NCBI RefSeq assembly: GCF_014764505.1
Contig: NZ_JACXWX010000001.1
Coordinates: 682,001 to 746,000 of the forward strand
From: Phormidium tenue FACHB-886
GTDB taxonomy: Bacteria; Cyanobacteriota; Cyanobacteriia; Elainellales; Elainellaceae
Length of the DNA: 64,000 bases
Reading direction: 5' to 3'
Position numbers and translations under genes: made by a program. Under the pieces are notes generated by a model that saw only the letters and a program-made list of their open reading frames with translations, was not told the origin of the DNA and ran no database searches. Shown here piece by piece: positions 1 through 64,000 of the stretch (positions are counted from its first letter, which is position 1; the number at the start of each line of letters is the position of its first letter).

Positions 1-1
1 C

Positions 2-76
2 TTTGGGCAAAAGCCAATTCTGCTGCCTAAAGAATGCTTTGTGCCGCTGAGCCAGATTGAGATGGGAGTGATCTAA
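2..76 (+). CDS. Possible 3' end of a protein-coding gene cut by the window edge
   Basis: Frame 2 is open from the window edge to a TAA at 74-76 and gives 24 residues ending in ...PLSQIEMGVI. The composition looks like a protein C-terminus, and the other two forward frames stop within the first 50 bases. The peptide is too short to assign to a family, so this rests only on the open frame and amino-acid composition. Confidence 0.3.
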   Translation, partial: FGQKPILLPKECFVPLSQIEMGVI

Positions 77-355
77 GAAAGATGAGAACTAAAGGGTGCG
101 CTAGCTATGTCGATGATCCAGAATGGGCTGGATGGGTAGCTTCAGGATGCCCCAAGCGCTATAGCGATGCGAGAGATTAATGCCTAAAGCAGACTTGGCT
201 AGATAGAGCAAATAGAGCGAGAACAACACTAGCGAAAGTTGCCAGAAGCGCTTGTTCATAAATTTAAGTCAGTTGGAATATAGACAACTGCGGAGTATAT
301 GGCTGCTAAAGTACTGCCGGGCATTATCTCCGTGCTTATACACCAAACACCTCCT
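77..355. other. Gap upstream of the ammonia-lyase gene
   Basis: About 280 bases without a convincing gene. All frames are broken and no strong hairpin or tRNA is seen. It presumably carries the promoter of the following gene. Confidence 0.5.
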
Positions 356-1345
356 ATGGCAGCTATTCCTGAAACGGCACCGCCAACTTTGTCTGTAGCT
401 TACGAAGATGTAGAAGCAGCGGCGGCACGGCTAGATAGGCAAGCCAATCAAACGCCTGTAGTCACTTCGCGGACGGTAAACGATCGCACCCGCAGCCAAG
501 TTTTCTTTAAGTGCGAGAATCTGCAGCGCACTGGCTCCTTTAAATTTCGAGGAGCCTACAGCGCCCTTTCCAATCTCCCGGTGCAGGAGCGGGGCATCGT
601 GACGCACTCTTCAGGCAACCATGCCCAAGCGATCGCCCTTGCTGGAAAACTGTTGGGCATTTCGACGGCGATCGTCATGCCGCAAGATGCTCCATCGGTT
701 AAACAAAATGCAACGCGCGGCTATGGAGCTGAAGTAATTCTCTACGATCGCACCACTACCAGGCGCGAAGTTTTTTGTGCAGAAATTGCCCAAGCGCGGG
801 GCGCAACCATCATTCCACCGTTCGATCATCCAGACGTAATTGCCGGACAGGGTACTGCAGCCAAAGAGCTATTTCAGGAAGTGGGTGAACTTGACCTGCT
901 GCTGGTCTGCTGTGGGGGTGGCGGTTTGCTGTCGGGTTGTGCGATCGCTGCCGATCGCCTTTCGCCGAACTGCCGTGTGGTTGGCGTTGAGCCGGAAAAA
1001 GGAGATGATGTAACGCGATCGTTTCAGACGGGCACGATCCAGACTGTGGAGAACCCAGATACGATCGCTGATGGGGCTAGAACGCTTCGTCCAGGAGATT
1101 TAACCTTTCCTATCATTCGGCATTACGTCGATGAGATGCTGACGGTTTCGGATGAAGCGCTGCTGCGAACAATGTTTTTCCTATGGGAGCGCCTAAAGCT
1201 GATCGTGGAGCCAACGGGTGCTTTGGCAGCAACAGCGCTGCTAGAAGGAATCATTCAGGCTCCTGGGCAAAGAGTTGGCGTAATTCTCAGCGGCGGCAAT
1301 GCCGATATTCAACAGCTCACCCGCTACTGGTCTGTCAGTTCTTAG
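356..1345 (+). CDS. Threonine/serine dehydratase-like PLP enzyme (fold type II)
   Basis: A pyridoxal-phosphate enzyme of the threonine dehydratase / serine racemase / threo-3-hydroxyaspartate ammonia-lyase group, which deaminates hydroxy-amino acids to 2-oxoacids in the cytoplasm. The Schiff-base lysine lies in SFKFRGA, the asparagine motif is SSGNHAQA, and the phosphate-binding glycine loop is GGGGLLSG. The protein stops after the catalytic domain, with no C-terminal ACT-like regulatory domain, so it is the short catabolic or racemase-like type and not the allosteric biosynthetic IlvA. I chose the ATG at 356 (about 329 residues, normal for the family). An in-frame ATG at 299, with GGAG just upstream, would add 19 residues of poor similarity. 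The exact substrate cannot be read from sequence. Confidence 0.88.
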   Translation: MAAIPETAPPTLSVAYEDVEAAAARLDRQANQTPVVTSRTVNDRTRSQVFFKCENLQRTGSFKFRGAYSALSNLPVQERGIVTHSSGNHAQAIALAGKLLGISTAIVMPQDAPSVKQNATRGYGAEVILYDRTTTRREVFCAEIAQARGATIIPPFDHPDVIAGQGTAAKELFQEVGELDLLLVCCGGGGLLSGCAIAADRLSPNCRVVGVEPEKGDDVTRSFQTGTIQTVENPDTIADGARTLRPGDLTFPIIRHYVDEMLTVSDEALLRTMFFLWERLKLIVEPTGALAATALLEGIIQAPGQRVGVILSGGNADIQQLTRYWSVSS

Positions 1346-1351
1346 GTGAGT

Positions 1352-1400
1352 TTGAGAAGTAGTGCCTTAAATGCAAAGCGTTTAAGGCACTACTTCTCAA
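1352..1400. terminator. Bidirectional terminator, perfect 20-bp stem
   Basis: Left arm 1352-1371 and right arm 1381-1400 are perfectly complementary around the 9-base loop TGCAAAGCG. The hairpin lies between two convergent genes (the ammonia-lyase ending at 1345 and the dienelactone hydrolase ending at 1425) and so probably terminates both transcripts. Confidence 0.8.
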
Positions 1401-1424
1401 CTCGTTCATCGAGTTTAGGGTTGC

Positions 1425-2300
1425 TTAACTCTTTAGATGTTGCGCTAAGAACGCGGTTGTTCGTTTCCAAGCGTCTTCTGCTGCGTCTGCGTTGTACCGA
1501 GTTCCAGACGGGTTGGCAAATGCGTGATCTGCTCCCTCGTAGATATGGATCTCAGGTGACTTGCCCACAGTCTTCAAAGCAGATTCAAACTGTCGGACTG
1601 TTTCCACCGGAGGATTATCGTCTAGGGAGCCGAAGAGCCCTAAAATTGGCATTTCTAGCGCTCTGAGACGATCGGCATCTGTCACAAGCTGTCCGCCGTA
1701 GTAGATGACGGCGGCATCAAGCTCGGTAGGCAGCAGTAATGCCGTTTGCAGCGACCAGCTGCCGCCAAAACACCAGCCAAGGCTAGCAATTTTAGGAGCC
1801 TGTTGCTCTGTATCCAGGTATTGGTAGGCTTGACGGAGGTTTTCGCCTGCTCTTTGAGGGTTCTGAGAGACGGCTTGGGTCAAACCCCTTGCCTGATCCG
1901 GATTTTCTGCCACTTGCCCCTCATACAAATCAACTGCTAGCGCTGCATACCCTTCTCCGGCTAGCCGTTGGGTCATTGTCTCAATATTTTCATTTAGCCC
2001 CCACCATTCATGAATCACGATGATTCCGGGCAGCGGAGCTGTTGCATCAGTCGGGCGAGCCAAATAGCCTGTTAAAGGCTTACCGTCGATACTTCCATAA
2101 CTCACTTTTTCTGCCGTTACAGGTACCGTAGGTGTTTGGGCAACCGCCCCAGAGGCGATCGGCATATCTCCCGTATGAGATTGCATCATCCTATGGCTGT
2201 AGTCATCTGCTGTAGCAGTCTGAACATTACCTGAGTAGATCGTCGTTGCAGCTAAGACAACCAAAAAGCTGGCTAACGCCAGCCCAAGCCATTTACGCAT
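1425..2300 (-). CDS. Exported dienelactone hydrolase family protein
   Basis: An alpha/beta hydrolase of the dienelactone hydrolase (DLH) family. The first about 30 residues form a signal peptide (basic MRKW, then a hydrophobic run), followed by a low-complexity linker, so the enzyme is probably periplasmic or membrane-tethered. The DLH core starts near residue 70 with IIVIHEWWGLNE. The nucleophile elbow is GWCFGG, with cysteine as in authentic DLH, the acid lies in GSLDDNPP, and the histidine lies in GADHAFANP, so the Cys-Asp-His triad is complete. Natural substrates of cyanobacterial members are unknown. Convergent with the ammonia-lyase gene; the gap to nblS (2457) is about 150 bases. Confidence 0.9.
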   Translation of the reverse strand: MRKWLGLALASFLVVLAATTIYSGNVQTATADDYSHRMMQSHTGDMPIASGAVAQTPTVPVTAEKVSYGSIDGKPLTGYLARPTDATAPLPGIIVIHEWWGLNENIETMTQRLAGEGYAALAVDLYEGQVAENPDQARGLTQAVSQNPQRAGENLRQAYQYLDTEQQAPKIASLGWCFGGSWSLQTALLLPTELDAAVIYYGGQLVTDADRLRALEMPILGLFGSLDDNPPVETVRQFESALKTVGKSPEIHIYEGADHAFANPSGTRYNADAAEDAWKRTTAFLAQHLKS

Positions 2301-2456
2301 ATCGAGTTTTACCGAAAAACGTGCCTTTGCAGCCTATCGAACTCTCTACCTCTAGGAATCTACCTTAAGAGATAAGAAGAGAGCACTCAACTGAACGCAA
2401 GCTCTAGCTAGTGAAGGCTGCACAACTGCCGCAGAACTGCTAAAGAATCTTTTTCA

Positions 2457-4487
2457 TTAGTCCTTTTGAGACAGCGCCAAGTTTGCCTTGTCTGCTTCAG
2501 CGGCTGTTTCAAGCGGTGGCAACTCACCGAACAGCCCTCCTTCGCGGTAGATCGTCAAGTCAAACCAGAAGGTGGTTCCTACCCCAACTTCGCTGACCAA
2601 ATGCACCTGGCTATGGTGTTTCTCCATAATGTTCCGAACGATCGATAGCCCCAAACCGGTCCCTTCCAGGGTATGAACCCGATTCTCAACGCGGAAGAAG
2701 CGATCGAAAATTGCCTGCTGGTCTTCCGGGTCAATGCCAATGCCCGTATCAGAAACCTCAACCCGCACCACGGCAGACGGTATTTGAGTAGCATTGTCTA
2801 GAAGATATGCCCGAATTGCAACTCGCCCACCCAATCGCGTGAACTTGAGCCCGTTGCCCACCAGATTAGAGAAAACTTGCAGCAGCAGATCGTAGTTGCC
2901 CAAAACCGGCGGCAGGTTTGGCTCAATCTCTTGAACTAGCTCGATTCCTTTATCTTTAGCGTTGAGCTGATGGGTTCGCAGCGTTTGCTCGATCGGCTGG
3001 GTAATTTCAACGGCTTCAAAGTTATAGCGCTTGTTAGATTCCAGCTTCGACAGATCTAAAACATCGTTGACCAAGCGTGTCAGGCGATCGGTTTCTCGGT
3101 TAGCAGTTTCCAGGAATTCTCGTTTTTCCCCTTCGCTCAAATCATCGCCATATTCATGCAGCGTTTCGATGAAAGACTTGATGTTAAATAAGGGCGTTCT
3201 TAATTCGTGCGAGACATTGCTGATGAACTGGCTCTTGGCTTCGTTCAGCTCTACTTCACGAGTGATGTCTTGCACGGTAATGGCAATACCCCGAACGTTC
3301 TCCCGGTACTGATCGAGTACTGTGGTGAGCAAAATTCTGACGGTACGGTTGATTGGCTCTGGAATTGTAATCCGGTACTCTGCCCCTTCGCGGAGGTCTG
3401 CCGCAGCATGACCAGACGCAAACTGGTACAGGGGGCGCGTTAGCTCTACCTTGACGGCGTCCGGCAGATGATACAGCACGTTTTGCCCGACGATCGCTTC
3501 ATGCTCCCAGCCAAAGATGCGCTGTGCCGTTGGGTTAGTCAGGATTACGTGCATCTCTGTATCCAGCAGGACTGCACCATCGGCAATGGTAGAAACCAGC
3601 GTTTCTAGCTTGGCTTTTTCTGCCGTGAGCTCTTCAATGTTTTGCTCCTCATAGCGCTCCAGCTTCTCCGCCATTTCGTTGAAGTTGAGGATCAGTTCCC
3701 CTAATTCGCCCCGCACGGGTAAATCGACCCGCTGCTTGAAGTTGCCTGCTGCAATATTTTTGACACCGACCAGTAGTTCTTTGATTGGCTTAGTGATAAT
3801 CAGCGCATTGAAGACGGCTCCCAGAATCACCATCACCCAGATCGAGATGAACACAGCGATCGTCACATCTCGTGTTAAGTGAGAAGACGTGACAACAGTA
3901 GGGTTAGGGTTAATGCCGATCGCCATCACCCCTAAATACTTGCCATCGTGGTTGAGCGGCACAAACACGTCAGTCACTTCGCCACCTGGCGTCATGTGTT
4001 GGCGCACCATCGGCGCGTTTACATTGGCGGCATAGTTGTCAGGAAGCTGAATGCGACGGCGAATCGTCAGCGAGTTTTGCACCTCCGACTCCGAAAAGGG
4101 AATGCCGAAGAAGATATCACCTTCTTCATCAGCATAGAGGATATAGCGCACGCTAGAAGTGCTGCTATAGAAGCTACTGGTAAAGCGAGCCAGCTCGGTT
4201 CGATTGTTTTCGTTGACTAAAGGCGCTACATTCGCTGCCAGCAGCAACCCCAGATCGCGCCCAAAGCGGGTGTCGTTTAGGCGGGCATCTTGCTGAATAG
4301 TATTGACTGCCCAAAAAGTTAAACCGCTCATCAACAGCGATACTACCAGCGTCGCAACCGCCATCAGGCGCGTCTGAAGCGTAAACTCTGACCACCAGTG
4401 GGCAATAGTTTCGCGGATTTGTTCCAGTAGGAGTGAGAAGGGCGATCGCGCAATCACAGCAAAGTTAACCAATTGGGGTCGAAGCAA
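2457..4487 (-). CDS. nblS: NblS/Hik33 sensor histidine kinase
   Basis: Membrane-bound sensor kinase of the NblS (Hik33/DspA) family, which controls high-light, nutrient-stress, cold and phycobilisome-degradation responses through RpaB/NblR-type regulators. The order is: transmembrane helix near residues 42-65, extracytoplasmic sensor region, second helix near 205-230, HAMP, PAS (about 290-400), HisKA with H-box FISNVSHELRTP, and HATPase_c with N box, DTGIGI and GTGLGLSIV. The length (676) is usual. The start as called is a TTG; a GTG at 4457 is another option, and family members usually start close to IRETIAHWWSEF. It lies 160 bases downstream of purD on the same strand, a pairing I recall from other cyanobacteria. 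Confidence 0.95.
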   Translation of the reverse strand: MLRPQLVNFAVIARSPFSLLLEQIRETIAHWWSEFTLQTRLMAVATLVVSLLMSGLTFWAVNTIQQDARLNDTRFGRDLGLLLAANVAPLVNENNRTELARFTSSFYSSTSSVRYILYADEEGDIFFGIPFSESEVQNSLTIRRRIQLPDNYAANVNAPMVRQHMTPGGEVTDVFVPLNHDGKYLGVMAIGINPNPTVVTSSHLTRDVTIAVFISIWVMVILGAVFNALIITKPIKELLVGVKNIAAGNFKQRVDLPVRGELGELILNFNEMAEKLERYEEQNIEELTAEKAKLETLVSTIADGAVLLDTEMHVILTNPTAQRIFGWEHEAIVGQNVLYHLPDAVKVELTRPLYQFASGHAAADLREGAEYRITIPEPINRTVRILLTTVLDQYRENVRGIAITVQDITREVELNEAKSQFISNVSHELRTPLFNIKSFIETLHEYGDDLSEGEKREFLETANRETDRLTRLVNDVLDLSKLESNKRYNFEAVEITQPIEQTLRTHQLNAKDKGIELVQEIEPNLPPVLGNYDLLLQVFSNLVGNGLKFTRLGGRVAIRAYLLDNATQIPSAVVRVEVSDTGIGIDPEDQQAIFDRFFRVENRVHTLEGTGLGLSIVRNIMEKHHSQVHLVSEVGVGTTFWFDLTIYREGGLFGELPPLETAAEADKANLALSQKD

Positions 4488-4647
4488 CCTAGCAGCAATA
4501 ATGTTCTGCTTTTACATAAATTTTTTAACTGGTCTAGTGATTGTATCAACCTTTTGGGGGGTACAAAGTTCACCCTTTCATTATAGAGATGCAAAGCCCT
4601 ACTCTATGATCACAGCTCTAGTTGCAATCAATAATTAGTCCCGACAA

Positions 4648-5934
4648 TTAAGACGCTTGCCCTTCAGAAACACGATGCCCAATATCTTTGCGATAATACA
4701 TTTCCTCAAACTGAATGCACTCCACCCCTGCATAGGCAGAAGCGATCGCCGCTTGAAAACTCTCGCCCACTGCCGTTACGCCTAGCACCCGCCCGCCATC
4801 TGTCATAAGCTCGTTTTGCTTTAACCTTGTGCCTGCGTGAAAAACGATTGCTCCGGTGGCTTCTGCTTGGCGAATTCCCCCGATTAGCAAGCCTTTCCTG
4901 TAGGATTCCGGGTATCCCCCCGCTGCGATGACTACACAGGCGGCGGCTCCTGTCTTCCAGCTCAAGGGCGGCAGTGAGGCGAGGCGCTGCTGGGCACAAG
5001 CTAGCAGCACTTCATGCAGGGGCGTTTCCAACAGTGGCAATACCACCTGTGTTTCTGGATCGCCAAACCGACAGTTAAACTCGATCACTTTCGGATCGCC
5101 TGCGGGAGTAATCATCAACCCAGCGTAAAGTACACCCCGGTAATCAATCCCGCGCTTCTGTAAAGTAGCGATCGCGGGTTCTAAAATTTCTTGCTGCACC
5201 CGCTCCAGAATTGCGGTATTCACAACAGGTGTAGGTGCATAAGCACCCATGCCGCCTGTGTTTAGCCCTGTATCACCTTCTCCGATCTGTTTGTGGTCTT
5301 GGGCAGGCACTAGCGGACGAATCGTGATGCCATCGGTAACTGCCAGCACGGAGGCTTCTTGTCCCAGCAGACATTCTTCAATCACCAACTGCTGCCCTGC
5401 TTCACCAAACACACCGCCTAACGCAGCCTCAACTGCCGCGATCGCTTCTGCAACCGTATGGGCCACCGTGACCCCCTTGCCGGCAGCTAATCCATCTGCT
5501 TTGATCACGATCGGCGCACCTTTGGCTTTGACATAGGCGATCGCGGCGCTTGCTTCTGTGAAGACTGCGGCTTCAGCCGTCGGAATGCCTGCTTCCTCCA
5601 TCAAGGCCTTCGCCCAAGCTTTGCTCGCTTCAATCTGGGCGCCTGCCTGCAATGGCCCAAACACCGTTATACCCTGCTGCTGCAGGTAGTCTGTAATGCC
5701 AGCAGCTAAAGGTGCTTCAGGTCCTACGACAATCAGTGCTACGTTGTGGGTCAACGCCAGTCGGGAAATTCCCTCAAAATCATCCACGCTCATCGCCACA
5801 TTCTGGCAGCCCTCCATTAGGGCAGTGCCGCCATTGCCTGGAACACAGAATATCTCCTGCACCCGCGCCGACTGTAGCAGCTTCCAAGCAAGCGCATGTT
5901 CTCGTCCGCCACTCCCAACCACCAAAACTTTCAC
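4648..5934 (-). CDS. purD: Phosphoribosylamine-glycine ligase (GARS)
   Basis: Second step of purine biosynthesis: joins glycine to 5-phosphoribosylamine using ATP. The N-terminal dinucleotide-binding-like start MKVLVVGSGGREHALAWKL and PGNGGTA are diagnostic, followed by the ATP-grasp core (IKADGLAAGKGV, GEASVL-type loop seen as GQEASVLAV, EFNCRFGDPETQ) and the C-terminal GARS domain. The length of 428 is normal and the ATG start is unambiguous. It lies upstream of nblS on the minus strand and is divergent from the TPR gene at 6254. Confidence 0.97.
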   Translation of the reverse strand: MKVLVVGSGGREHALAWKLLQSARVQEIFCVPGNGGTALMEGCQNVAMSVDDFEGISRLALTHNVALIVVGPEAPLAAGITDYLQQQGITVFGPLQAGAQIEASKAWAKALMEEAGIPTAEAAVFTEASAAIAYVKAKGAPIVIKADGLAAGKGVTVAHTVAEAIAAVEAALGGVFGEAGQQLVIEECLLGQEASVLAVTDGITIRPLVPAQDHKQIGEGDTGLNTGGMGAYAPTPVVNTAILERVQQEILEPAIATLQKRGIDYRGVLYAGLMITPAGDPKVIEFNCRFGDPETQVVLPLLETPLHEVLLACAQQRLASLPPLSWKTGAAACVVIAAGGYPESYRKGLLIGGIRQAEATGAIVFHAGTRLKQNELMTDGGRVLGVTAVGESFQAAIASAYAGVECIQFEEMYYRKDIGHRVSEGQAS

Positions 5935-6253
5935 GCTTCTTCTACCCTTGCTAGCACAGCTAGCACAACGCTTTTACTTCTTGAAATCCGATCGCACTTT
6001 AACTCAGACCTGGAAGGTAAACAGATGAAGGAAAAGCATAGAAGTGCTAGTTCACCTTCTGCGTCTGCTTACCCTCATTAACTATGCCGTATTCACTATG
6101 CTGTAGCCACTGTCAAGTGTAGTGGATTCGGGTTAGGCTAGCTTCGGGAAATTAAAACTTCCCGAAGCTCCCTGAAACCAAATGGGAATTAAGGAAAACT
6201 AGAGTAGGCAAGTTGGCTGTTTCAGAGATTTTCAGAGATAGGGTTGATTCAGT
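5935..6253. other. Divergent intergenic region between purD and the TPR gene
   Basis: About 320 bases that must hold the promoters of purD (minus) and of the TPR gene (plus). It contains one clear inverted repeat, listed separately. No further gene is supported. Confidence 0.6.
6141..6168. repeat. Inverted repeat with 10-bp stem
   Basis: GCTTCGGGAA (6141-6150) pairs exactly with TTCCCGAAGC (6159-6168) around an 8-base A/T-rich loop. It lies in a divergent promoter region and so is not placed to terminate either annotated gene. It could be an operator, a leader hairpin of the TPR gene, or a terminator for an unseen short transcript. Confidence 0.6.
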
Positions 6254-7546
6254 ATGATTTGGCGATTCAAGTCGGGTAGACAGCAACACGATCGGCTGCA
6301 ACACAATCAGAGACGGCAGTTTTCGGGGGCAGTAGTGGCAGTTGCCCTACTGTGCATTCCTGCGTTGCCCTTTACAGCTTGGGCAGCGCCTGACGATGCC
6401 CTGCCGCCTAATCCTCTGGAGCTAACTGAACCCGATCCACTGCTGCCAGAAATGGTGGTCGATCGTCCCCTCAATCCCCAAGAGCAGGCCGTCCTCAGCA
6501 CCGCTTTAGACGAACTACAGAGACAAGGCCTCGATCGCCTACAGGGGGGGGATATTGCAGGCGCGTTTGAGATCTGGAATCGGGAGCTGCGGCTGCGGCG
6601 CTTCTTAGGACCAGAGCAGGAAGTAGAGTCGCTGAGCCGGATTGGAGCGGTGGCATGGCGCGAAAGCGAAACGACTCAAGTGCGGCTGATTACGCAGCGG
6701 CTGCAGGAGATTGAGCAAGCCGAACAGGAAAAACTGCCGCCCAACTACGATCTGCTGCTACAAATTGCCCAAGCCTATCAGTCTATGCGGGCGCGTACTC
6801 CTGCCGTTGCTTTGTATGACCAACTGCTGATTCAGGCACGCCAAAACCAAGACAAAGCCCGTGAGCAGCAAACTTTAACGGCGTTAGCAGAGCTGCATCT
6901 GGCTTACTTTGACTACACCAGCGCTGCCTCTGCCTACGAACAACTGCTGGTGCTGGCGCGAGACAAAGGCGATCGCACCGCTGAAGAAGCCACTCTCAAG
7001 CAGCTTGCCTATATCTACCAGCAAAATAACCAGCCGCAGCAAGCTGTCGCTATTCAGCAGCAGCTTGTCGATCTCTACAAACAGCAGAACAACATTGTCG
7101 CTATTCCAACCCTAAAGCTAGCAATGGGCGATAGCTATGCGGCTATAGGTCGTCCCGACTTGGCAGCTCCCAGCTACCAGGAAGCCTTTGCCGCGGCGCG
7201 GTCAGTCCAGCAATATGCCTATGCTGATGATGCCCTCACGCGGCTAGCTGTGCTTTACCAGTCTCTCGATCGCCCAGATGATGCGCTGATTGTTTACCAA
7301 CTCCTGCTAGATGTGCAACAGCAGTCTTACAACACGCTGGGCATGATGGACACCTATGACAAGATGGGGAAAATCTATGCAGCCCAAGGCAACAACGGGC
7401 AAGCAGTTGCTACTTTCCGTCAAGCGCTGCAAATTGCCCAGCAGCTCAACTACAAAGTTAGCTATTTCACTACTCAAATTGAGCAGGTCGGGCAGCCTGC
7501 CGCACCGTCAGCTCCTGCTGCGCCTGCCCAGCCCACAGCTCCTTAG
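6254..7546 (+). CDS. Exported tetratricopeptide-repeat protein
   Basis: A 430-residue TPR protein. It starts with a long basic n-region (about 25 residues rich in R, Q and H), then a hydrophobic stretch VAVALLCIPALPFTAWA and a cleavage-like AWAA, so export to the periplasm or thylakoid lumen is likely. From about residue 75 there are six or more helix-turn-helix repeats with TPR signature residues (A..Y..L), for example ALYDQLLIQARQNQ and AIYQQLL-like stretches. The C-terminus is Pro/Ala-rich. Such proteins usually scaffold assembly factors; no partner can be named. The ATG at 6254 was chosen because it gives a complete signal sequence. Confidence 0.75.
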   Translation: MIWRFKSGRQQHDRLQHNQRRQFSGAVVAVALLCIPALPFTAWAAPDDALPPNPLELTEPDPLLPEMVVDRPLNPQEQAVLSTALDELQRQGLDRLQGGDIAGAFEIWNRELRLRRFLGPEQEVESLSRIGAVAWRESETTQVRLITQRLQEIEQAEQEKLPPNYDLLLQIAQAYQSMRARTPAVALYDQLLIQARQNQDKAREQQTLTALAELHLAYFDYTSAASAYEQLLVLARDKGDRTAEEATLKQLAYIYQQNNQPQQAVAIQQQLVDLYKQQNNIVAIPTLKLAMGDSYAAIGRPDLAAPSYQEAFAAARSVQQYAYADDALTRLAVLYQSLDRPDDALIVYQLLLDVQQQSYNTLGMMDTYDKMGKIYAAQGNNGQAVATFRQALQIAQQLNYKVSYFTTQIEQVGQPAAPSAPAAPAQPTAP

Positions 7547-7578
7547 CCTTTCGCAGTGCCAAAGCGTTCTCAAAATGG

Positions 7579-7932
7579 CTATTGCTTAACCAAAGTAAAT
7601 AGCTTCTCAAAAATTTGAACGCTGATGTAGAGCAGGGGAAAGGCGATCCCGACTAGCCCCAGCCAGCTCAGGAGAGAGATGAAAAGCCGAGCCGGACGCC
7701 TCAAGGGTCTATCTTGAGCCGCCGAAGCTAGCTGTGTTCCCAATGCCATCAGCAGCGCTCCCCCGATTCCAAACAGAATGCTGGCTGTCACCCATATGGG
7801 CAAGAATGCACTTGGTTGCGCCAATCGTAGAGCAGGCAGCAGTAAAAAGCTGACTGCTTCGATCGCCAGCCAAATTCCTAAACAAAAGAACAGATCTTTG
7901 CGGGCAAGATTGTTCATCGCAAAGCGACGCAT
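7579..7932 (-). CDS. Small three-helix membrane protein, conserved hypothetical
   Basis: About 117 residues from the ATG at 7932, which has the ribosome-binding sequence GGAGAG four bases upstream; an upstream start at 7944 is possible but lacks such a site. Three hydrophobic helices are visible: LFFCLGIWLAIEAVSFLLL, PIWVTASILFGIGGALLMAL and LFISLLSWLGLVGIAFPLL. No family is recognised. Convergent with the TPR gene (end 7546), with a gap of 32 bases. Confidence 0.7.
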   Translation of the reverse strand: MRRFAMNNLARKDLFFCLGIWLAIEAVSFLLLPALRLAQPSAFLPIWVTASILFGIGGALLMALGTQLASAAQDRPLRRPARLFISLLSWLGLVGIAFPLLYISVQIFEKLFTLVKQ

Positions 7933-8226
7933 AAAACTCTCCAATCATACTAAATCAGTGATGCAGGTACCCTGATGGGAAAATCATGCCGGATGCAGGA
8001 CCTTTCAGCAAGCAATGGAACCGCCGACCGATCCGCCTCGTCTGCTAGTCATACAGCTACTAGACCGGGAGAGCATCAGAGAGAGCATCAGATTTTTTGA
8101 CTCGGGTGCCTCTGGATAAAAATCCACAAAGGTGACACGCACCCGGGAGAACAGGCTAGATTGAGGGGTGGTGATTCGGCTTTTTTGACTTAGCTCCATC
8201 CAGCCTACTTAGAATCCTCTGACACG

Positions 8227-9234
8227 ATGAGATACAAGGTTATGACCTCCGAACGCCCAACTCAACCCGCCTCAGGTTTTCCAATTCCATCCCCTGTGCC
8301 CTTCAAGCGTTTGGGCGCAGCGATCGCAGGTACACTGACGCTTACGGTCAGCCTCTGGATGAATCCAGCCGCCGCAGACCCTTTCCGTGCCAACAATCCT
8401 CGTGCAGTAGGCACAAAAACAGAAACTGCCTTTAAGACCCTGTTTGAGCAGGGAAACTACCGTGAAGCAGAGCGTTTGCTGCAGTCGGCAGAAACTAATG
8501 AACCGCTTGCCTACGCCATGAAAGCTGCCCTTGCTTATGTCAATCAGGATTTTGAAACGATGGGCAGGGATGCCACGCTGACTCGCGAAACGGCAGAAAA
8601 GCTTGTCCAAAGTGACCCGCTCCGGGGACATCTCTATATCGCTGCCGGACATTTTCTAGAAGGGGCACACAGCCTCTCCACCCAAAGCACCATCGCTGCC
8701 ACGCCTGCCGTTCTAGCAAAACTCCAACAGGTGTTCGACAACCTCAACGAAGCCGAGAAAATCGATCCACAAGACCCAGAGCTTAATCTGCTCAAAGGCT
8801 TTATGGATCTAATGCTGGCAGTCAATCTGCCCTTCTCCAATCCAGAGCAATCGATCGAACGGCTGCAAAACTACGCCAAGCCCTCTTACCTAGCTCAGCG
8901 CGGCATTGCTATCGCCTATCGTGATTTAGAAAAGCCGGATGAGGCTCTAGCAGCCGTGGAACAGGCGATCAAAGAAACGCCTGGCAACCCTGAGCTTTTC
9001 TATTTGAAAGCCCAAATTCTTCGTCTGAAGAGCAACAAACTCCAAGGCACAGAGCAAGTGAGTGTGCGGCAGGACAGTGTTCGTTCCTTCCGGCAAGCTT
9101 GGAGACTGCGCGATCGCCTGCCGGAGGAGCTAGTGCGTCAGCTCAATCGGGAGGGTTGCCGGACCTTCCAGCAGTCGCGCAACCGGAACCCAGACGCCTG
9201 CAACGGGACTGTGAACTGGCAAGGCAATTCATAG
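8227..9234 (+). CDS. Sll0314/Alr1548-type exported TPR-like protein
   Basis: A 335-residue protein with an N-terminal export signal (hydrophobic GAAIAGTLTLTVSLWM followed by NPAAADPF, a likely cleavage site near residue 50) and helical repeats of TPR type, e.g. GNYREAERLLQSAE and PDEALAAVEQAIKETPGNPELFYLKA. It resembles the cyanobacteria-specific Sll0314/Alr1548 family as I remember it, whose function is unknown. The alternative ATG at 8245 (MTSERP...) has an AAGG just upstream and may be the true start. A hairpin follows the stop codon. Good confidence as a gene, moderate on the family name. Confidence 0.8.
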   Translation: MRYKVMTSERPTQPASGFPIPSPVPFKRLGAAIAGTLTLTVSLWMNPAAADPFRANNPRAVGTKTETAFKTLFEQGNYREAERLLQSAETNEPLAYAMKAALAYVNQDFETMGRDATLTRETAEKLVQSDPLRGHLYIAAGHFLEGAHSLSTQSTIAATPAVLAKLQQVFDNLNEAEKIDPQDPELNLLKGFMDLMLAVNLPFSNPEQSIERLQNYAKPSYLAQRGIAIAYRDLEKPDEALAAVEQAIKETPGNPELFYLKAQILRLKSNKLQGTEQVSVRQDSVRSFRQAWRLRDRLPEELVRQLNREGCRTFQQSRNRNPDACNGTVNWQGNS

Positions 9235-9269
9235 CTTGGATCGTTGTGTAATAGTCTTTAAAGAATCTG

Positions 9270-9298
9270 ATGGTGGTGTGGCTTTGCTGCACCACCAT
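9270..9298 (+). terminator. Terminator-like hairpin after the TPR-like gene
   Basis: ATGGTGGTG (9270-9278) pairs with CACCACCAT (9290-9298) and is followed by a short TTT. It sits about 35 bases past the stop codon of the gene ending at 9234. Confidence 0.6.
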
Positions 9299-9710
9299 TT
9301 ACGTTAATGCGTTAAAGGTACGTTGAAGGACGGATTGAGGCAGACGAGCGCCAAAGCTTCGACTCAGGATTCAGTGAAAATGCAGTTGTTGCCGCCTCTC
9401 CCAACGCATACTGTTAATTCAGCAAGTTCTAAGGTAGGCATCAAGTTCAGAAGCGGAATCTGATAAAAATCCTCACAAAAGCAAGTTAATTGCCTACGTG
9501 TAATGTTTTTTCTTCCAACCTCTGGGCAAAGCCAGCATAACAGCATAAACTCATAACGGCACTTGATTAATACGCTGTAAACACAAGTTTGTTGTGATTG
9601 TTAAGTGTGATTGTTAAGTCTGCTGTCTATGGTGCTGGATGCTGCGCTTGGTTTTGCAACAAGCCTGATTAATCTTGTGAGTGGTGCGCTCCGTTTATCT
9701 GAAAATTGTT
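9299..9710. other. Upstream region of the sigma factor gene
   Basis: About 410 bases without a supported gene. A 60-codon minus-strand frame here has no protein-like composition. The region presumably carries the sigF promoter; I could not pick out a convincing -35/-10 pair. Confidence 0.5.
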
Positions 9711-10508
9711 ATGCATACGCCAGTCGCCAACGAATTCTCCCCTGCTACCAACGAACTGAAAAGCGAAAGTCTACAGCTACTGCGGACATACCAAAACTCT
9801 CCCTGTCCAGAAATCCGCAATCGACTGGTACAGCTCAATTTTGGGCTCGTTAGAAAAGAAGCACATCATTGGGTGAATCAATGCACCGAAAGCTACGATG
9901 ATTTGCTGCAAGTTGGCAGTCTGGGCCTAATTCGAGCGATTGAGCGGTTCGACATGTCAAAAGGGCATGCCTTCAGCTCGTTTGCCATTCCCTATATCCG
10001 GGGAGAAATTCAGCACTACCTGCGCGACAAAGGCTCTCCCGTACGAATTCCCCGCCGCTGGCAAGCCATTCAGCATCAAGCTGCCGCTGCTACTCGTGAA
10101 CTACAAGCTAAGCTAAACCGTCAGCCTACCGATGCAGAACTGGCAGAAGTTTTGCAAATTCCTGTCTTGGAGTGGCAAGAAATCAAGCTGGCTTATCGGA
10201 ACCGCTTGCCCCTGAGCCTGGATGCGCCCGTCCGCGAAGAAGAAGAAGGCGCAACCTCATTGGGCGATCTGGTGCCTGATTCACAATATCACAGCTTTCA
10301 GCTTGCCCAAGAAGACCAACTCAGGCTGCAGCAGGCGCTCGTTCAGCTGGAAAAGCGAACCCGCGAGGTGCTGGAATTTGTTTTCCTCTACGACTTAACC
10401 CAAAAAGAGACGGCTGAGCGGCTCGGAATCAGCGCTGTCACAGTTTCTCGACGGGTTAAGAAGGGGCTACAGTCTTTGCAAAAGCTGATGAGCGGCATTG
10501 CTAACTGA
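9711..10508 (+). CDS. sigF: RNA polymerase sigma factor, SigF/sigma-28-like (group 3)
   Basis: A sigma-70 family factor of the FliA/SigF/SigB subgroup. Region 2 is seen in YDDLLQVGSLGLIRAIERFD and SSFAIPYIRGEIQHYLRDKG, region 3 in PRRWQAIQ...RQPTDAELAEVL, and the region 4 helix-turn-helix in LTQKETAERLGISAVTVSRR. Group 3 cyanobacterial SigF controls type IV pilus genes, motility and surface structures, so a similar role is inferred. The ATG at 9711 gives 265 residues; an upstream GTG at 9681 would add 10 residues not expected in the family. No anti-sigma gene lies next to it in the window. An intrinsic terminator follows at 10557. Confidence 0.9.
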   Translation: MHTPVANEFSPATNELKSESLQLLRTYQNSPCPEIRNRLVQLNFGLVRKEAHHWVNQCTESYDDLLQVGSLGLIRAIERFDMSKGHAFSSFAIPYIRGEIQHYLRDKGSPVRIPRRWQAIQHQAAAATRELQAKLNRQPTDAELAEVLQIPVLEWQEIKLAYRNRLPLSLDAPVREEEEGATSLGDLVPDSQYHSFQLAQEDQLRLQQALVQLEKRTREVLEFVFLYDLTQKETAERLGISAVTVSRRVKKGLQSLQKLMSGIAN

Positions 10509-10556
10509 GTCGCGCAAAGCCCGATCGCCACAGGTCATTCGCCTGAAGTCATTTTG

Positions 10557-10588
10557 AAAACGCCAATAGGATCGCCTATCGGCGTTTT
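10557..10588 (+). terminator. Intrinsic terminator of sigF
   Basis: A 14-bp stem with one mismatch: 10557-10570 pairs with 10575-10588 around ATCG. It is A-rich on the left side and T-rich on the right (CGGCGTTTT), 48 bases after the sigF stop codon. Confidence 0.8.
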
Positions 10589-10739
10589 GCTGTTGCTATT
10601 CGATTTGCAATTGCTTGAAAACTCGACCTTTCTTGAGTGCTGCGCACAGGGCACCATACACCAAAAAACCATCCTTCATTTCAGCACGAAGCGCTATATT
10701 TAGCAGGATGTTGATTCGGGATGTTAGATAGCAAAGGCT

Positions 10740-12422
10740 ATGGCTGGATTGAGTGCCGCACAACGCAACTTCTATTATTGCAACGAGGCAATCCGCGCTG
10801 GAGTTCATAAGCCAATCTTGGCAGCCCTCCACGCCGCCCACCGGCGACCTCCGTTGGCAGATGGCACCCAAGGGCTGGGCGTTTCTCCTGCCAATCGCAT
10901 TGCCCTAGAGCAAGTTAACACCTTTGCTACCCAAGTCCAATTTGCTGCTAACACCGTTCGTAGCGTCACCGACAAGCTGACCGCGCAGGGCTGGAAGGGC
11001 AGCGATATATGGAACACCGATGAAGGGCGCTATAGCGATCGCTTCCTGCAGACGATTGCGAATGGCTACATACCCCCTCCGAGCGACCTAGCTGCCGCTC
11101 GTCTTGAAGTTAGCGATCTGCAAACGCTCCAATCTACTTATCTAGAAGATTGGACACTGGACTGCAAAGCAGCTAATTTGTCCCCTGATCAATCATTTCT
11201 GGATGGGGCACTGCTGCAAATCGCCGAGCAGATTTCTCGCTACTATATCGGCTTGTCTTTTCAGCGAGATGCTTTTCTGGAAGCTGTCCGCATCTGGCGC
11301 AAGCTCAACACTCGCCAAGCGGCGATTGCCTCCCTACTACGCCTGAACGAAGCTGATCCCAACCTTGTCAATCTAGACGAAACGCCGCTCGATCGCCCGC
11401 TGGTGCAGTTTATCCAGCAGCTAGCGCCGTTCTACGCAGGCTACCCCCACCAGCGTGAAGCGCTGTTGCGCTTAATTCAGCTTTGGCGGCAGCTAGAGTC
11501 GCGCGAAGCGGCGATCGCTAGTTTGCAAATAAGCGCCTCACCCGAAACGAACATCCGCGTGCTTGATCCAGCATTAATTGTTTTTGCACAACGCATCCCC
11601 CAGCAATACCAGGGAAAAGGCGAGCAGCGCAGCGCCATGACCGAAGCTTTCCGGCTCTGGTATGACCTGGATTCCCGTGGGGCAGCCCTGCAAGAGTTAG
11701 GAGTGGATGCACGAGTGTTAACGGCTAGCAACCCCGATCGCAACGCTTTGATTAATGCGGCCGCTCAACTCGATCGCGCCCTGCTGGACTTCATTAAGCG
11801 TATTCCGCTGCTGTACGAAGAGAGCGATCGGCAACGCGAGGCGTTGATTCGCCTTGCTCAGCTGTGGCGCGGCTTAGATGGACGGGATCGAACGATTCAA
11901 GTGCTTTTGGACGAAGTAATCCGTCTAGAGCAAATTCGCCGCGATGCGCCAGATGCCCCGCCCAGCCCTGAACCAGTACCACTGCCGCCGCACCCAGAGC
12001 AGTGGACGCTTGAAAATCTACAGATTCACGCGCCGATCTTAATCAACGGCAGCTTCACCTGGGCAGAAGCGACACAAGGGGGCTTGTATTTGCCTTCCAT
12101 TCCTGAGACGCTAGAGGCAATTATTCATCTGGCAGGGTTGGCACAGCAGATCCAGGATCGGCTGAATCGACCGTTGCGGATTACGAAATGGTATTTCCCT
12201 ACGATGGACGAGGGAGTTAGGTCTCCGTTAGAGAGGCTGCACCAGCGACAGCAGCGGCATTTTGTGGGAGATGCGATCGAGTTTTATTGCGATGGCTTGA
12301 CAGGCGACCAGATCTATCGGGCGATCGATCCATGGTGGACGGGTGGCTTGGGGCGATACCGGAATGCAGCTTACCTGTGCTATGTAGATGCGCGTGAATA
12401 TCGGGCACGCTGGACGCTCTAG
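10740..12422 (+). CDS. Four-repeat protein with degenerate peptidase M15-like C-terminal domain
   Basis: A 560-residue protein of unknown function without a signal peptide. Residues 1-115 form a globular N-terminal part. Four copies of an about 48-residue helical repeat follow at about 153-200, 217-263, 275-321 and 344-390, each with LD..L..F...I...Y, then QR.A...A..LW..L..R.A. A Pro-rich linker (about 403-420) leads to a C-terminal domain resembling peptidase M15_3 (D-Ala-D-Ala carboxypeptidase-like). There the first zinc histidine is kept (H507 in RHFVGDAIEF), but the usual Asp is Glu (E514) and the last His of the HVD motif is Tyr (Y548 in CYVDAREYRARW). The domain is therefore probably not a working zinc peptidase and may bind peptidoglycan or polysaccharide. 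Related cyanobacterial proteins are commonly labelled M15-like. Confidence 0.75.
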   Translation: MAGLSAAQRNFYYCNEAIRAGVHKPILAALHAAHRRPPLADGTQGLGVSPANRIALEQVNTFATQVQFAANTVRSVTDKLTAQGWKGSDIWNTDEGRYSDRFLQTIANGYIPPPSDLAAARLEVSDLQTLQSTYLEDWTLDCKAANLSPDQSFLDGALLQIAEQISRYYIGLSFQRDAFLEAVRIWRKLNTRQAAIASLLRLNEADPNLVNLDETPLDRPLVQFIQQLAPFYAGYPHQREALLRLIQLWRQLESREAAIASLQISASPETNIRVLDPALIVFAQRIPQQYQGKGEQRSAMTEAFRLWYDLDSRGAALQELGVDARVLTASNPDRNALINAAAQLDRALLDFIKRIPLLYEESDRQREALIRLAQLWRGLDGRDRTIQVLLDEVIRLEQIRRDAPDAPPSPEPVPLPPHPEQWTLENLQIHAPILINGSFTWAEATQGGLYLPSIPETLEAIIHLAGLAQQIQDRLNRPLRITKWYFPTMDEGVRSPLERLHQRQQRHFVGDAIEFYCDGLTGDQIYRAIDPWWTGGLGRYRNAAYLCYVDAREYRARWTL

Positions 12423-12771
12423 AGAGGTTGTACCCAGTGCTGTATCTTACGTTGTATCTCAGAGAACGTCAGTCAGTTCTCCTGATCCGCAATCAAATTC
12501 CTTGTAAAAAGTGGAGGAAAATGCTGCTGCCTTAATAAGCGACTTTACTGAGATTCACGGGTCGTGTTTCAAATGCGTTGTTGCTCTTCTCAAGAATTAA
12601 TAGCCTGACTAGGATAGTACTGCTCATCCCATCTGAGCGGTTCACCTAGCATAGTAATGGCATCAGGCAGTGCGGGCATTCTAGAACTGAAAAACTAGCT
12701 CAACGCCAGGTGCAACCCAACAGGTTAACAAGCTTCTCCACCGAACCGCCGCCTTCCTCAAAAATTGTGCT
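12423..12771. other. Intergenic region, 349 bases
   Basis: No supported gene or strong hairpin. The upstream gene ends at 12422 and the next starts at 12772. It holds the presumed promoter of the membrane coiled-coil protein. Confidence 0.5.
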
Positions 12772-13524
12772 ATGTCCACTCCGATCATCCTCATTGAACC
12801 CCGGTTAGCTCAAACTGTAAAACTTGCTAAGCCGCCTGCACCCGAACAACTGTGGATGATGTCCTCTGGAGTGCTAGCGGTTCTGCTGCTGGGGCTAGCA
12901 GCTTTCACCAAATTTAAAATTGCCAGACTGCGGAAGCAAGCCCGCTTTGAGGAGTTCAAAAATCGAGAACTGCAAAAAAAGCTAAAGCTAGCATTGAATA
13001 CCATCTCCAAGATGGAGAAGAATCCAGATCTGATTCACTCTCGCGAATTTAACCTGGATTACCTGCGAATGCGGATGGAAGAAGAACAGTTTCACTTCAT
13101 CATCCTCAACCAGATCAAGATTAGAGTCAAAGAGAAAGTTACAATCGCCCTCCGTCCGTCTCAGGCAGAACAAGGAATGGTGGGCGTTGCTAGCGGCACA
13201 GCACGGCAGGTCGATGAGATTTTTGACGTAGACTATGACCTGTCAGGGACAGCCCGAGGAGCAAAGCGCGTCCTCTTCCGCATCCAAATTAAGCTAACCA
13301 AGATGCCGACGCAGCCCACTTCTGTGACGATCAATCAAATCATTGATTGCATGCAGAAGTTTATGAGCCAGTCAACCGAAGACAACTGGCAGCCTACTCT
13401 GCAAGGACGCATCGCCTCAATGCACTGGGATCAAAAAGCAAAACCCACACCGCTGCTCGTCCTAGAACAGCTTAATGAGGGCACAAACGTCACCTTCCGG
13501 ACTACCCGCATGGCAGAAAGCTAG
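12772..13524 (+). CDS. Conserved hypothetical protein with one membrane helix and coiled coil
   Basis: A 250-residue protein. After about 28 residues there is one membrane helix, MMSSGVLAVLLLGLAAFT, followed by a charged helical stretch (about 48-85, rich in K, R, E and L) that looks like a short coiled coil, and then a mixed alpha/beta soluble domain (about 95-245). The topology suggests a membrane-anchored cytoplasmic protein. No catalytic motif or known family is recognised. Its last codon overlaps the last codon of the convergent glycosyltransferase gene by 4 bases (13521-13524). Confidence 0.75.
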   Translation: MSTPIILIEPRLAQTVKLAKPPAPEQLWMMSSGVLAVLLLGLAAFTKFKIARLRKQARFEEFKNRELQKKLKLALNTISKMEKNPDLIHSREFNLDYLRMRMEEEQFHFIILNQIKIRVKEKVTIALRPSQAEQGMVGVASGTARQVDEIFDVDYDLSGTARGAKRVLFRIQIKLTKMPTQPTSVTINQIIDCMQKFMSQSTEDNWQPTLQGRIASMHWDQKAKPTPLLVLEQLNEGTNVTFRTTRMAES

Positions 13525-14477
13525 ACCGAGCTAGCCTGCTGCATTTCAGCATAAGCCGCATAAACGCCTTTAACGTTATACCAGTTTAAGAAGATACGAG
13601 CGACTTCCAAGGCGAGTTGGGGTTTGCCGCGATCGATTAGCCACTGCAGAAACGGAGCCATCGTCCTCTCGTTTAGCAAGCCACCTAGCGACAAGACGCC
13701 CCAGAGAACGCGGTGCAGCAGCGTCATCTGAATCATCAGCCGCACTTCCCAGGTCGGGTGCTTTTGATAAAACAAGACACCCATACGACCGCGCTGAATT
13801 TCTTTGTCGATCAGATTGGGGATTTGGCTGAGGGCAAAGGGCGGATGCCAGTGGTAGCCCACTGCTTCTGGGCAGCTGATTAGCTTAAGTCCAAGCTGCT
13901 TGAGCCGAACACCCAATTCTAAATCTTCCCAGCCGTAGAGCTGAAAGCGGGTGTCAAACAGTCCGGCTTGGTCGAGCCAATGCCGCCCGATCGCCACATT
14001 TCCAGTTGCAAAGTATGCCCGTGAGTAGTCTGTGAGCTTAAACGGCTCAACCGTGGGGTTGTCAAAGTTGCAGGTGTTGATAACGCTACCGTAGGTGAAG
14101 ACTCGATCGCTGCCTATCTTTTGTTTGCCCTCGGCAAGCTTATCGGCGTGGGCTTGCAAAAAGGTTTCCGTAACGACTAGATCACTGTCGATGAAGACGA
14201 TCGTGTCGCCCTTAGCTTCTTTTACGCCCAGATTGCGGGCGGCGGCAGGTCCTAGATGGTTTTGTTGAAACAGACGGACATGCGGAAAAGCAGTATTTTC
14301 CCTGAGCCAATCCACTGTTTCATCGGTGGAACCATCGTCAACAACAACGATCTCATAGTGGGCGATCGCAGTATCTGCTGCAAACTTTTGGTTTTCCAAT
14401 GCCTTGAGGCATTTCTCCAGAATGGGCTTGCGGTTGTAAGTGGGAATGACGACGCTAAAAAACACAGATTGCCTCAA
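13521..14477 (-). CDS. Family 2 glycosyltransferase
   Basis: A 318-residue GT-A fold inverting glycosyltransferase. The N-terminal nucleotide-sugar site shows SVVIPTYNRKPILEKCL and VVDDGSTDETVDWL, the metal-binding DxD-like motif is VFIDSDLVV, and the acceptor-side motif is YGWEDLELGVRLKQLG, typical of galactosyl/GalNAc-type GT2 enzymes. There is no membrane helix of note. It is probably part of exopolysaccharide, lipopolysaccharide or glycoprotein assembly; the substrate cannot be inferred. It lies 55 bases downstream of ftsY on the same strand, so co-transcription is possible. Confidence 0.9.
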   Translation of the reverse strand: MRQSVFFSVVIPTYNRKPILEKCLKALENQKFAADTAIAHYEIVVVDDGSTDETVDWLRENTAFPHVRLFQQNHLGPAAARNLGVKEAKGDTIVFIDSDLVVTETFLQAHADKLAEGKQKIGSDRVFTYGSVINTCNFDNPTVEPFKLTDYSRAYFATGNVAIGRHWLDQAGLFDTRFQLYGWEDLELGVRLKQLGLKLISCPEAVGYHWHPPFALSQIPNLIDKEIQRGRMGVLFYQKHPTWEVRLMIQMTLLHRVLWGVLSLGGLLNERTMAPFLQWLIDRGKPQLALEVARIFLNWYNVKGVYAAYAEMQQASSV

Positions 14478-14532
14478 AGTAGATTGCTGGAAGCAAGTGG
14501 CACAATTACCTCAAAGTTGTTCTTGGGTTGTC

Positions 14533-16071
14533 CTAGCCGCTGAGCAGCGCCTCAACAAACTCGTAGCTGGAGAACGGACGCAAATCCTCAATGCCTTCGC
14601 CTGCCCCAATGAAGCGAATCGGCAACCCCAACTGCTGCACTACCGCGAGGGCTATGCCGCCTTTTGCAGTGCCATCTAGCTTTGTCAGCACTACGCCGCT
14701 TAGCTTGGCGGCTTCCGAGAAGACTTCTGCCTGCCGCAAGCCATTTTGGCCCAAGGTGGAATCCAGGACAAGCAGCGATTCTACGATCGCCCCCGGTGCT
14801 TTCCTGTCTATGATTCGGCGGATTTTGCTGAGTTCTTCCATCAGGTTTTTCTTGTTTTGCAGCCGCCCAGCGGTATCGATAATCAGCAGTTCAGTGTTGC
14901 GCGATTGGGCAGCCGCGATCGCATCAAACACTACTGCAGCCGGATCGGTATTCTTACCAGGATTGGCAATTACCTCGACGCTGCTGCGATCGCCCCACAC
15001 TTTCACCTGCTGAACGGCAGCCGCCCGGAAGGTGTCGGCAGCGGCAATCAAGCAGCGGTAGCCAGATTTTTGAGCAATATGAGCAATCTTGCCGATCGTC
15101 GTTGTCTTTCCGGCTCCGTTAACTCCGGTCACTAGCCAGATGTTCAGCTTATCCTTCTCAGGAACAAATAGGGACGATTGGGATTGCAGCGGTTTTTCCA
15201 GCATTTCCTGGAGCAGCTCTTTCAAATAGGCGATCGCTTCTGAGGGGGGCAGTGTCTCTTGACGCAGCTTTGCCTGTAGGGAATCGATGATGTAGTCGGT
15301 TGCCTCTACGCCCACATCCGCCTGCAGCAGCAGCGATTCGATCTCCATCACAGCATCCTGATTCAGCGGACCCTGACCCACGATCGCCTTGAGCTGGTTG
15401 ACTAAGCTGCGCCGCGTTTTATCCAAGCCCTGCCGTAGCCGCTTTAGCCAGGTGATTTCTTCGATCGACACGTCTTCTGGTCGTCGCCCCTGTGCCGCCA
15501 GAATTTCAGCAGACCAAAGGAATCCCTCATCCAGCGTTAAATCTGGAGCCGGGGCTTCGATCGCCGCAGGACTCGCTTCCAGAATTTCATTGGCAGCAGC
15601 TTCTTCTTTAAGGCGCTCCAGTCGTTCGAGTCGCTCAGTTTCGGCTTGTGCCCAGAAAGGGAGAGCAGCTGAGGCAGCGATCGGTTCTTCAGAGACAGCA
15701 GGCGGCGTTTCTAACGCAGGTGGAGGTTCTGTGCTTGGTGGAGCTGAGATCTCCTCAATAGGCTCTGGTGTTGTAGTCGCTTCATCTGTGGCTGGGGAGA
15801 CTTCTGATGCCGCATCTGTTGGACTTAGCTCAGCTTGATCCGCAGGCGTTTCGCCAGCTTGGGCAGTAGTTTCTTGCTGTTGGCGCTTGCGAATATTTTC
15901 GTAGGCTAGCTTTGCCCAGTTCAGCTGATCTTGACCAACGGCCGGTTCAGCGTTCGACGGAGCTGCCTCGGCAGGCTTAGCCTCTGCTTCCAACTTCTCT
16001 TCAGGTGAGTTCTCCGTAGACTCGGCTGGCGGCTCGTTGTACTGCCGATTGAACCAATTAAACGGAGCCAT
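14533..16071 (-). CDS. ftsY: Signal recognition particle receptor FtsY
   Basis: SRP receptor GTPase that docks SRP-ribosome complexes to the membrane. Residues 1-about 200 are the acidic, Ala/Pro/Glu-rich A domain, long here and typical of cyanobacteria. The NG domain follows: N helices (about 205-285), G1 GVNGAGKTTTIGKIAH, the insertion-box region AADTFRAAAVQQVKVW, G3 DTAGRLQ, G4 TKLDGTAKGG, and the closing GAGEGIEDLRPF. The ATG at 16071 has a GGGAGGG ribosome-binding site 4 bases upstream, which fixes the start. Confidence 0.97.
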   Translation of the reverse strand: MAPFNWFNRQYNEPPAESTENSPEEKLEAEAKPAEAAPSNAEPAVGQDQLNWAKLAYENIRKRQQQETTAQAGETPADQAELSPTDAASEVSPATDEATTTPEPIEEISAPPSTEPPPALETPPAVSEEPIAASAALPFWAQAETERLERLERLKEEAAANEILEASPAAIEAPAPDLTLDEGFLWSAEILAAQGRRPEDVSIEEITWLKRLRQGLDKTRRSLVNQLKAIVGQGPLNQDAVMEIESLLLQADVGVEATDYIIDSLQAKLRQETLPPSEAIAYLKELLQEMLEKPLQSQSSLFVPEKDKLNIWLVTGVNGAGKTTTIGKIAHIAQKSGYRCLIAAADTFRAAAVQQVKVWGDRSSVEVIANPGKNTDPAAVVFDAIAAAQSRNTELLIIDTAGRLQNKKNLMEELSKIRRIIDRKAPGAIVESLLVLDSTLGQNGLRQAEVFSEAAKLSGVVLTKLDGTAKGGIALAVVQQLGLPIRFIGAGEGIEDLRPFSSYEFVEALLSG

Positions 16072-16299
16072 AAACCCTCCCTAAGCTGCGATCAAAACTG
16101 TTCTGTATATTCACTTTAGAGAAAAATGCGATCGTTCGGCAGATTTTGGGTGGTAGGGCTTTCCGTTCCTGACTGAGTTGCCGCTACCAGGCTGTCGTGC
16201 TGCCTATGAGCCGTTGATGAACTGTTTACGGATACTGGCGACGTATTGCAGTCAGTATCTAACCTCATTTGTTGCGCAATTTTGAAATATTTTCAGCAT

Positions 16300-16396
16300 C
16301 TGTAGCAATCCTTAAGTGATTTGTGGGAGATGGGGCAGGCTCCGTTCGTCCCACCTGCCGCAAATCATTTCACAACTCAAATAGAATCGCTATAGG
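16300..16396. repeat. MITE-like imperfect palindrome
   Basis: A long interrupted hairpin. Outer arms near 16303-16312 (TAGCAATCCT) and 16383-16394 (reverse complement TAGCGATTCT) flank an inner arm pairing 16314-16336 with 16349-16370 around TTCG, with a bulge of about 10 bases on the right side. This look is familiar from small repeats scattered through filamentous cyanobacterial genomes, but copy number cannot be checked within one window. It could alternatively be a structured RNA element. Confidence 0.5.
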
Positions 16397-16647
16397 TTAA
16401 TAAAAATGATTGGTAAAGTTTCAGGTAGATTAACTTCAAAATAACGTCAGGTTAAATTTTTAATAATCACGCTTCTTATCTGTCAAAAGCAGTAGCTTAA
16501 ACAATAGATTTTTGCTGAGGAATCTTGTTAAATCAAAGTTGGGTTTTCGAATAATTTTATTCAGTCTGCATCCAGTTAATCAGTACTTTAAAGACATCCT
16601 GAGACGTAAAGTGCTCGACTCAATTTCCTCTCCTAATCTTCGACCTA

Positions 16648-16773
16648 ATGGAAGCAAAAATTAAGGCTTTTCAAGTAGAAGAGAGTTCATTGAATAGGTT
16701 TGGCATTAGAGCAGCTAATCGATTGGCAAAGTTTATTGCTGTGAGGTTTAATTCACCAAAACCTAAGCCTTAA
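16648..16773 (+). CDS. Possible small ORF, 41 residues
   Basis: The ATG at 16648 opens a 41-codon frame ending at a TAA (16771-16773). The peptide is basic and amphipathic (MEAKIKAFQVEE... ending FNSPKPKP) with plausible composition. No good ribosome-binding site precedes it and no family is recognised, so it is only a candidate. Confidence 0.25.
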   Translation: MEAKIKAFQVEESSLNRFGIRAANRLAKFIAVRFNSPKPKP

Positions 16774-16910
16774 TTCTGTAGCTAAAAAATCTGGCGGCAT
16801 CTGATTGAATGAATCATTATGTTTGACGAAGCGTGGCTCAAGAATCGTATATCCAATCAAGCATCAAGTTAATTAAGAATCTCCGTCCAGCACCTGATTA
16901 AGGAATTGCT

Positions 16911-18185
16911 ATGGTTACCCTAAAGAGTATTAATCGAGGTACAAATAAGCAGAGAATACTTAGGCTATTGAGCGTTGTTTCTCTAGTGATAACGCTAGTA
17001 CTTTCTCCTTCATTATTTTCTGATGAGCTACAGACCAATGGCTTGCCGCTAGAAGCCACTGCCCATGCCCAGACAGCCCCATTAAACCTTCTAGCGCAGG
17101 CAGATACGCCTGCTCCTGTCCCCGCTCCAGAGTCTTCTGAATCCGAGGACGAGCAATCGATCGACTTCTTTGCAATGTTAATGGGCGCGCTGGCAGGTCT
17201 AGTGCTGTTTATCTTTGGAGTGACCCGCTTAGCTGAAGGACTCGAAGATATCGGAACGGAGCGGATGCGCTCCCTGCTTGGAAAATTTACAACCAATCGG
17301 TTTGCAGGTGTGGCAACGGGTGCCGTCGCCACTACCGCTCTAGAATCTTCTTCTGTCACCATCATCATGGTGATTGCCATGGTGAGCGCTGGAGTGCTGA
17401 CTTTTGTGCAATCACTGGGTGTAGTCCTAGGTTCCAACATTGGTACGGCTGTAGGTGCCCAAATTATCTCGCTGAATATTGAATTGTATATACCAATCCT
17501 GATGTTTGCTGGACTGCTGCTGCTGTTTTTAGGTAGAAATAACCGCCAAAAAACGCTTGGTCTAGTTCTTCTAGGATTTGGCTTGATGTTCTATGGGCTG
17601 GAATCAATCGACAGGGCGATGGAGCCGTTTAGAGAGTATGAACCCTTCCTAAATTGGATGGAGACATTGGGGCGCAACCCCATTCTTGGTGCCCTGATTG
17701 GCGCATTGTTCACAATTGTGATTCAGTCATCCTCCGCAACCGTGGCAATTGTGGTCACCTTAGCTGGCTCTGGGTTAATTGGGTTAGCCGCTGGAATTGC
17801 GATCATGCTGGGTGCAGAAGTAGGCACCTGTGCAGATACGCTAGTCGCTACAGTTGGTCGTGGTAGGGCTGCACTGCGGACGGGATTGTTCCATTTCCTT
17901 TTCAATTTAGGCAGCGCCATTCTAGGAATTCTGTTTGCACCACAGCTGGCTCAAGTGGCTCAGTCCATCTCTGGGGGTGGAGATGTGGGGCGGCAGGTTG
18001 CAAATGCTCAGATGATTTTTAACATCATCGGAGTGGTCGCAGTAATTGGGTTTTTACCGCTAATTGCCCGTGGATTAGAGAGGTTGGTTCCTGATACGCA
18101 AGCCGATCTGGAGCGGGAACAGCGACAAGCAGAGAAGCGGCAGAAAACTCCTGAGCCTGTTGGCGCGAGTGCTTCGAGCAAGTAA
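16911..18185 (+). CDS. Na/Pi-cotransporter family protein (NptA/PF02690 type)
   Basis: A 424-residue membrane protein of the sodium/phosphate cotransporter II family. It has an N-terminal signal-like helix, an about 55-residue extracytoplasmic linker, then two Na_Pi_cotrans repeats. The first repeat carries ALESSSVT (E145-S148), where the family normally has QSSS; the second carries the canonical IQSSSATVAI (Q272-S275). GSNIGTA and GAEVGTCADT are the matching second halves. There is no C-terminal PhoU-like domain, unlike longer bacterial relatives; the tail is short and charged. Sodium-driven phosphate transport is the family function; the substrate here is inferred. No convincing Pho box was found upstream. 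Confidence 0.87.
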   Translation: MVTLKSINRGTNKQRILRLLSVVSLVITLVLSPSLFSDELQTNGLPLEATAHAQTAPLNLLAQADTPAPVPAPESSESEDEQSIDFFAMLMGALAGLVLFIFGVTRLAEGLEDIGTERMRSLLGKFTTNRFAGVATGAVATTALESSSVTIIMVIAMVSAGVLTFVQSLGVVLGSNIGTAVGAQIISLNIELYIPILMFAGLLLLFLGRNNRQKTLGLVLLGFGLMFYGLESIDRAMEPFREYEPFLNWMETLGRNPILGALIGALFTIVIQSSSATVAIVVTLAGSGLIGLAAGIAIMLGAEVGTCADTLVATVGRGRAALRTGLFHFLFNLGSAILGILFAPQLAQVAQSISGGGDVGRQVANAQMIFNIIGVVAVIGFLPLIARGLERLVPDTQADLEREQRQAEKRQKTPEPVGASASSK

Positions 18186-18203
18186 GCTGCACACAGCCGC
18201 CGC

Positions 18204-18848
18204 TCATTTTTCCTCTACGTGATTTCCTGTGGCTTTGGAAGACAACCGATCGCTGACTCGCCGCAGCACTCCATTGATAAACCGATGTCCCTCTTCGCCG
18301 CTATAGCGCTTCGCAAGCTCTACGGCTTCATTGATAGCGACCTGTAGCGGCACTCCCAATAGCCAAAGTTCAGTGACTGCAATTCGCAGAATGTCCTGGT
18401 CAATCCGTGCCAGTCGATGCATCTGCCATTCCACCATGGAATCACCCAACAGCTGATCGACTTCTGCCCGATTTGCCTGCACCTGTGTTAGGAGTTCCAT
18501 CACATAGGCGCGCACTTCTTTCTGGTTGGCAAGCTGCACAAACTCCGGCAGCTCAATTGCCGCTCCTAGCCGGTTAATTGCAATTTGCGCTAGCTCTAGC
18601 GCCTCAGTTACCATGGCTCTCGCGCTTTGCAGATCGACCGCCCGTGTTTCGCTGCTGAGCAGACGTTCATTTCCCCGGCTCACTTCAGCAGAAGCAGTTT
18701 CCAGCGTTTCTTGTAGCTCAGTGGTCAGCGTGCGCACAGCGGCCAGGAGCACATCCTGAAGCTGTTGAGCCTGTAATTTATCGGGCTTAGTCGGAAGCTG
18801 AGACAAACTAAGGAGAGCGAGTTCACGGGCAATACGACGAGCTTGCAT
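18204..18848 (-). CDS. nusB: Transcription antitermination factor NusB
   Basis: RNA-binding partner of NusE (S10) in rRNA antitermination. The start [19 protein letters not shown] is typical, and the C-terminal half has the diagnostic [35 protein letters not shown] and [10 protein letters not shown]. At 214 residues it is longer than the E. coli protein because of a middle helical insertion common in cyanobacteria. Convergent with the Na/Pi gene (gap 18 bases). Confidence 0.95.
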
Positions 18849-19025
18849 GGGAAAAGAGGTAAGGAATGTGGGTCAGACGAAGTAGTGGGATGCCGGAAAC
18901 GGGTGGGGCGATCTGAGCCGCCCTCTAAATTCCTCGATCAAGAAGGTTTTCAACCCGATTGCACAAAGTCCTCTGAGGGATTCAGGGCATAAATGCAGAA
19001 CATTTAAACTGTGAATGTAAGCGTG

Positions 19026-20843
19026 CTAGCGCAGCGGTAACTCAACCCGTAGAAGCTGGTAGACTCCTGCTTTGGCGAGCGAGCGATATCGGTAGTCCTT
19101 TGCGTTTATCAGCCCGGCTTCTTGCAGTTTACGAACACGCCCCAGTACCAGGATAGACGGTGGGGTCGGGCTTTGCCTGGCGATCTGCCTTAAACGGCGT
19201 GGAACCTGTTCTAGCTCCTCCTGGTAAATGATTGGACGCTGGGTGTAAAACACCAGGCTGGGTTTAGCAAAGCCGACCATCATTGCAGGTTCGTTGGGCT
19301 GCTGTACTTCAACGATCGTTGCTGCCATCTGACGCAGGGGCAACTGACGCTGCGAATCCATGAGCAGAGCGGTGGGCATGAGGGCAAACAAGATAAAGGC
19401 AGTGAAGCAGATGAGATTGATGCTCCAGAGCCAGCCAGCTTGACGACGCAGCAGCAGCACGATCGCTGCAATTGCCGCACTGCCCCAAATCATTGCCCCA
19501 AGAACGAGAATACCCGATTGCTCCAGCAGGTCTGGAAAATCTGGCATTTCGGGGTCATCGCCCATCCATTGTGTACAGTACAGGGTTGCACCTGCTAAGA
19601 CAGCCAGCAAGCCCACATTCGCCCAGTGGCTCACTTGAGCAAATCGGCTGCTGCGCTGATGGGTTAGTTGGTCGCTCCAGAATAGCGCGGTCAAAATTGC
19701 GGCAGCAGGCAAAAGTGGGATCGTATAGCTGGGCAGCTTGGTAACGGCGATCGTAAAAAATCCAAAAATAACTGCCAGCCACGTCATCGCAAATAGCCCT
19801 AGCTGGCTCGATCGCGGCTGCTGTTGCCAAGCTCGCCGCTGCCAAAAGCGGAGCCGAGCGATCGCGATCGGCAAGTGAATTGACCAAGGCGCAAAGCCAA
19901 TTGCCACGACGAAAAAGTAGAAGAACCAGGGAGCCGAATGCCGATTCACAACCTGGGTAAACCGCTCTAAGTTGTGATAGCCAAAGAAGGAATTGATATA
20001 GGCTTCACCATTTGCCTGAATCACCAGCACAAACCAGGGAACGGCGATCGCCAAAAAGAGCAGTCCTCCTCTAATGATCTGCAGTTCTCGCAGAACAGGC
20101 TTCAACTGACCTACATATACCAAAAACGCTAGAACAATCAGCCCTGGCAGCACGATTCCTACAGGTCCTTTGGCTAATACGGCTAACCCGCTCAGAATCC
20201 AAAATGCTAAATACCAGCGCGCCTGCCGCTTCGGATTCTCTGGCTGAGCATAGCCCATAAAAAACGCCAACAGTGCCGATCCCATACAGCCGCTCAGCAG
20301 CATATCTGAAACCCCCGTACGTGCCCAGACGATCGTCTGTGGATTCAGGGCAATTAGCGCCGAGCCAATAAAAGCAGCCACCCAGCGCTGTAGAGAGGAC
20401 GCATCATGAGGGATTTCCGCGCCCCTTAGCATTGCCCCCGCCTGTCCGGCGGATGGACTCGGAAACCCAAACCGCTTCAGGACATAAAACCCCAGACCTG
20501 CTAGTCCTGTTGCAGCGATCGCTGAGGGAAACCGAGCTGCCCACTCGTTTACGCCGATCGTTTGGTAGGCGAATGCCATAATCCAGTAGACGAGAGGCGG
20601 TTTATCGAAGCGGGTGACACCGTTGAAGTAAGGCGTAATCCAGTCGCCAGTCACAGTCATTTGGCGGGCGGCTTCGGCAAACAGCGGCTCAGTTTCATCT
20701 ACCAGCCCAATGCTGCCCAAATGCCACCAGAACGCCGCCAGCGACACTAAACCCACCCAGCCGATCGCCAACGCCCAAGCAAGGCGCGGCTGTTTGTCTG
20801 CCTTTGCCAACCCAGTCTTTAGCCAATGTATATTTAGCGTCAT
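19026..20843 (-). CDS. Family 39 glycosyltransferase (ArnT/PMT-like)
   Basis: A 605-residue polytopic membrane enzyme of the GT39/GT83 (GT-C fold) group that transfers a sugar from a polyprenyl-phosphate donor on the outer side of the membrane. The first extracytoplasmic loop has the GT-C acidic motif (LVDETEPLFAEAARQM) followed by WITPYFNGVTRFDKPPLVYW, both hallmarks of ArnT-like enzymes. About 11-13 hydrophobic helices follow, with a soluble C-terminal domain (about 490-605). Acceptor (lipid A, glycoprotein or other) unknown. The ATG at 20843 is consistent with family starts. Confidence 0.9.
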   Translation of the reverse strand: MTLNIHWLKTGLAKADKQPRLAWALAIGWVGLVSLAAFWWHLGSIGLVDETEPLFAEAARQMTVTGDWITPYFNGVTRFDKPPLVYWIMAFAYQTIGVNEWAARFPSAIAATGLAGLGFYVLKRFGFPSPSAGQAGAMLRGAEIPHDASSLQRWVAAFIGSALIALNPQTIVWARTGVSDMLLSGCMGSALLAFFMGYAQPENPKRQARWYLAFWILSGLAVLAKGPVGIVLPGLIVLAFLVYVGQLKPVLRELQIIRGGLLFLAIAVPWFVLVIQANGEAYINSFFGYHNLERFTQVVNRHSAPWFFYFFVVAIGFAPWSIHLPIAIARLRFWQRRAWQQQPRSSQLGLFAMTWLAVIFGFFTIAVTKLPSYTIPLLPAAAILTALFWSDQLTHQRSSRFAQVSHWANVGLLAVLAGATLYCTQWMGDDPEMPDFPDLLEQSGILVLGAMIWGSAAIAAIVLLLRRQAGWLWSINLICFTAFILFALMPTALLMDSQRQLPLRQMAATIVEVQQPNEPAMMVGFAKPSLVFYTQRPIIYQEELEQVPRRLRQIARQSPTPPSILVLGRVRKLQEAGLINAKDYRYRSLAKAGVYQLLRVELPLR

Positions 20844-21005
20844 GCAGTTTCTGTCAAGCCAGCCGATCGCGTGGGACGAACGAGTCGCGTCGCGCTGGCG
20901 CTATCGCGTCCAGACCTTACTTTACTGGAAAGTTGAGCGATCTCTCACCTCATCCCACAGTTTTATGACTTTGGGAAATGGCGATCGTTCCAGGTGTTAT
21001 GCACC

Positions 21006-21275
21006 TCAAAATGCCTGAATCCACTCCTGGAGGTTGTATTCCGTCCAAATGCCGTGCTGCCAGTAGGGATCGTCTTCTACAAGCTGTCGTGCTGCTGCCT
21101 CGTCTGCTGCCTCATAAACGCCAAACACCTTAGTGAGATCTTGAGTGGGCCCGATTGTAATCAGCGCTCCTGCTGCTTTGAGCTGAGCGAGACGATCGAG
21201 GTGGGCTTGGCGGTGGGGGGCTCGTTTTTCTAGCACGTCTGGGCAGTAGCTGCCCCAGAGGACATATTTAGGCAT
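21006..21275 (-). CDS. YciI family protein
   Basis: An 89-residue protein of the YciI-like (ferredoxin-fold) family. The sequence shows the typical MPKYVLWGSYCPDVLEKRAPHR start, the HLDRLAQLKAAGALITIGP core and the DPYWQHGIWTEYNLQEW end. Conserved histidine and aspartate positions are thought to form a small active site, but no reaction is established for most members. It lies downstream of pheT on the same strand, separated by a terminator. Confidence 0.88.
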   Translation of the reverse strand: MPKYVLWGSYCPDVLEKRAPHRQAHLDRLAQLKAAGALITIGPTQDLTKVFGVYEAADEAAARQLVEDDPYWQHGIWTEYNLQEWIQAF

Positions 21276-21296
21276 GAGGTTGACGAGTATAGGGTT

Positions 21297-21330
21297 GGCT
21301 TTTGAAAAGGGTTAGCCCTTTTCAAAAGCC
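21297..21330 (-). terminator. Terminator of pheT, perfect 15-bp stem
   Basis: 21297-21311 pairs exactly with 21316-21330 around TTAG. It begins 6 bases after the pheT stop codon in the direction of transcription and lies upstream of the YciI gene. Confidence 0.8.
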
Positions 21331-21335
21331 TGATT

Positions 21336-23798
21336 TTAGCTGCGGAGTTCTGCCTGGAATTTCTCTTCCAGCGTTTCGCGGACTTTGCGATGGGCTGGCT
21401 CAACATCCTGATCGGTAAGGGTGCGATCGCTCGCCCGATAGACCAGCCGGAAGGCAAGACTGCGTTTGCCTGCTGGCACGTTTGCGCCTCTGTATTCGTC
21501 GAATAGCTCGACGGACTCCAGCAGCTGACCGCCTGCTTTTTTGAGGGCACGCTCAATTTCTGCTACCGAGAACTGGATGGGTGCGAAGAAAGCAATGTCG
21601 CGATCGGCAGCCGGATAGGACGAGAAAGGCTTAAACAGTGGCACTAGAGCTTCATCCTGGATCATGTGATTCAGCATCACATCCAGGCTCATCTCAAATA
21701 CATAAACGGCATCCGGCAAGCCCCGCTCCTGCCGCACCTGTGGATGGAGCTGCCCAAATGTACCCAGGCGGCTGCCGCTCACCCAAAGTGAAGCGGTGCG
21801 TCCCGGATGGAGGAAGAAGTTGCGGCGATCGGGCTGGTACTCAACGCTTAGCCCTAGCCGATCGAAAACACTTTCCAAGGCGCCTTTGGCTTCATGCCAG
21901 GTCATTGGCTGCTCGCGTCCGCTAGTGACCCAGCGCCCCCGAACTGGATCGCCCCCCAAGATGCCTGCCACTTGATCGGCTTCGTTCAATCCATTCTCAT
22001 CGCGCCAGAACACCCGCCCAATCTCGAAGGCATTTAGCGCTCCGTTGCCTTGTTCCAGGTTGTATTGGAAGGCATCAATGATTGCCGAAAGCAGCTCAGT
22101 TCGCAGCGCTGAATATTCTACGAATAGCGGGTTGGCGAGGACAATCTGGTTTCCACCGCTCGACTTAACTAGTGAATAGTGCAGCACCTCCGTCAAACCT
22201 ACTGCCCCGAACGCCGCTCGGATCTTACGGACAGCAGCTTGCTCCGCAGGCAAATAGCCCGCTTCGCCCTGGTTGGGTAGCGTATCACAGAAATTGTTGT
22301 AGCCGTAGAGCCGAGCGACTTCTTCGATCAGGTCAATTTCTCGCTCTAGATCACGGTAACGATAAGGCGGCACGGTGACTGTCCAGACGCCTTCCTGCTT
22401 GGGCGTTAGTTCGCAGCCCAATGCCGTCAAGGTGCGCTCTACATCTGCGGCCTGCAGCTCGCCCAAATCTTCATCGGTCAGGTCGCTTCGATCGCCGGTT
22501 GGATTGGTGAACACTAGCCCCAACACCTGATTCACTCGCTCAAGGCGCAGATCGATCGATCGCGTAGGAATGGCTTTACCGGGGCGGGCATCATCGACCG
22601 ACTGGGTTTTCACCGTGCCGCCTGCCAGCTCTGTGATTAGCTGCAGCGCTCGTCGGTTGGCAATCTCTAGGGCTGCCGGATTAACACCCCGCTCATAGCG
22701 GGCAGAAGCTTCGGTGCGGAGTCCTTGGGAGCGGGCCGATCGCCGCGTTGCTACCGTATCAAAAATTGCGGCTTCTAGCAGAATTGCCTGCGAGTCGGCA
22801 GAAATTTCGGTTTCTTCGCCACCCATCACGCCTGCCAGCGCCACAGGCTTATCGTTGGCGGTGATTAGCAGGGTTTGCTCTTGCAGGTCGCGTTTTTGGC
22901 TATCCAACGTGGTTAGCGTTTCGCTAGGGCGGGCAAAGCGCACTCCAATCGTCAAATCTTGAGTTCCCGTTAGCGCCTGCAGCCGATCGCGATCAAAAGC
23001 GTGAAGCGGCTGCCCCCATTCCAACAGCACCAAGTTGGTAATATCTACAACGTTGTTAATCGGTCTTGTGCCTGCTGCCTGCAGCTTGCGCTGCAGCCAC
23101 AGGGGGGAAGGGGTAATTTTGGCATTTTCAATAATTGTGCCAACGTAGATCGGGCAGGCGTGCGCCTCACTGACTTTTACCGTGAGATCGCTGCCTGTGG
23201 AGACGGAGATCTCCGGTACCTGAGGCAGCTTCAAGGTTGCCCCAGTGAGAGCTGCCACCTCCCGCGCAATGCCCACCATGCTGAGTGCATCTGCTCGGTT
23301 TGCGGTGGAGGTGAGATCTAGCACCACATCATCCAACCCTAGGTAGGGACGGGCATCCTCGCCCGGTTTTAGATCGTCCTCAGCGAAGATGTGAATGCCT
23401 TCCGATTCTTTGGCTAAGCCTACTTCCGCCAAGGAACAAATCATGCCTTCTGAAGGGACATCCCGCAGCTTGCGCGGCTTGATCTTCAGGTCAATTTTGG
23501 GCAAGTAAGTCCCCAAGGTGGCAACAGGCACAAAGACATCTGCACGAACGTTGGCAGCTCCACAAACGATCGTGGAGGGCGTTGCTGCACCAATATCGAC
23601 GGTGCAAACGCTGAGCTTATCAGCATTGGGGTGCTGCTCTCGCTTCAGCACCTTGCCAACGACTACGCCGTCTGCCCAAGTGTGGCGATCTTCTATTTCT
23701 TCTACCTCAAAGCCTGCCATCGTCAGCGTCTCTGCTAACGCTTGAGGGGTGAGAGTAATATCTACCAGTTCCCGAAGCCAATTCAACGAGATCCGCAT
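21336..23798 (-). CDS. pheT: Phenylalanine-tRNA ligase beta subunit
   Basis: Beta chain of the (alpha-beta)2 phenylalanyl-tRNA synthetase, full length at 820 residues. In order: [14 protein letters not shown] start, EMAP/tRNA-binding domain (about 40-155, [16 protein letters not shown]), B3/B4 editing domain ([11 protein letters not shown]), B5 domain, catalytic-like core, and C-terminal ferredoxin-like anticodon-binding domain ([13 protein letters not shown]). The alpha-subunit gene pheS is not adjacent, which is usual in cyanobacteria. A strong terminator follows. Confidence 0.97.
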
Positions 23799-24143
23799 TG
23801 CGCCGCCTGTGTTCTAACAATTTGCCTCATCTATGGTATTGCCTAACGGGGGCTAACTGGGTGTAAAAGCCCCACTTTCAAGCCCAAAATTTGGGATCAG
23901 CAATACCCCGTTGACATCGCCTAGTTTCAAGTTTGGTTCTTCAATAAAAACCGCACTCGAAAATAGCGACGCCAACTCACTCATTGTATCGAGGGCTAGT
24001 CCGAAACAGACAAGGACTTTTGGGGCTGCTAGGGCGATCGGCTAAGTCAATCTACTAGCCTACTGCGATCGGCTGATATAGAGACTTCAAAGCAGCATCA
24101 GGACTTCTGCCGCTAAATAGAAGCAATACCTAGCCAAAACACC
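23799..24143. other. Intergenic region upstream of pheT
   Basis: About 345 bases with no supported gene. A weak hairpin GGGGCT/AGCCCC (23849-23854 with 23868-23873) lies about 50 bases upstream of the pheT start, where a leader or attenuator would sit; the 13-base loop and missing T-run make this tentative. Confidence 0.4.
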
Positions 24144-24530
24144 CTACATTTTTGCACCTTGTGGCAGAAAGACAGCGGAGTCATAGTAAGTCCGAAAATG
24201 GTGGACTTGTTCTCCCTGTGTTTCCAGCACGCTAATACCGCGATAGCGCATAGGTTCACCTGTGGATAGCGCACCCTCCGAAACCCACTCCAAAACTGTA
24301 GTACCGTTTCCTTCGGCTACATGAGTAAAACTTGAGTGAATGCGATCGAACACAGACAAATAATTTTGCCAGAACTGGCGAATGCTTTTTTGACCTTGAA
24401 CCGGCGCTTCCATTGCCAAATTACTCAGCTCTGCATCTTCTGTAAAGAGGGCAACTAAAGGTTCAACGTCGCCTGTTTTTTCACTTTGCTGAAGCGTTTG
24501 CATAAATCGCTCAGCCATCTGACTTGCCAT
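24144..24530 (-). CDS. SnoaL-like / NTF2-fold protein
   Basis: A 128-residue protein of the SnoaL/NTF2-like superfamily. It has the family pattern of an N-terminal helix (MAERFMQTLQQSEKTGDVEPLVALF), then TEDAELSNL and a curved sheet with FDRIHSSFTHVAEGNGTTVLEW and YRGISVLETQGEQVHHFRTYYD. Members range from isomerases to binding domains; no specific activity can be assigned. The ATG has a strong AAGGAGG ribosome-binding site. First of a run of small minus-strand genes reaching 25541. Confidence 0.85.
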   Translation of the reverse strand: MASQMAERFMQTLQQSEKTGDVEPLVALFTEDAELSNLAMEAPVQGQKSIRQFWQNYLSVFDRIHSSFTHVAEGNGTTVLEWVSEGALSTGEPMRYRGISVLETQGEQVHHFRTYYDSAVFLPQGAKM

Positions 24531-24602
24531 CTTTCCTCCTTGCTCTGTAGTTCTATGCTCTATAGTTCTGTAAACTGGCTGTATTTAATTGGACCGCAGA
24601 CT

Positions 24603-24701
24603 CTAATGAAAGTCGATAATAGGCTGCAGAATTAATGCAATCGCACCCACAATTACAAACGATAGCGTTACCCAAAATGCGGTTAGATTTATGTTGTTCA
24701 T
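24603..24701 (-). CDS. Small single-helix membrane protein, 32 residues
   Basis: A short gene that an ordinary length cut-off would miss. The ATG at 24699-24701 is preceded by TAGGAGACCGCT, a good AGGAG ribosome-binding site at normal spacing. The product starts MNNINLTAFWVTL, has one hydrophobic helix of about 20 residues (including SFVIVGAIALILQP) and ends IIDFH before a TAG. It is flanked on the same strand by the 78-residue protein upstream and the SnoaL-like gene downstream. It does not match any small photosystem or cytochrome b6f subunit I know. Existence is supported by start signal, composition and context; the function is unknown. Confidence 0.6.
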   Translation of the reverse strand: MNNINLTAFWVTLSFVIVGAIALILQPIIDFH

Positions 24702-24729
24702 AGCGGTCTCCTACTAGCTGAGGTTTTTG

Positions 24730-24966
24730 CTAAAGTTGACTTGAAGTCTCTGGGGAAACTTCTACCCCCTCTGCTTCTTGATCGGCTGGTCTAATCAGAC
24801 CATCAAAGCTCTGAATTTCTATCCCAAGATGCTCGCTTGCTTTTCGTAATGCAGTCTCAAATGCTGTGATATTTTCATATCCACAGCGCTGAGCGGCAAC
24901 TTCAATGCCTTTAGCACCGTTTGCTCTTGCGCAATCTACTAATTCGCTTCCTTGTAGCGATGTCAT
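24730..24966 (-). CDS. Small soluble hypothetical protein, 78 residues
   Basis: From the ATG at 24966 (MTSLQGSELVDC...), which has ACAGGAG ten bases upstream; a longer frame to 25062 lacks such a site and its extra residues look non-coding. The product contains ARANGAKGIEVAAQRCGYEN and a second helical half with ALRKASEHLGIEI, then an acidic tail. No family is recognised. It sits between the DUF2267 gene and the 32-residue membrane protein, all on the minus strand. Confidence 0.6.
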   Translation of the reverse strand: MTSLQGSELVDCARANGAKGIEVAAQRCGYENITAFETALRKASEHLGIEIQSFDGLIRPADQEAEGVEVSPETSSQL

Positions 24967-25088
24967 GTCTATACTCCTGTTTAGTGGCGTGCAATTTCTT
25001 AGGTAAGGCAAGAACCAGGCAATTTTAATAAACTGCGCTGGTTCTTGCACTATTAGAATCAATGCGCTATTCGATCGCCTGACTCGCT

Positions 25089-25541
25089 CTAGGTTCGTAC
25101 TGCTTCTGGAAATAGTTCTTTGATCTCAGCCGGCAGGATGCCCGTGACATCTTGCATTTCGCCCGCCGGAACTCGATCTGCCATAACTCGGAAAACAGCC
25201 TGCATCAACTGCTCTAAGTCAAGCCCTGCGTCATCTTTTTGGAAGTAGTGACGCAGCTCTATCCGGAGGCTTTCTATAAATGCCTCTTTCGTCCGCTCTT
25301 TGGTCGGCGTTTGTTCTGGCTTCCAACCTTCGTAGTAAAAACCGGACAGCAGAATAGGCAGCTCAGCGCCCAGGTTGGCTGCTTCACCCACCGTCAAACG
25401 ATCCCGCAATACATGCAGCGTTGCCCGCAGTCCTTGAAAGGCCTTGCGCTTATCCTCTATATTTAGCTGTTTGGCAACTTCGTTTACCCACTGGTGCGTT
25501 AGTTGCGTTGTTTTGTCGAATACTTCTAGTCCAGACATCAC
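25089..25541 (-). CDS. DUF2267 domain protein
   Basis: A 150-residue all-helical protein of the DUF2267 family. Typical features are VFDKTTQLTHQWVNEVAKQL at the start, RATLHVLRDRLTVGEAANLGAEL in the middle, LPILLSGFYYEGW, and a final ALPAEIKELFP-like stretch seen here as ILPAEIKELFPEA. Biochemical role unknown; relatives are often found with stress or general-metabolism genes. The start could be the ATG at 25538. Confidence 0.88.
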   Translation of the reverse strand: MMSGLEVFDKTTQLTHQWVNEVAKQLNIEDKRKAFQGLRATLHVLRDRLTVGEAANLGAELPILLSGFYYEGWKPEQTPTKERTKEAFIESLRIELRHYFQKDDAGLDLEQLMQAVFRVMADRVPAGEMQDVTGILPAEIKELFPEAVRT

Positions 25542-25634
25542 ACGTCCCGCTTAATTTCAACATTGATTATGCTAACGGGGCGATCGCAGTCAGAAACCTA
25601 TCAAACTATAGAGATCCGTTGATGCTCTGCTGCT

Positions 25635-26456
25635 TTAGGCTCCCTTGAAGTAGCCAATTGCCAATCCCAGCAGCAGCAGTCCACCAAAGCCAAGCCGATA
25701 CCAGACAAAAATCCAGTTGCTATGTCGCTGTAAGTATCGCAGTAGCCAAGCGATCGACAGATAAGAAAAGATAAAAGTGGAAACAATCCCAGCTGCAAGG
25801 GCAACCAGACTATCGACCTCAGCAAAAGCTTTGCGTGCCTGATAGAGCGTAGCAATGGTTAACGTGGGGATGCCCAACAGAAAAGAAAACCTTGCCGCCG
25901 TTTGTCTTTCTAACCCCAGAAATAGCGCAGCCGTCAGCGTCGAACCCGACCGAGATGCACCTGGAAATAGCGCGATCATCTGCCCCAGACCGACTAGAAT
26001 GCCATCGCTGATTTGTAGAGACTTAAAGTCTCGCTTGCGGCTGCCAATCTTTTCTGCTAACCCCAGCAGTAGCGACATCACAATCGACATCGTAGCAATC
26101 ACAGGGATACTCTCAGGCAAAATATCCTTAAGCAAAAAACCGATCAGCAGCGCTGGAATTGTCCCAACTACAATGCCGACGAACAGCTTCCATTCTTCCC
26201 GCTCCCAGGCTTTTTCCCGAAATGCGATCGCCGCTCCCCTCAAGGTTTGGCTGACATCTGCCCAAAAATACAAAACTACTGCAATCACACTGCCAAACTG
26301 AATCGCATCCACAAAATACTTTTGCCCGACATCTTCCCAGCCCAGCGCTTTGGTAAACACCAGCAGGTGAGCCGTACTGCTAATTGGCAAAAATTCAGTG
26401 ATTCCTTGAATAAGCCCAAGCACGATCGCCCGAATAATTTCTTGAATGAGATCCAC
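25635..26456 (-). CDS. uppP: Undecaprenyl-diphosphate phosphatase UppP/BacA
   Basis: A 273-residue polytopic enzyme that dephosphorylates undecaprenyl pyrophosphate to recycle the lipid carrier for peptidoglycan and other glycans; in many bacteria it gives bacitracin tolerance. The two active-site motifs are intact: GITEFLPISSTAHL (glutamate and serines) and PGASRSGSTLTAAL (the catalytic arginine/serine region). Eight hydrophobic helices are visible. Length and ATG start are normal. Confidence 0.97.
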   Translation of the reverse strand: MDLIQEIIRAIVLGLIQGITEFLPISSTAHLLVFTKALGWEDVGQKYFVDAIQFGSVIAVVLYFWADVSQTLRGAAIAFREKAWEREEWKLFVGIVVGTIPALLIGFLLKDILPESIPVIATMSIVMSLLLGLAEKIGSRKRDFKSLQISDGILVGLGQMIALFPGASRSGSTLTAALFLGLERQTAARFSFLLGIPTLTIATLYQARKAFAEVDSLVALAAGIVSTFIFSYLSIAWLLRYLQRHSNWIFVWYRLGFGGLLLLGLAIGYFKGA

Positions 26457-26840
26457 GTTGATTTCCCAATTGAAAGGGGGTGCTTCAAGGTTTGGCGAGC
26501 AGCGGCAAGTGAGTGGGATCAGCCTGCCTGCTAAACGTCCCCAATATTACCCTACGGAGGCAGCAGCGTCTGAGAGGCAGCCTTGTAAAATTCAGTCTTG
26601 CCTCTATGTTCTGTAACGATCGCCGTCTTATAACGATCGCCAAAAATTTCCTTACCAGCTTAGGTGCTTCTACCGAGACCAGCCTACTCTATCTCAGCGT
26701 TCTTCAGAAAAGATTTATAGTTCGCCTGTCCATCATTAAATTTGGCTTGAAATTCAAGATAGAATTAAGACTTCCGGATGCCCCCCTGGGGGATATCTTT
26801 ATGTTATGTTAAAAAAGTTGAACTAACTTATTAGAAACTC
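26457..26840. other. Divergent intergenic region, uppP / DUF3120 gene
   Basis: About 384 bases without a supported gene. Contains a duplicated TAACGATCGCC and, near 26781, a C6/G5 palindromic run followed by ATATCTTT. The start of the next gene is a TTG and this region presumably holds both promoters. Confidence 0.5.
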
Positions 26841-27584
26841 TTGTCTTCCTTTACGCCGTTCCCTGAAGAGCTATTCACCAACACAGCTGAATCCCGGCTG
26901 GAGCAAGCATCTGTCGCTCAGGTAGGTGTTCAGAATCGCAACACTGCTTTACTGTTTTTGGCAGCCGCTGCTTTTCTGGTATCTGTCCCCGTCTTCATAC
27001 AAGCGCCGTTGGTACGGGCTTTCCCTTGGTTAAGCTTGGCCCTGACGGGAGGCTGGCTTTGGCTTAGTTTAACGTTGCGATCCCGCCCTCAAACGCATCT
27101 GTGGGGGGATTTGCTGCTTGGTTTTACCTGGACCTGGTTAGCAGGATCAATTTACTGGGGCTGGCTACGTTGGGAGCCGTTGCTCCATTTACCCGTCGAA
27201 GCGATCGGTCTGCCGTTCGCTTGGGTAGCGTTGCGGCGCGGGGAAGGCAAGATTGGCAACTGGTTCTACCTGGGTTCGCTGTTCGGAACTGCCACGACAG
27301 ATATCTATTTCTATTTAGTTGATCTCATTCCTCACTGGCGTAAGGTGATGCAGGTGGAGCCAGCACTGGTGCAGCCAGTTTTGCAGAGTGCTGTGATGCA
27401 AGTGCAGACTCCCTGGGGCATTGGCTGTGCGATCGCCCTCGCTACGTTGCTGCTGCTGGTAGGAGGGCTACCGTTGCGCCTGCGTCAGTTTCACTGGTGG
27501 GCATTTGGCGGTGCAGTCCTCAGCACAATGCTAGTGGATGGCTTGTTCTGGATCGCCGCTAGCGCTGCATCTGGGCAGCTGTAA
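26841..27584 (+). CDS. DUF3120 membrane protein
   Basis: A 247-residue cyanobacteria-specific membrane protein of the DUF3120 family, as I recognise it from features such as VPVFIQAPLVRAFPWLSL, WGDLLLGFTWTWLAGSIYWG, PVEAIGLPFAW and GSLFGTATTDIYFYLVDLIP. Seven or so hydrophobic segments are seen. Function unknown. The start is read as a TTG at 26841 because no better in-frame codon precedes the first conserved residues; the N-terminal about 35 residues are polar. Confidence 0.85.
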   Translation: MSSFTPFPEELFTNTAESRLEQASVAQVGVQNRNTALLFLAAAAFLVSVPVFIQAPLVRAFPWLSLALTGGWLWLSLTLRSRPQTHLWGDLLLGFTWTWLAGSIYWGWLRWEPLLHLPVEAIGLPFAWVALRRGEGKIGNWFYLGSLFGTATTDIYFYLVDLIPHWRKVMQVEPALVQPVLQSAVMQVQTPWGIGCAIALATLLLLVGGLPLRLRQFHWWAFGGAVLSTMLVDGLFWIAASAASGQL

Positions 27585-27937
27585 CAGCTTCATTCCGTTT
27601 AAAGTGCATTCGTTTGCTGTACTCCAAGTCGGGTGCAGCAAATTTGCATTCTCAGCCAGGCAGGGTATGACCGGGTAAAGCTATGATTGGAGTGACCGTA
27701 TTCACTGTACGGGTGCGTGGTGAAATCCCCTCGACCAATTGACTGGTTTTGAGTTAAAAAATTAGTGATCTGTTTAAATTTCCACTCTAGAAGGCTTCCA
27801 TATAATTTAACAGCGGGGGCTAGCCTTTTTGTGCTGGCTATATTGATGTATTGATACTTGATTGATGTATTGATACTTGATTGATGTATTAATACTTGGG
27901 AACACTGGACTAGAAGTACTAAGAGTCTCATTGGCAC
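27585..27937. other. Intergenic region with a triple direct repeat
   Basis: About 350 bases between the DUF3120 gene and the cyclase gene. It holds a 19-base repeat in three copies, listed separately. Minus-strand frames across it have repeat-driven composition and are not supported as genes. Confidence 0.6.
27842..27898. repeat. Tandem repeat, 19 bases x 3
   Basis: ATTGATGTATTGATACTTG at 27842-27860, again at 27861-27879, and with one change (AATACTTG) at 27880-27898. It lies 40 bases before the start codon of the FHA-adenylate cyclase gene. Short intergenic tandem repeats of this type are common in filamentous cyanobacteria. Confidence 0.85.
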
Positions 27938-28927
27938 GTGGTGACTGTACAACCCATTCCCCACTTAATCTTGCAGACCGATTCAGGCAATCGTTTTCTC
28001 TCACTTGTGGGTAGTACCTGCTGGACAGTGGGGCGAGGAGACGACAACAACTTTGTGCTGCCCGATCGCTGGATCTCGCGCAACCACGCGATGCTGCAAC
28101 GTATGGAAACGGGTGAATTTTACTTAATCGATTTGGGTAGCCGCAATGGCTCTTTTGTCAACGGGCGCCGAGTAAGTGTTCCTGTGACGCTGCAGAACGG
28201 GGATCACCTCACTTTCGGTCAAACAGAGCTACAGTTTTATGCTCCTGAGGCAGACCCGCTCATTGATTCCTCTGTTGGGCTGGATTCTCAAGAATTCACG
28301 GCAACTGCTACGCTCCACGTGCGGCGGTTAATTTCAGTGCTGGTTGTTGATATCCGCAATTTTACCGGCATGACTCGTCAGCTAGACGAAAAACTGCTCT
28401 CTGAGGTGATCGGCACCTGGTTCCGCTGTGCAGGCGATATCATCCGCGACTATGGCAGTTGGGTAGACAAATACATCGGCGATTCGGTGATGGCAGTTTG
28501 GATTCACGGCCCGCAGGGGATTGATGCCGAAGAAATGATTCGCATTACTTGCGCCCTCAGCGCTTTGCACAAAATGTCTAGCCAGCTGCATGAGCGCTAC
28601 CCCTTGCCGTTTCCGGTGCGAATTGGGGCAGGGTTAAATACGGGCTATGCTATGGTGGGCAACACTGGAACGGGCGATCGCCCTGACTATACGGCCTTGG
28701 GTGATACCGTGAATGCTGCCTTCCGGCTAGAGACGGCGACTAAGCAACTCGGTGTTGATATTGCCATAGGTGAAGCGACCTATCGATATTTGGCAGAGTC
28801 TGGTATTAGCCCTACCTTGCTCCAAGAGCATGCGGTTAGCCTGAAAGGGTACGATATTCCGACGCTGACTTATGCCGGTTCGTTTGCAGATTTAGATACG
28901 TTTCTTAAGCTTGTGGCAAACAAGTGA
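27938..28927 (+). CDS. FHA-domain adenylate/guanylate cyclase (class III)
   Basis: A 329-residue soluble signalling enzyme. Residues about 25-100 form an FHA phosphothreonine-binding domain with VGRGDDNN, SRNHAML and LGSRNGSFVNGRRV. Residues about 125-295 form a class III cyclase domain: metal-binding aspartates in VVDIRNFTGMT and DKYIGDSVMAVW, and GAGLNTGYAMVGNTGTG and DYTALGDTVNAAFRLE in the second half. ATP or GTP preference cannot be set with certainty. The FHA domain suggests recruitment by a phosphorylated partner, such as a Ser/Thr kinase substrate, not in this window. The start is a GTG at 27938. Confidence 0.92.
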   Translation: MVTVQPIPHLILQTDSGNRFLSLVGSTCWTVGRGDDNNFVLPDRWISRNHAMLQRMETGEFYLIDLGSRNGSFVNGRRVSVPVTLQNGDHLTFGQTELQFYAPEADPLIDSSVGLDSQEFTATATLHVRRLISVLVVDIRNFTGMTRQLDEKLLSEVIGTWFRCAGDIIRDYGSWVDKYIGDSVMAVWIHGPQGIDAEEMIRITCALSALHKMSSQLHERYPLPFPVRIGAGLNTGYAMVGNTGTGDRPDYTALGDTVNAAFRLETATKQLGVDIAIGEATYRYLAESGISPTLLQEHAVSLKGYDIPTLTYAGSFADLDTFLKLVANK

Positions 28928-28960
28928 ACCTAGCATTCGGTGACAACCGCCAGCTAAACC

Positions 28961-30211
28961 TTAAGTCGATCGACTGGTTTCAAGCGTAGGATCTACCGCA
29001 TACCAATCTTTTTCCTGCCCCAGCGCAAACCGCAGCGAGGCAGGCAGTGATTTGCTAGAGGCAGTTAAGAAGATCAAAAACCCTACTAGGCACAGTGCTG
29101 CCGAGATACCGAACAGACTCCGATAGCCTGTAGAGCCAGCCACTGCACCCAAAACAGGCCCAGCCACTGCAATTCCTAGATCAAAGCCAATCATACAAAT
29201 GCCAAAGGTTTTGCCACGCTCACTGGGCAGCGATCGATCTGCCATCAGCGCTGCCATCATGGGGATCAATATCCCGGCACCCATGCCTTCGATCGCTCCT
29301 GCTAGCAGAAAAGCAGAGGCACTGGTCGCTTGCCACAGCATTGCCATCGCCAACCCATAGAGCAATAGGCTAATGCTAATAAAAACGCCACGCCCATGTC
29401 GATCGCTCAACGGTCCGACAATTAACCGAATGGCAAAGCTAGCGATCGCGGCGGCAGTGTAAAACAAGCCCACGTTGAGATCAACGCCTGCCTCACGAAC
29501 AAACAGCGGCACAAAGGTGCTGAGTGCCCCAAAGGATAACCCAACCATCAACAGAATTGCTGCTGGCACTCGGATACGGCGATCGCCCAGCATTCGCCAG
29601 AACCGCGGCTCGCTGTCCTGAGTTTCTAAAACATGTCGATTGGGTTCACTGACCTGCAGCGTACAGGCTAGCCCCGCAAAGCCTAAACCTGATGCGATCA
29701 AAAACATTGGCGTGTAGCCGAACCACTCTTGCGAAAAGCCACCGATCGCTGGACCCAACGCCATCCCAACCGGGTTGACCAAGCTCATGTAGCCAATGAC
29801 TTCTCCGCGCTGATGCGGCGGTGACAAATCCACCACCAGGGCATTGTATGCCAGCGCAAAAGCGGCGATACTGATCCCGTGAAACGCCCGAATAGCCATT
29901 AATAGCGGAATGCTAGTGGTGATGGCATAGCCAAGGGGGGCGATCGCCACGGCTGCAATGCCAATCAGCAACACCAGCTTGCGCCCACGATTGTCTGTTA
30001 GCCGTGCCAGAATGCCACGCGAGGGCAAAAGCCCTAGTGCAAATGCCCCCATTACAATGCCGATCGTCTGCTCGTTGGCTCCCACAGATTCAACATAGAG
30101 CGGCAGCGTTGGCAACAGCGCTGCCAAACCCGACCAAAATAAAAGACCGGCCGCAAAGAGAATCAGCAGGTTTCGCTGCAGTGCAGGGCTAAAAGATTCA
30201 AAAACTTTCAA
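28961..30211 (-). CDS. MFS transporter (12-helix, drug-efflux-like)
   Basis: A 416-residue major facilitator superfamily protein with about 12 hydrophobic helices. The loop 2-3 signature is GILARLTDNRGRKLVLLIG, close to the canonical G...DR.GR[RK], and its repeat in the second half is GPLSDRHGRGVFIS. AIGGFSQEWFGYTPMF resembles the antiporter motif region in helix 5. These features suit an H+-coupled exporter of the multidrug or sugar-efflux type; the substrate is unknown. The ATG at 30211 is well placed before the first helix. Convergent with the cyclase gene (gap 33 bases). Confidence 0.9.
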   Translation of the reverse strand: MKVFESFSPALQRNLLILFAAGLLFWSGLAALLPTLPLYVESVGANEQTIGIVMGAFALGLLPSRGILARLTDNRGRKLVLLIGIAAVAIAPLGYAITTSIPLLMAIRAFHGISIAAFALAYNALVVDLSPPHQRGEVIGYMSLVNPVGMALGPAIGGFSQEWFGYTPMFLIASGLGFAGLACTLQVSEPNRHVLETQDSEPRFWRMLGDRRIRVPAAILLMVGLSFGALSTFVPLFVREAGVDLNVGLFYTAAAIASFAIRLIVGPLSDRHGRGVFISISLLLYGLAMAMLWQATSASAFLLAGAIEGMGAGILIPMMAALMADRSLPSERGKTFGICMIGFDLGIAVAGPVLGAVAGSTGYRSLFGISAALCLVGFLIFLTASSKSLPASLRFALGQEKDWYAVDPTLETSRST

Positions 30212-30458
30212 AGCGTAGAGTCCCGGTGAATGATAGCGGAAGCGAGAACAGCTTTCCCCTTCTATGATGCCTAAATCTAAAGGTTTTGGGATAGCGCTCT
30301 GGGTGTAGTGCTTTCTGCAAAGGATTAGGCGGCCGATAAGCAGTCAATTTCCTGCCTTTCTCAAACCACGGGACGAAGCTACCGCTTACTCAGCAAAGCA
30401 GAATAACCAGATATGGGCTGCGAACTGCTGGATGAGAACTAACCGATTGGGGAAAGCG

Positions 30459-31124
30459 ATGAATAAGCAGGAATTTGATATCGATCGAGCGATTAGCCAA
30501 TTGCGGGAGGCAGTCCGTCCGTTTCCGAAGGCAGCAATGTTTGAGCTGGCGGCGCGAGGATATGACTCAGCGTTTGAACAGTTGATTGCCTGTATTATTT
30601 CAATTCGCACCTATGATGAAACGAGTTTACCTGTTTCGCAGAAGCTATTTGCGGTAGCGCGATCGCCTCAGGAGATGATGCAGTTAACGCCAGAACAGAT
30701 CGATAAATTGATTCAAGACTGTACCTATCATGAGCCTAAATCAAAACAGATTTGGACGATCGCTCAGCGTATCGTTACAGAATACAATAGCGAACTTCCC
30801 TGTGATGAAACGGTGATGCTTTCGTTCTCGGGTGTGGGACCTAAATGTGCTCATCTGGCGCTGGGGATCGCCTGTGGCAAACCTTTTATTAGCGTCGATA
30901 CGCATGTGCATCGGGTGACGAATCGCTGGGGCTATGTGCAAACTCGTACGCCTGAAAAGACGCTGGCAGCGCTGGAAGCAAAGCTGCCGCAGCCCTACTG
31001 GATTGAGATTAATGAACTGCTAGTGCCGTTTGGTAAGCATGTTTGTACGGGGAATTTGCCCCGGTGCTCTGGTTGTCCTTTGCTGGAGAGGTGTCAGCAG
31101 GTGGGCGTGGAGAAGCATCGGTGA
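30459..31124 (+). CDS. nth: Endonuclease III-like DNA glycosylase/AP lyase
   Basis: Base-excision repair enzyme removing oxidised pyrimidines. The helix-hairpin-helix is LSFSGVGPKCAHLAL, where the lysine fits the catalytic Lys of E. coli Nth; the catalytic aspartate is in SVDTHVHRVTNRWG. The [4Fe-4S] cluster cysteines are complete at the C-terminus with spacing C-x6-C-x2-C-x5-C (CTGNLPRCSGCPLLERC). The ATG at 30459 has GGGGAAAG upstream and was preferred to the ATG at 30432. The sequence is somewhat divergent from housekeeping Nth, so a second-copy or specialised glycosylase is possible. Confidence 0.88.
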   Translation: MNKQEFDIDRAISQLREAVRPFPKAAMFELAARGYDSAFEQLIACIISIRTYDETSLPVSQKLFAVARSPQEMMQLTPEQIDKLIQDCTYHEPKSKQIWTIAQRIVTEYNSELPCDETVMLSFSGVGPKCAHLALGIACGKPFISVDTHVHRVTNRWGYVQTRTPEKTLAALEAKLPQPYWIEINELLVPFGKHVCTGNLPRCSGCPLLERCQQVGVEKHR

Positions 31125-31154
31125 GATTAGAGTTGCAGTTCAGCAGTTTGATTT

Positions 31155-31397
31155 TGAGTGTTCATAGTTTGCATTCATCTGGAATTTCTTCCTCCCTATT
31201 CCTTGCAGTTACACCATTCCTTGTAGTTACATCCGGCTGAACAGTTGTGGCAATTAAGTGACGAACCGTTAGTCAACCGCAAGTTTGAGAGTTTAGATGC
31301 CCTTGAAGAAACTTTAGCAACACGCTATGTCGTCCTTTCCACAATGCTGGAGGTCATTCGTCAGCAGACGCTGTTCCACGGGTGGAAGGAAGCTTAA
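31155..31397 (+). pseudogene. IS630-family transposase remnant (C-terminal end)
   Basis: The plus strand reads IHLEFLPPYS, then after an interruption PAEQLWQLSDEPLVNRKFES, and runs to QQTLFHGWKEA and a TAA at 31395-31397. This is the C-terminal catalytic segment of IS630-type transposases, whose usual form is LPPYSPELNPAEQLW. Between PPYS and PAEQ an 18-base unit (about 31197-31214, ATTCCTTGCAGTTACACC) is duplicated in frame, and a C to T change in the second copy makes a TAG (31224-31226). The 5' part of the gene is missing. It ends only 12 bases from the 3' end of the CHAT/FGE gene. Clearly dead. Confidence 0.72.
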
Positions 31398-31409
31398 AAT
31401 AGTGTCACT

Positions 31410-33845
31410 TTACCATCCGGATTCCGTATTAGTCCTTGGCACAGCACAAACAACTCGAAAACCGACATTGTTGCACTTCTTGTTGCGCTCTTCACTGTTG
31501 CGATTGGCAGACCGACAAAATCTCGGACTACTGAACCAGGAACCGCCGCGTAGCACTCGCAAACTGCTAACTCCATCCATCCAAGCACTACCATCAGTGG
31601 GTGCATCTTCATAACTGTCATGCCAGCGATCGGCGCACCATTCCCTAACATTTCCATGCATGTCATATAGCCCAAAATCGTTGGGTGGGAAATTGCCGAC
31701 CGCAATTGTTTGTTCTCGATTCTGTCCCTTCACCTCTTCTGCGTAAATATTTTCACCGTCGTAGTTTGCTAGGTCAGTAGACAGCGTTGCACCCACATGA
31801 AAGGGTGTGGTTGTTCCGGCCCGGCAGGCATATTCCCATTCGGCTTCGCTGGGCAGTCGATACTCTTTACCAGTTTTGTGAGAGAGACGGGCGCAAAACT
31901 CGATCGCATCGTTCCAGGAGACATTTTCAACGGGGTGATTGTCTTCCTCGAATTTGGAAGGATTAGGGTTGAGTTCTCGATCGACTTCGGACAGCGAGGC
32001 GATCGCTCTCCACTGAGCTTGTGTCACCTCAAACTTCCCCATTGCAAAAGATGACACCGTTACCTGATGTTGTGGTAGCTCATCGTCACTTTGCCCTTGC
32101 TCCTCTTCTGCAGCACCCATTTGAAAAGCTCCACCTGGAATTTCTACCATTTCCAGCCTGATACCATTGCCTAACTCTTCTACAAAGCCTTTTGACTGAA
32201 CAGGACGGCGCTCAATGATTTCTCCTTTTTCATTGACTGTTACAGATGAGGATTGCCGCTGTTGAAGTAATCCTCCTGTAACTGCAATGCCAGTTCCCAT
32301 AGCACCAAGCGCTGCTAGACTGGCTGTGCGTATGACACGACGACGCGACCAGTTAGAGAACATGGGGTGGCGATCGGTTGCTGCTTGCTGCCTTACCTGT
32401 TCTAGTTGTTCCTCTGCTGCTCTGCGCTGGCGATCGGCTTCTTGCCGCAGTTTTGCCTGATGTTCTTGTTCTGCTTTGCGATCGGCTGCTTGTTGAGCAG
32501 CTTCTTCCTTGCTGCGTTGTTCCTCTGCTTGCTCTAGTCGCTGTCTCTCCTCTTGTTCTTTGCGCTGGCGGTCGGCTTGTCGTTGCCGCACTCTTGCCTG
32601 ATGCTCTGCCTCCAATCGGTCCAAAATTGGCTGTTCAATCGCCTCTACCTCGGCATCGCTCAAGCCGAGGCTCTGCTGAAAGTTCTTTAGCGCAATGCGG
32701 ACAGGCGGAGCGCTCGGATAAGCGGCTTGAGTTGCCCGAATTAGTTCTTGTCGATATTGATGCCGCTTCTCTTCCGCTTGCTGACTCTGTTTTGCTTGCC
32801 GTGCCGCTTCGGCTGCTGCAAAAATGGGCTGAGAGATTTCTGTAACTTCGGCATCTGTGAGATTTCGTCGTGCTTGAAATTTCCTTAGTTCCGCTTCGAT
32901 CGCCTCGTTAAATGGATAGAATCCGCCCTGAATAAGGGCATTCAACCGTTGTACATAGGCTTGCTTAGCTTGCAGAATTGGGGCTTGTTCTTCTATCAAA
33001 ATTCCCTCGGTTTCTGCAATGGTCAGCCCTAGCTCGTCCCGAAGCTGATCGAGCAAGACCTTTTCATAATCCTCTAATCTCCGATCGGCTAAATACTCTT
33101 TGACCTGTTCCCGATACTCTTTGAGGCTAGCATCTTCTTCCTCCAGCGCTTTGTCTACTTCAACCTGAATGGCAACCCGTGTTTGGGCTGGTATCGCACT
33201 GACATCGTTGCCTAGAGTCGGCTTCTTCTTGAGAATCGGCTTCAGGTGTTCGGGAATGGTAATTGTCTTCACCGCCTCTACCACTTCTGCCTTGCGCTGC
33301 TCCTCAGAAGCAGTCGATCGCATCACCTTCGAGCTGCCAGAGATCTCTAGCTGAATCGCATTGCAGCCGAACTCATAAGATTGCTCGATCGAACACTCAT
33401 AGCCTAAGGCACGGTAAAAGCCTTTAGAGAAAGCAATCGCTGCATCATCGCGGATCGTCTGCCGCATGCCAATGACGTAATCGATATGAGTGACGATCGC
33501 ATCTGCCTGTTCTTCTGAATAGCAGGCGTTTAGCAATACACACTTAACGCCGGCAAACAACCGAAATAGATCAGATAAAGCCTCTGCCCTGACCCATTGT
33601 TCGCCTCCCTCATTGCCCTCAAACACCAATCCCTTTGCACCACTACCATGTCCACAAAAATGGACAATTTGGGGTTGATGCTTGAACAAGAAATCTTGCA
33701 GATCGCCCACCCGCACTGCCAGTTCATCAACTACCTCTAGCTGTTGCCGATTGTGCGATCGCTCGATCACAGCTTTGAGATCTCGAACTTCGCGATCGAG
33801 GTGGAGGTCTTTGCGGGGATTGGAGGCGAGAATCAGGATCTTCAT
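31410..33845 (-). CDS. CHAT-protease / FGE-sulfatase-domain fusion protein
   Basis: An 811-residue multidomain protein. Residues 1-175 are a CHAT (caspase-HetF-associated) peptidase domain with MKILILASNP, catalytic His66 in VHFCGHG and Cys108 in VLLNACYS, so it looks active. Residues about 240-410 hold three related helical repeats with an L(S/T)DAEV.EI.QPI signature (the first diverged). Residues 415-490 are a Q/R/E-rich coiled coil. A hydrophobic stretch (about 508-527, TASLAALGAMGTGIAVTGGL) may span the membrane. Residues 555-800 are an FGE-sulfatase/C-type-lectin-like domain (VEIPGGAFQMG, YRLPSEAEWEYACRAG, GLYDMHGNVREWC, LRGGSWFSSPRFCRSANRN, NNVGFRVV). Domain combinations like this occur in bacterial conflict or programmed-death systems. 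The ATG at 33845 is preferred to the TTG just before it. Confidence 0.9.
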   Translation of the reverse strand: MKILILASNPRKDLHLDREVRDLKAVIERSHNRQQLEVVDELAVRVGDLQDFLFKHQPQIVHFCGHGSGAKGLVFEGNEGGEQWVRAEALSDLFRLFAGVKCVLLNACYSEEQADAIVTHIDYVIGMRQTIRDDAAIAFSKGFYRALGYECSIEQSYEFGCNAIQLEISGSSKVMRSTASEEQRKAEVVEAVKTITIPEHLKPILKKKPTLGNDVSAIPAQTRVAIQVEVDKALEEEDASLKEYREQVKEYLADRRLEDYEKVLLDQLRDELGLTIAETEGILIEEQAPILQAKQAYVQRLNALIQGGFYPFNEAIEAELRKFQARRNLTDAEVTEISQPIFAAAEAARQAKQSQQAEEKRHQYRQELIRATQAAYPSAPPVRIALKNFQQSLGLSDAEVEAIEQPILDRLEAEHQARVRQRQADRQRKEQEERQRLEQAEEQRSKEEAAQQAADRKAEQEHQAKLRQEADRQRRAAEEQLEQVRQQAATDRHPMFSNWSRRRVIRTASLAALGAMGTGIAVTGGLLQQRQSSSVTVNEKGEIIERRPVQSKGFVEELGNGIRLEMVEIPGGAFQMGAAEEEQGQSDDELPQHQVTVSSFAMGKFEVTQAQWRAIASLSEVDRELNPNPSKFEEDNHPVENVSWNDAIEFCARLSHKTGKEYRLPSEAEWEYACRAGTTTPFHVGATLSTDLANYDGENIYAEEVKGQNREQTIAVGNFPPNDFGLYDMHGNVREWCADRWHDSYEDAPTDGSAWMDGVSSLRVLRGGSWFSSPRFCRSANRNSEERNKKCNNVGFRVVCAVPRTNTESGW
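31455..31556 (-). other. Candidate DGR-type variable region in the FGE-sulfatase domain
   Basis: Covers residues about 764-797 of the CHAT/FGE protein (from VLRGGSW to VGFR). The order of fixed and variable positions matches targets of diversity-generating retroelements: fixed GGSW, PR, CRSANRN and VGFRVV, with variable positions between them. Variable codons TTC, AGT, AGT, TTT, AGT, TGC can each come from AAC or AAT by adenine changes only. No reverse transcriptase or template repeat is present in the window, so this remains a candidate. Confidence 0.4.
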
Positions 33846-33961
33846 CAAGGCGCAGGAAGCTTCTAGGCTGCATCTGACTCTAGAATACTGACAAATTCTT
33901 GATTTTCATCAGGTTCTCGCTGCCAGAAATACGACTACTCAAACGATTAGAGATCGAGCCA

Positions 33962-34597
33962 TTAAGCGGCTGCGGATTGGGTGAGTTCTCCGAGTCGCTT
34001 GAGCAAACCCAGCACATCATAAAGCTCATTTCCACGACGGTTGAGTGAGAATTCGTCAGATAGCGCGTATTGCGGGATGGGTTGCTTCAACAGTTTGATA
34101 AAGGTGAAGTGGCTGCCATTTGTGACTAGACCAAAAATCGGACGATTGACGATCGGGCTGCTCATCATGTAGAACAACGCCTGTGGAATCGCTCTGGCTA
34201 GGCTGAACTGCTTATTCTTTGTTTCGATTACCGTTACCCAAATTTGCTCCTGGAGAATCAAGACATCAATCTTTCCTTTCACTACTTCTTCGTTATCCTC
34301 GGCGGCAATTTCCACTTCAACTTCGGCTCTGGGGTAGAACGGATAGCGAAAAAATCCTGCAAAGAATAGCAGCGGTGAAAGAACCGCCATTTTTACAATC
34401 TTTTCGTGCAATGGGTATTCGGCTAGGCTAAGAAAATCGGCTTTGACCCGATCGAGCCAGCCTTTTTCTTCCACGGTGAGTTCTGGTAGCGGTGCTTGCC
34501 ATTCTGGGAAGAAGTCTGGGCGATCGCTCTGCTGGAGGTTAAATTTCTGCTTGATCTCATGCAGAGTCAAACTGCTGGCTGAAATAGTTTCCACCAT
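33962..34597 (-). CDS. Stand-alone PD-(D/E)xK nuclease, HSDR_N-like
   Basis: About 212 residues resembling the N-terminal nuclease domain of type I restriction subunit HsdR but without the helicase part. Catalytic-type residues are D111 (VKGKIDVLI), E125 and K127 (TVIETKNKQ), followed by the helical QxxxY motif (Q139 and Y143 in AIPQALFYM) typical of RecB/HsdR nucleases. This points to DNA cleavage or a restriction-related role; such orphan proteins are common in cyanobacteria and their targets are unknown. The ATG at 34597 was preferred to the TTG at 34615. It lies upstream of the CHAT/FGE gene on the same strand (gap 116 bases), so the two could be one accessory unit. Confidence 0.82.
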   Translation of the reverse strand: MVETISASSLTLHEIKQKFNLQQSDRPDFFPEWQAPLPELTVEEKGWLDRVKADFLSLAEYPLHEKIVKMAVLSPLLFFAGFFRYPFYPRAEVEVEIAAEDNEEVVKGKIDVLILQEQIWVTVIETKNKQFSLARAIPQALFYMMSSPIVNRPIFGLVTNGSHFTFIKLLKQPIPQYALSDEFSLNRRGNELYDVLGLLKRLGELTQSAAA

Positions 34598-34687
34598 AGA
34601 CCCGTGCCCTTGCAATTGCCGTGATCGATCACTGTAGCAGAAACGAGCGGAATCTCCCTCGATATCACTGGTTTCAGCAGAACTGGC

Positions 34688-34789
34688 TTAATCAGTTGAT
34701 TGCTCCTCGGCTCTTGGATCGAACATAATCTCAAACCGATCGTTTGGGTGGAGTTGCCGCACGATCTGTAGATAGCTTTCGACATTCGA
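34688..34789 (-). other. Possible short coding remnant between pcrA and the nuclease gene
   Basis: A minus-strand frame open for about 33 codons, ending at a TAA (34688-34690), reads SNVESYLQIVRQ...NDRFEIMFDPRAE, which has very protein-like composition, but it has no good start codon or ribosome-binding site and directly follows a stop. It may be the tail of a decayed gene. No family recognised. Confidence 0.25.
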
Positions 34790-34796
34790 CTAAGCT

Positions 34797-37142
34797 TTAA
34801 TCCACCCGCTGCAATGGCGTAATCTTTGGATCGATAATCTTCTGCCCAATCCCTGGGAACTTCACCGCCAGACAAATCTTGTTCCCGGCTCCAAAGATGT
34901 GCGTGATCTTGCCTTCTCCAAAGGCGCGATGAACAGCTCGATCGCCCACTGACCAATCATCTTCATGCGTACCGGGGCGATCGATTTCCTTCTCCTTCAT
35001 CTCGCGGATTGGCGTCGTCATCTTTTTGGGAATTGCGCCCTTGACGCTGCCCAGCAACAGTTCCTTGGGCAGTTCACCCAGAAAGAGAGACGGACTAGCG
35101 GGTTCACGATTGCCATAAAGCCGTCGTTCACGCGCGTAGGACAGAAACAGACGCTCTTTGGCGCGAGTAATGCCGACATAGCAGAGACGACGCTCCTCCT
35201 CCAGCGCTTTGGGGTCTTCGAGCGATCGGAAGTTGGGAAACAAGCCCTGCTCCAGACCCACCAAAAACACCACCGGAAACTCCAGCCCCTTGGACGAATG
35301 CAACGTCATCAGCGATACTTTTGCCTGCTGTTGCTCGTTCAGGTTATCTAGATCCGAGGCTAGCGAGGCATTCGCTAAAAATAGCAGCAGATTGGCTTCC
35401 TCATTTTCTTCCTCAAACTGGCGCACCGCGTTGTAGAGTTCCTGCACGTTTTGCAACCGATCGAGCGCTTCGTCGGTTCCCTGCGATCGCAGATCGTCTA
35501 AATAGCTGGAGTCATCCAGGATACTTTGGACGATTTGCGAGGCGGGCAAATCTTCTACCTGGTTTTGGTGGTATTGAATGATTTTGGCAAACGCCAAGAC
35601 AGGTTTTGCCGATCGCCCTGCCAAGGTTTGCACAGAAGTTTCATCGCTGAGAATTCGCCAAAGGGAAGTTCCCAGTTCTCTGGCGGCAGTTTCCAGCCGC
35701 TCGATGGTGGCTTTGCCAATGCCGCGTCGGGGAGTGTTGATGATGCGCTTGAGGCTGATGGTGTCGTCGGGGTTGGCGATCACCCGCAAATAGGCGAGCA
35801 CGTCTTTGATTTCTTTGCGATCGTAGAACCGCAAGCCGCCCACAATGGTGTAGGGAATGGCGTACTGCACCAACAGTTCTTCAAACGATCGAGATTGGGC
35901 GTTGGTGCGGTAGAGGATGGCAAAGCTGCCGTAGTCTAGCTCTGGGTTGACTAACTCTAGCTGGCGGATTTGGCTCACTACAAAATTCGCTTCGGCGGTT
36001 TCATCTTCTGCCCGATAGCAGTAAATTGATTCTCCTGTTCCTCGGGTTGGGCGCAGGACTTTCTCAATTCGTTCGGTATTATTTTCGATTAGTTCGTTGG
36101 CGAGCTGGAGGATATTTTCGGTGGATCGATAGTTTTCCTCTAGTTTGACCATTGTCCGGGTGTCGTCGTCCGGCAAACCATCGCCAAAGTCTGATTGAAA
36201 GTCCATCAGAATAGTGAAGTCGGCAGCGCGGAAAGAATAGATCGACTGGTCTGCATCTCCCACCACAAAGATCGATCGGTGGTTCCAGTCGGTATACTTG
36301 CGAGACTCTACGCCGTTCGTGACCAGCAGCCGAATCAGATCATATTGCGTGCGGTTAGTATCCTGATATTCATCGACCAGAATATGCCGAAAGCGACGAT
36401 GCCAGTAGTCCAGCACCTGCTGATTTTGGCGAAAGAGCTGGACTGGAATCAAAATCAGATCGTCAAAATCTAGCGCGTTGTTAGCGGCTAGCCCTTTTTG
36501 GTATTCAGAATAAACGTTGGCAATCACGCGCCCCCGGTAGTTGGGCTGCTCTCGCTCCACATCTTCTGGCAACAAGCCTTGGTTCTTGGCGTTGCTGATG
36601 GCATAACGCATCGATCGCGGCTCAAATTTCTTGTCGTCCAGGTTGAGCTGGTTGACGACGATATCTTTCACTAAGCTCTGAGCGTCCGATTCATCAAAAA
36701 TCGAAAATGCCTTTGTCCAGCGGCTGCCCTGTGGGCTCTGATACTTCTCAATATCAAACCGCAGCATCCGAGAACAGAGGGCATGGAAGGTGCCGATCCA
36801 CAGCTCTTTGGTAATGGTTTTGTAGACCTGCGATCGCAGCTTGGTTCGCTCTAGCGGAGCCAGTGCCTCTAAAGATTTGCCATACTTCGCCTGCGCCTGC
36901 TGCTCTGCAAACAGCTTCTCAATCCGCTCTTTCATTTCTTTGGCGGCTTTGTTGGTGAAGGTCACCGCCAAAATATTTTCTGGATCGACGCGATGGGTTA
37001 GCACCAGATTGGCAATGCGATAGGTGAGCGCTCGCGTTTTGCCAGAGCCTGCCCCGGCGATCACCAACAGCGGACCGCAGTAATGCTCGACGGCGCTGCG
37101 CTGGGAGGGATTGAGATGGCTAAGGAAGTCAACAGGAGTCAT
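34797..37142 (-). CDS. pcrA: ATP-dependent DNA helicase PcrA/UvrD
   Basis: Superfamily 1A 3'-5' helicase for nucleotide-excision and mismatch repair and clearing recombination or replication intermediates. In order: Q-motif LNPSQRSAVEHY, Walker A IAGAGSGKTRALTYRI, motif Ia AVTFTNKAAKEM, Walker B DEYQDTNRTQY, motif III GDADQSIYSFR, EENYRSTENIL, motif V SLMTLHSSKGLEFP, motif VI YVGITRAKERL. The C-terminal 60 residues (WSVGDRAVHRAFGEGKITHIFG) form the Tudor-like domain that contacts RNA polymerase in PcrA/UvrD. Length 781 is normal. Confidence 0.96.
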   Translation of the reverse strand: MTPVDFLSHLNPSQRSAVEHYCGPLLVIAGAGSGKTRALTYRIANLVLTHRVDPENILAVTFTNKAAKEMKERIEKLFAEQQAQAKYGKSLEALAPLERTKLRSQVYKTITKELWIGTFHALCSRMLRFDIEKYQSPQGSRWTKAFSIFDESDAQSLVKDIVVNQLNLDDKKFEPRSMRYAISNAKNQGLLPEDVEREQPNYRGRVIANVYSEYQKGLAANNALDFDDLILIPVQLFRQNQQVLDYWHRRFRHILVDEYQDTNRTQYDLIRLLVTNGVESRKYTDWNHRSIFVVGDADQSIYSFRAADFTILMDFQSDFGDGLPDDDTRTMVKLEENYRSTENILQLANELIENNTERIEKVLRPTRGTGESIYCYRAEDETAEANFVVSQIRQLELVNPELDYGSFAILYRTNAQSRSFEELLVQYAIPYTIVGGLRFYDRKEIKDVLAYLRVIANPDDTISLKRIINTPRRGIGKATIERLETAARELGTSLWRILSDETSVQTLAGRSAKPVLAFAKIIQYHQNQVEDLPASQIVQSILDDSSYLDDLRSQGTDEALDRLQNVQELYNAVRQFEEENEEANLLLFLANASLASDLDNLNEQQQAKVSLMTLHSSKGLEFPVVFLVGLEQGLFPNFRSLEDPKALEEERRLCYVGITRAKERLFLSYARERRLYGNREPASPSLFLGELPKELLLGSVKGAIPKKMTTPIREMKEKEIDRPGTHEDDWSVGDRAVHRAFGEGKITHIFGAGNKICLAVKFPGIGQKIIDPKITPLQRVD

Positions 37143-37378
37143 GGCAATTGAGGCGCGATTGAGGCTGGAGCTAGTGCAGTCAAGTCGATTCTAAGCGTAT
37201 CGCATCTGTCTGCTTCTTGGGCTTTGTAGATCGTGAGCAAATTGCGTAAACTGGGCAGCCAGCGCCTGAGTAAGGGTAAAAGCAAGTCAATCAAGACCAG
37301 CGAAGCGTTTCTCGATGGGGAGCACAGCCGCTGGGCTTGGATGCTGCTCTTATCGTCTATCTTTTTGGGTTTTAGCGT

Positions 37379-37897
37379 ATGAAATGGTTTACTTTTGCCT
37401 GTATTTGCTCGGTTCTCGCTGGATTCTCGGCTCCCTCGTTTGCTTGCCCACCCGATCGTCTGGCTTCCCTTCCTGCTAGCGCTGAATCCGCTTCGATCGC
37501 TCAAGCTGTTTCTGACGTTTATGAAACTGAGGGAACGAACGATGGGGTGCCTTTCAGGGTGCGTGTTCGCGAGCTAAGGCGGGTGAGCGGAGATGCAATT
37601 CAGCTAAAAGTTGCCCTTACCAATACTGGAAGCGATCAGCTAGCCTTCACGCTGCTCAATGTCACACCCAATGAGAGTATTTATGTAGTGGATACCCAGG
37701 AGCAAACCAAAGCAGAGGTGCTGAGGGACTCAAGCGGCACTGCACTTGCCTCCAATGAGCCATACTTTAGCCTGAATCCGGGTGAGACGATCGAGCTATC
37801 CGCTCGCTTTCCGGCTCCTCCTTCCACAACCGATCGACTGACGATCTACTTTCCACATGCCGCTGCACCGATTGAAGATGTACCGATTACACAATAA
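37379..37897 (+). CDS. Exported hypothetical protein with beta-sandwich-like domain
   Basis: A 172-residue protein with a clear signal peptide (MKWFTFACICSVLAGFSAPSFA, cleavage near residue 22). The mature part from about 45 is rich in beta-strand patterns (FRVRVRELRRVSGDAIQLKV, LTNTGSDQLAFTLLNV, NPGETIELSARFPAP, DRLTIYFP), resembling the DUF4352/immunoglobulin-like folds of extracytoplasmic proteins. No catalytic motif. Divergent from pcrA (236 bases apart). Confidence 0.75.
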   Translation: MKWFTFACICSVLAGFSAPSFACPPDRLASLPASAESASIAQAVSDVYETEGTNDGVPFRVRVRELRRVSGDAIQLKVALTNTGSDQLAFTLLNVTPNESIYVVDTQEQTKAEVLRDSSGTALASNEPYFSLNPGETIELSARFPAPPSTTDRLTIYFPHAAAPIEDVPITQ

Positions 37898-38280
37898 GCC
37901 GATCGCTCAGCTTGACTTAATACAGGCTTGACTTAATACATGCGTACTGCTACGATGCAATCGTCTGATTAATTCTGATTGATACAGCTAAAAAGCACCA
38001 AAGCAATCTCTACAGATTCAGATCATTGCTTTCGGCAGCTTCGACAAGGCTTGTCCTACGCTTGGGTGCGTTCTGTCTCAGCTCAGTTAGCCAAGCATAG
38101 CTAAGCAGATGGAGGGTTCATCTATGGACGATAACCGACGGTAACCCTAGCATTCTCTCGTATTGGTCTAGCGGTATATAAAAGATTTGCGGGCAGAGAA
38201 ATTGGCATGTGCAGTGGCTTTTCTCAAATAGTAATCGTGAAGTATCACGATGTGAACTATCTGATGAATCGGGAGGTTAT
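37898..38280. other. Intergenic region with a 15-base direct duplication
   Basis: About 380 bases, no supported gene. GCTTGACTTAATACA occurs at 37910-37924 and again at 37926-37940. A/T-rich TATATAAAAG at about 38174 could be part of a promoter for the cupin gene. Confidence 0.5.
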
Positions 38281-38769
38281 ATGTCTAATGTTCCTCATGT
38301 TGTTAATCTGAACGATCTGGAGTGGAAGGAGGAGAATTACTCTGAACACTATTCGGGTTGGTCAAAGCGTTTGTCTGCCGTTATGGATCGCCAGAAGGGC
38401 CATATTGGCGTGGTGGTTGAGCGCTTGAAGCCGAAAACTTTATCCTCCCCCTTTCACTACCATGTTCACGAGGATGAGTTTTGTCTGATTCTCAAAGGCA
38501 AAGCGATGCTGCGCTATGGCAATACTGTAGCTGAGGTGCAAGAGGGGGATGCAGTCTCGTTTCCACGGGGCGAACGAATTGCCCACCAGTTTTATAACCA
38601 CACGGATGAGATGGTGGATATTTTGATGGTGGGCGAGAACCTGCCGCATGAGGTTTGTTACTATCCAGATTCAGACAAGTGGCTGTCGCGCTCGATCGGT
38701 AAGATCGGCAAGTTTGAAGGTACCGACTATTGGACAGGTGAGCCAGAACTGCCAGTAATGAAGGCTTGA
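38281..38769 (+). CDS. Cupin-domain protein
   Basis: About 162 residues from the ATG at 38281, which has GGGAGG seven bases upstream; an upstream in-frame start at 38209 would add 24 unlike residues. The double-stranded beta-helix shows both cupin motifs: PFHYHVHEDEFCLILKGKAML (histidines and glutamate for the metal) and GDAVSFPRGERIAHQFYNHT (second histidine). The C-terminal about 35 residues (CYYPDSDKWLSRS.GKIGKFEG-like) occur in sugar/aldehyde-binding cupins of unknown activity. Confidence 0.87.
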   Translation: MSNVPHVVNLNDLEWKEENYSEHYSGWSKRLSAVMDRQKGHIGVVVERLKPKTLSSPFHYHVHEDEFCLILKGKAMLRYGNTVAEVQEGDAVSFPRGERIAHQFYNHTDEMVDILMVGENLPHEVCYYPDSDKWLSRSIGKIGKFEGTDYWTGEPELPVMKA

Positions 38770-39160
38770 AGATTTCTGGGAATTTTCCTACTGCAGAAGC
38801 AAATTGTCGTTTGTTCCTACAGAGTGGATTCTAGAGTGGGTTTTAGAGTGGGTTTTAGAGTGGGTTCTGATGCGCTCTACCCCTCTCACCGTTTGGGGCG
38901 TTTGCGATCGCTCACTGCTACGAGTGTAAAGAATGGTGCATACCGATCGCACTTCTCCTGCAGCAATTCTATGATTGAAACATAGGTGCTTCATCGTTAT
39001 GACAGTTGGGAGACCATGACGAGGGCACCGATCGCTACAGACTGCGCAGTGTTTAGCTTTTGATTTAGTTCAAAAGCTCGTTCAAAGTTCAACTAAAGCC
39101 CGTTGGATTAGCCATCTCTTCAGGCTAGTTTCATATACCCACATTACGAGGTCAAAATCT
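38770..39160. other. Intergenic region with a 12-base tandem repeat
   Basis: About 390 bases. Contains the tandem listed next and the probable promoter of the 53-residue gene at 39161; no other gene supported. Confidence 0.5.
38829..38864. repeat. Tandem repeat, 12 bases x 3
   Basis: TTCTAGAGTGGG (38829-38840), then TTTTAGAGTGGG twice (38841-38864), with degenerate partial copies on both sides. Sits shortly after the cupin gene. Confidence 0.8.
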
Positions 39161-39322
39161 ATGAACGTACTTCAGGCGATCGGCAATTTTGTAATTCATG
39201 TCTCTGAAGCCGCCACTCGGCTCTTCAGCAGCACTGATGACGATTATCCGGTAACAGGGGTGCAGCCCTTCACAGGCGAGCCGTATTCTCAGTGGGTAGA
39301 GGGTATTGACACTCGCAAATAG
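39161..39322 (+). CDS. Small acidic protein, 53 residues
   Basis: The ATG at 39161 opens 53 codons to a TAG at 39320-39322; GAGG lies about 9 bases upstream. The peptide starts MNVLQAIGNFVIHVSEAATR and continues with DDDYPVTGVQPFTGEPYSQW, very protein-like and unlike random translation, with an amphipathic N-terminal helix and a proline/aromatic-rich second half. I have an impression of similar short conserved proteins in other cyanobacteria but cannot name a family. A strong terminator follows at 39372, supporting a separate short transcript. Confidence 0.65.
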   Translation: MNVLQAIGNFVIHVSEAATRLFSSTDDDYPVTGVQPFTGEPYSQWVEGIDTRK

Positions 39323-39371
39323 GCTAATGCACGTTTGAAGACGTATAGCAGAGACACACATAGTAGAGACC

Positions 39372-39412
39372 TATAGCAAAAGCAGCTTGCTCCGCAAGCT
39401 GCTTTTGCTATA
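39372..39412. terminator. Strong hairpin, perfect 19-bp stem
   Basis: 39372-39390 pairs exactly with 39394-39412 around TCC. It lies between the convergent 53-residue gene (+) and the amino-acid ABC ATPase gene (-) and so probably terminates both. Confidence 0.82.
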
Positions 39413-39432
39413 AAAATCCAAGCTAAACGAGA

Positions 39433-40155
39433 CTACAGAACCTTCTGCAAAAACTGGTTTGCACGCTCACTCTTAGGCGTTGAGAAGAAAACTTCTGGCG
39501 GAGCATCTTCCGCAACCGCACCACCATCCAAGAACAAAATACGATCGGCAACTTCACGAGCAAAGCCCATCTCGTGGGTAACGATCGCCATTGTGATTCC
39601 AGTCTTAGCCAGCCCTTTCATTACGTCTAGCACCTCTTTCACCATTTCTGGGTCAAGTGCCGAAGTGGGTTCATCAAACAGCATGACGTCAGGCTTCATC
39701 GCCATTGCTCGCGCGATCGCCACCCGTTGCTTTTGCCCACCCGATAGCCGCGAAGGATAAACTTCAGCTTTTTCCTTCAGTCCCACCTGAGTCAGCAACT
39801 GCATTCCCAAATCATCCGCTTCACCCTTCGGCAAATTCTTGACCTTGATCGGTCCATAGGTGACGTTTTCCAGCACGGTTTTGTGGGGAAACAGGTTGAA
39901 GTGCTGAAACACCATGCCCATGTTTTGCCGCACTTTTCGCACATCTGCATCGGGTGCTGTAATATCTACATCGTTAATGTAGACTCTGCCCCGTGTTGGC
40001 GTTTCCAAAAGGTTGAGGCAGCGCAGAAACGTAGACTTGCCACAGCCAGAAGGACCGATGATCGCCACGACTTGGCCGCGCTTAATCTCAGTGGAGAGAT
40101 CTTTCAAAACATGCAGCTTGCCAAACGATTTGCAAAGAAATTCTGTTCTAATCAC
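39433..40155 (-). CDS. Polar amino-acid ABC transporter, ATP-binding subunit (GlnQ-like)
   Basis: Nucleotide-binding subunit of a polar amino-acid importer. Walker A is [16 protein letters not shown]-loop [11 protein letters not shown], signature [18 protein letters not shown], Walker [16 protein letters not shown], and H-loop [14 protein letters not shown]. The start is taken at the GTG at 40155 ([12 protein letters not shown]), whose codon overlaps the permease stop by 8 bases, a sign of translational coupling; the track start at 40176 lies well inside the permease gene. Last gene of the three-gene operon (binding protein, permease, ATPase). Glutamine or another polar or acidic amino acid is the probable substrate class. 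Confidence 0.93.
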
Positions 40156-40894
40156 TGAGTCGCATCCTCCTTTCAAAACGCTCTGCCAGCAATGTGAAAA
40201 GCATCACCATCACGTAATAAATCACGCCCACAAAAAGCAGGGGTTCAAAGTAGATATATTTATTTCCCGCGACAACCTGCGATCGCCGCACCAGTTCTTC
40301 AACGCCAACCACAGAAACGAGCGCTGAATCCTTCAGCAGCGCCACGTTTTCATTTACCAGCGAAGGCAAAATGTTCTTAAAGGCTTGGGGTAGAATAATA
40401 TCCCACATCATCAGCGGATATTTCACGCCCAGGGTCATCGCAGCTTCTCGCTGCCCTCGATCGACCGCCATAATGCCACCACGAATGGTTTCAGAGCTGT
40501 AGGCAGCCGAGTTAAGCGAGAGCGCAATTACTGCGGCTTGAAAGGCAGGAATCGGGTAGCCAATTAGCTGTGGCGTTGCAAAGTAGATAATGATGAGCTG
40601 CAAGAACAGCGGTGTACCCCGGAAGATAGAAGTGTAAAAATCAGCGAACCATTTAAGCGGCTTGAAGGTAGAAATCTTGAAAATAGAGAGAACCGTGCCC
40701 CAAGCAAGCCCAATTAGCGCCGAAACTAGCGTGATTAAAAGATTTAGCCAGATGCCGCCAAAGATGTAGGGAATATCAGGCGCAATTCTGGAGAAGTCGA
40801 TATTCAGCCCGCTCGTCTGTGCCAGGATGGCGGGAAACTCCAGAACAGCACGATTGGCGATCGGCAAGACAAATTCAAAACAGGTGGGTTCCAT
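40148..40894 (-). CDS. Polar amino-acid ABC transporter, permease
   Basis: A 248-residue inner-membrane subunit of the His/Glu/Gln/Arg/opine permease family. It has the TM1 region [20 protein letters not shown], the family motif [20 protein letters not shown], and the EAA loop [24 protein letters not shown] that docks on the ATPase. Five or so helices. Middle gene of the operon; preceded by an intergenic stem-loop after the binding-protein gene. Confidence 0.93.
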
Positions 40895-41019
40895 TCTTTG
40901 GATTTCTGAAAGGTAGGTTGAGTGTAGATAGCCCTGTGGACGAGAGCAGCACTTCTACCCACAAGCTACTACGAGTAAGCCATTAGAACGGTAGGGAAAC
41001 AAACAGGATGAAAACAAAC

Positions 41020-41050
41020 AGGAGTTTGGGAATGATTCTCCCAAACTCCT
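41020..41050 (-). terminator. Intra-operon stem-loop after the binding-protein gene
   Basis: AGGAGTTTGGGA (41020-41031) pairs exactly with TCCCAAACTCCT (41039-41050). It lies 9 bases past the stop codon of the substrate-binding protein gene and before the permease. In ABC operons such hairpins cause partial termination or protect the upstream mRNA, giving more binding protein than permease. Confidence 0.65.
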
Positions 41051-41058
41051 AGCCATTA

Positions 41059-41913
41059 CTAGGGTGAAGCAGAGGGTGAAGCCGAAGGAGATGCAGACGG
41101 TGAGGCACTAGGAGAAGCCGTTGCTGCTGCCGGAGATTCTTCGCCAAACCATTTGGTGACTAGCTCTTCGATTTTGCCGCTGTCTACCATCTCTTTAAGA
41201 ATTGGATCGAATTCTGCCAGCAGCGGTGAACCTTTGGGGAAGGCGATCGCCGAACCGGCTTGTTCGGTGTTGGGGATTGGGTTGAGTTCCAGGTCTGGAT
41301 TAGAAGATATGAAGCCTTTAGCAACCGTGTCTTCCATAATGATTGCATCCAGTCGTCCCGTCTTGAGTTCCTGCACCAATTCCGAGATGCGATTCAAAGA
41401 AACTACTTTTGCGCCCTGGATCTTTTTAGCTTCTCCTTCTTGGATGGAGCTGAGCTGAGCGCCAACGTTTTTGCCACTTAGGCTAGCGGGTGTTGTGAGA
41501 TTGCTGCCTTTCTTGGCGACGATCGTTTGCTTGGCTTCGTAGTAGATCTGTGAGAAATCAACGTTTTTCTTGCGTTCTTCAGTGGGGGTCATGCCCGCCA
41601 TCACAAAATCTGCTCGCTTGGACTGCAAAGCAGACAGCAGCGCATTAAAGTCGAGGTTTTGGATTTGCAACGAGTAGCCCAACCTTTCAGTAATAGCTCT
41701 GGCAATATCCACATCAAAGCCAATAATCTCCTGACTGCCGCCTGCAGTAGAAACGAATTCAAACGGCGGGTAATCTGCCGAGGTTGCCATAGTCAGCGAC
41801 TTGCTACCACTATCAGAAGAAGTGCCGGAGCCACCCGGATTGCAAGCCGTCACCAGCGATACTGCAAAAATCGCTGTGAAGAACAGGGTCAATAAAAAGC
41901 GCAGTCGTTTCAT
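41059..41913 (-). CDS. Polar amino-acid ABC transporter, substrate-binding lipoprotein
   Basis: About 284 residues. A signal peptide ends in the lipobox SLVTAC, so the mature protein is lipid-anchored. The SBP_bac_3 core runs from LTMATSADYPPFEFV and IIGFDVDIARAITERLGY through DFVMAGMTPTEERKKNVDFS and ends near FDPILKEMVDSGKIEELVTKWFG. The last 25 or so residues are an unusual Ala/Ser/Pro repeat, SPSASPSASP... up to the stop, likely disordered. Start taken at the ATG at 41913 (MKRLRF). First gene of the operon with the permease and ATPase downstream. Confidence 0.92.
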   Translation of the reverse strand: MKRLRFLLTLFFTAIFAVSLVTACNPGGSGTSSDSGSKSLTMATSADYPPFEFVSTAGGSQEIIGFDVDIARAITERLGYSLQIQNLDFNALLSALQSKRADFVMAGMTPTEERKKNVDFSQIYYEAKQTIVAKKGSNLTTPASLSGKNVGAQLSSIQEGEAKKIQGAKVVSLNRISELVQELKTGRLDAIIMEDTVAKGFISSNPDLELNPIPNTEQAGSAIAFPKGSPLLAEFDPILKEMVDSGKIEELVTKWFGEESPAAATASPSASPSASPSASPSASP

Positions 41914-42346
41914 AGCCATTGTTTACCAATTTGATGAAAGTTGTCGGATTCAAACACCATTTATTGAGCATTGTGGTGTCAAGTCATTTTATTAAGTGGT
42001 TGCAGCGATTTTGTGCAATTTGTTACTGAAATGCACTGAATCCGACTCATTACGATGGGATTTCAAGCGAGCGAGCTGTGCTGCCGCTAACAAGCTTAGA
42101 GAGAAGTTATACCTCTTCTCATTAGCATCTCAACTAAACCTGTGTTGCCCATTCCTAATACTTTTTTAATAGTTTTTTAAAGGCTAAAGATCCATAACTC
42201 TAAAGAGGTAAATTGCCGAGCCTGTAGCCTTTAAGAATTATTTGAAACGCTCAATAACTAGCGTAACGATAGCATTAAGCTCACCGCTTAGTGAAGCGGC
42301 GATCGCAATTTGCATTCGCTAAGTCAACAAATTTTTATTTCAATCC
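41914..42346. other. Intergenic region, 433 bases
   Basis: Promoter region of the amino-acid transporter operon (minus strand); no gene, no perfect NtcA box (GTA-N8-TAC) and no strong hairpin found. Contains several short A/T-rich repeats of no evident meaning. Confidence 0.5.
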
Positions 42347-43924
42347 CTATCTCAACCTTGGTTTCAACCCTAGATCGACGGCAATCCGATGAGCGCAGGC
42401 AAAGCCAGAAAACGCCACTGCATTCAAACCCTGCCCTGGAAACGTGCTATCGCCCACACAATAGAGCCCGGGAATCACGGTGCGGTTGAAAGGCATCCCC
42501 AACAAGCCCAGCAGCTTCCGCGATGGAATGGGTCCATAGGTGCCATCTTCTCGCCCCAAGAAGCGGCGGTGAGTCCGAGGTGTGCCGGCTTCTAGATAAT
42601 CCAGACCAGCATCCAAACCGGGAAAGATCGTTTCTAGGCGCTGGATTAACTCCCCAGTGACCTGTTCTTTTTTGGCGGCATAGTCCTCCGTGGACAGATC
42701 ACGCCAGTCTTCTATCCAGCAAGGCGTAAACGCATGAATAATGTGATTGCCTGCAGGAGCAAGGCTGGGGTCAAGCAGCGTGGGAATGGATACAAAAATG
42801 GTGCCGAGTGCCTCTTCCATCCGCTGCCACTCTTCCAGCAAAATGTGGTGACATTCTGTGTGGGACGGCAGCACCTCTGCTTTAACGCCCAGATGCAGAC
42901 TAAAGAAGCTGGGCGATTTTTGGTAGCGCTGCTGCCACTTGGCTTCGGCCGGCGGCAAACTCTCTTTGGGCAAGAGCTGCTCAAACGTATTCCAGCGGGT
43001 CGCATTCGAGACGACACGCTTGGCGCGAATCACTTCCCCAGAAGCCAGCCGAACGCCCACCGCCCGATCGCCTTGCCGCACAATCTCGGTAACTCGCGCC
43101 CGGTAGCGAATCTGACTTCCGGCTTTTTCCAGTCCTTCCACCAGCTTTTGAGCAATTTGCCCAACGCCACCTTTGGGATAATTAATGCCACCATAGTGGC
43201 GATCGCTAAAGACCATACCTGCATTAATCATTGGAGTGCGATCGGCAGGCACCACCGACCAGCAATAGCACTCCATGTCAATGAATTTCAGCAGCTCCGG
43301 ATCTTTGATGTAGCGGCGGGCAAGATCTCCCACGTTTTGCGGTAGATACTTGACCAGACCCAAGCAAGCCATGGGATTTTGGAAAAAAACTCGTGCCAGA
43401 TAGCGGGGTTCTTCCAGCGAAAGCAGCTCCATCGCATTCAGGCAGTTAAACACTTTCCAGCACTCGTCGTAGAACTGGCGGATGCCCTGCTCCTCATGGG
43501 GAAAGTAACGAAATAGCTCTTGCAAAAACTTTTCATAATCCCGATGCACTTTCAAATCAAGTCCATTGGGCAAGTGGTAGTGGATCTGTACCGGGTCAGG
43601 AATAGTTTCTAGCCTGACATTTACAGATTCAAGGGCACGAGTTAGCAAGTTAGTTGTGCCACGCTTACCAAAACCAAAGATCATAGAAGCGCCTACATCA
43701 AAGCGGTAGCCTTCTCGCTCAAAATAGCCCGCGCTGCCGCCGGGAATGAGATATCGCTCTAGCACCAGCACGCTTGCCCCTTTTGCTGCAAGCTGGGTTG
43801 CCGTCACCAATCCGCCAATGCCTGATCCAATCACGATGACATCGAAAGATTCGGCTACATCAGATAGTTCGGCATTTGGGTTGGTGGAGTTAGGAGAAGC
43901 AGACGGGTTGGACAGCGCAGACAT
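42347..43924 (-). CDS. crtH: Carotenoid isomerase CrtISO (prolycopene to lycopene)
   Basis: FAD-dependent enzyme of the CrtH/CrtISO family that isomerises tetra-cis-lycopene to the all-trans form in carotenoid synthesis. The N-terminal dinucleotide fold is [21 protein letters not shown], then [33 protein letters not shown] in segments typical of the family; the middle has [22 protein letters not shown], and the C-terminal FAD motif is [19 protein letters not shown]. Length 525 suits the family, with a Ser/Asn/Pro-rich N-terminal extension of about 25. Single gene on the minus strand. Confidence 0.95.
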
Positions 43925-44052
43925 AGACTAATGCCTTAGAAACCTCATTTCTTTAGTCTATCGAGTTGTGTCCCTCAGTAATTAAAAAAGGGGGAACCAG
44001 TCTACTGACCGCCCCCAGTCAATCGCTTGCTGTAGCGCGTTTTCGTCTGCCT

Positions 44053-44286
44053 CTAGTAGACAGTGCCGCAGCGAGATTGCAGCTCCGCCTCAAGCAATCC
44101 AAAGTTCTGTTGCCGACAAAGCAAGACTTGGGCTGCTCTTTGCTTTGCAAAAACTTGATGAGCAATCCAACCTAGCGGCGCACCTGCAAAAATTCCAAGT
44201 ACTAAGCCGATCACTAAGCTAGAAATTAAGTTTTTTCGGGTAATGCGATTCTCTCGCCGCTCCGGTCTGACGGGTACTTCTTGCAT
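44053..44286 (-). CDS. Small membrane protein, conserved-looking hypothetical
   Basis: About 77 residues from the ATG at 44286 (MQEVPVRPERREN), the longer frame starting at 44301. One strong hydrophobic helix, LISSLVIGLVLGIFAGAPLGWI, follows a basic stretch (RRENRITRKN), then a soluble tail with two cysteines. No family known to me. Lies between crtH and mnmE on the same strand. Confidence 0.6.
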   Translation of the reverse strand: MQEVPVRPERRENRITRKNLISSLVIGLVLGIFAGAPLGWIAHQVFAKQRAAQVLLCRQQNFGLLEAELQSRCGTVY

Positions 44287-44520
44287 GTAACTGAACTCCA
44301 CTGAACTCCAACGACTACTTTTCAGCAGAACAGATAGGCGATTGCTCTGGCATCTCTCAATCTGCTGAGTTCACGGCTTAACAGTTCTTGAGAAGTAGTG
44401 ATTTGAAGTGGTGATTTCTTGCTACCTAAGCTGCATTCAGGCAACAAGAATCGCTACAAATGCCCCATTTGCAGGCTCATAGGGCTTTGATCGCTTGTTA
44501 AGACCGGACTGCCAATATGC

Positions 44521-45885
44521 CTACTTGCCGATGCAAAATCGGCTAAAGATCTGATCCAACACTGATTCGGTTACGTCTTCCCCGGTAATTTCGCCCAGCG
44601 CCTGAATGGCGCTGCGCAAATCGATCGTCCAGAAATCTAACGGTAGCTGTAGATCGATCGTCTGCTGCACCTGCTGGAGGGCAAGCTTGGCGCGGGTAAG
44701 GGCAGCAGCCTGACGTTGATTGATCGCCAGATCAAGGTTAGCAGCTTGCAAACGCTCGGACTGCACTGCGTCCAAGATTGCCTGCTCTAGATCTACAATG
44801 CCCTGATTCTGAGCGGCAGCAGTTTTAACGACACGCTTAATCGGCTGCGGCAAGGCGGGTGGAGCATCCACTAGATCGATCTTGTTGATGACCAAAATCA
44901 CTTTGTTGAGATCGTCAAGCTGCTGATAGATTGCTTCATCTGCGGCTGTCCAGCCAGATTGAGCATCGATCGTCAACAGAATCAAATCAGCAGTCTGGGC
45001 AACCTGACGCGATCGCGCAACCCCAAGCTGCTCAACCTGATCGATCGCTTCCCGAATCCCTGCCGTATCCAGAACCTGAACTGGAATGCCGCCCACCACT
45101 AAGCGCGACTCCACCACGTCTCGCGTCGTTCCGGGCAAATCTGTAACGATGGCGCGATCGCTACGGCTCCAAGCATTCAGCAGGCTGGATTTGCCTACGT
45201 TCGGGCGGCCTACGATCGCCACCTTCAGCCCCGCTCGTAGCAGCTCACCCCGATCGGCAGTCGCCAAGATCTGCTGCACTTCCTGCAGAACTTGCGAAAG
45301 CTGTGCTTTGATCGCTTGCTCATCCAGCGGCGGCAAGTCATCCTCGAAATCAATGCGAGCTTCCACCTCTGCCAAAATCTCTAAGCAGGTCGATCGTAGC
45401 TGGCGGATTGGGTGAGCTAGCTTGCCTTGCAGCCCAGCAAGCGCAGTTTGGGCAGCTTGCGGCGACTGTGCGCCTACCAAATCTGCCACGCCTTCTGCTT
45501 GGGTTAAATCCAGCCGCCCGTTTAGAAACGCCCGCAGCGTAAATTCTCCCGGTTCTGCTAGCCGCGCTCCTTGCTCCAGGCAAAGCTGCAACACCTGCTG
45601 CACCGCCATCATGCCACCATGACAGTGAAACTCTGCCACATCTTCACGGGTATACGAGCGAGGAGCCAGCATCAGCAGCAATAGCGCCTCATCCACCACC
45701 TGCCCGGTCTGCGGCTGACAAATTTGCCCATACAGAATCCGGTGGCTCTCCCAAGCCTGCCGCCCCGCCGCTCGAAAGATTGTTTGGGCAATCGTCACTG
45801 CCCGACTGCCCGACACCCGCACAATCCCAACGCTGCCCTGCTGGGGCACAATGGCGGTGGCAATAGCGGCGATCGTATCAGTCAT
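44521..45885 (-). CDS. mnmE: tRNA uridine-5-carboxymethylaminomethyl GTPase MnmE
   Basis: With MnmG it modifies the wobble uridine of certain tRNAs. The N-terminal tetrahydrofolate-binding domain starts [20 protein letters not shown]; the helical domain contains the G domain: G1 [14 protein letters not shown]2/G3 [14 protein letters not shown] and [10 protein letters not shown]4 VINKIDL. The C-terminus ends FCIGK, the conserved C-x-G-K needed for activity. Length 454 is normal; ATG at 45885. Confidence 0.97.
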
Positions 45886-46106
45886 CGATTGAGGTGCTGG
45901 CAGGACAATAACTTAGGACAATAACTATGGTAGTCGGGATGGGGAGATGAGGAGAGTTAATGGGCGATGGATAATGAGCCGCATTCGATTAAGCAAATGG
46001 TAGTGGGCAAACGGCCATAGACAATCCTTCATCTCGCATCTGTCAATCTACGCCACTTTAAAATCACTGTGATACAATTCCGGCAAACATTTGAGGAATT
46101 CGGTTC

Positions 46107-46385
46107 ATGAATAAAGGTGAACTGGTAGACAAAATTGCAGAGAAGGCAGATGTTACTAAAAAACAAGCAGATGCCCTCTTAACTGCTATCCTCGATTCCA
46201 TTATGGAAGCAGTCTCCAGCGATGAAAAAGTAACGTTGGTTGGCTTTGGTTCATTTGAGTCTCGGAAGCGGCAAGCCAAGGAAGGGCGCAATCCTCGGAC
46301 AGGGGAAACAATGACCATTCCTGAAACAACAGTGCCGGTCTTTTCGGCAGGCAAGCTCTTCAAAGATAAGGTTGCAGAGTCTTAG
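46107..46385 (+). CDS. hup: Histone-like DNA-binding protein HU
   Basis: A 92-residue nucleoid protein of the HU/IHF family. Starts MNKGELVDKIAEKADVTKKQ, with the beta-arm hallmark GFGSFESRKRQAKEGRNPRTG and the typical close of PVFSAGKLFKDKV. It dimerises and bends DNA. The ATG has GAGGA ten bases upstream. A stem-loop (46539-46577) follows. Confidence 0.96.
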   Translation: MNKGELVDKIAEKADVTKKQADALLTAILDSIMEAVSSDEKVTLVGFGSFESRKRQAKEGRNPRTGETMTIPETTVPVFSAGKLFKDKVAES

Positions 46386-46538
46386 AAACGAATCCGCAGG
46401 TGGCGATCGCCTGCGTAGATGGGTGGGGCAGAAGGGATGAGAAATCCTTCTGCCCTTTGCTTTCCTAAGCCTTCATGTTGATTCTGATCCCTGACCCGAT
46501 CTAGTGTCTAGCGCTACGGGTATAGGTTAGGACAAGTT

Positions 46539-46577
46539 TTCGTGTAAAAGCTTCGCTTAGCGGGGCTTTTACACGAA
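46539..46577 (+). terminator. Stem-loop downstream of hup
   Basis: TTCGTGTAAAAGC (46539-46551) pairs with GCTTTTACACGAA (46565-46577); the loop contains CTTAGCGG. A 13-bp perfect stem about 155 bases beyond the hup stop; the word GTGTAAAAGC also occurs near 23862. Confidence 0.65.
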
Positions 46578-46619
46578 AGGGATTTCAATCTAAAGGGCGC
46601 CATATCAATTCAATCTTCT

Positions 46620-46809
46620 CTTTTAGGCATGTCTCAATTATTCAAATTATGAACCTAGCTTTCTGCGAGATCTACCTGACGAGAGAGGCTAGTGGGTCAC
46701 AAAACTTGTCATCCTTAGAGCAATACCGAGAGGCACTCTCAAAAGGTGACTTTTAGGTTTAATAGGGGGCTTGGGCGTTGGCATCAGCACTGCTTACGCC
46801 CAATTTTTT
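46620..46809 (+). ncRNA. Candidate non-coding RNA with intrinsic terminator
   Basis: On the plus strand a hairpin TTGGGCGT/ACGCCCAA (46771-46778 with 46796-46803) is directly followed by TTTTTT, a canonical intrinsic terminator not belonging to any annotated gene (hup ends 400 bases upstream with its own hairpin). Upstream, CTAGC/GCTAG arms at about 46655 and 46687 enclose a self-complementary stretch. No good open frame or ribosome-binding site. The 5' end is a guess, and it does not match an RNA family I can name. Confidence 0.35.
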
Positions 46810-47130
46810 GTTTAAATTTCTAATGTGCAGCGCTATTACAGAATGGCGCTTATGCTATAACCCAGTTTTTGTCATCCGAGAGATCCGGAAAGTTTGCAGG
46901 TTCACTGCAAGATTAGTTAAAAATAAACAGCTAAGATTATCCGTTTAAACAAATTTCCGCTAAAGTCGGTTCATTTGTTCATTTTGCTCAAGCACATACT
47001 TTCAGAGCCTGCTTAAGTTTGTACCCGCGTGGCGGCTATATTTTGTAGGTGTGTAAAGCATACGCTTGCGTAAAATGTGCATTGGTGTAAAGTCTGGTCA
47101 TCTTCCGCTTTTGCTTTAGAGGTATCGCCT

Positions 47131-48597
47131 GTGCTGGAATCAAGCCACTCTTCAAGAGGATCACAGCGTCGCCGATCGCGTCGTCGTCCTGCCCCATCCT
47201 CGCCTCCACCTTCCCGAATGCGGCGAAATGAACCAGCGCCTAGTCCAGCTACCCCTACCCATGTGGAAGGGGGACGGTTGGGGCAAGAGCGATTGGCGCA
47301 GGAGCGATTGGCACATAGAGAAGATCGTAAAGAACGAGAAGATCGCAAAGAGCAGCGGCGCGAAGGATTGCGGCGAGAGCGCCTAGAGAAGAGTCGGCAT
47401 CGTGTTCCGCCTGCTCCTTCCCGCTCGGTTGCTCCAACGGGACATATGCCCCTGTCTGCGGAGGAGCAAACAGCTACGCGCTCCCGCAAACCACGAGAGA
47501 AGCGCGTTCGGCGCTCTTCGCCTCTGGTGCATTTGGTGCGGCTGCTGATATTGGGCGTTGGGGTAGGGGCGATCGCAGGTACGTTTTTGTCGGTTTGGAA
47601 TCCGACGTTAAATCGTCCTGCTTCGGTGGCGCAGGTGCAGGCAGCAAATGCGGCAGGAGTAAACCAAGCTGAAGCTACCGGACAGCCCACCGCTGCCCTC
47701 ACTAAAGGGCAAGAGCTAACTGCTCTCACGGCTAAAGTAGTACCGCTAACTCAAGGACTGCAGGATTTAACGCCAGGGGTGTTTCTGATTGACCTGGATT
47801 CAGGTGATTATTTCACGCTAAATGGAACGTCTAGCTTCTCGGCTGCCAGCATGATCAAAGTGCCGATCTTGGTGGCGCTGCTGCAAGAAGTGGATGCTGG
47901 CCGGGTGCGGCTAGACGAAAAAATAGTGCTGCAGCAGGCGGATTTGGCGGAAGGCTCCGGCGAGATGCAATATGCGCCAGTAGGGTCAGAGTATACGATG
48001 CTGGAGACGATCACCAATATGATCGTCATTAGCGATAACACAGCGACGAATATGGTTATCCGGCGGCTGGGCGGCATTGAGCCAGTGAATCAACGTTTCC
48101 GCCAGTGGGGAATGCAGCAAACTGCCCTGCGAAAGCTGCTGCCTGATCTGGAAGGCACAAACACCACATCGCCCAAAGAGCTTTCAACGCTGTTGGCCAT
48201 GGTGAGCCAAGGCGACCTGCTATCGATGAAATCCCGCGATCGCGCCCTCGACATCATGCGGCACACGGTTACCGATACGCTGCTGCCTGCCTCGCTAGGT
48301 ACGGGAGCCACAATCTCGCACAAAACGGGTGACATTGGCTCGCTGGTCGGTGACACGGGCATTATTGATATGCCCAATGGCAAGCGTTATGCAATTACTG
48401 CAATGGTAAAGCGCCCGTTTAATGACGATCGCGCCCAAGATCTGATTCGGCAAGTTGCGGCAACTGCCTATGAGTATCTCAACCAGGTTGCGGGAGGGCA
48501 ATCGAGCTTAGAGCAAGTGGTTCCCACGGCTGCACCGCCTGCAGATGTCCCTGTTGAGTCACCCCCGACAGACAGCGCTACGCCTGGTGCGCTTTGA
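47131..48597 (+). CDS. Membrane-anchored serine hydrolase, class A beta-lactamase-like
   Basis: About 488 residues from the GTG at 47131, which has AGAGGT 7 bases upstream; an ATG at 47077 is possible. The N-terminal about 130 residues are very Arg/Glu/Pro-rich and probably cytoplasmic (highly charged stretch about 60-90). One membrane helix follows (VRLLILGVGVGAIAGTFLSV), then an extracytoplasmic penicillin-recognising enzyme domain with all class A motifs: S240-MIK, SDN301-303, E341 (the omega-loop glutamate, in PDLEGTN) and KTG398-400. It could be a beta-lactamase or a peptidoglycan-related hydrolase. Anchoring by an arginine-rich head is unusual for a beta-lactamase. Confidence 0.87.
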   Translation: MLESSHSSRGSQRRRSRRRPAPSSPPPSRMRRNEPAPSPATPTHVEGGRLGQERLAQERLAHREDRKEREDRKEQRREGLRRERLEKSRHRVPPAPSRSVAPTGHMPLSAEEQTATRSRKPREKRVRRSSPLVHLVRLLILGVGVGAIAGTFLSVWNPTLNRPASVAQVQAANAAGVNQAEATGQPTAALTKGQELTALTAKVVPLTQGLQDLTPGVFLIDLDSGDYFTLNGTSSFSAASMIKVPILVALLQEVDAGRVRLDEKIVLQQADLAEGSGEMQYAPVGSEYTMLETITNMIVISDNTATNMVIRRLGGIEPVNQRFRQWGMQQTALRKLLPDLEGTNTTSPKELSTLLAMVSQGDLLSMKSRDRALDIMRHTVTDTLLPASLGTGATISHKTGDIGSLVGDTGIIDMPNGKRYAITAMVKRPFNDDRAQDLIRQVAATAYEYLNQVAGGQSSLEQVVPTAAPPADVPVESPPTDSATPGAL

Positions 48598-48627
48598 TTC
48601 AGTGCATCTATAAACATATAAAAAACA

Positions 48628-48658
48628 TGTAGAAGCCCCACTGTGCGGGGCTTCTACA
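48628..48658. terminator. Terminator after the serine hydrolase gene
   Basis: TGTAGAAGCCCC (48628-48639) pairs exactly with GGGGCTTCTACA (48647-48658), 30 bases past the hydrolase stop; it may also serve the convergent urt operon, whose last gene ends at 48763. Confidence 0.8.
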
Positions 48659-48710
48659 CCAAGGATTTTTCTAATGCATGCGAGCTATGAAACTCGTGTG
48701 TAAACACCAG

Positions 48711-48775
48711 CTAAACTGCCCAACTAAACTGCCCAACTAAACTGCCCAGCTCAACCGCTCAGCTAAACCGCCAAG
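48711..48775. repeat. Tandem repeat of 13 bases overlapping the urtE stop
   Basis: Five consecutive 13-base units: CTAAACTGCCCAA at 48711 and 48724, CTAAACTGCCCAG at 48737, CTCAACCGCTCAG at 48750, and CTAAACCGCCAAG at 48763, the last being the final codons and stop of urtE on the minus strand. Copies farther from urtE are nearly identical to each other, the ones next to it more diverged. Confidence 0.85.
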
Positions 48776-49518
48776 AACCGCTGAATGACTTCATTGCTCA
48801 GCTCACTGGTGGCACCAGAAGCCACAATACCGCCCTTTTGCATTGCATAGTAGCGATCGGCTTGCCGGACAAAATGGAGGTGTTGCTCAACCAGCAGCAC
48901 CGAAATGCCCGTTGTAGCAACAATCCGCTTTACGGCGGCTTCGATGTCCAGAATGATTGAGGGCTGAATGCCTTCCGTGGGTTCGTCTAAGACTAGCAGC
49001 TGCGGTTGGCCCACAATCGCCCGGGCGATCGCTAACTGCTGCTGCTGCCCGCCGCTAAGGTCGCCGCCCATCCGCGACAGCATCGTTTTGAGAACAGGGA
49101 ACAGCTCAAATACCTCTTCGGGAATTTCGTTGGGATTGCGCGGCTTGGTGGTGCGGGCTTCGTAGCCCAGCAGCAGATTTTCCCTAACCGTGAGGCGGGG
49201 AATGACTTCGCGCCCTTGCGGCACATAGCCGATGCCTAATTTGGCACGCCGATCGGAGGTTTTGCCTAGAATCGGCTGTCCATTAAAGACAATGTTGCCG
49301 CTGCGGGGCTTTAACAAGCCGATCAGCGTTTTCAGTAGAGTAGTTTTGCCAACGCCGTTGCGCCCGATCAAGCACACCATCTGACCGCGCGGCACAGTGA
49401 GATCTACGTTCCGCAAAATATGGCTTTCGCCGTAATACACGTTTAGCCCAGAGATTTGCAGCATCGGCGCTGAAGCGATACCGGGTTCTGGAGCAACCGC
49501 TGAATTCGTCTGAATCAT
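48763..49518 (-). CDS. urtE: Urea ABC transporter, ATP-binding subunit UrtE
   Basis: Second ATPase of the high-affinity urea importer (branched-chain amino-acid transporter type, LivF-like). Walker A is GRNGVGKTTLLKTL, then YVPQGREVIPRLTVRENLLLG, signature LSGGQQQQLAIARAI, Walker B LLVLDEPTEGIQPS and the H-loop VEQHLHF. 251 residues including an N-terminal polar extension of about 20. Last gene of the urtABCDE operon, 29 bases after urtD. Confidence 0.96.
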   Translation of the reverse strand: MIQTNSAVAPEPGIASAPMLQISGLNVYYGESHILRNVDLTVPRGQMVCLIGRNGVGKTTLLKTLIGLLKPRSGNIVFNGQPILGKTSDRRAKLGIGYVPQGREVIPRLTVRENLLLGYEARTTKPRNPNEIPEEVFELFPVLKTMLSRMGGDLSGGQQQQLAIARAIVGQPQLLVLDEPTEGIQPSIILDIEAAVKRIVATTGISVLLVEQHLHFVRQADRYYAMQKGGIVASGATSELSNEVIQRFLAV

Positions 49519-49547
49519 GAGGAATGAGGAGGGGTGACAGATTGGAA

Positions 49548-50354
49548 TTAGGTAGCGATCGCATCTTCCGTAGACACTGGACGTGCCATTGGGGTCGTTT
49601 CGTAGTCTGTTTCCGGTTTGCCGAGGTAAACCTCGATCACCCGTGGGTCGGTTTGCACTTCGTCAAACTGTCCTTCACAGAGCACAGAGCCTTGGTGTAG
49701 CACTGTGACTCTGCCTTGAGCGATCTGCCGAACAAACTCCATGTCGTGTTCGATCACGATAATCGAGTGGCTTTGCGCCAGCGACAGCAGCAGTTCACCA
49801 GTGCGTTCGGTTTCTTCGTCGGTGAGTCCGGCAACGGGTTCATCTACCAGCAGCAGATCGGGAGACTGCGCCACCAGCATGCCGATTTCTAGCCACTGCT
49901 TTTCGCCGTGTGAGAGCAGATTGGCTTTTAGGTCGGCTTTGTGCGATAAGCCGATCGTTTCTAGCAGTCCCGCAACCGTGCGGCGTTCTGCCGAAGGCGA
50001 TTGCCCAAACAGCATCGGGAAGACATTCTTTTTGCGGTTGCAGGTCAGCTCCAGGTTTTCACGGGGAGTCAGGTTGAGGTAGACGCGCGGCGTTTGGAAC
50101 TTACGACCCACGCCCATTTGGGCGATCTGGTGTTCAGAGTAGGGACGCAGGTTTTTGCCCTTAAAGCGGACTTGGCCGGCAGTAGGCTTGGTTTTGCCGG
50201 TGATGATGTCGAGAAATGTGGTTTTGCCCGCGCCGTTCGGTCCAATGATGACGCGCAGCTCACCTGTATTCAAACTGAAGTTGAGATTGTTCAACGCCTT
50301 GAAGCCGTCAAAACTGACGGTCAGGTCTTCAATCTCCAAGATTTTTCCGCTCAT
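49548..50354 (-). CDS. urtD: Urea ABC transporter, ATP-binding subunit UrtD
   Basis: LivG-like ATPase of the urea importer, 268 residues. Walker A is GPNGAGKTTFLDIITG, then KFQTPRVYLNLTPRENLEL, signature LLSHGEKQWLEIGM (the UrtD-type variant of the LSGGQ motif), Walker B LLLVDEPVAGLTDEE and H-loop IEHDMEFVRQIA. The ATG at 50354 lies inside urtC (overlap 26 bases), suggesting translational coupling. Confidence 0.96.
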   Translation of the reverse strand: MSGKILEIEDLTVSFDGFKALNNLNFSLNTGELRVIIGPNGAGKTTFLDIITGKTKPTAGQVRFKGKNLRPYSEHQIAQMGVGRKFQTPRVYLNLTPRENLELTCNRKKNVFPMLFGQSPSAERRTVAGLLETIGLSHKADLKANLLSHGEKQWLEIGMLVAQSPDLLLVDEPVAGLTDEETERTGELLLSLAQSHSIIVIEHDMEFVRQIAQGRVTVLHQGSVLCEGQFDEVQTDPRVIEVYLGKPETDYETTPMARPVSTEDAIAT

Positions 50355-51498
50355 GTTCTACCTCTGGGTCTTCATCTAGGCTGGGATAGGTGGCGGCACG
50401 TCTGCGTCTGCCGGTGAAAGACTGGAAGAAGTTTGCGCCTCGATCGCGCACCCAGCCCACAATGCCATCGGGCAGCAGCAGCACCACCAGCAGAAACAAA
50501 CCGCCCTGGAAAAATAGCCAAAAATCGGGAAACTTCTCGCTCAGCGAACTCTTGGCGTAGTTGACAATCAACGCCCCCAAAACTGCGCCCACCAGCGAAG
50601 CCCGCCCGCCTACTGCTACCCAAATCACCATTTCGATCGAAAAGGCAATGTTCATGGAGTTGGGCGAAATGATACCCGTTTGCAGCGTAAACAGCGCTCC
50701 GGCTAGTCCTGCCAGTGCCGCCGACACTGCAAACACCAGCACCTTGTAGCCGGTGGGGTTGTAGCCCGAAAAGCGAACGCGGCTTTCGTCATCGCGGATC
50801 GCCACCAGCAGCCGCCCAAACCGACCGCTCGTCAGCCAGCGGCAGAGGGCATAGGCAAGAATTAAAAAGGCGATCGTGACCACGTAAAATACAAACTGCG
50901 TCCCTGGCTTATTTACCTCCAGCCCAAATAGCGTCTTAAAGTCGGTTAAGCCGTTGGTGCCGTTGAACAGCTTTTGCTGCCCGTTGAAGAAGTTGAAAAA
51001 GATAATGGTTGTTGCCTGCGTCAGGATGGAAAAATATACGCCGCGAATCCGATTTCGGAAGATTAAGTAACCTAAAATGGCAGCGACAATTGCAGGCAGC
51101 ACCACCACCATCAGCGCCGAAAACACGAACGAGTAAAACGGCTGCCAAAACCAAGGCAGTTCGGTGACGCCGTAGAGCCCCATAAACTCTGGGAGCTGAC
51201 TGCTGGCATTCGACGGGATTTGCAGTTTTAGGTGCATGGCAAGCGCATAGCCGCCCAGCGTGAAAAAGACGCCATGTCCCAAGCTCAGCATCCCAGTGAA
51301 GCCCCAGATCAAATCAATGCCGAGCGCCACGATTGCCAATGCCAAAAACCGTCCCAGCAAATTCAGGCGAAAATCTGTCAGTACGATCGGCATGACGATC
51401 AGCAAAACGAGGGCGATCGCTAGAACGATGCCTGCTTCCAGCAGGAGCGATCGTTTTTTGGAGTCAAGCGTACTGCGGTCGAGAGTTTGTACGGTCAT
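50329..51498 (-). CDS. urtC: Urea ABC transporter, permease UrtC
   Basis: LivM-like permease, 389 residues with about nine helices: VLAIALVLLIVMPIVLT, LIWGFTGMLSLGHGVFFTLG, and the EAA-type loop region RLLVAIRDDESRVRFSGYNPTGYKVLVF. The long cytoplasmic C-terminal tail (RGANFFQSFTGRRRR...) is usual in UrtC. Third gene of the operon; overlaps urtD at its 3' end. Confidence 0.95.
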   Translation of the reverse strand: MTVQTLDRSTLDSKKRSLLLEAGIVLAIALVLLIVMPIVLTDFRLNLLGRFLALAIVALGIDLIWGFTGMLSLGHGVFFTLGGYALAMHLKLQIPSNASSQLPEFMGLYGVTELPWFWQPFYSFVFSALMVVVLPAIVAAILGYLIFRNRIRGVYFSILTQATTIIFFNFFNGQQKLFNGTNGLTDFKTLFGLEVNKPGTQFVFYVVTIAFLILAYALCRWLTSGRFGRLLVAIRDDESRVRFSGYNPTGYKVLVFAVSAALAGLAGALFTLQTGIISPNSMNIAFSIEMVIWVAVGGRASLVGAVLGALIVNYAKSSLSEKFPDFWLFFQGGLFLLVVLLLPDGIVGWVRDRGANFFQSFTGRRRRAATYPSLDEDPEVEHERKNLGD

Positions 51499-51521
51499 GA
51501 AAATTCTCTGTAGATGTGGCG

Positions 51522-52679
51522 CTAAGCGTCAACGGTGCGTCCTTTCTGAGGAAATAAGCCAGCCGGTTTGTATTGCAGGAAGAGAACGATTAACAAGAAC
51601 ACCATGACTTTTGCCATGCTGGTAGTGGCAAAGAAGGTGAAGAACTCTGCAACAGGCTGGATCTGAGCAAACAGCAGCGCCAAGATGCCTGCCCCAATGA
51701 GGTAGTCGAGCAGCCCGATTACCAGTGCGCCAACGATCGTGCCAACCAGCTTGCCAACCCCGCCGACCACCACCACCATGAAGGTGTTGACGATGTAGTT
51801 TTGTCCGGTGTTAGGACCCACCGAGCCGAGCAGACTCACGGCGCAGCCCGCAATCCCTGCTAGCCCAGAGCCCAGCGCAAAGGTGAGCGCATCTACTTTG
51901 CTGGTGGGAATGCCTAAGCAGGCGCTCATGTTTCGGTTTTGGGTCACGGCGCGGATGCGCAAGCCCCAAGGTGTTTTGTTGAGAAAGAAATAGATACCTG
52001 CCACACAGGCGATCGTCAGCAGCATGATAAACATGCGCGTATAGGGAAGCTGATAGTTGCCGATCGGCAAGCCGCCCTGCAGCCACTTGGGCGCGGTTAC
52101 ATCCACGTTTTGCGCCCCAAACCAAGGCTGAGTCACGGCAAGCTGATAGGTTTGGCTGAGAAATGCACCAACCGCTATAGAAACAGCCGCCGACAAAACT
52201 AAGAGAACACCGATCGCCCACTGGCGAATCCGGGCAAAATCTGCCCGCTTGCTAACCAGCCACATGCCGCCAAAATACAGCAGGCAAAACAGCGCCAATC
52301 CTGCGACCAGTACCCAGCTCACACTGCGGACAAACTGCTGCAGCATCAGGCTAACGCCCCAAGTTGCCAGCAGCGTTTCCAACGGTCGTCCATATAAGAA
52401 GCGAATCACACCCCGCTCCAGCGCCAGCCCCACTAAGGCAGTCACAATAAAGGCAGCAATTAAGGCAAAGAAGATATAGGTCTGCGAGAAAGCACCCAAC
52501 GGCTTAAACAGGTTCTGCACCACAAAGGTGGTATAGGCACCTAGCATCATTAGTTCGCCGTGCGCCATGTTAATCACGCCCATCAAACCGAAGACGATCG
52601 CCAGCCCCAACGCTGCCAGCAGCAGAATAGAGCCAATACTAAGACCGTTAAAAATACCGTCAAGAATACTAGGTAACAA
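51522..52679 (-). CDS. urtB: Urea ABC transporter, permease UrtB
   Basis: LivH-like permease, 385 residues. N-terminal LDGIFNGLSIGSILLLAALG and GVINMAHGELMMLGAY are hallmark; RGVIRFLYGRPLETLLATWG and RAVTQNRNMSACLGIPTSKVDALTFALGSGLAG match the family. Second gene of the operon; a hairpin lies between it and urtA, and the start codon at 52679 is followed 24 bases after its stop by urtC. Confidence 0.95.
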   Translation of the reverse strand: MLPSILDGIFNGLSIGSILLLAALGLAIVFGLMGVINMAHGELMMLGAYTTFVVQNLFKPLGAFSQTYIFFALIAAFIVTALVGLALERGVIRFLYGRPLETLLATWGVSLMLQQFVRSVSWVLVAGLALFCLLYFGGMWLVSKRADFARIRQWAIGVLLVLSAAVSIAVGAFLSQTYQLAVTQPWFGAQNVDVTAPKWLQGGLPIGNYQLPYTRMFIMLLTIACVAGIYFFLNKTPWGLRIRAVTQNRNMSACLGIPTSKVDALTFALGSGLAGIAGCAVSLLGSVGPNTGQNYIVNTFMVVVVGGVGKLVGTIVGALVIGLLDYLIGAGILALLFAQIQPVAEFFTFFATTSMAKVMVFLLIVLFLQYKPAGLFPQKGRTVDA

Positions 52680-52744
52680 CCGCGTTCTCCTAAAAAATTC
52701 TGAATAAATTCAGCAGCTCGTCTTTGACCCGTGCTGATGAGTGA

Positions 52745-52769
52745 AAGAGGTGCGCTTAGCGCACCTCTT
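52745..52769 (-). terminator. Stem-loop between urtA and urtB
   Basis: AAGAGGTGCGC (52745-52755) pairs perfectly with GCGCACCTCTT (52759-52769) around TTA. It begins 11 bases past the urtA stop. Likely to cause partial termination or 3' protection so that the binding protein exceeds the permease. Confidence 0.7.
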
Positions 52770-52779
52770 CTAATTGGCA

Positions 52780-54126
52780 TTAGCCTTTGAACTTCCCAGG
52801 TGTATCTGGCGATTGCACATCTGTCTTTGTCCAGTCGCAGGTGTAGCCCTTCGTTTCTGCAACAAACTGGTTCCAGGGAACCGGATCAACCGGACTGTCG
52901 GTTTCATAGACGATCTCAAACAAGCCGTCATCGCGCACTTCGCCGATCCGGACGGTCTTGGAGATGTGGTGGTTGCTATTCATCTTCACCGGACCTTCTG
53001 GAGCCGCAAACTCTTGCTCATAGGCTGCTTCGCGGACTTTCTCTAGGTCGGTCGGCGTTCCGGCAGAGCCTGCCTTCTCTACAGCCTGCTTCCAGATATT
53101 GACCGAAATGTATGCAGCTTCCATCGGGTCGTTGGTAACACGCTCTGCGCCGTACTTGGCTTTAAACGCATCAACGTACTTCTTGTTTTCCGGAGATTCT
53201 ACGGTTTGGAAGTAGTTCCAGGCGGCGTATTGTCCCTTGAGAAAATCAACGCCGATCGCCTTCACTTCTTCTTCGGCAATACTGACCGACATCACCGGAT
53301 ATTTATCTGCCGCCAAGCCTGCGCCCTGCATCTGCTTGAAGAAAGCTACGTTGCTGTCGCCGTTGAGCGTGTTGTAGATAACACCGCCGTTGGGTAGCGC
53401 CGAGCGAATCTTGGCGATGATTGGTGCAACTTCGGTGTTGCCGAGCGGCAGGTAATCCTCACCGACTGTCCTACCGCCTTTGGCTTGTAGCTGTGACTTA
53501 ATGATGGTGTTGGCGGTGCGGGGGAAGACATAGTCCGACCCGACCAGGTAAAAATCTTTGCCTTTGTTTTCTAGCAGCCAATCCACTGACGGTTCGATCT
53601 GCTGGTTGGGCGCTGCTCCTGTATAAAAGATATTCTTTGAACATTCCTGCCCTTCATACTGCACGGGGTAATACAGCATATGGTTCTTCTCTTCAAACAC
53701 TGGCAGCACCGCCTTGCGGCTAGCAGAAGTCCAGCAGCCAAAGACCACCACAACCTGATCTTCATCGATTAGCTTCCTGGCTTTCTCGGCGAAGGTGGGC
53801 CAATCTGAGTTGCCGTCTTCCACGATCGCCTGGATTTGTTTACCGCCAACGCCACCAGCCTTATTGATTTCTTCAATTGCTAGCTGGGTTGAGTCCACGA
53901 CGCTCTTTTCGGAGATTGCCATCGTGCCGCTCAGGGAGTGAAGAATTCCCACTTTGATTACATCTCCCGCTGGAGAAGCAGCGGCGTCGCTGGCTACGGG
54001 AGATGCCGAAGCAGCAGGAGATTCACCCGTTGAAGGAGAGCTGGCACAGGCTTTTAATAAAATGCTAGTTCCCAGTGTTGCAGAACTATAAAGCAGAAAC
54101 TTACGTCGATTAAACTGACTACTCAT
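52780..54126 (-). CDS. urtA: Urea ABC transporter, substrate-binding protein UrtA
   Basis: A 448-residue periplasmic urea-binding protein. The N-terminus has a twin-arginine-like signal ([14 protein letters not shown]) and a lipobox (LLKAC), so it is probably a Tat-exported lipoprotein, then a Ser/Pro/Ala linker. The Peripla_BP_5 core follows: [94 protein letters not shown]. UrtA is first in the operon and has its own NtcA-type promoter (54180-54229). Confidence 0.96.
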
Positions 54127-54187
54127 TAAAATTCACCACTCCTGTACGGATGTGTTAGGGGGAAACTCGTCATAACACGCTTTCGAG

Positions 54188-54229
54188 ATGGTATGACTGG
54201 GATCACCTCACAGTTGTATACCTTGTTAC
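54188..54229 (-). promoter_or_regulatory. NtcA-activated promoter of urtABCDE
   Basis: A perfect NtcA box GTA-N8-TAC at 54216-54229 (palindromic, plus strand GTATACCTTGTTAC). On the minus strand, 22 bases farther, is TACCAT (54188-54193), a good TAN3T -10 element. This GTAN8TAC-N20-24-TAN3T arrangement is the established class of NtcA-dependent promoter, and urt genes are known NtcA targets. It predicts a start of transcription near 54180, about 55 bases before urtA. Confidence 0.88.
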
Positions 54230-54313
54230 AAATGAACGTAAGTTTACAACTTTAGATAGTTGACCTGTATGGTGCTTTATACAGAGTGGCTAGCTAATCT
54301 GCTTGTCGATCGC

Positions 54314-54949
54314 CTAAGGGTTCGCCAGTACAGGGTTGCCCATGTGCAAACAGATAAAATTGACGATCGTCGTGAGTTCCTGCCGAGTCTTTAGATTTGT
54401 AAATACAAAAGGGCGATCGCCTCGCATCTTTTTGGCATCCCGCTCCATCACGCCCAAATCTGCACCAACTAGCGGCGCTAGGTCTATTTTGTTGATCACC
54501 AATAGATCAGACTTGGTGATTCCCGGCCCGCCTTTACGGGGAATTTTGTCGCCTGCTGCCACATCGATCACATAAATCGTCAGATCGACTAGCTCCGGAC
54601 TGAACGTTGAGGCAAGATTGTCCCCACCGCTCTCCACAAAAATTAGCTCCGGCTGAAACTTCTGCTCTAGCTGCTCGATCGCCACTAGGTTAATTGAGGC
54701 ATCCTCCCGGATTGCCGTATGTGGGCAGCCCCCTGTCTCCACGCCAACAATTCGATCGCGCTCTAAGGCCTGACTCCGCACCAAAAATTGAGCGTCTTCC
54801 TGGGTGTAGATATCGTTAGTTACGACAGCCAGGTTGAACTGCGATCGCATCGCCTTGCAAAGCGCATCGACCAATGCCGTTTTTCCTGATCCCACAGGAC
54901 CCGCAATTCCCACCCGGAATGTCTGCATTGCTCTCTCCATTTGCAGCAA
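54314..54949 (-). CDS. ureG: Urease accessory GTPase UreG
   Basis: A 211-residue SIMIBI GTPase that powers nickel insertion into urease. P-loop [15 protein letters not shown], switch region with [15 protein letters not shown], the metal-binding CPH motif [29 protein letters not shown], and the GTP base motif [10 protein letters not shown]. The start could be ATG 54949 or the internal M6. Lies upstream of urtA on the same strand. Confidence 0.97.
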
Positions 54950-55457
54950 GTGAATTAGATTCTACAGCAACCATTTCTGGCAATTTAAGAGCTGTTGCCT
55001 TAGGCTTGGGACATTTTATCTCCCTACCCTGATTGCTGTGGCGGTTGTCATAATTTGGAACTTGGCTGGAAACAAACTTTTCTAACTCGCCGTCCAGTTT
55101 TTCAAGTGGGCACCATTGCGCTCGCTATAGCAACGAAAAATCAGGGGTTTGTGCTTCTCCAATTGGGACATCAACCAAACTGGACGAACGTTGTCCACTC
55201 CTATTCAGCATTCAGACTTTACTCGAATTAGCAACTTACTGGAGTAGTTTTTTACAGCTATGGAAGCTTTAGCCTGCAATTATACTGATACGTTCTCTCG
55301 CTTAAAGATTGCCGCAAACATTGTTTGCCAGTTCGTTGTTTGCCAGTTCGTTGATCTGCTGCCAAATCTCCAGCAGCGGGGCAGCGGTAGAATCAGACAT
55401 GTGCTGCAAGCGCGAGGGAGCGGGCGTCGAGTGATGCAGCCTGCTTTTGCTTGAAAA
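54950..55457. other. Intergenic region between ureF and ureG
   Basis: About 508 bases. It holds a 10-base inverted repeat (CGTCCAGTTT 55091-55100 with AAACTGGACG 55177-55186), and a 15-base unit GTTTGCCAGTTCGTT twice in tandem (55323-55352). No gene is supported; a 29-codon minus-strand frame is too weak to call. The unusual length means ureG has its own promoter or a long leader. Confidence 0.5.
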
Positions 55458-56156
55458 CTAGCTACGGAAAAGCCTGGTATAAAGCGTTTCATGGCTCATG
55501 CTGGCAATCGCCAACCCCCAACTACAGGATTCAAACTCATCCTCCGGCAGTTCCAGAACTTCTGTTGCCGTTTGTTCTAGCTGCGGATGGAGCGCCAGTA
55601 AGGTTTGCTGTCCTTGGGTTTGTCCAAGTGGTATTAGCCTTACCCCTGCATTGACCAAATTTGCTGCCCAGCTGTGTAAATAACCTAAGCTAGCGCTGAC
55701 GGGATTAATTTGCCAGGTGGCAGCGGCTACAGCAAAAGCAACCGCGAAATTACACGGTTCGCCGCATGCTTCTACCAAATCTTGTCCAGAAGGCTGCAAG
55801 GGTGCTGCAGGCTGGAGAGACTGCAGCAGTCGTACAAGCGATCGTCCCATCTGCCAGCTCTGCTGCCGGAGTTCTTCGGTTTCTCGAAATGCTGAAAGCC
55901 ACTGATTCCAGTAGCGCAACGCTGAAAGCTCGCCTTGAGTTGCCGCCGTTTGAACCCGTGCCACCACTGCCGCTTCTAGCCGAATGGCTCCATGCTGTAA
56001 TTCCTGAGTTAACCAGTGCTCTAGATGAGCCGCATGGGTGATCGCCCCCGTCTGCACCAAGGTTTCCAATCCTTCTGAGTAGCTGTAGGCTCCCACGGGC
56101 AAAGCGGGACTAGCCAGCTGTAGGAGTCGCAGCAGGGCTTGGGGATTGTCTTTCAT
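55458..56156 (-). CDS. ureF: Urease accessory protein UreF
   Basis: A 232-residue helical protein that couples UreG to the urease apoprotein during nickel incorporation. Typical stretches are [44 protein letters not shown] and, near the end, [14 protein letters not shown]. The start ATG overlaps the ureE stop in an ATGA (56153-56156), so translation is coupled. Confidence 0.95.
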
Positions 56157-56644
56157 GACTCTGGCTTGGGTGGATGGCGGTGAGAGCTTGGCTCATGGCT
56201 ATGCCCATAGGCTCCCGCTTCGGGTTGAAACGGCAGCAGGGCTTCAGTAACTTGCAATCCTAGCTGCTCCAGCATCGCTTTCAGCACCGGATCAGGGGCA
56301 AGCCGTAGGTAGTCGATCGTCACTTCAAGCGGCACATGCCGATTGCCCAGATGGTAGGCTGCTCGCAGCAAGGCTATTGGGGTTTGGGCGGTCGCAGTCA
56401 TGACGGGTTCTGGTTTAGCAATAACCTGAACGATTGTTTTTCCATCTTCAGTAGTCAGCAGGTCTCCGTGCTGCAGCACAGTACCTCGAGGAAGCTGTAG
56501 ATAAATGTCTTGCCCGGTTTCGGTTGGGAAATAGTGACGCGATCGCGTCCTCTCTTCGGCAGTTAGCGGCAACGCTAATTGAATAACTGCTGAAGCAGAA
56601 GAGCGTTGATTAGACGCTATTCGAGTGATCAGGTTTAAAGTCAT
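56153..56644 (-). CDS. ureE: Urease accessory metallochaperone UreE
   Basis: A 163-residue nickel chaperone that delivers Ni(II) to UreG. The N-terminal domain is peptide-binding-like ([28 protein letters not shown]) and the C-terminal domain has the metal-binding core [14 protein letters not shown], where the conserved histidine lies, and a His-rich tail ([12 protein letters not shown]). First gene of the ureEF pair. Confidence 0.96.
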
Positions 56645-57137
56645 AAATCAAAAATCTTCAATTTATACTGTCTTTATCCAAAGTTGTATAGATTGAGGAC
56701 ATATTGCTCAGGGCCGCTTCCCCCAATCCATCCAACTTCATTTCAGATTGATATGGAAGCACAATTCATTACAGTTCTGTTTGTCTAAATACAATTTGAG
56801 TTGAAGTTTTCAATTCCTGCTTGGTAATCGCTTCGCTTTGACCGGATGATACTCTATCTCAACTGTAATATGTTCAAGGAGATACAGTTGATTGTTGCTA
56901 ATAACTCCAAAGATCGAATCTTGTAGCTTTCTAGGCAGTAGATTTACTCACGTCGTCAGATAGATCGCAAGTTCTATTGCGAGGCGGATGAGATAGGCAT
57001 CTTAGGTAGGAGAAGCTGTTTACAGAAACTTTAGATATGGATGCCGTTTAGTTTAGTTATTGCTTACTTTCGTTTCTAGGTGTGCACTACCGCTCTCTGT
57101 TTAACGTCTGTCTTTTAGCAGTTTGGAGCGGCTAGAA
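56645..57137. other. Intergenic region upstream of ureE / conserved membrane protein
   Basis: About 493 bases, divergent promoter region. An interrupted inverted repeat CAACTGTA/TACAGTTG (56860-56867 with 56883-56890) is present. No perfect NtcA box was found for ureE. No gene supported. Confidence 0.5.
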
Positions 57138-58013
57138 ATGAGTCAATTTCGAATTAGAAATGTTGTGTTGCCCGCAGTTCTTGTAGCTAGTGGTGTTTTC
57201 TCGACACTAACTTTACCGTTCATTATGAACCAGCCTGCCCCGGCTTGGATGCAGCCTCCTAGCTTTTTAGAGGAAGAGCCATCTTTAGTATTTGATCGAG
57301 AAAACCGGGATGCTGCGATCCGCTATGTGGGCGGGGCGATTGTCGTGAGCGTTGGGGCAGGAATTGCCACAATCGAGATTTTGCGGCGGTTGCATCCATC
57401 CAATCGCCTGTCTAAAGCGCAGAAAGATGCCATTAATTTACAAATTCGTAAGCTGGAGTCCACTGGGGAGTCCAACCCAGCCCAGCTAGCAGAAAACGTA
57501 GAGCAAACTATTTCGATGCTGGCAGCAGAAGAGTCCAAACGCCTGAGCAGCAGAGGCTTGCCGAAGGAGAAAGTTGCTGGCAGAGCGGCGGGGCAACAGT
57601 CTTCAGTTGAACGCTGGAGCGATGATGTTTTGGCAGCTACAAACTCAGCGGTTGGGCTTGACGAATTGCCTGCTCAAAGTCAAGCTCTCAACCTGGAAGA
57701 CGATATACCTGTGCGTTGGCTAGAACCAGAACCACCAGAGCAGGCACCGCTTAATCAAGATGCAATTCGCCTGCTAGATCAACCTTTTGAAACGCACCGG
57801 GTAAACATTCCCGATCGACACCATACGCTGCTGGCAATATCGGTGAATGGACGATATTTCAGCCTGTTTAGAACTCACCCGCAGCTAGAGGCAGTCGAGG
57901 CGATCGCTGCCAAGCTTCAGCAGCAAGGCGATCAAACGGTGCTAACTCGACTAGACCAGCGCTACGCCGTTTGGGTTCTGCAGCCCGATGCTTACATAGA
58001 ACTTGTGTCTTAA
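57138..58013 (+). CDS. Conserved cyanobacterial membrane protein of unknown function
   Basis: About 291 residues from the ATG at 57138 (MSQFRIRNVV), which has GGAG upstream; a 15-base longer start exists. Two hydrophobic helices: VLPAVLVASGVFSTLTLPFI and YVGGAIVVSVGAGIATIEIL. A middle linker is polar, and the C-terminal about 100 residues look like a small globular domain (HHTLLAISVNGRYFSLFRTH, VLTRLDQRYAVWVL). No known family or catalytic motif. Directly precedes the pentapeptide protein on the same strand (gap 122 bases). Confidence 0.75.
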   Translation: MSQFRIRNVVLPAVLVASGVFSTLTLPFIMNQPAPAWMQPPSFLEEEPSLVFDRENRDAAIRYVGGAIVVSVGAGIATIEILRRLHPSNRLSKAQKDAINLQIRKLESTGESNPAQLAENVEQTISMLAAEESKRLSSRGLPKEKVAGRAAGQQSSVERWSDDVLAATNSAVGLDELPAQSQALNLEDDIPVRWLEPEPPEQAPLNQDAIRLLDQPFETHRVNIPDRHHTLLAISVNGRYFSLFRTHPQLEAVEAIAAKLQQQGDQTVLTRLDQRYAVWVLQPDAYIELVS

Positions 58014-58135
58014 ATTTTGCGTCTTAAACCTTAGTAATTTTAGCAAGCTAAATTGCGTTCCTACACCGAATTAGCTTGTCCCAGCAGGCTGGCAGCGCCA
58101 GCTTTGCGGATCGACCATACCGCGGAAGACCTCCA

Positions 58136-59269
58136 ATGGATGCAAACGAACTGTTAGAGCAATATCAACTTGGCAAGCTAGATTTTGGTCGGACATGGTT
58201 AAGTCAAGCAAATTTGGCTGAAGCAATGCTTCAAGGTATTGAGCTATGGGGAGCCAATTTAGCCGCTGCTAACCTGAGAAACGCAGACCTGCAGCAAGCC
58301 GATTTACGCCAAGCCAATCTGTCAAGTGCCAACCTGAGAGGGGCAAACTTGCAGCAAGCCGATTTACGCGAAGCAGACCTGAGCCAAGCCGTTCTGCAAT
58401 CTGCCCAGCTCAATGGCGCACTATATGACGAGACAACTCGGTTTCCATCCAACTTTGACCCCATGGCAGGGGGGCTATACTTAATCGCTCCCCATGCTTC
58501 TCTGCTGGGAGTCACCCTGAGCTATAAAGACTTGAGCGGTGTTGACCTCAGCCATGCCGATTTGAGCGGGGCAAACTTAGAAGGGGCGATCTTATTTGGT
58601 GCAGATTTCACACATGCTAACCTCAGCCATGCCAACCTGAGTGCTGCCGATCTATCTGAGGTAAGGCTCGATCGAGCCATTTTAACTGGAGTCTCTTTAT
58701 GGCAAACTCGCCTCTGTCATGCTGTCCTGAAGCAGGCAAACTTATTTGATGTAGACTTCCGCAATGCCGATCTTGAAAGCACGAGTTTGCAGGATGCACT
58801 TTGCAACGAAAATACTCAGTTTCCGCCAGGTCTCAACTTGGCTGCCCTTGGCATCCACTGGATCATGCCAGGAGCTTCTTTGCGCCAAGCTAACCTCAGC
58901 TATGTCAGTTTGCCAGGCGCAGATTTACGCGGAGCTGATTTATCAGAAGCGAATTTGACAGGGGCAGACCTATGGGGGGCAAACCTCAGCCAAGCAAATT
59001 TAGTGGGCGCAAATCTAACTGCTGCAACGCTTTGGGGCGCTAGTTTAGTAGATGCAGTGCTGGAAGCCTGCATCCTGACCGGGGTAAATATTCGAGAAGC
59101 CGATTTAACCGGAACAATTCTAGAGGCAGACCCAGATCGCCTATCAGAACAGGCGGATAACCGTGACAGCAAAGAAACTGCTGAGCTATTGCCAGAACGA
59201 CTACCGGAAGAGCGAGCGGGCGAAACTTCTCCTATGAAGAATCGCCCGCTGCAGCGCCGGACAAAATAA
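58136..59269 (+). CDS. Pentapeptide-repeat protein
   Basis: About 377 residues from the ATG at 58136, which has GGAAG seven bases upstream; a TTG at 58076 would extend it by 20 residues. Three blocks of A(D/N)LXX pentapeptides (about 30-95, 150-230 and 265-345), interrupted by two non-repeat insertions with a shared motif (N-x-T-x-F-P and LGIHWI/GLYLIAP, then ASL), form right-handed beta-helix quadrilaterals. The C-terminal 40 residues are acidic and basic mixed. Such proteins are abundant in cyanobacteria and their roles vary; unknown here. Confidence 0.9.
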   Translation: MDANELLEQYQLGKLDFGRTWLSQANLAEAMLQGIELWGANLAAANLRNADLQQADLRQANLSSANLRGANLQQADLREADLSQAVLQSAQLNGALYDETTRFPSNFDPMAGGLYLIAPHASLLGVTLSYKDLSGVDLSHADLSGANLEGAILFGADFTHANLSHANLSAADLSEVRLDRAILTGVSLWQTRLCHAVLKQANLFDVDFRNADLESTSLQDALCNENTQFPPGLNLAALGIHWIMPGASLRQANLSYVSLPGADLRGADLSEANLTGADLWGANLSQANLVGANLTAATLWGASLVDAVLEACILTGVNIREADLTGTILEADPDRLSEQADNRDSKETAELLPERLPEERAGETSPMKNRPLQRRTK

Positions 59270-59298
59270 ATTTCCTGAGCTGAACCTTGATTGGTGTA

Positions 59299-60114
59299 CT
59301 ATCGCAAAAACTCGTTTGGATCTGCTGGTGCGTTTGTTTGGCGTTCCTTTGGAAATGCCAGGTCGTACGGGTTTTGCGGCTCTTTGGGAATTAGATAGCG
59401 GTAGCCCCAGCCGTAGTTCTCTTCGTTGGGATCCGGCTGTGGCGGCGTAGTTGCCCCAGTAGGCAGCGCAATAGCGATCGTCTGATCGATCTGGGCATAA
59501 CGCTGCCCTTCTGGAGTCGTTTGCACTGTGCGGTTGCTTAGCCGCATTCCATGTGCTGCCAGCAGTTGCTCTAGACGAGATAGCTTGTCGGGCGGTGTTA
59601 GCGTTGCCAAAAAGATAACATCAGTTGCAGGCTGAAACGATAGTCCCAGTCGTGCTTGTTCAAGCTGCCAGCTCTCCTGGTAGTCGCCATCAGGGGCAAC
59701 CTGCCACAAATTTAGCTGAGTTTGCCATTTGCCGTTCTGCACTTCTGTTGGCTGGTACGCCAAGATCGAATAGGTGCGGGTGGGTTTGAAGCCCGCTGGC
59801 TCATCTAAAGACAGGTAGCGAATTGCCACTACTGTCAGCTCAGTTTCATTTGGCAGATTGGTTTCACCAGACACGGCATAAACACCTTGCGGCTCAGCTG
59901 CTTCCACGCGCAAGGTCAGTTCTATGTCTTCAAGCTGTCCAGGAAACCTCAAGGAAGTGCAGCTAATACAAAGCAGCAGCGGCAGCAGCACGAAGAGATT
60001 TCGATGCTGCCAAAAACTTTTGGCAATACGATGTGCGGCACCCAATAAACTAGAGGCTGATGCCAGTGAAACTTGCTGTAAGTCAAGATATAAGGAAAAT
60101 TGCGGGCGAAACAT
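59299..60114 (-). CDS. Hypothetical exported lipoprotein
   Basis: A 271-residue protein with an N-terminal hydrophobic stretch and lipobox LLLCISC at about residues 46-52, preceded by an unusually long 40-residue n-region, so a downstream start is plausible. The mature part is beta-rich (LRVEAAEPQGVYAVSGETNL, RTYSILAYQPTEVQNGKW) with a C-terminal stretch that ends in an Asn/Pro/Glu-rich tail. No family identified. Its 3' end is convergent with the pentapeptide gene (gap 30 bases). Confidence 0.7.
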   Translation of the reverse strand: MFRPQFSLYLDLQQVSLASASSLLGAAHRIAKSFWQHRNLFVLLPLLLCISCTSLRFPGQLEDIELTLRVEAAEPQGVYAVSGETNLPNETELTVVAIRYLSLDEPAGFKPTRTYSILAYQPTEVQNGKWQTQLNLWQVAPDGDYQESWQLEQARLGLSFQPATDVIFLATLTPPDKLSRLEQLLAAHGMRLSNRTVQTTPEGQRYAQIDQTIAIALPTGATTPPQPDPNEENYGWGYRYLIPKEPQNPYDLAFPKERQTNAPADPNEFLR

Positions 60115-60207
60115 GCGATCGAGGTAGCGCTACGGTTATGTTTTCGGCTAGGCAAGGCTAGAATCAGGAGCATTCTCCTGCTTTGCCAAAGCTTTAAGCT
60201 CGTATCC

Positions 60208-61524
60208 CTACAGCACTCGTAGAACGCTGGGAACCGTCAGTGATTCAAACGCGCGAATTTCCTCTAGCGCCTGCCGAAAATTGCCTTCCTGGACATGGTG
60301 CGTAATCACGACAATTTCAGCTCGATCGTCTCGCAGCCCAATCTGCACCACAGACTCCAAGCTAACATCATGGTTGCCGAAGCAAGTCCCCAATCTGCCG
60401 ATTACCCCCGGGCTGTCTTTGGTCAACACGCGAGCATAAAAGCGGCTCACTAGGTCGGTGATAGGAGCGATCGTACAGTAGTCTTGATGCGAGCAAGCAA
60501 GCAGCGGGTCTAGCAGTGGCTTTCCATCTGCCTGAACTGCCGCACCCCGACCAACTTTCAAAATCGCTGCAATATTCAACAAATCGGACACAACGGCGCT
60601 TGCCGTAGGGCCTGACCCTGCTCCCGGACCAAAAAACATCACCTGCCCAACCGGATCTCCCTCAATCAGAATTGCGTTATACACGCCATTGACGCTAGCC
60701 AGCGGATAAGTAGTTGGCACTAGTGTCGGGTGTACCCGCACCTGTAGCCGATCGAGGTCACTGGCTCCATCGCGCTTTGCGGTTGCCAGCAGCTTAATTA
60801 CAAATCCCAGCTTTTCGGCGTAGGCGATATCAGCAGCACTGACCTGCCGAATCCCTTCACAATGAACCTCTGGTAGTTTGATGCGTCCGCCAAAGGCAAG
60901 CGACGCGAGAATAGCAATCTTATCTGCCGCATCCAGTCCGTCTACGTCTGCTGTAGGGTCAGCTTCGGCATAGCCTAGCTGTTGAGCATCGGCTAGCACT
61001 GCTTCAAAGCTGCTGCCTTCTGTCTGCATCCGGCTGAGAATATAGTTTGTTGTGCCATTGACGATCCCGGTAACTGAATAGATGCGGTTGGCGCAGAGTG
61101 ACTGCTTCAACGGCTCGATCACTGGGATGCCGCCGGCTACTGCCGCTTCTAGCAGTACATAGACCCCCGCCTCATTTGCAGCAGTAAAAATTTCGTCGCC
61201 AAACCGAGCGATCGCTGCTTTGTTTGCCGTCACGACATGCTTGCCGTGAGCGATTGCCTTCAGCATCAGAGATCGGGCAGGTTCTAGCCCACCAATGACC
61301 TCAACCACTACATCCACCGCTGGATCTGTAACGATCGAGTCTAGATCGGTTGTGAATAGCTCTGTGGGTAGCTTGACCGAGCGGGGCTTACCGAGCGATC
61401 GCACCCCAACCCGATGAATTTCGATTTCTTGTAGCAGCGGGTGCCGTTGTGCTGGATTCAACAGAATTTCTGCTGTTCCTGCTCCTACGGTTCCTAATCC
61501 CAACAGACCAACCTTAAACGCCAC
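60208..61524 (-). CDS. hom: Homoserine dehydrogenase
   Basis: A 438-residue NAD(P)H-dependent enzyme that reduces aspartate semialdehyde to homoserine in threonine and methionine synthesis. N-terminal nucleotide fold VGLLGLGTVGAGTAEIL, VEVIGGLEPARSLM, the active-site segment TANKAAIARFG, GIVNGTTNYILSRM, and YAEADPTADVDGLDAADKIAIL; the C-terminal about 80 residues form an ACT domain (DDRAEIVVITHHVQEGNFRQ) for allosteric control. Start is a GTG at 61524. Confidence 0.96.
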   Translation of the reverse strand: MAFKVGLLGLGTVGAGTAEILLNPAQRHPLLQEIEIHRVGVRSLGKPRSVKLPTELFTTDLDSIVTDPAVDVVVEVIGGLEPARSLMLKAIAHGKHVVTANKAAIARFGDEIFTAANEAGVYVLLEAAVAGGIPVIEPLKQSLCANRIYSVTGIVNGTTNYILSRMQTEGSSFEAVLADAQQLGYAEADPTADVDGLDAADKIAILASLAFGGRIKLPEVHCEGIRQVSAADIAYAEKLGFVIKLLATAKRDGASDLDRLQVRVHPTLVPTTYPLASVNGVYNAILIEGDPVGQVMFFGPGAGSGPTASAVVSDLLNIAAILKVGRGAAVQADGKPLLDPLLACSHQDYCTIAPITDLVSRFYARVLTKDSPGVIGRLGTCFGNHDVSLESVVQIGLRDDRAEIVVITHHVQEGNFRQALEEIRAFESLTVPSVLRVL

Positions 61525-62359
61525 AGCCCTTACTCGCTACGAGACATCTCAAATATTGTAGGACTTAGGCAGAAGCCCGAATGGCGTAAACAAAGCAGAG
61601 CGCAGCCGTGGAGCCACTTTTAGGCAAATAAAAACCCCGGCAATCACCGGGGAGACTAGTTGCATTCAGGAACATGCTTTAGAGGTTGGTATTAACTTAT
61701 CCACCCTCTGTGAAGCTGAGCGATCGCTCCTATGACAATTTTGTGTCAACGCTTTAAGTGCTTCTTGCCTATGACTTGCATCTGCCTATGAATTGAGCAC
61801 AGACTGTGTTGCATCTTAAGGAGATGCTTGAGAGGCTGCCTGAAAAGATCCTTTCAGCCGCAAGGTGACTCGGTCCTTCTACATCCTCCTAACCCTGAAA
61901 TAGGCAAAGCTTAAGAAAAGAGAAACTTTGAGTGGTAATACGCTAGCCCAATCATCCTAAAGGCTTAGTGCTTCCCCTGACTTTACAAACCGCTTGCTAA
62001 TCTTTACGCCTGCTTCAACTTCTCTTGATAGACACTCCGACTTAGCCTGAACTAGATGTCATAAAATATGGGTATTGTGTAAGGTCAAGCTACAAACTGA
62101 GCAAACAGCTTCACTAACATGAAGCACTGGATTGAAGCGATGGATGATTTACTACCAATTGCTCTAGTCAATTGTCCCAGTAGTAGCTTTACTGACTTTA
62201 ATTAGGTGATTTGATCTGTTCACCTAAGGCTTGTGTTGATGCACGGAGATCACCTGTCCCCCCCGATAGTGTTTGACCTGTAGTTTCTGGAGAGCGAACG
62301 CTTTCCAAGCAAGCAGTACACCAATGCTATCTGCCCGATTGCCCCCGGAGTAGGTTGAG
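61525..62359. other. Long intergenic region upstream of hom
   Basis: About 835 bases. Minus-strand hairpins with a T-run upstream of hom are listed separately. Toward the right, short inverted repeats GCTTCA/TGAAGC (near 62108) and AGGTGA/TCACCT (near 62204) appear. No open frame is convincing. Confidence 0.6.
61635..61709 (-). ncRNA. Candidate leader, attenuator or small RNA upstream of hom
   Basis: On the minus strand, CCCCGG/CCGGGG (61647-61652 with 61635-61640) is followed by GTTTTTATTT, an intrinsic terminator. Before it is a second imperfect stem, AGAGGTTGG (61681-61689) with CCACCCTCT (61701-61709). Together they form two consecutive hairpins ending in a terminator 110 bases before the hom start codon. 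It is either a hom attenuator or the 3' end of a small RNA; I do not recognise a family. Confidence 0.4.
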
Positions 62360-62974
62360 ATGGATAGCCAAAATCACCAGACTAACCAGATCACGCTGCC
62401 GCTGCTGCCGGTTGAGGCTGTCTTGTCTTCTAATACCCACGAAAATTCTAGCTCTCAAAGAACGCAGCCAGGTTTTGTGCCTGCCTGCACTGAACCGATC
62501 GTCTCTCCTGCGGTACTAGAAAGTGCACCTGCTGAAGAAATTTTGCAGTATCTCCAGAGCGGGCGGCTGTGGATGGTCAACAGCCGACGTCGCAATGGAC
62601 TGATTTTGTGTAAGTCTTACTACGCTGAGTTTGCTGGACCCGGTGCTGCCGTCGGAGGGCTCTTCGATTTAGACTGCCAGCGGGTGATTCCGGTTGGCGA
62701 TCTCTCTCTCCTGCAGCCAGACTCTCACGAAGAGCGGCAAAAAGCATTCTTAATTCGTCGTCAATGGATTCGCTTAACGCAGCAATTCACCGACAAATCT
62801 GTGCCTTTGCAGCGTGCTCAGATGATTCTCAATCAGTTTGAGAATTATTTTGATCAAGAGACAATTGCTCGCATTCCTGATGAAGCCTTTGCTTTGCTTG
62901 TAGGAGTTCTGCCTTACTCTGTGCGAATGGCGCGCCGTAAACCGGGCAAGCTCAATGTGAAAGTAAAAGCATGA
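62360..62974 (+). CDS. Conserved hypothetical protein
   Basis: A 204-residue soluble protein. The N-terminal 60 residues are polar and low-complexity; the remainder has a compact pattern with SGRLWMVNSRRRNGLILCKS, FDLDCQRVIPVGDLSLLQ and FENYFDQETIARIPDEAF. No family or catalytic residues recognised. Very basic end (RRKPGKLNVKVKA). The ATG at 62360 has no strong ribosome-binding site. Confidence 0.7.
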   Translation: MDSQNHQTNQITLPLLPVEAVLSSNTHENSSSQRTQPGFVPACTEPIVSPAVLESAPAEEILQYLQSGRLWMVNSRRRNGLILCKSYYAEFAGPGAAVGGLFDLDCQRVIPVGDLSLLQPDSHEERQKAFLIRRQWIRLTQQFTDKSVPLQRAQMILNQFENYFDQETIARIPDEAFALLVGVLPYSVRMARRKPGKLNVKVKA

Positions 62975-63008
62975 AAATAAAAACTAGAAAAGCAGGCTTC
63001 AGAAACGA

Positions 63009-63302
63009 TTAGAAGGCTTCGGGATCGTCCAAGAGCGTTTCGATGAGCAAATCAACCTGATGCTGCTGCCGGGATAGAAACGCTTCGCAGCGGCGCAGCT
63101 GCTCAACTGCATTGGAAAACTGATTAAAGACCTCTGCTAGCTCTAACTCTCCCATCTCGATACGGTTGATGATTGTTTCGATCTCAGCAACTGTTGCCTC
63201 ATAGTCCCAGTCAGTGGGTAAGACGGAGCTAGAAATAGGCAACTTGGAATTCTCAAGCGAGGCGATCGGTGGCAGTTCGGGTAGATCCGGTGAATCACTC
63301 AT
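63009..63302 (-). CDS. xseB: Exodeoxyribonuclease VII small subunit
   Basis: A 97-residue coiled-coil subunit of exonuclease VII. The core [20 protein letters not shown] and [20 protein letters not shown] match the family (usual length about 70-90), with an extra N-terminal acidic 30 residues. Follows xseA on the same strand (gap 129 bases). Confidence 0.92.
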
Positions 63303-63431
63303 AGCAGTTTGATCTTAGAGGTTGAAAATCGATTTGGTGAATTAAAGCTAGCTATTAAAATGCAGCTTAAATCAGTTAAAAGCTAAACACCGCTGTTTTA
63401 TATTTGTTTTGTATCAATTCTTGTATATCTT

Positions 63432-64000
63432 TTACTCCTCTTTAGCTGAAATTTCGGTTACCTGAACTTTGGCTGACCCTTCGGCAAGTTGGAGAGTCAG
63501 CTCTTGACCCGGCTGCAGATCGCCAGCCGATCGCGCCACTGCACCGTTGCTTTGCCGCACCACAGCATAGCCTCGCCGCAGCACTGCTTCTGGATCTAGA
63601 GTTATTAGCTTTTGCCGCAGCAGCTCACAGTGTTGGGTTGCCGTTTGCAAGCGCTGATTGGTGCTTTGAGTGAGGCGCTGCCGCAGCCAAGTGATTGTTT
63701 GTGCCTCCTGCCGAATTTGGCGATCGAGGTGCAGCCGCTGCAGCCGCCCCCGCAGCCGATTGAGCTGTTCTGAAGCGCTGCCGAGCTGGGTGGCAACTGT
63801 CCGACTCAATGCCACAACTCGCTCTCGGTGCTCAGCGTAAATATCTTCTAGCAGCGGCACAGCTTGGGCAGCGGCAGCGGTCGGCGTGTGGGCATAGACA
63901 TCGGCAACCAAGTCTGCCAGGGTTTCATCACGCTGGTGCCCGATCCCCGCTACCACCGGAATAGGACAGGTGGCGATCGCACGCACCACTCGCTCATCGT
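63432..64000 (-). CDS. xseA: Exodeoxyribonuclease VII large subunit, 3' part
   Basis: Truncated by the window edge; the frame is open to 64000. The visible C-terminal about 190 residues contain the catalytic-domain motif PVVAGIGHQRDETLADLVADVYAHTPTAAAA in parts, then a long helical arm and the conserved close VLRRGYAVVRQSNG. Exonuclease VII degrades single-stranded DNA from both ends. The visible internal methionine at 63989 is not the start. Confidence 0.93.
   Translation of the reverse strand, partial: DERVVRAIATCPIPVVAGIGHQRDETLADLVADVYAHTPTAAAAQAVPLLEDIYAEHRERVVALSRTVATQLGSASEQLNRLRGRLQRLHLDRQIRQEAQTITWLRQRLTQSTNQRLQTATQHCELLRQKLITLDPEAVLRRGYAVVRQSNGAVARSAGDLQPGQELTLQLAEGSAKVQVTEISAKEE

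Follow-up and report, generated by a model that had tools for sequence, protein, structure and literature searches.

A conserved 32-residue cyanobacterial gene encoding a predicted single-helix membrane microprotein

Whether a frame of only 99 bases encodes a protein at all, and what so small a membrane protein might do, are the questions raised by this locus of Phormidium tenue FACHB-886. The window, by which the whole analysed stretch of 64,000 nucleotides is meant, carries the frame, here named ORF32, on its minus strand (Table 1). The translation is MNNINLTAFWVTLSFVIVGAIALILQPIIDFH, with a computed mass of 3.59 kDa and a pI of 5.06. The initial annotation had described an AGGAG ribosome-binding site ahead of a clean ATG and a place within a run of same-strand genes; the first was found as described, and the run is real, comprising the genes for UppP, a DUF2267 protein, a 78-aa protein, ORF32 and a SnoaL_2-like protein. 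The DNA stretch and the ORF32 protein each give one strong match in the 8.93 Mb host assembly, whose psaM gene, like the relatives of ORF32, marks the host as a cyanobacterium. Within positions 23800-25700 consensus promoters and terminators occur at no more than chance level.

Table 1. Coordinates of ORF32 and of the features around it in the window
Feature	Position	Strand	Basis or remark
ORF32, 32-residue single-helix membrane microprotein	complement(24603..24701)	-	ATG..TAG, homologs, selection, predicted helix
Start codon ATG of ORF32	24701-24699	-	read from sequence
Stop codon TAG of ORF32	24605-24603	-	read from sequence
AGGAG Shine-Dalgarno of ORF32	24712-24708	-	6 bases 5′ of ATG, read from sequence
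SnoaL_2-like protein gene	24144-24530	-	family scan; 72-base gap, downstream of ORF32
78-aa protein gene	24730-24966	-	no Pfam/NCBIfam family; 28-base gap, upstream of ORF32
DUF2267 protein gene	25089-25541	-	E 1.2e-29
UppP/BacA, undecaprenyl-diphosphate phosphatase gene	25635-26456	-	family scan

ORF32 could be a chance open frame and no gene, as it is short and 122 frames of at least 25 aa overlap the 10 kb listed around it, most of them presumably chance. Against this reading stand its homologs, a reversed-sequence control and the pattern of substitutions. A search with the single ORF32 sequence gave matches in 12 of 60 genomes at E<0.03, its own included, with values to 4e-11 in other genera, while the reversed sequence, run on that set, reached at best E 0.19. 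A profile built from ten homologs, run against 388 genomes of the class, matched 21 at E<1e-3; at E<=1 the number is 183, and those above 1e-3 were taken as chance. The 21 positive genomes comprise 18 with intact copies (three with a shorter N-terminus), two with broken copies and one with a 17-residue fragment (G284). Intact copies occur in six GTDB families among the genomes drawn, 10 of the 36 genomes of the host's own family are positive at E<1e-3, and no genome smaller than 4.9 Mb among the 388 has a match at that threshold. A scan of named genomes, limited in sensitivity by its single peptide pattern, yielded 52 pattern matches; the confirmed loci number 16, and each lies in a record with a cyanobacterial title. 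Named hosts are Scytonema, Tolypothrix, Brasilonema, Atlanticothrix, Myxacorys, Coleofasciculus, Leptolyngbya and others, and ORF32-positive strains include Scytonema sp. NIES-4073 and Tolypothrix campylonemoides VB511288.

The consensus of 26 intact homologs is MxLNLxLLWVTLSFVVVGAIMLLLQPxIDFH, and the window copy is 46-81% identical to the other homologs. In the 26-row alignment M1, V18, G19, L23, L25 and P27 are invariant, and W10, T12, L13, S14, F15, V16, Q26 and I29 are nearly so; the alignment leaves out the broken copies (G003 = L077; G052 = L035), the weak or partial G284, G062 and G076, and weaker matches to E 1. Over a 22-codon core pN is lower than pS in all 231 pairs of 22 loci (means 0.16 and 0.77), pairs that share ancestry and are not independent tests, and the same loci differ at 1197, 527 and 3079 positions of the first, second and third codon base, respectively, so that the third position leads. 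Broken copies were kept out of this set, as were L074, L084, L033 and L034, whose N-terminus is shorter. Homologs, reversed-sequence control and third-position substitutions together argue that ORF32 is not a chance frame, a reading whose probability is now negligible. The initial annotation's reading of a real small gene is thereby borne out: ORF32 is a genuine gene conserved across several cyanobacterial families, and public genomes alone suffice to show that a 99-base frame is coding.

Stops or frameshifts in close relatives had been named beforehand as evidence that would speak against the gene, and such lesions were seen in two genomes. In Leptolyngbya sp. FACHB-8 (G003, L077:6001-6090), which belongs to the host's own family, the copy has an in-frame TGA and lacks the ATG, and in G052 (L035 near 7693-7749), a draft of 88% completeness from another family, the N-terminal half is out of frame as judged by eye. 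Since ORF32 is intact at the remaining 26 loci, that of the window among them, and the 22 of these that were tested are under purifying selection, the two broken copies speak for dispensability rather than for an absence of coding, and they suggest that loss is ongoing. The patchy distribution within the family and the two broken relatives together show that ORF32 is dispensable.

From the spacing alone we infer that ORF32 and the 78-aa gene upstream of it are co-transcribed. The 78-aa protein, which was matched in 39 of 60 genomes and has a second copy in its own genome, constitutes an unnamed cyanobacterial family. On the downstream side, a SnoaL relative is also found near ORF32 in three other loci (L066, L069 and L073). 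In several loci a same-strand gene starts shortly downstream of ORF32, an arrangement expected of a leader peptide, which would control the next gene through being translated while its product is inert. This role is very improbable for ORF32, as its amino acids are conserved from W10 through the IDFH end and the downstream genes differ among loci. More generally, the neighbours of ORF32 differ between loci, although several kinds recur, and this variety favours a stand-alone protein over a subunit dedicated to any one neighbour.

The transmembrane helix proposed at the outset is supported by prediction. AlphaFold2, from the single sequence, gives one helix spanning residues 2-31 (mean pLDDT 94.4, pTM 0.50), and the best 19-residue hydropathy window, at residues 11-29, scores 2.42. 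ORF32 thus has all the features of a single-TM micro-protein, namely a length below about 80 aa, a single predicted TM helix and protein-level selection. The first six residues carry a net charge of +1 in 16 of 26 homologs and 0 in the other 10, and the last seven carry -1 in 20 homologs and 0 in six. The positive-inside rule is the established basis for reading membrane topology from charges, and by this rule the lean towards a positive N-terminus and a negative C-terminus suggests that the N-terminus is probably cytoplasmic and the QPxIDFH end lumenal or periplasmic. Conservation has no preferred helical face among the 26 homologs (helical band p 0.46), and an amphipathic binding face was rejected on this ground; constraint over much of the helix suits close packing.

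Searches of family libraries with 26 ORF32 members returned weak matches only, both in Pfam (best E 0.0039, none above threshold) and in NCBIfam (best E 0.0096), and no PDB chain matched ORF32 at E<=10. PsaM from the host genome, 29 aa in length, served as positive control: its Pfam model recovered it, and in the PDB it matched 42 distinct sequences, with a best value of 3e-12. The two-helix Pfam family CyanoTRADDas_TM, reached by three of the 26 members (best E 0.0039), was taken as a hydrophobic chance match, as were the other Pfam matches at E 0.05-0.25. No description of the family was recognised among the literature matches listed, in a search that covered the text of papers. At the sequence level, ORF32 is a real family that has neither a model in the copies of Pfam and NCBIfam searched nor a relative in the PDB.

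The initial annotation had likened ORF32 to no small photosynthetic subunit, and this holds in all three collections: identity with a known subunit is unsupported, while the PsaM control matched in Pfam and the PDB. PsaM, PetN, PsbX, Ycf12 and NdhP/NdhQ are proteins of about 30-45 aa with one helix, and in size and single helix they are like ORF32. To our knowledge, however, the small subunits of PSI, PSII, b6f and NDH-1 are near-universal in cyanobacteria, whereas ORF32 matches none of their families or solved chains and is patchy. An overlooked standing subunit, part of a core complex of photosynthesis or respiration in all conditions, would fit the size, the single helix and the strong conservation, but it is an improbable identity for a protein found in 21 of 388 genomes and in fewer than a third of its own family, broken in two relatives, and without a PDB chain where PsaM has 42.

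ORF32 appears instead to represent a new family among the tiny single-TM microproteins, a size class that has repeatedly proved to tune photosynthetic and respiratory complexes. The nearest candidates, Norf4 and SliP4, were compared by description only; SliP4 and HliR1 are taken here to be two names of one protein. Hlips are likewise one-helix, stress-linked and cyanobacterial, and their chlorophyll-binding motif is ExxNxR. This motif is absent from the 26-row ORF32 alignment, and no Hlip family was among the Pfam matches. Norf4 of Synechocystis, the nearest to ORF32 in size, is reported to have 31 aa, one predicted TM helix, a mass of 3.16 kDa and a pI of 5.59; its transcript is described as overlapping gap1, and its sequence as extremely conserved, with hardly any substitutions among 51 genomes that span all five subsections and take in UCYN-A (PMC5126843). 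Norf4 resembles ORF32 in being cyanobacterial, of 31-32 aa, with one predicted TM helix, and first met as an unannotated small ORF; by description, it differs from ORF32 in mass and pI, in its stronger conservation and in its wider distribution, which takes in reduced genomes. A gap gene is absent from the five window genes scanned and from the recurrent neighbour clusters, which were named by eye with partial coverage of the loci. SliP4 is a 37-aa high-light protein of Synechocystis that is described as facilitating the association of NDH-1 with PSI or PSII (PMC12850537), and HliR1, encoded before sodB, has one predicted helix and homologs reported only within Synechocystis (PMC5126843). Like ORF32, SliP4/HliR1 is tiny with one TM helix, and its gene precedes the stress gene sodB; the reach of ORF32 over six GTDB families contrasts with the Synechocystis-only distribution given for HliR1.

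A patchy small membrane protein may also be the toxin of a toxin-antitoxin pair, and ten of the 26 ORF32 members do match NCBIfam TsaT weakly (best E 0.0096). When six members were rescanned, a set that left out this best member, TsaT was matched by three, over residues 6-24 only and with at most 14.6 bits, where the curated cut-off stands at 80 bits. PADLOC gave no match for three ORF32 members, no consistent partner gene is found across the loci, the C-terminus is not cationic, no match to ORF32 was obtained in 72,556 plasmid records, and none of 39 pattern matches in viral contigs was confirmed as a relative. A toxin is accordingly as improbable as a leader peptide. A mobile-element or phage gene was rejected because plasmids gave no match at E<=10 and the viral pattern matches were unconfirmed.

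The genes that recur near ORF32 offer a first indication of function. In a context test, 24 queries were run against 24 ORF32 loci and 20 control stretches from ten positive genomes. The locus set omits L069 (which has a SnoaL gene), L067, L071 and L076, near-duplicates of L064 and L075, as well as the weak matches L085 and L086, and it retains the two loci with broken copies. Absent from the 20 controls were a 160-aa stress-type protein (4 of 24 ORF32 loci), SnoaL (3), aldo/keto reductase (3), an HPF-like protein named by eye (3), PNPOx (2) and a glycosyltransferase (5, one at 25% identity), whereas generic families occur about ORF32 and in the controls alike (histidine kinase 3 vs 4, WD40 3 vs 3, SDR 2 vs 2). 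These counts are to be read with the design in mind: because the queries come from the ORF32 loci themselves, most of them score the locus of their origin; five of the 24 hit no more than one test locus, and kinship among the Nostocales loci raises some numbers. A Pfam scan within 3 kb of 23 loci, with genes picked as longest frames, covered 135 test and 116 control proteins. Glycosyltransferase group 1 was found in six test proteins, SnoaL_2 in three, and DUF2267, aldo/keto reductase and PNPOx in two each, and these five families were unseen in the controls among the matches listed (the 25 commonest per set); short-chain dehydrogenase (3 vs 2) and PAS (3 vs 3) hardly differ.

The 160-aa neighbour resembles general stress protein 17M, a label given by eye. 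Members of this 160-170-aa family lie at L032:8104-8585 (minus strand) and L072:6143-6655 (plus strand), and for the L072 copy neither Pfam nor NCBIfam gave a match at E 0.001. Matches to the L032 copy were found in 346 of the 376 cyanobacterial genomes searched, so that its adjacency to ORF32 is not specific, and a specific pairing of the two was rejected.

A second indication comes from trehalose. The gene treY, which encodes the trehalose enzyme TreY (TIGR02401), is found in 19 of 20 ORF32-positive genomes and in 115 of 368 others (Fisher 1e-8), with broken copies scored as positive and the G284 fragment as negative; phylogeny confounds these raw counts, and genome size perhaps does so too. 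Within the host's own family the figures are 10 of 10 and 18 of 26 (p 0.076). Many of the named hosts are presumably terrestrial, and a link of ORF32 to drying stress is suggestive only. If the link is right, membrane protection in cyanobacteria that tolerate drying could be approached through this one gene, which can be deleted.

The explanation preferred here, held tentatively and with somewhat less than even confidence, is that ORF32 is a stress-linked single-pass microprotein that helps a larger membrane complex. It would insert into the membrane as one helix in the orientation given above and, by a guess, pack against such a complex, which it may stabilise or tune under drying, osmotic or light stress; SliP4 and other tiny one-helix partners offer a parallel for such a helper. 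Conservation without a preferred face, which lends no support to a one-sided binding surface, counts against this reading. ORF32 might instead associate with itself and alter membrane properties without any protein partner, a direct action that has been proposed for Pmp3/RCI2-type proteolipids. A tiny, very hydrophobic protein, constrained without a preferred face and recurrently near stress-type genes, would suit such a bilayer-acting role. It is nevertheless unlikely, given the strict conservation of W10, Q26 and P27, which exceeds the needs of bilayer insertion, and the single helix of ORF32 against the two of Pmp3-domain proteins (PMC5126843). The helper reading can be sharpened, at a similarly low probability, to a family of stress-conditional accessory helices, mainly in trehalose-making and largely terrestrial cyanobacteria, that would clamp an electron-transport or cell-envelope complex into a protective state during drying and rewetting.

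Two further observations concern the surroundings of ORF32 in other genomes. In two genera a protein of 221-228 aa, hydrophobic-looking by eye, is encoded soon after ORF32 (L065:6184-6846 and L078:6162-6845, both on the plus strand), and it has no match in Pfam or NCBIfam at E 0.001. A conserved upstream motif of ORF32 was rejected, the one candidate dyad being missing from the window even with one mismatch. This dyad, AAAGAC-N8-GTCTTT, is found in four of 119 loci, all of them related Nostocales, about 150-185 bases before ORF32 (L064:5815-5834, L065:5840-5859, L067:5818-5837 and L071:5809-5828), where it may be an operator or a hairpin.

Follow-up and report, generated by a model that had tools for sequence, protein, structure and literature searches.

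Does the reverse-strand gene at 31410..33845 encode a protease whose sensor domain is rewritten by a diversity-generating retroelement (DGR), and if so, does that rewriting still take place? The window, meaning the whole 64,000-nucleotide stretch analysed, holds an open reading frame (31410-33848, -) that begins with TTG followed by ATG. The TTG at 33848 lies one codon upstream of the ATG at 33845, which gives a protein of 811 amino acids and the His66/Cys108 numbering used here. The product combines a CHAT domain, helical repeats, a coiled coil, a possible transmembrane segment and an FGE domain. The CHAT domain, three helical repeats and FGE carboxyl terminus had been called correctly in an earlier sequence-only reading, and each is borne out by Pfam, PADLOC or the AlphaFold2 model.

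The caspase-like CHAT domain (33330..33845, -) is recognised by Pfam PF12770 (E 1.8e-6, 28.1 bits, above the Pfam cut-off of 24) and by the PADLOC 'chat' model (E 7.5e-17). The AlphaFold2 model, with a mean pLDDT of 76, gives an alpha/beta CHAT fold followed by three similar units of a short and a long helix. The best PDB match of the CHAT model is SAVED-CHAT 8tl0 (E 1.6e-11), in which the CHAT protease fold is activated by a sensor in the same protein; that sensor is SAVED, whereas the one of the window protein is of lectin type. The presumed catalytic residues, His66 of the HFCGHG motif (33648..33650, -) and Cys108 of the NACYSE motif (33522..33524, -), are present as had been claimed and are invariant among five aligned sequences, the window protein and four homologues from its own and related genomes.

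The three related helical repeats (32532..33188, -) emerge from alignment and structure model and match no Pfam family above cut-off. They are followed by a charged, coiled-coil-like linker read from the sequence (32350..32530, -, approximate boundaries) and by a twin-arginine-like motif, SRRRVI, preceding a hydrophobic segment predicted by a simple hydropathy scan (32265..32348, -). This segment, which lies before the FGE domain, is a possible internal Tat signal-anchor and suggests Tat export of a folded sensor. The Tat-like motif and hydrophobic segment occur also in the template-less homologues L043, L046, L072, L073, L077, L078 and L082, and in 0 of 33 active targets, a count that ignores kinship among genes. 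The FGE-sulfatase or C-type-lectin-like domain (31449..32153, -; Pfam PF03781, 8.9e-62) has PvdO 5hha as best PDB sequence match (1.9e-47), followed by the DGR protein TvpA 2y3c (5.1e-28). Its structure model (pLDDT 67) matches the same folds and is poor over much of the variable region (VR). TvpA of Treponema denticola is a DGR variable protein with the same FGE-type C-lectin fold, but it carries no protease domain and lies within a DGR system.

The carboxyl end of the window protein, GGSWFSSPRFCRSANRNSEERNKKCNNVGFRV, aligns without gaps to true DGR variable regions of relatives, whose DGR loci comprise a reverse transcriptase (RT; motifs LPIGNLTSQ and YVDDF), FGE targets and a template. The putative fossil variable region spans 96 nt (31452..31547, -) in register with the VRs and template repeats (TRs) of these DGRs. 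Among the relatives, 16 templates have the form GGSWNNNPRNCRSA.RN.N....NNN.GFRV (GGSW-NNN-P.N-CRSA.R-N.N...-NNN.GFRV), and ten of their codons read AAY in 70% or more of the set (n=16). Because the 32 codons of the window segment share length and register with these 16 template repeats, and because its codons TTC, AGT, AGT, TTT and TGC fall at the template-AAY positions 5, 6, 7, 10 and 25, the likeness goes beyond chance resemblance. The constant motifs and codons reported beforehand for 31455-31556 are indeed found there. On the 3' side of the VR, at an offset typical of active VRs, stands an IMH-like CCAAGGACT (31431..31439, -), identified as IMH by sequence motif only; it lies at offset 12, with AGGACT at 15. 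Downstream of most active VRs comes an IMH-like AGGACT or something close to it; the templates have AGCACT or AGTACT and a conserved tail in its place.

The DGR link is best seen in the relatives, where VRs differ from their templates mostly by 0-1 non-adenine and 10-20 adenine mismatches. In G013 the in-locus target is a caspase-like FGE protein (0 non-adenine, 19 adenine mismatches). G011, of the same family as the window genome, has a CHAT-repeat-FGE gene whose product is 58% identical to that of the window gene where CHAT domain and repeats are aligned, and an in-cis template lies about 260 bases downstream. Its VR and TR differ at 12/26 adenines and 0/70 other positions (p 1.5e-8). CHAT-FGE proteins of this kind are therefore true DGR targets, and the proposed link to a DGR holds by descent; present-day diversification, the other half of that proposal, is not supported. 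The closest CHAT relative, G015 (68%), has both RT and CHAT-FGE frame broken in its draft, and its VR differs from its template at 17/30 adenines and 9/66 other positions (p 3e-5). On its contigs C263 and C454 (L202, L203) the RT is split over several frames and the CHAT-FGE homologue is frameshifted, and an intact-looking template and a spacer RNA are present. This DGR is apparently in decay; draft sequencing errors are another possibility.

Rewriting from AAY templates leaves a mark on third codon bases. Active VRs carry C or T at 327/330 AAY-template sites and, where codon choice is free, at 108/109 (z 10.6). Sixteen template-less targets of RT-less genomes do so at 142/160 sites and, at the free-choice sites, at 61/71, where the codon usage of these genes would predict 39 (z 5.6); at group level, this bias is the footprint of AAY templates. 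In the window gene, 8/10 DGR sites end in C or T versus 46% gene-wide, a weak signal (P ~0.03) computed without amino-acid correction. With the amino acids held fixed, the footprint of this gene alone is not significant (2/2 versus 1.5 expected). Comparison of its VR with that of a CHAT-FGE paralogue on contig C112 and with the G011 template revealed no adenine bias (p 1.0 and 0.47, respectively). Since the gene shows neither a significant footprint of its own nor an adenine bias, the case for descent of its VR from a rewritten one is built on homology, on register and on the IMH-like motif. The window gene itself may once have been rewritten, or its ancestors only. An FGE tree places it among active, template-less and RT-less targets, adjoining a homologue from Leptolyngbya whose own locus lacks a template; the C112 paralogue clusters with the G011 gene.

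A retroelement acting in trans had been proposed, and the genome lends no support to such action today. The assembly is a 255-contig draft, 99.9% complete, from which a DGR locus could conceivably have dropped out. Profile A1, built from twelve relatives' RTs with the LPIGNLTSQ and YVDDF motifs, finds no DGR-type RT in it at E<=10, and the same profile scores E<1e-190 in 11/60 relatives. Seven RVT_1 matches exist in the genome; they were rejected as DGR RTs on sequence inspection, six looking like group II maturases or fragments thereof and one like a retron-type RT. No repeat matching the segment except at adenines was found either: an adenine-tolerant pattern of the 102-base window VR with 3 mismatches allowed retrieves only the VR itself from the assembly, and the equivalent template pattern of the paralogue (3 mismatches allowed) only the paralogue. 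A search of the genome for template-like (TR pseudo-) peptides gives FGE genes only. BLAST of the VR against the genome returns the C112 paralogue (69%), a single FGE match of 34 bases on C176 and otherwise noise, and no template. C112 was rejected as a present-day template for the window VR, as 25/76 non-adenine positions differ and adenine bias is absent. The gene on C176 (L010/L026, G000:C176) is a third FGE gene of this genome, 336 amino acids long with a VR-like end, GGSFDYYEDNCRSAHR...; no spacer RNA was found with it.

The conserved tail after the templates is a structured RNA of 34 pairs, 21 of them with two-sided changes (model R1). In the window genome, R1 has one credible match, C112:325818-325967 (E 3.9e-24), directly after the CHAT-FGE paralogue, which ends in a 149-nt structured DGR spacer RNA; no template is present. 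A second match, on C85 (E 0.008), lies inside NB-ARC/WD40 coding sequence and was taken as chance. Rfam gives no family above gathering score for this RNA, RT-14 being a sub-threshold hit (E 0.006). The spacer RNA of BPP-1, which recruits the RT-Avd complex (PMC12875486), occupies the same position, and the cyanobacterial RNA is presumably its equivalent. In the C112 copy 7/34 pairs are broken, the most among 32 copies, half of which helped to build R1, so that the comparison favours those. The VR of C112 lies 19 bases from the RNA, which is the template-to-RNA spacing of G011. Because the spacing is of template type and the template is gone, the junction looks like the scar of a recombination between the VR and the downstream template. 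Similar VR-RNA fusions are found in G002, G005, G007 (RNA truncated), G018 and G027; none of these genomes has a DGR RT match. In G002, a single-contig genome with no RVT_1 or DGR-RT match, the VR of an FGE gene (C1, L205:5527-5786) still has the template sequence without any mutation (GGSWNNNPRNCRSANRNRNLPDNRNNNNGFRV) and passes directly into the spacer RNA.

We privilege the hypothesis that the window gene is a former DGR target, now a fixed, membrane-anchored receptor-type CHAT protease in a lineage that has lost its RT (probability about 0.77). The binding face of the FGE/C-lectin sensor would descend from a DGR variable region. With the DGR reverse transcriptase lost, and templates either lost or fused into a target, the sensor would therefore no longer hypermutate and would evolve as ordinary coding sequence. 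Most likely the protein is an anchored protease that senses a ligand through its lectin-like domain and responds to binding through its CHAT domain, in line with proposals for DGR-lectin conflict proteins (PMC10907252, PMC7517822). A bound ligand would switch on the CHAT protease, probably by way of an assembly that the helical repeats form, and the output could be defence or regulated cell death. Its activity as a protease, its topology, its ligand and its output are all putative.

An unlikely alternative is that the gene never was a DGR target: it would encode an FGE-domain sensor of the ordinary kind, with loops that owe their variation to normal divergence and selection, the DGR targets being a derived side branch. 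The FGE domain is widespread without DGRs, asparagine, serine, phenylalanine and cysteine are among the amino acids encoded by NNY codons anyway, and the window gene alone has, as described above, no significant synonymous footprint or adenine bias. However, this leaves aside a VR of the same length and register as true VRs with an IMH-like motif at the right offset, the spacer-RNA relic on the C112 paralogue, the active-looking template of G011 beside a gene of the same architecture, and the significant third-base footprint of the template-less targets as a group.

We also give a low probability, slightly lower than to the preceding alternative, to an active remote target as supposed in the earlier reading, whose RT and template would be missing from the draft or lie on an unassembled element and would still rewrite the VR. 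Remote variable proteins are documented in cyanobacteria (PMC7517822), and the assemblies of G011, G017 and G025 harbour fresh VR/TR pairs with 0 non-adenine and 12-13 adenine mismatches; since they do so without a DGR-type RT, such an enzyme can escape detection, come from another source or have vanished only a short time ago. Against continued rewriting stand the lack of any adenine-tolerant template with at most 3 non-adenine mismatches in the assembly, a sole spacer RNA that is a decayed copy fused to the C112 paralogue, and VR codons 19 and 23 (GAA, AAG), which are not NNY. The fresh pairs, on G011:C447, G017:C37 and G025:C73 (L194, L195, L197), are accompanied by spacer RNA. No DGR-type RT was found in these three assemblies, and that of G025 is without any RVT_1 match. 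The RT of these genomes may have disappeared not long ago, lie in an assembly gap or act in trans.

An enzymatic role of the FGE domain, in formylglycine generation or another reaction, with the CHAT fusion serving as a modification factor, agrees with the Pfam name and with the fold matches to FGE enzymes and PvdO but is highly improbable, as a reading by eye of the GGSW..CRSA segment against what is known of FGE showed no counterpart of its catalytic cysteine pair, and DGR variation in the relatives falls exactly at this segment, as expected of a binding face.

The former-target reading has precedents. In cyanobacterial DGR variable proteins, amino-terminal domains include orthocaspase-like and, less commonly, CHAT-like ones, and paralogues without a nearby RT exist, such as all3226 of Nostoc PCC 7120, which keeps remnant TR-VR homology (PMC7517822, Vallota-Eastman et al. 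2020). The window gene resembles these variable proteins in its FGE/C-lectin carboxyl terminus and 3'-terminal VR-like segment. Unlike the genomes of that survey, which hold DGR components, its genome yielded no DGR RT or template and keeps a spacer-RNA relic on a paralogue. Thiohalocapsa PB-PSB1 (PMC10907252) offers a further likeness, with a DGR target of CHAT-TIR type and with lectin sensors of FGE type in putative conflict systems. Its loci are diversified in natural populations, whereas no active element was found in the window genome, and inspection by eye of the neighbours of the window gene recognised no ternary-system gene. Published work thus already covers DGR targets of the CHAT- and orthocaspase-lectin kinds as well as remnants without an RT. 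What is added here is a case of the putative frozen state, a spacer-RNA model that can serve to mark fossils and a VR-RNA fusion that recurs; a short literature search found no prior report of such fusions or of a cyanobacterial spacer RNA.

The former-target reading also indicates what a bacterial hypermutation system leaves behind on being lost: a receptor-type protease that is now fixed, a remnant of a motif like the homing site and a spacer RNA in fossil form. R1 provides a sequence handle on genomes that once held a DGR and would escape surveys based on RTs, and with it the decay or domestication of DGRs can be tested across the cyanobacteria. More tentatively, and with the odds against it, DGRs of this family could decay or be domesticated by VR x TR recombination that happens repeatedly; each such event would remove the template, join the spacer RNA to the frozen receptor gene and so fix a chosen sensor. 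RT-less template-target-RNA cassettes would then be non-autonomous satellites using an RT in trans or by transfer. If this route is true, the window genome would represent a late stage of it.

Elsewhere in the same genome, on contig C68 (G000:C68), a retron-type RT lies just downstream of a CHAT-TPR gene (L004:1312-2460 and L004:2-1057). Its best PADLOC match is RT-Protease_XI (1.3e-144), and the pair is possibly a retron with a CHAT effector.
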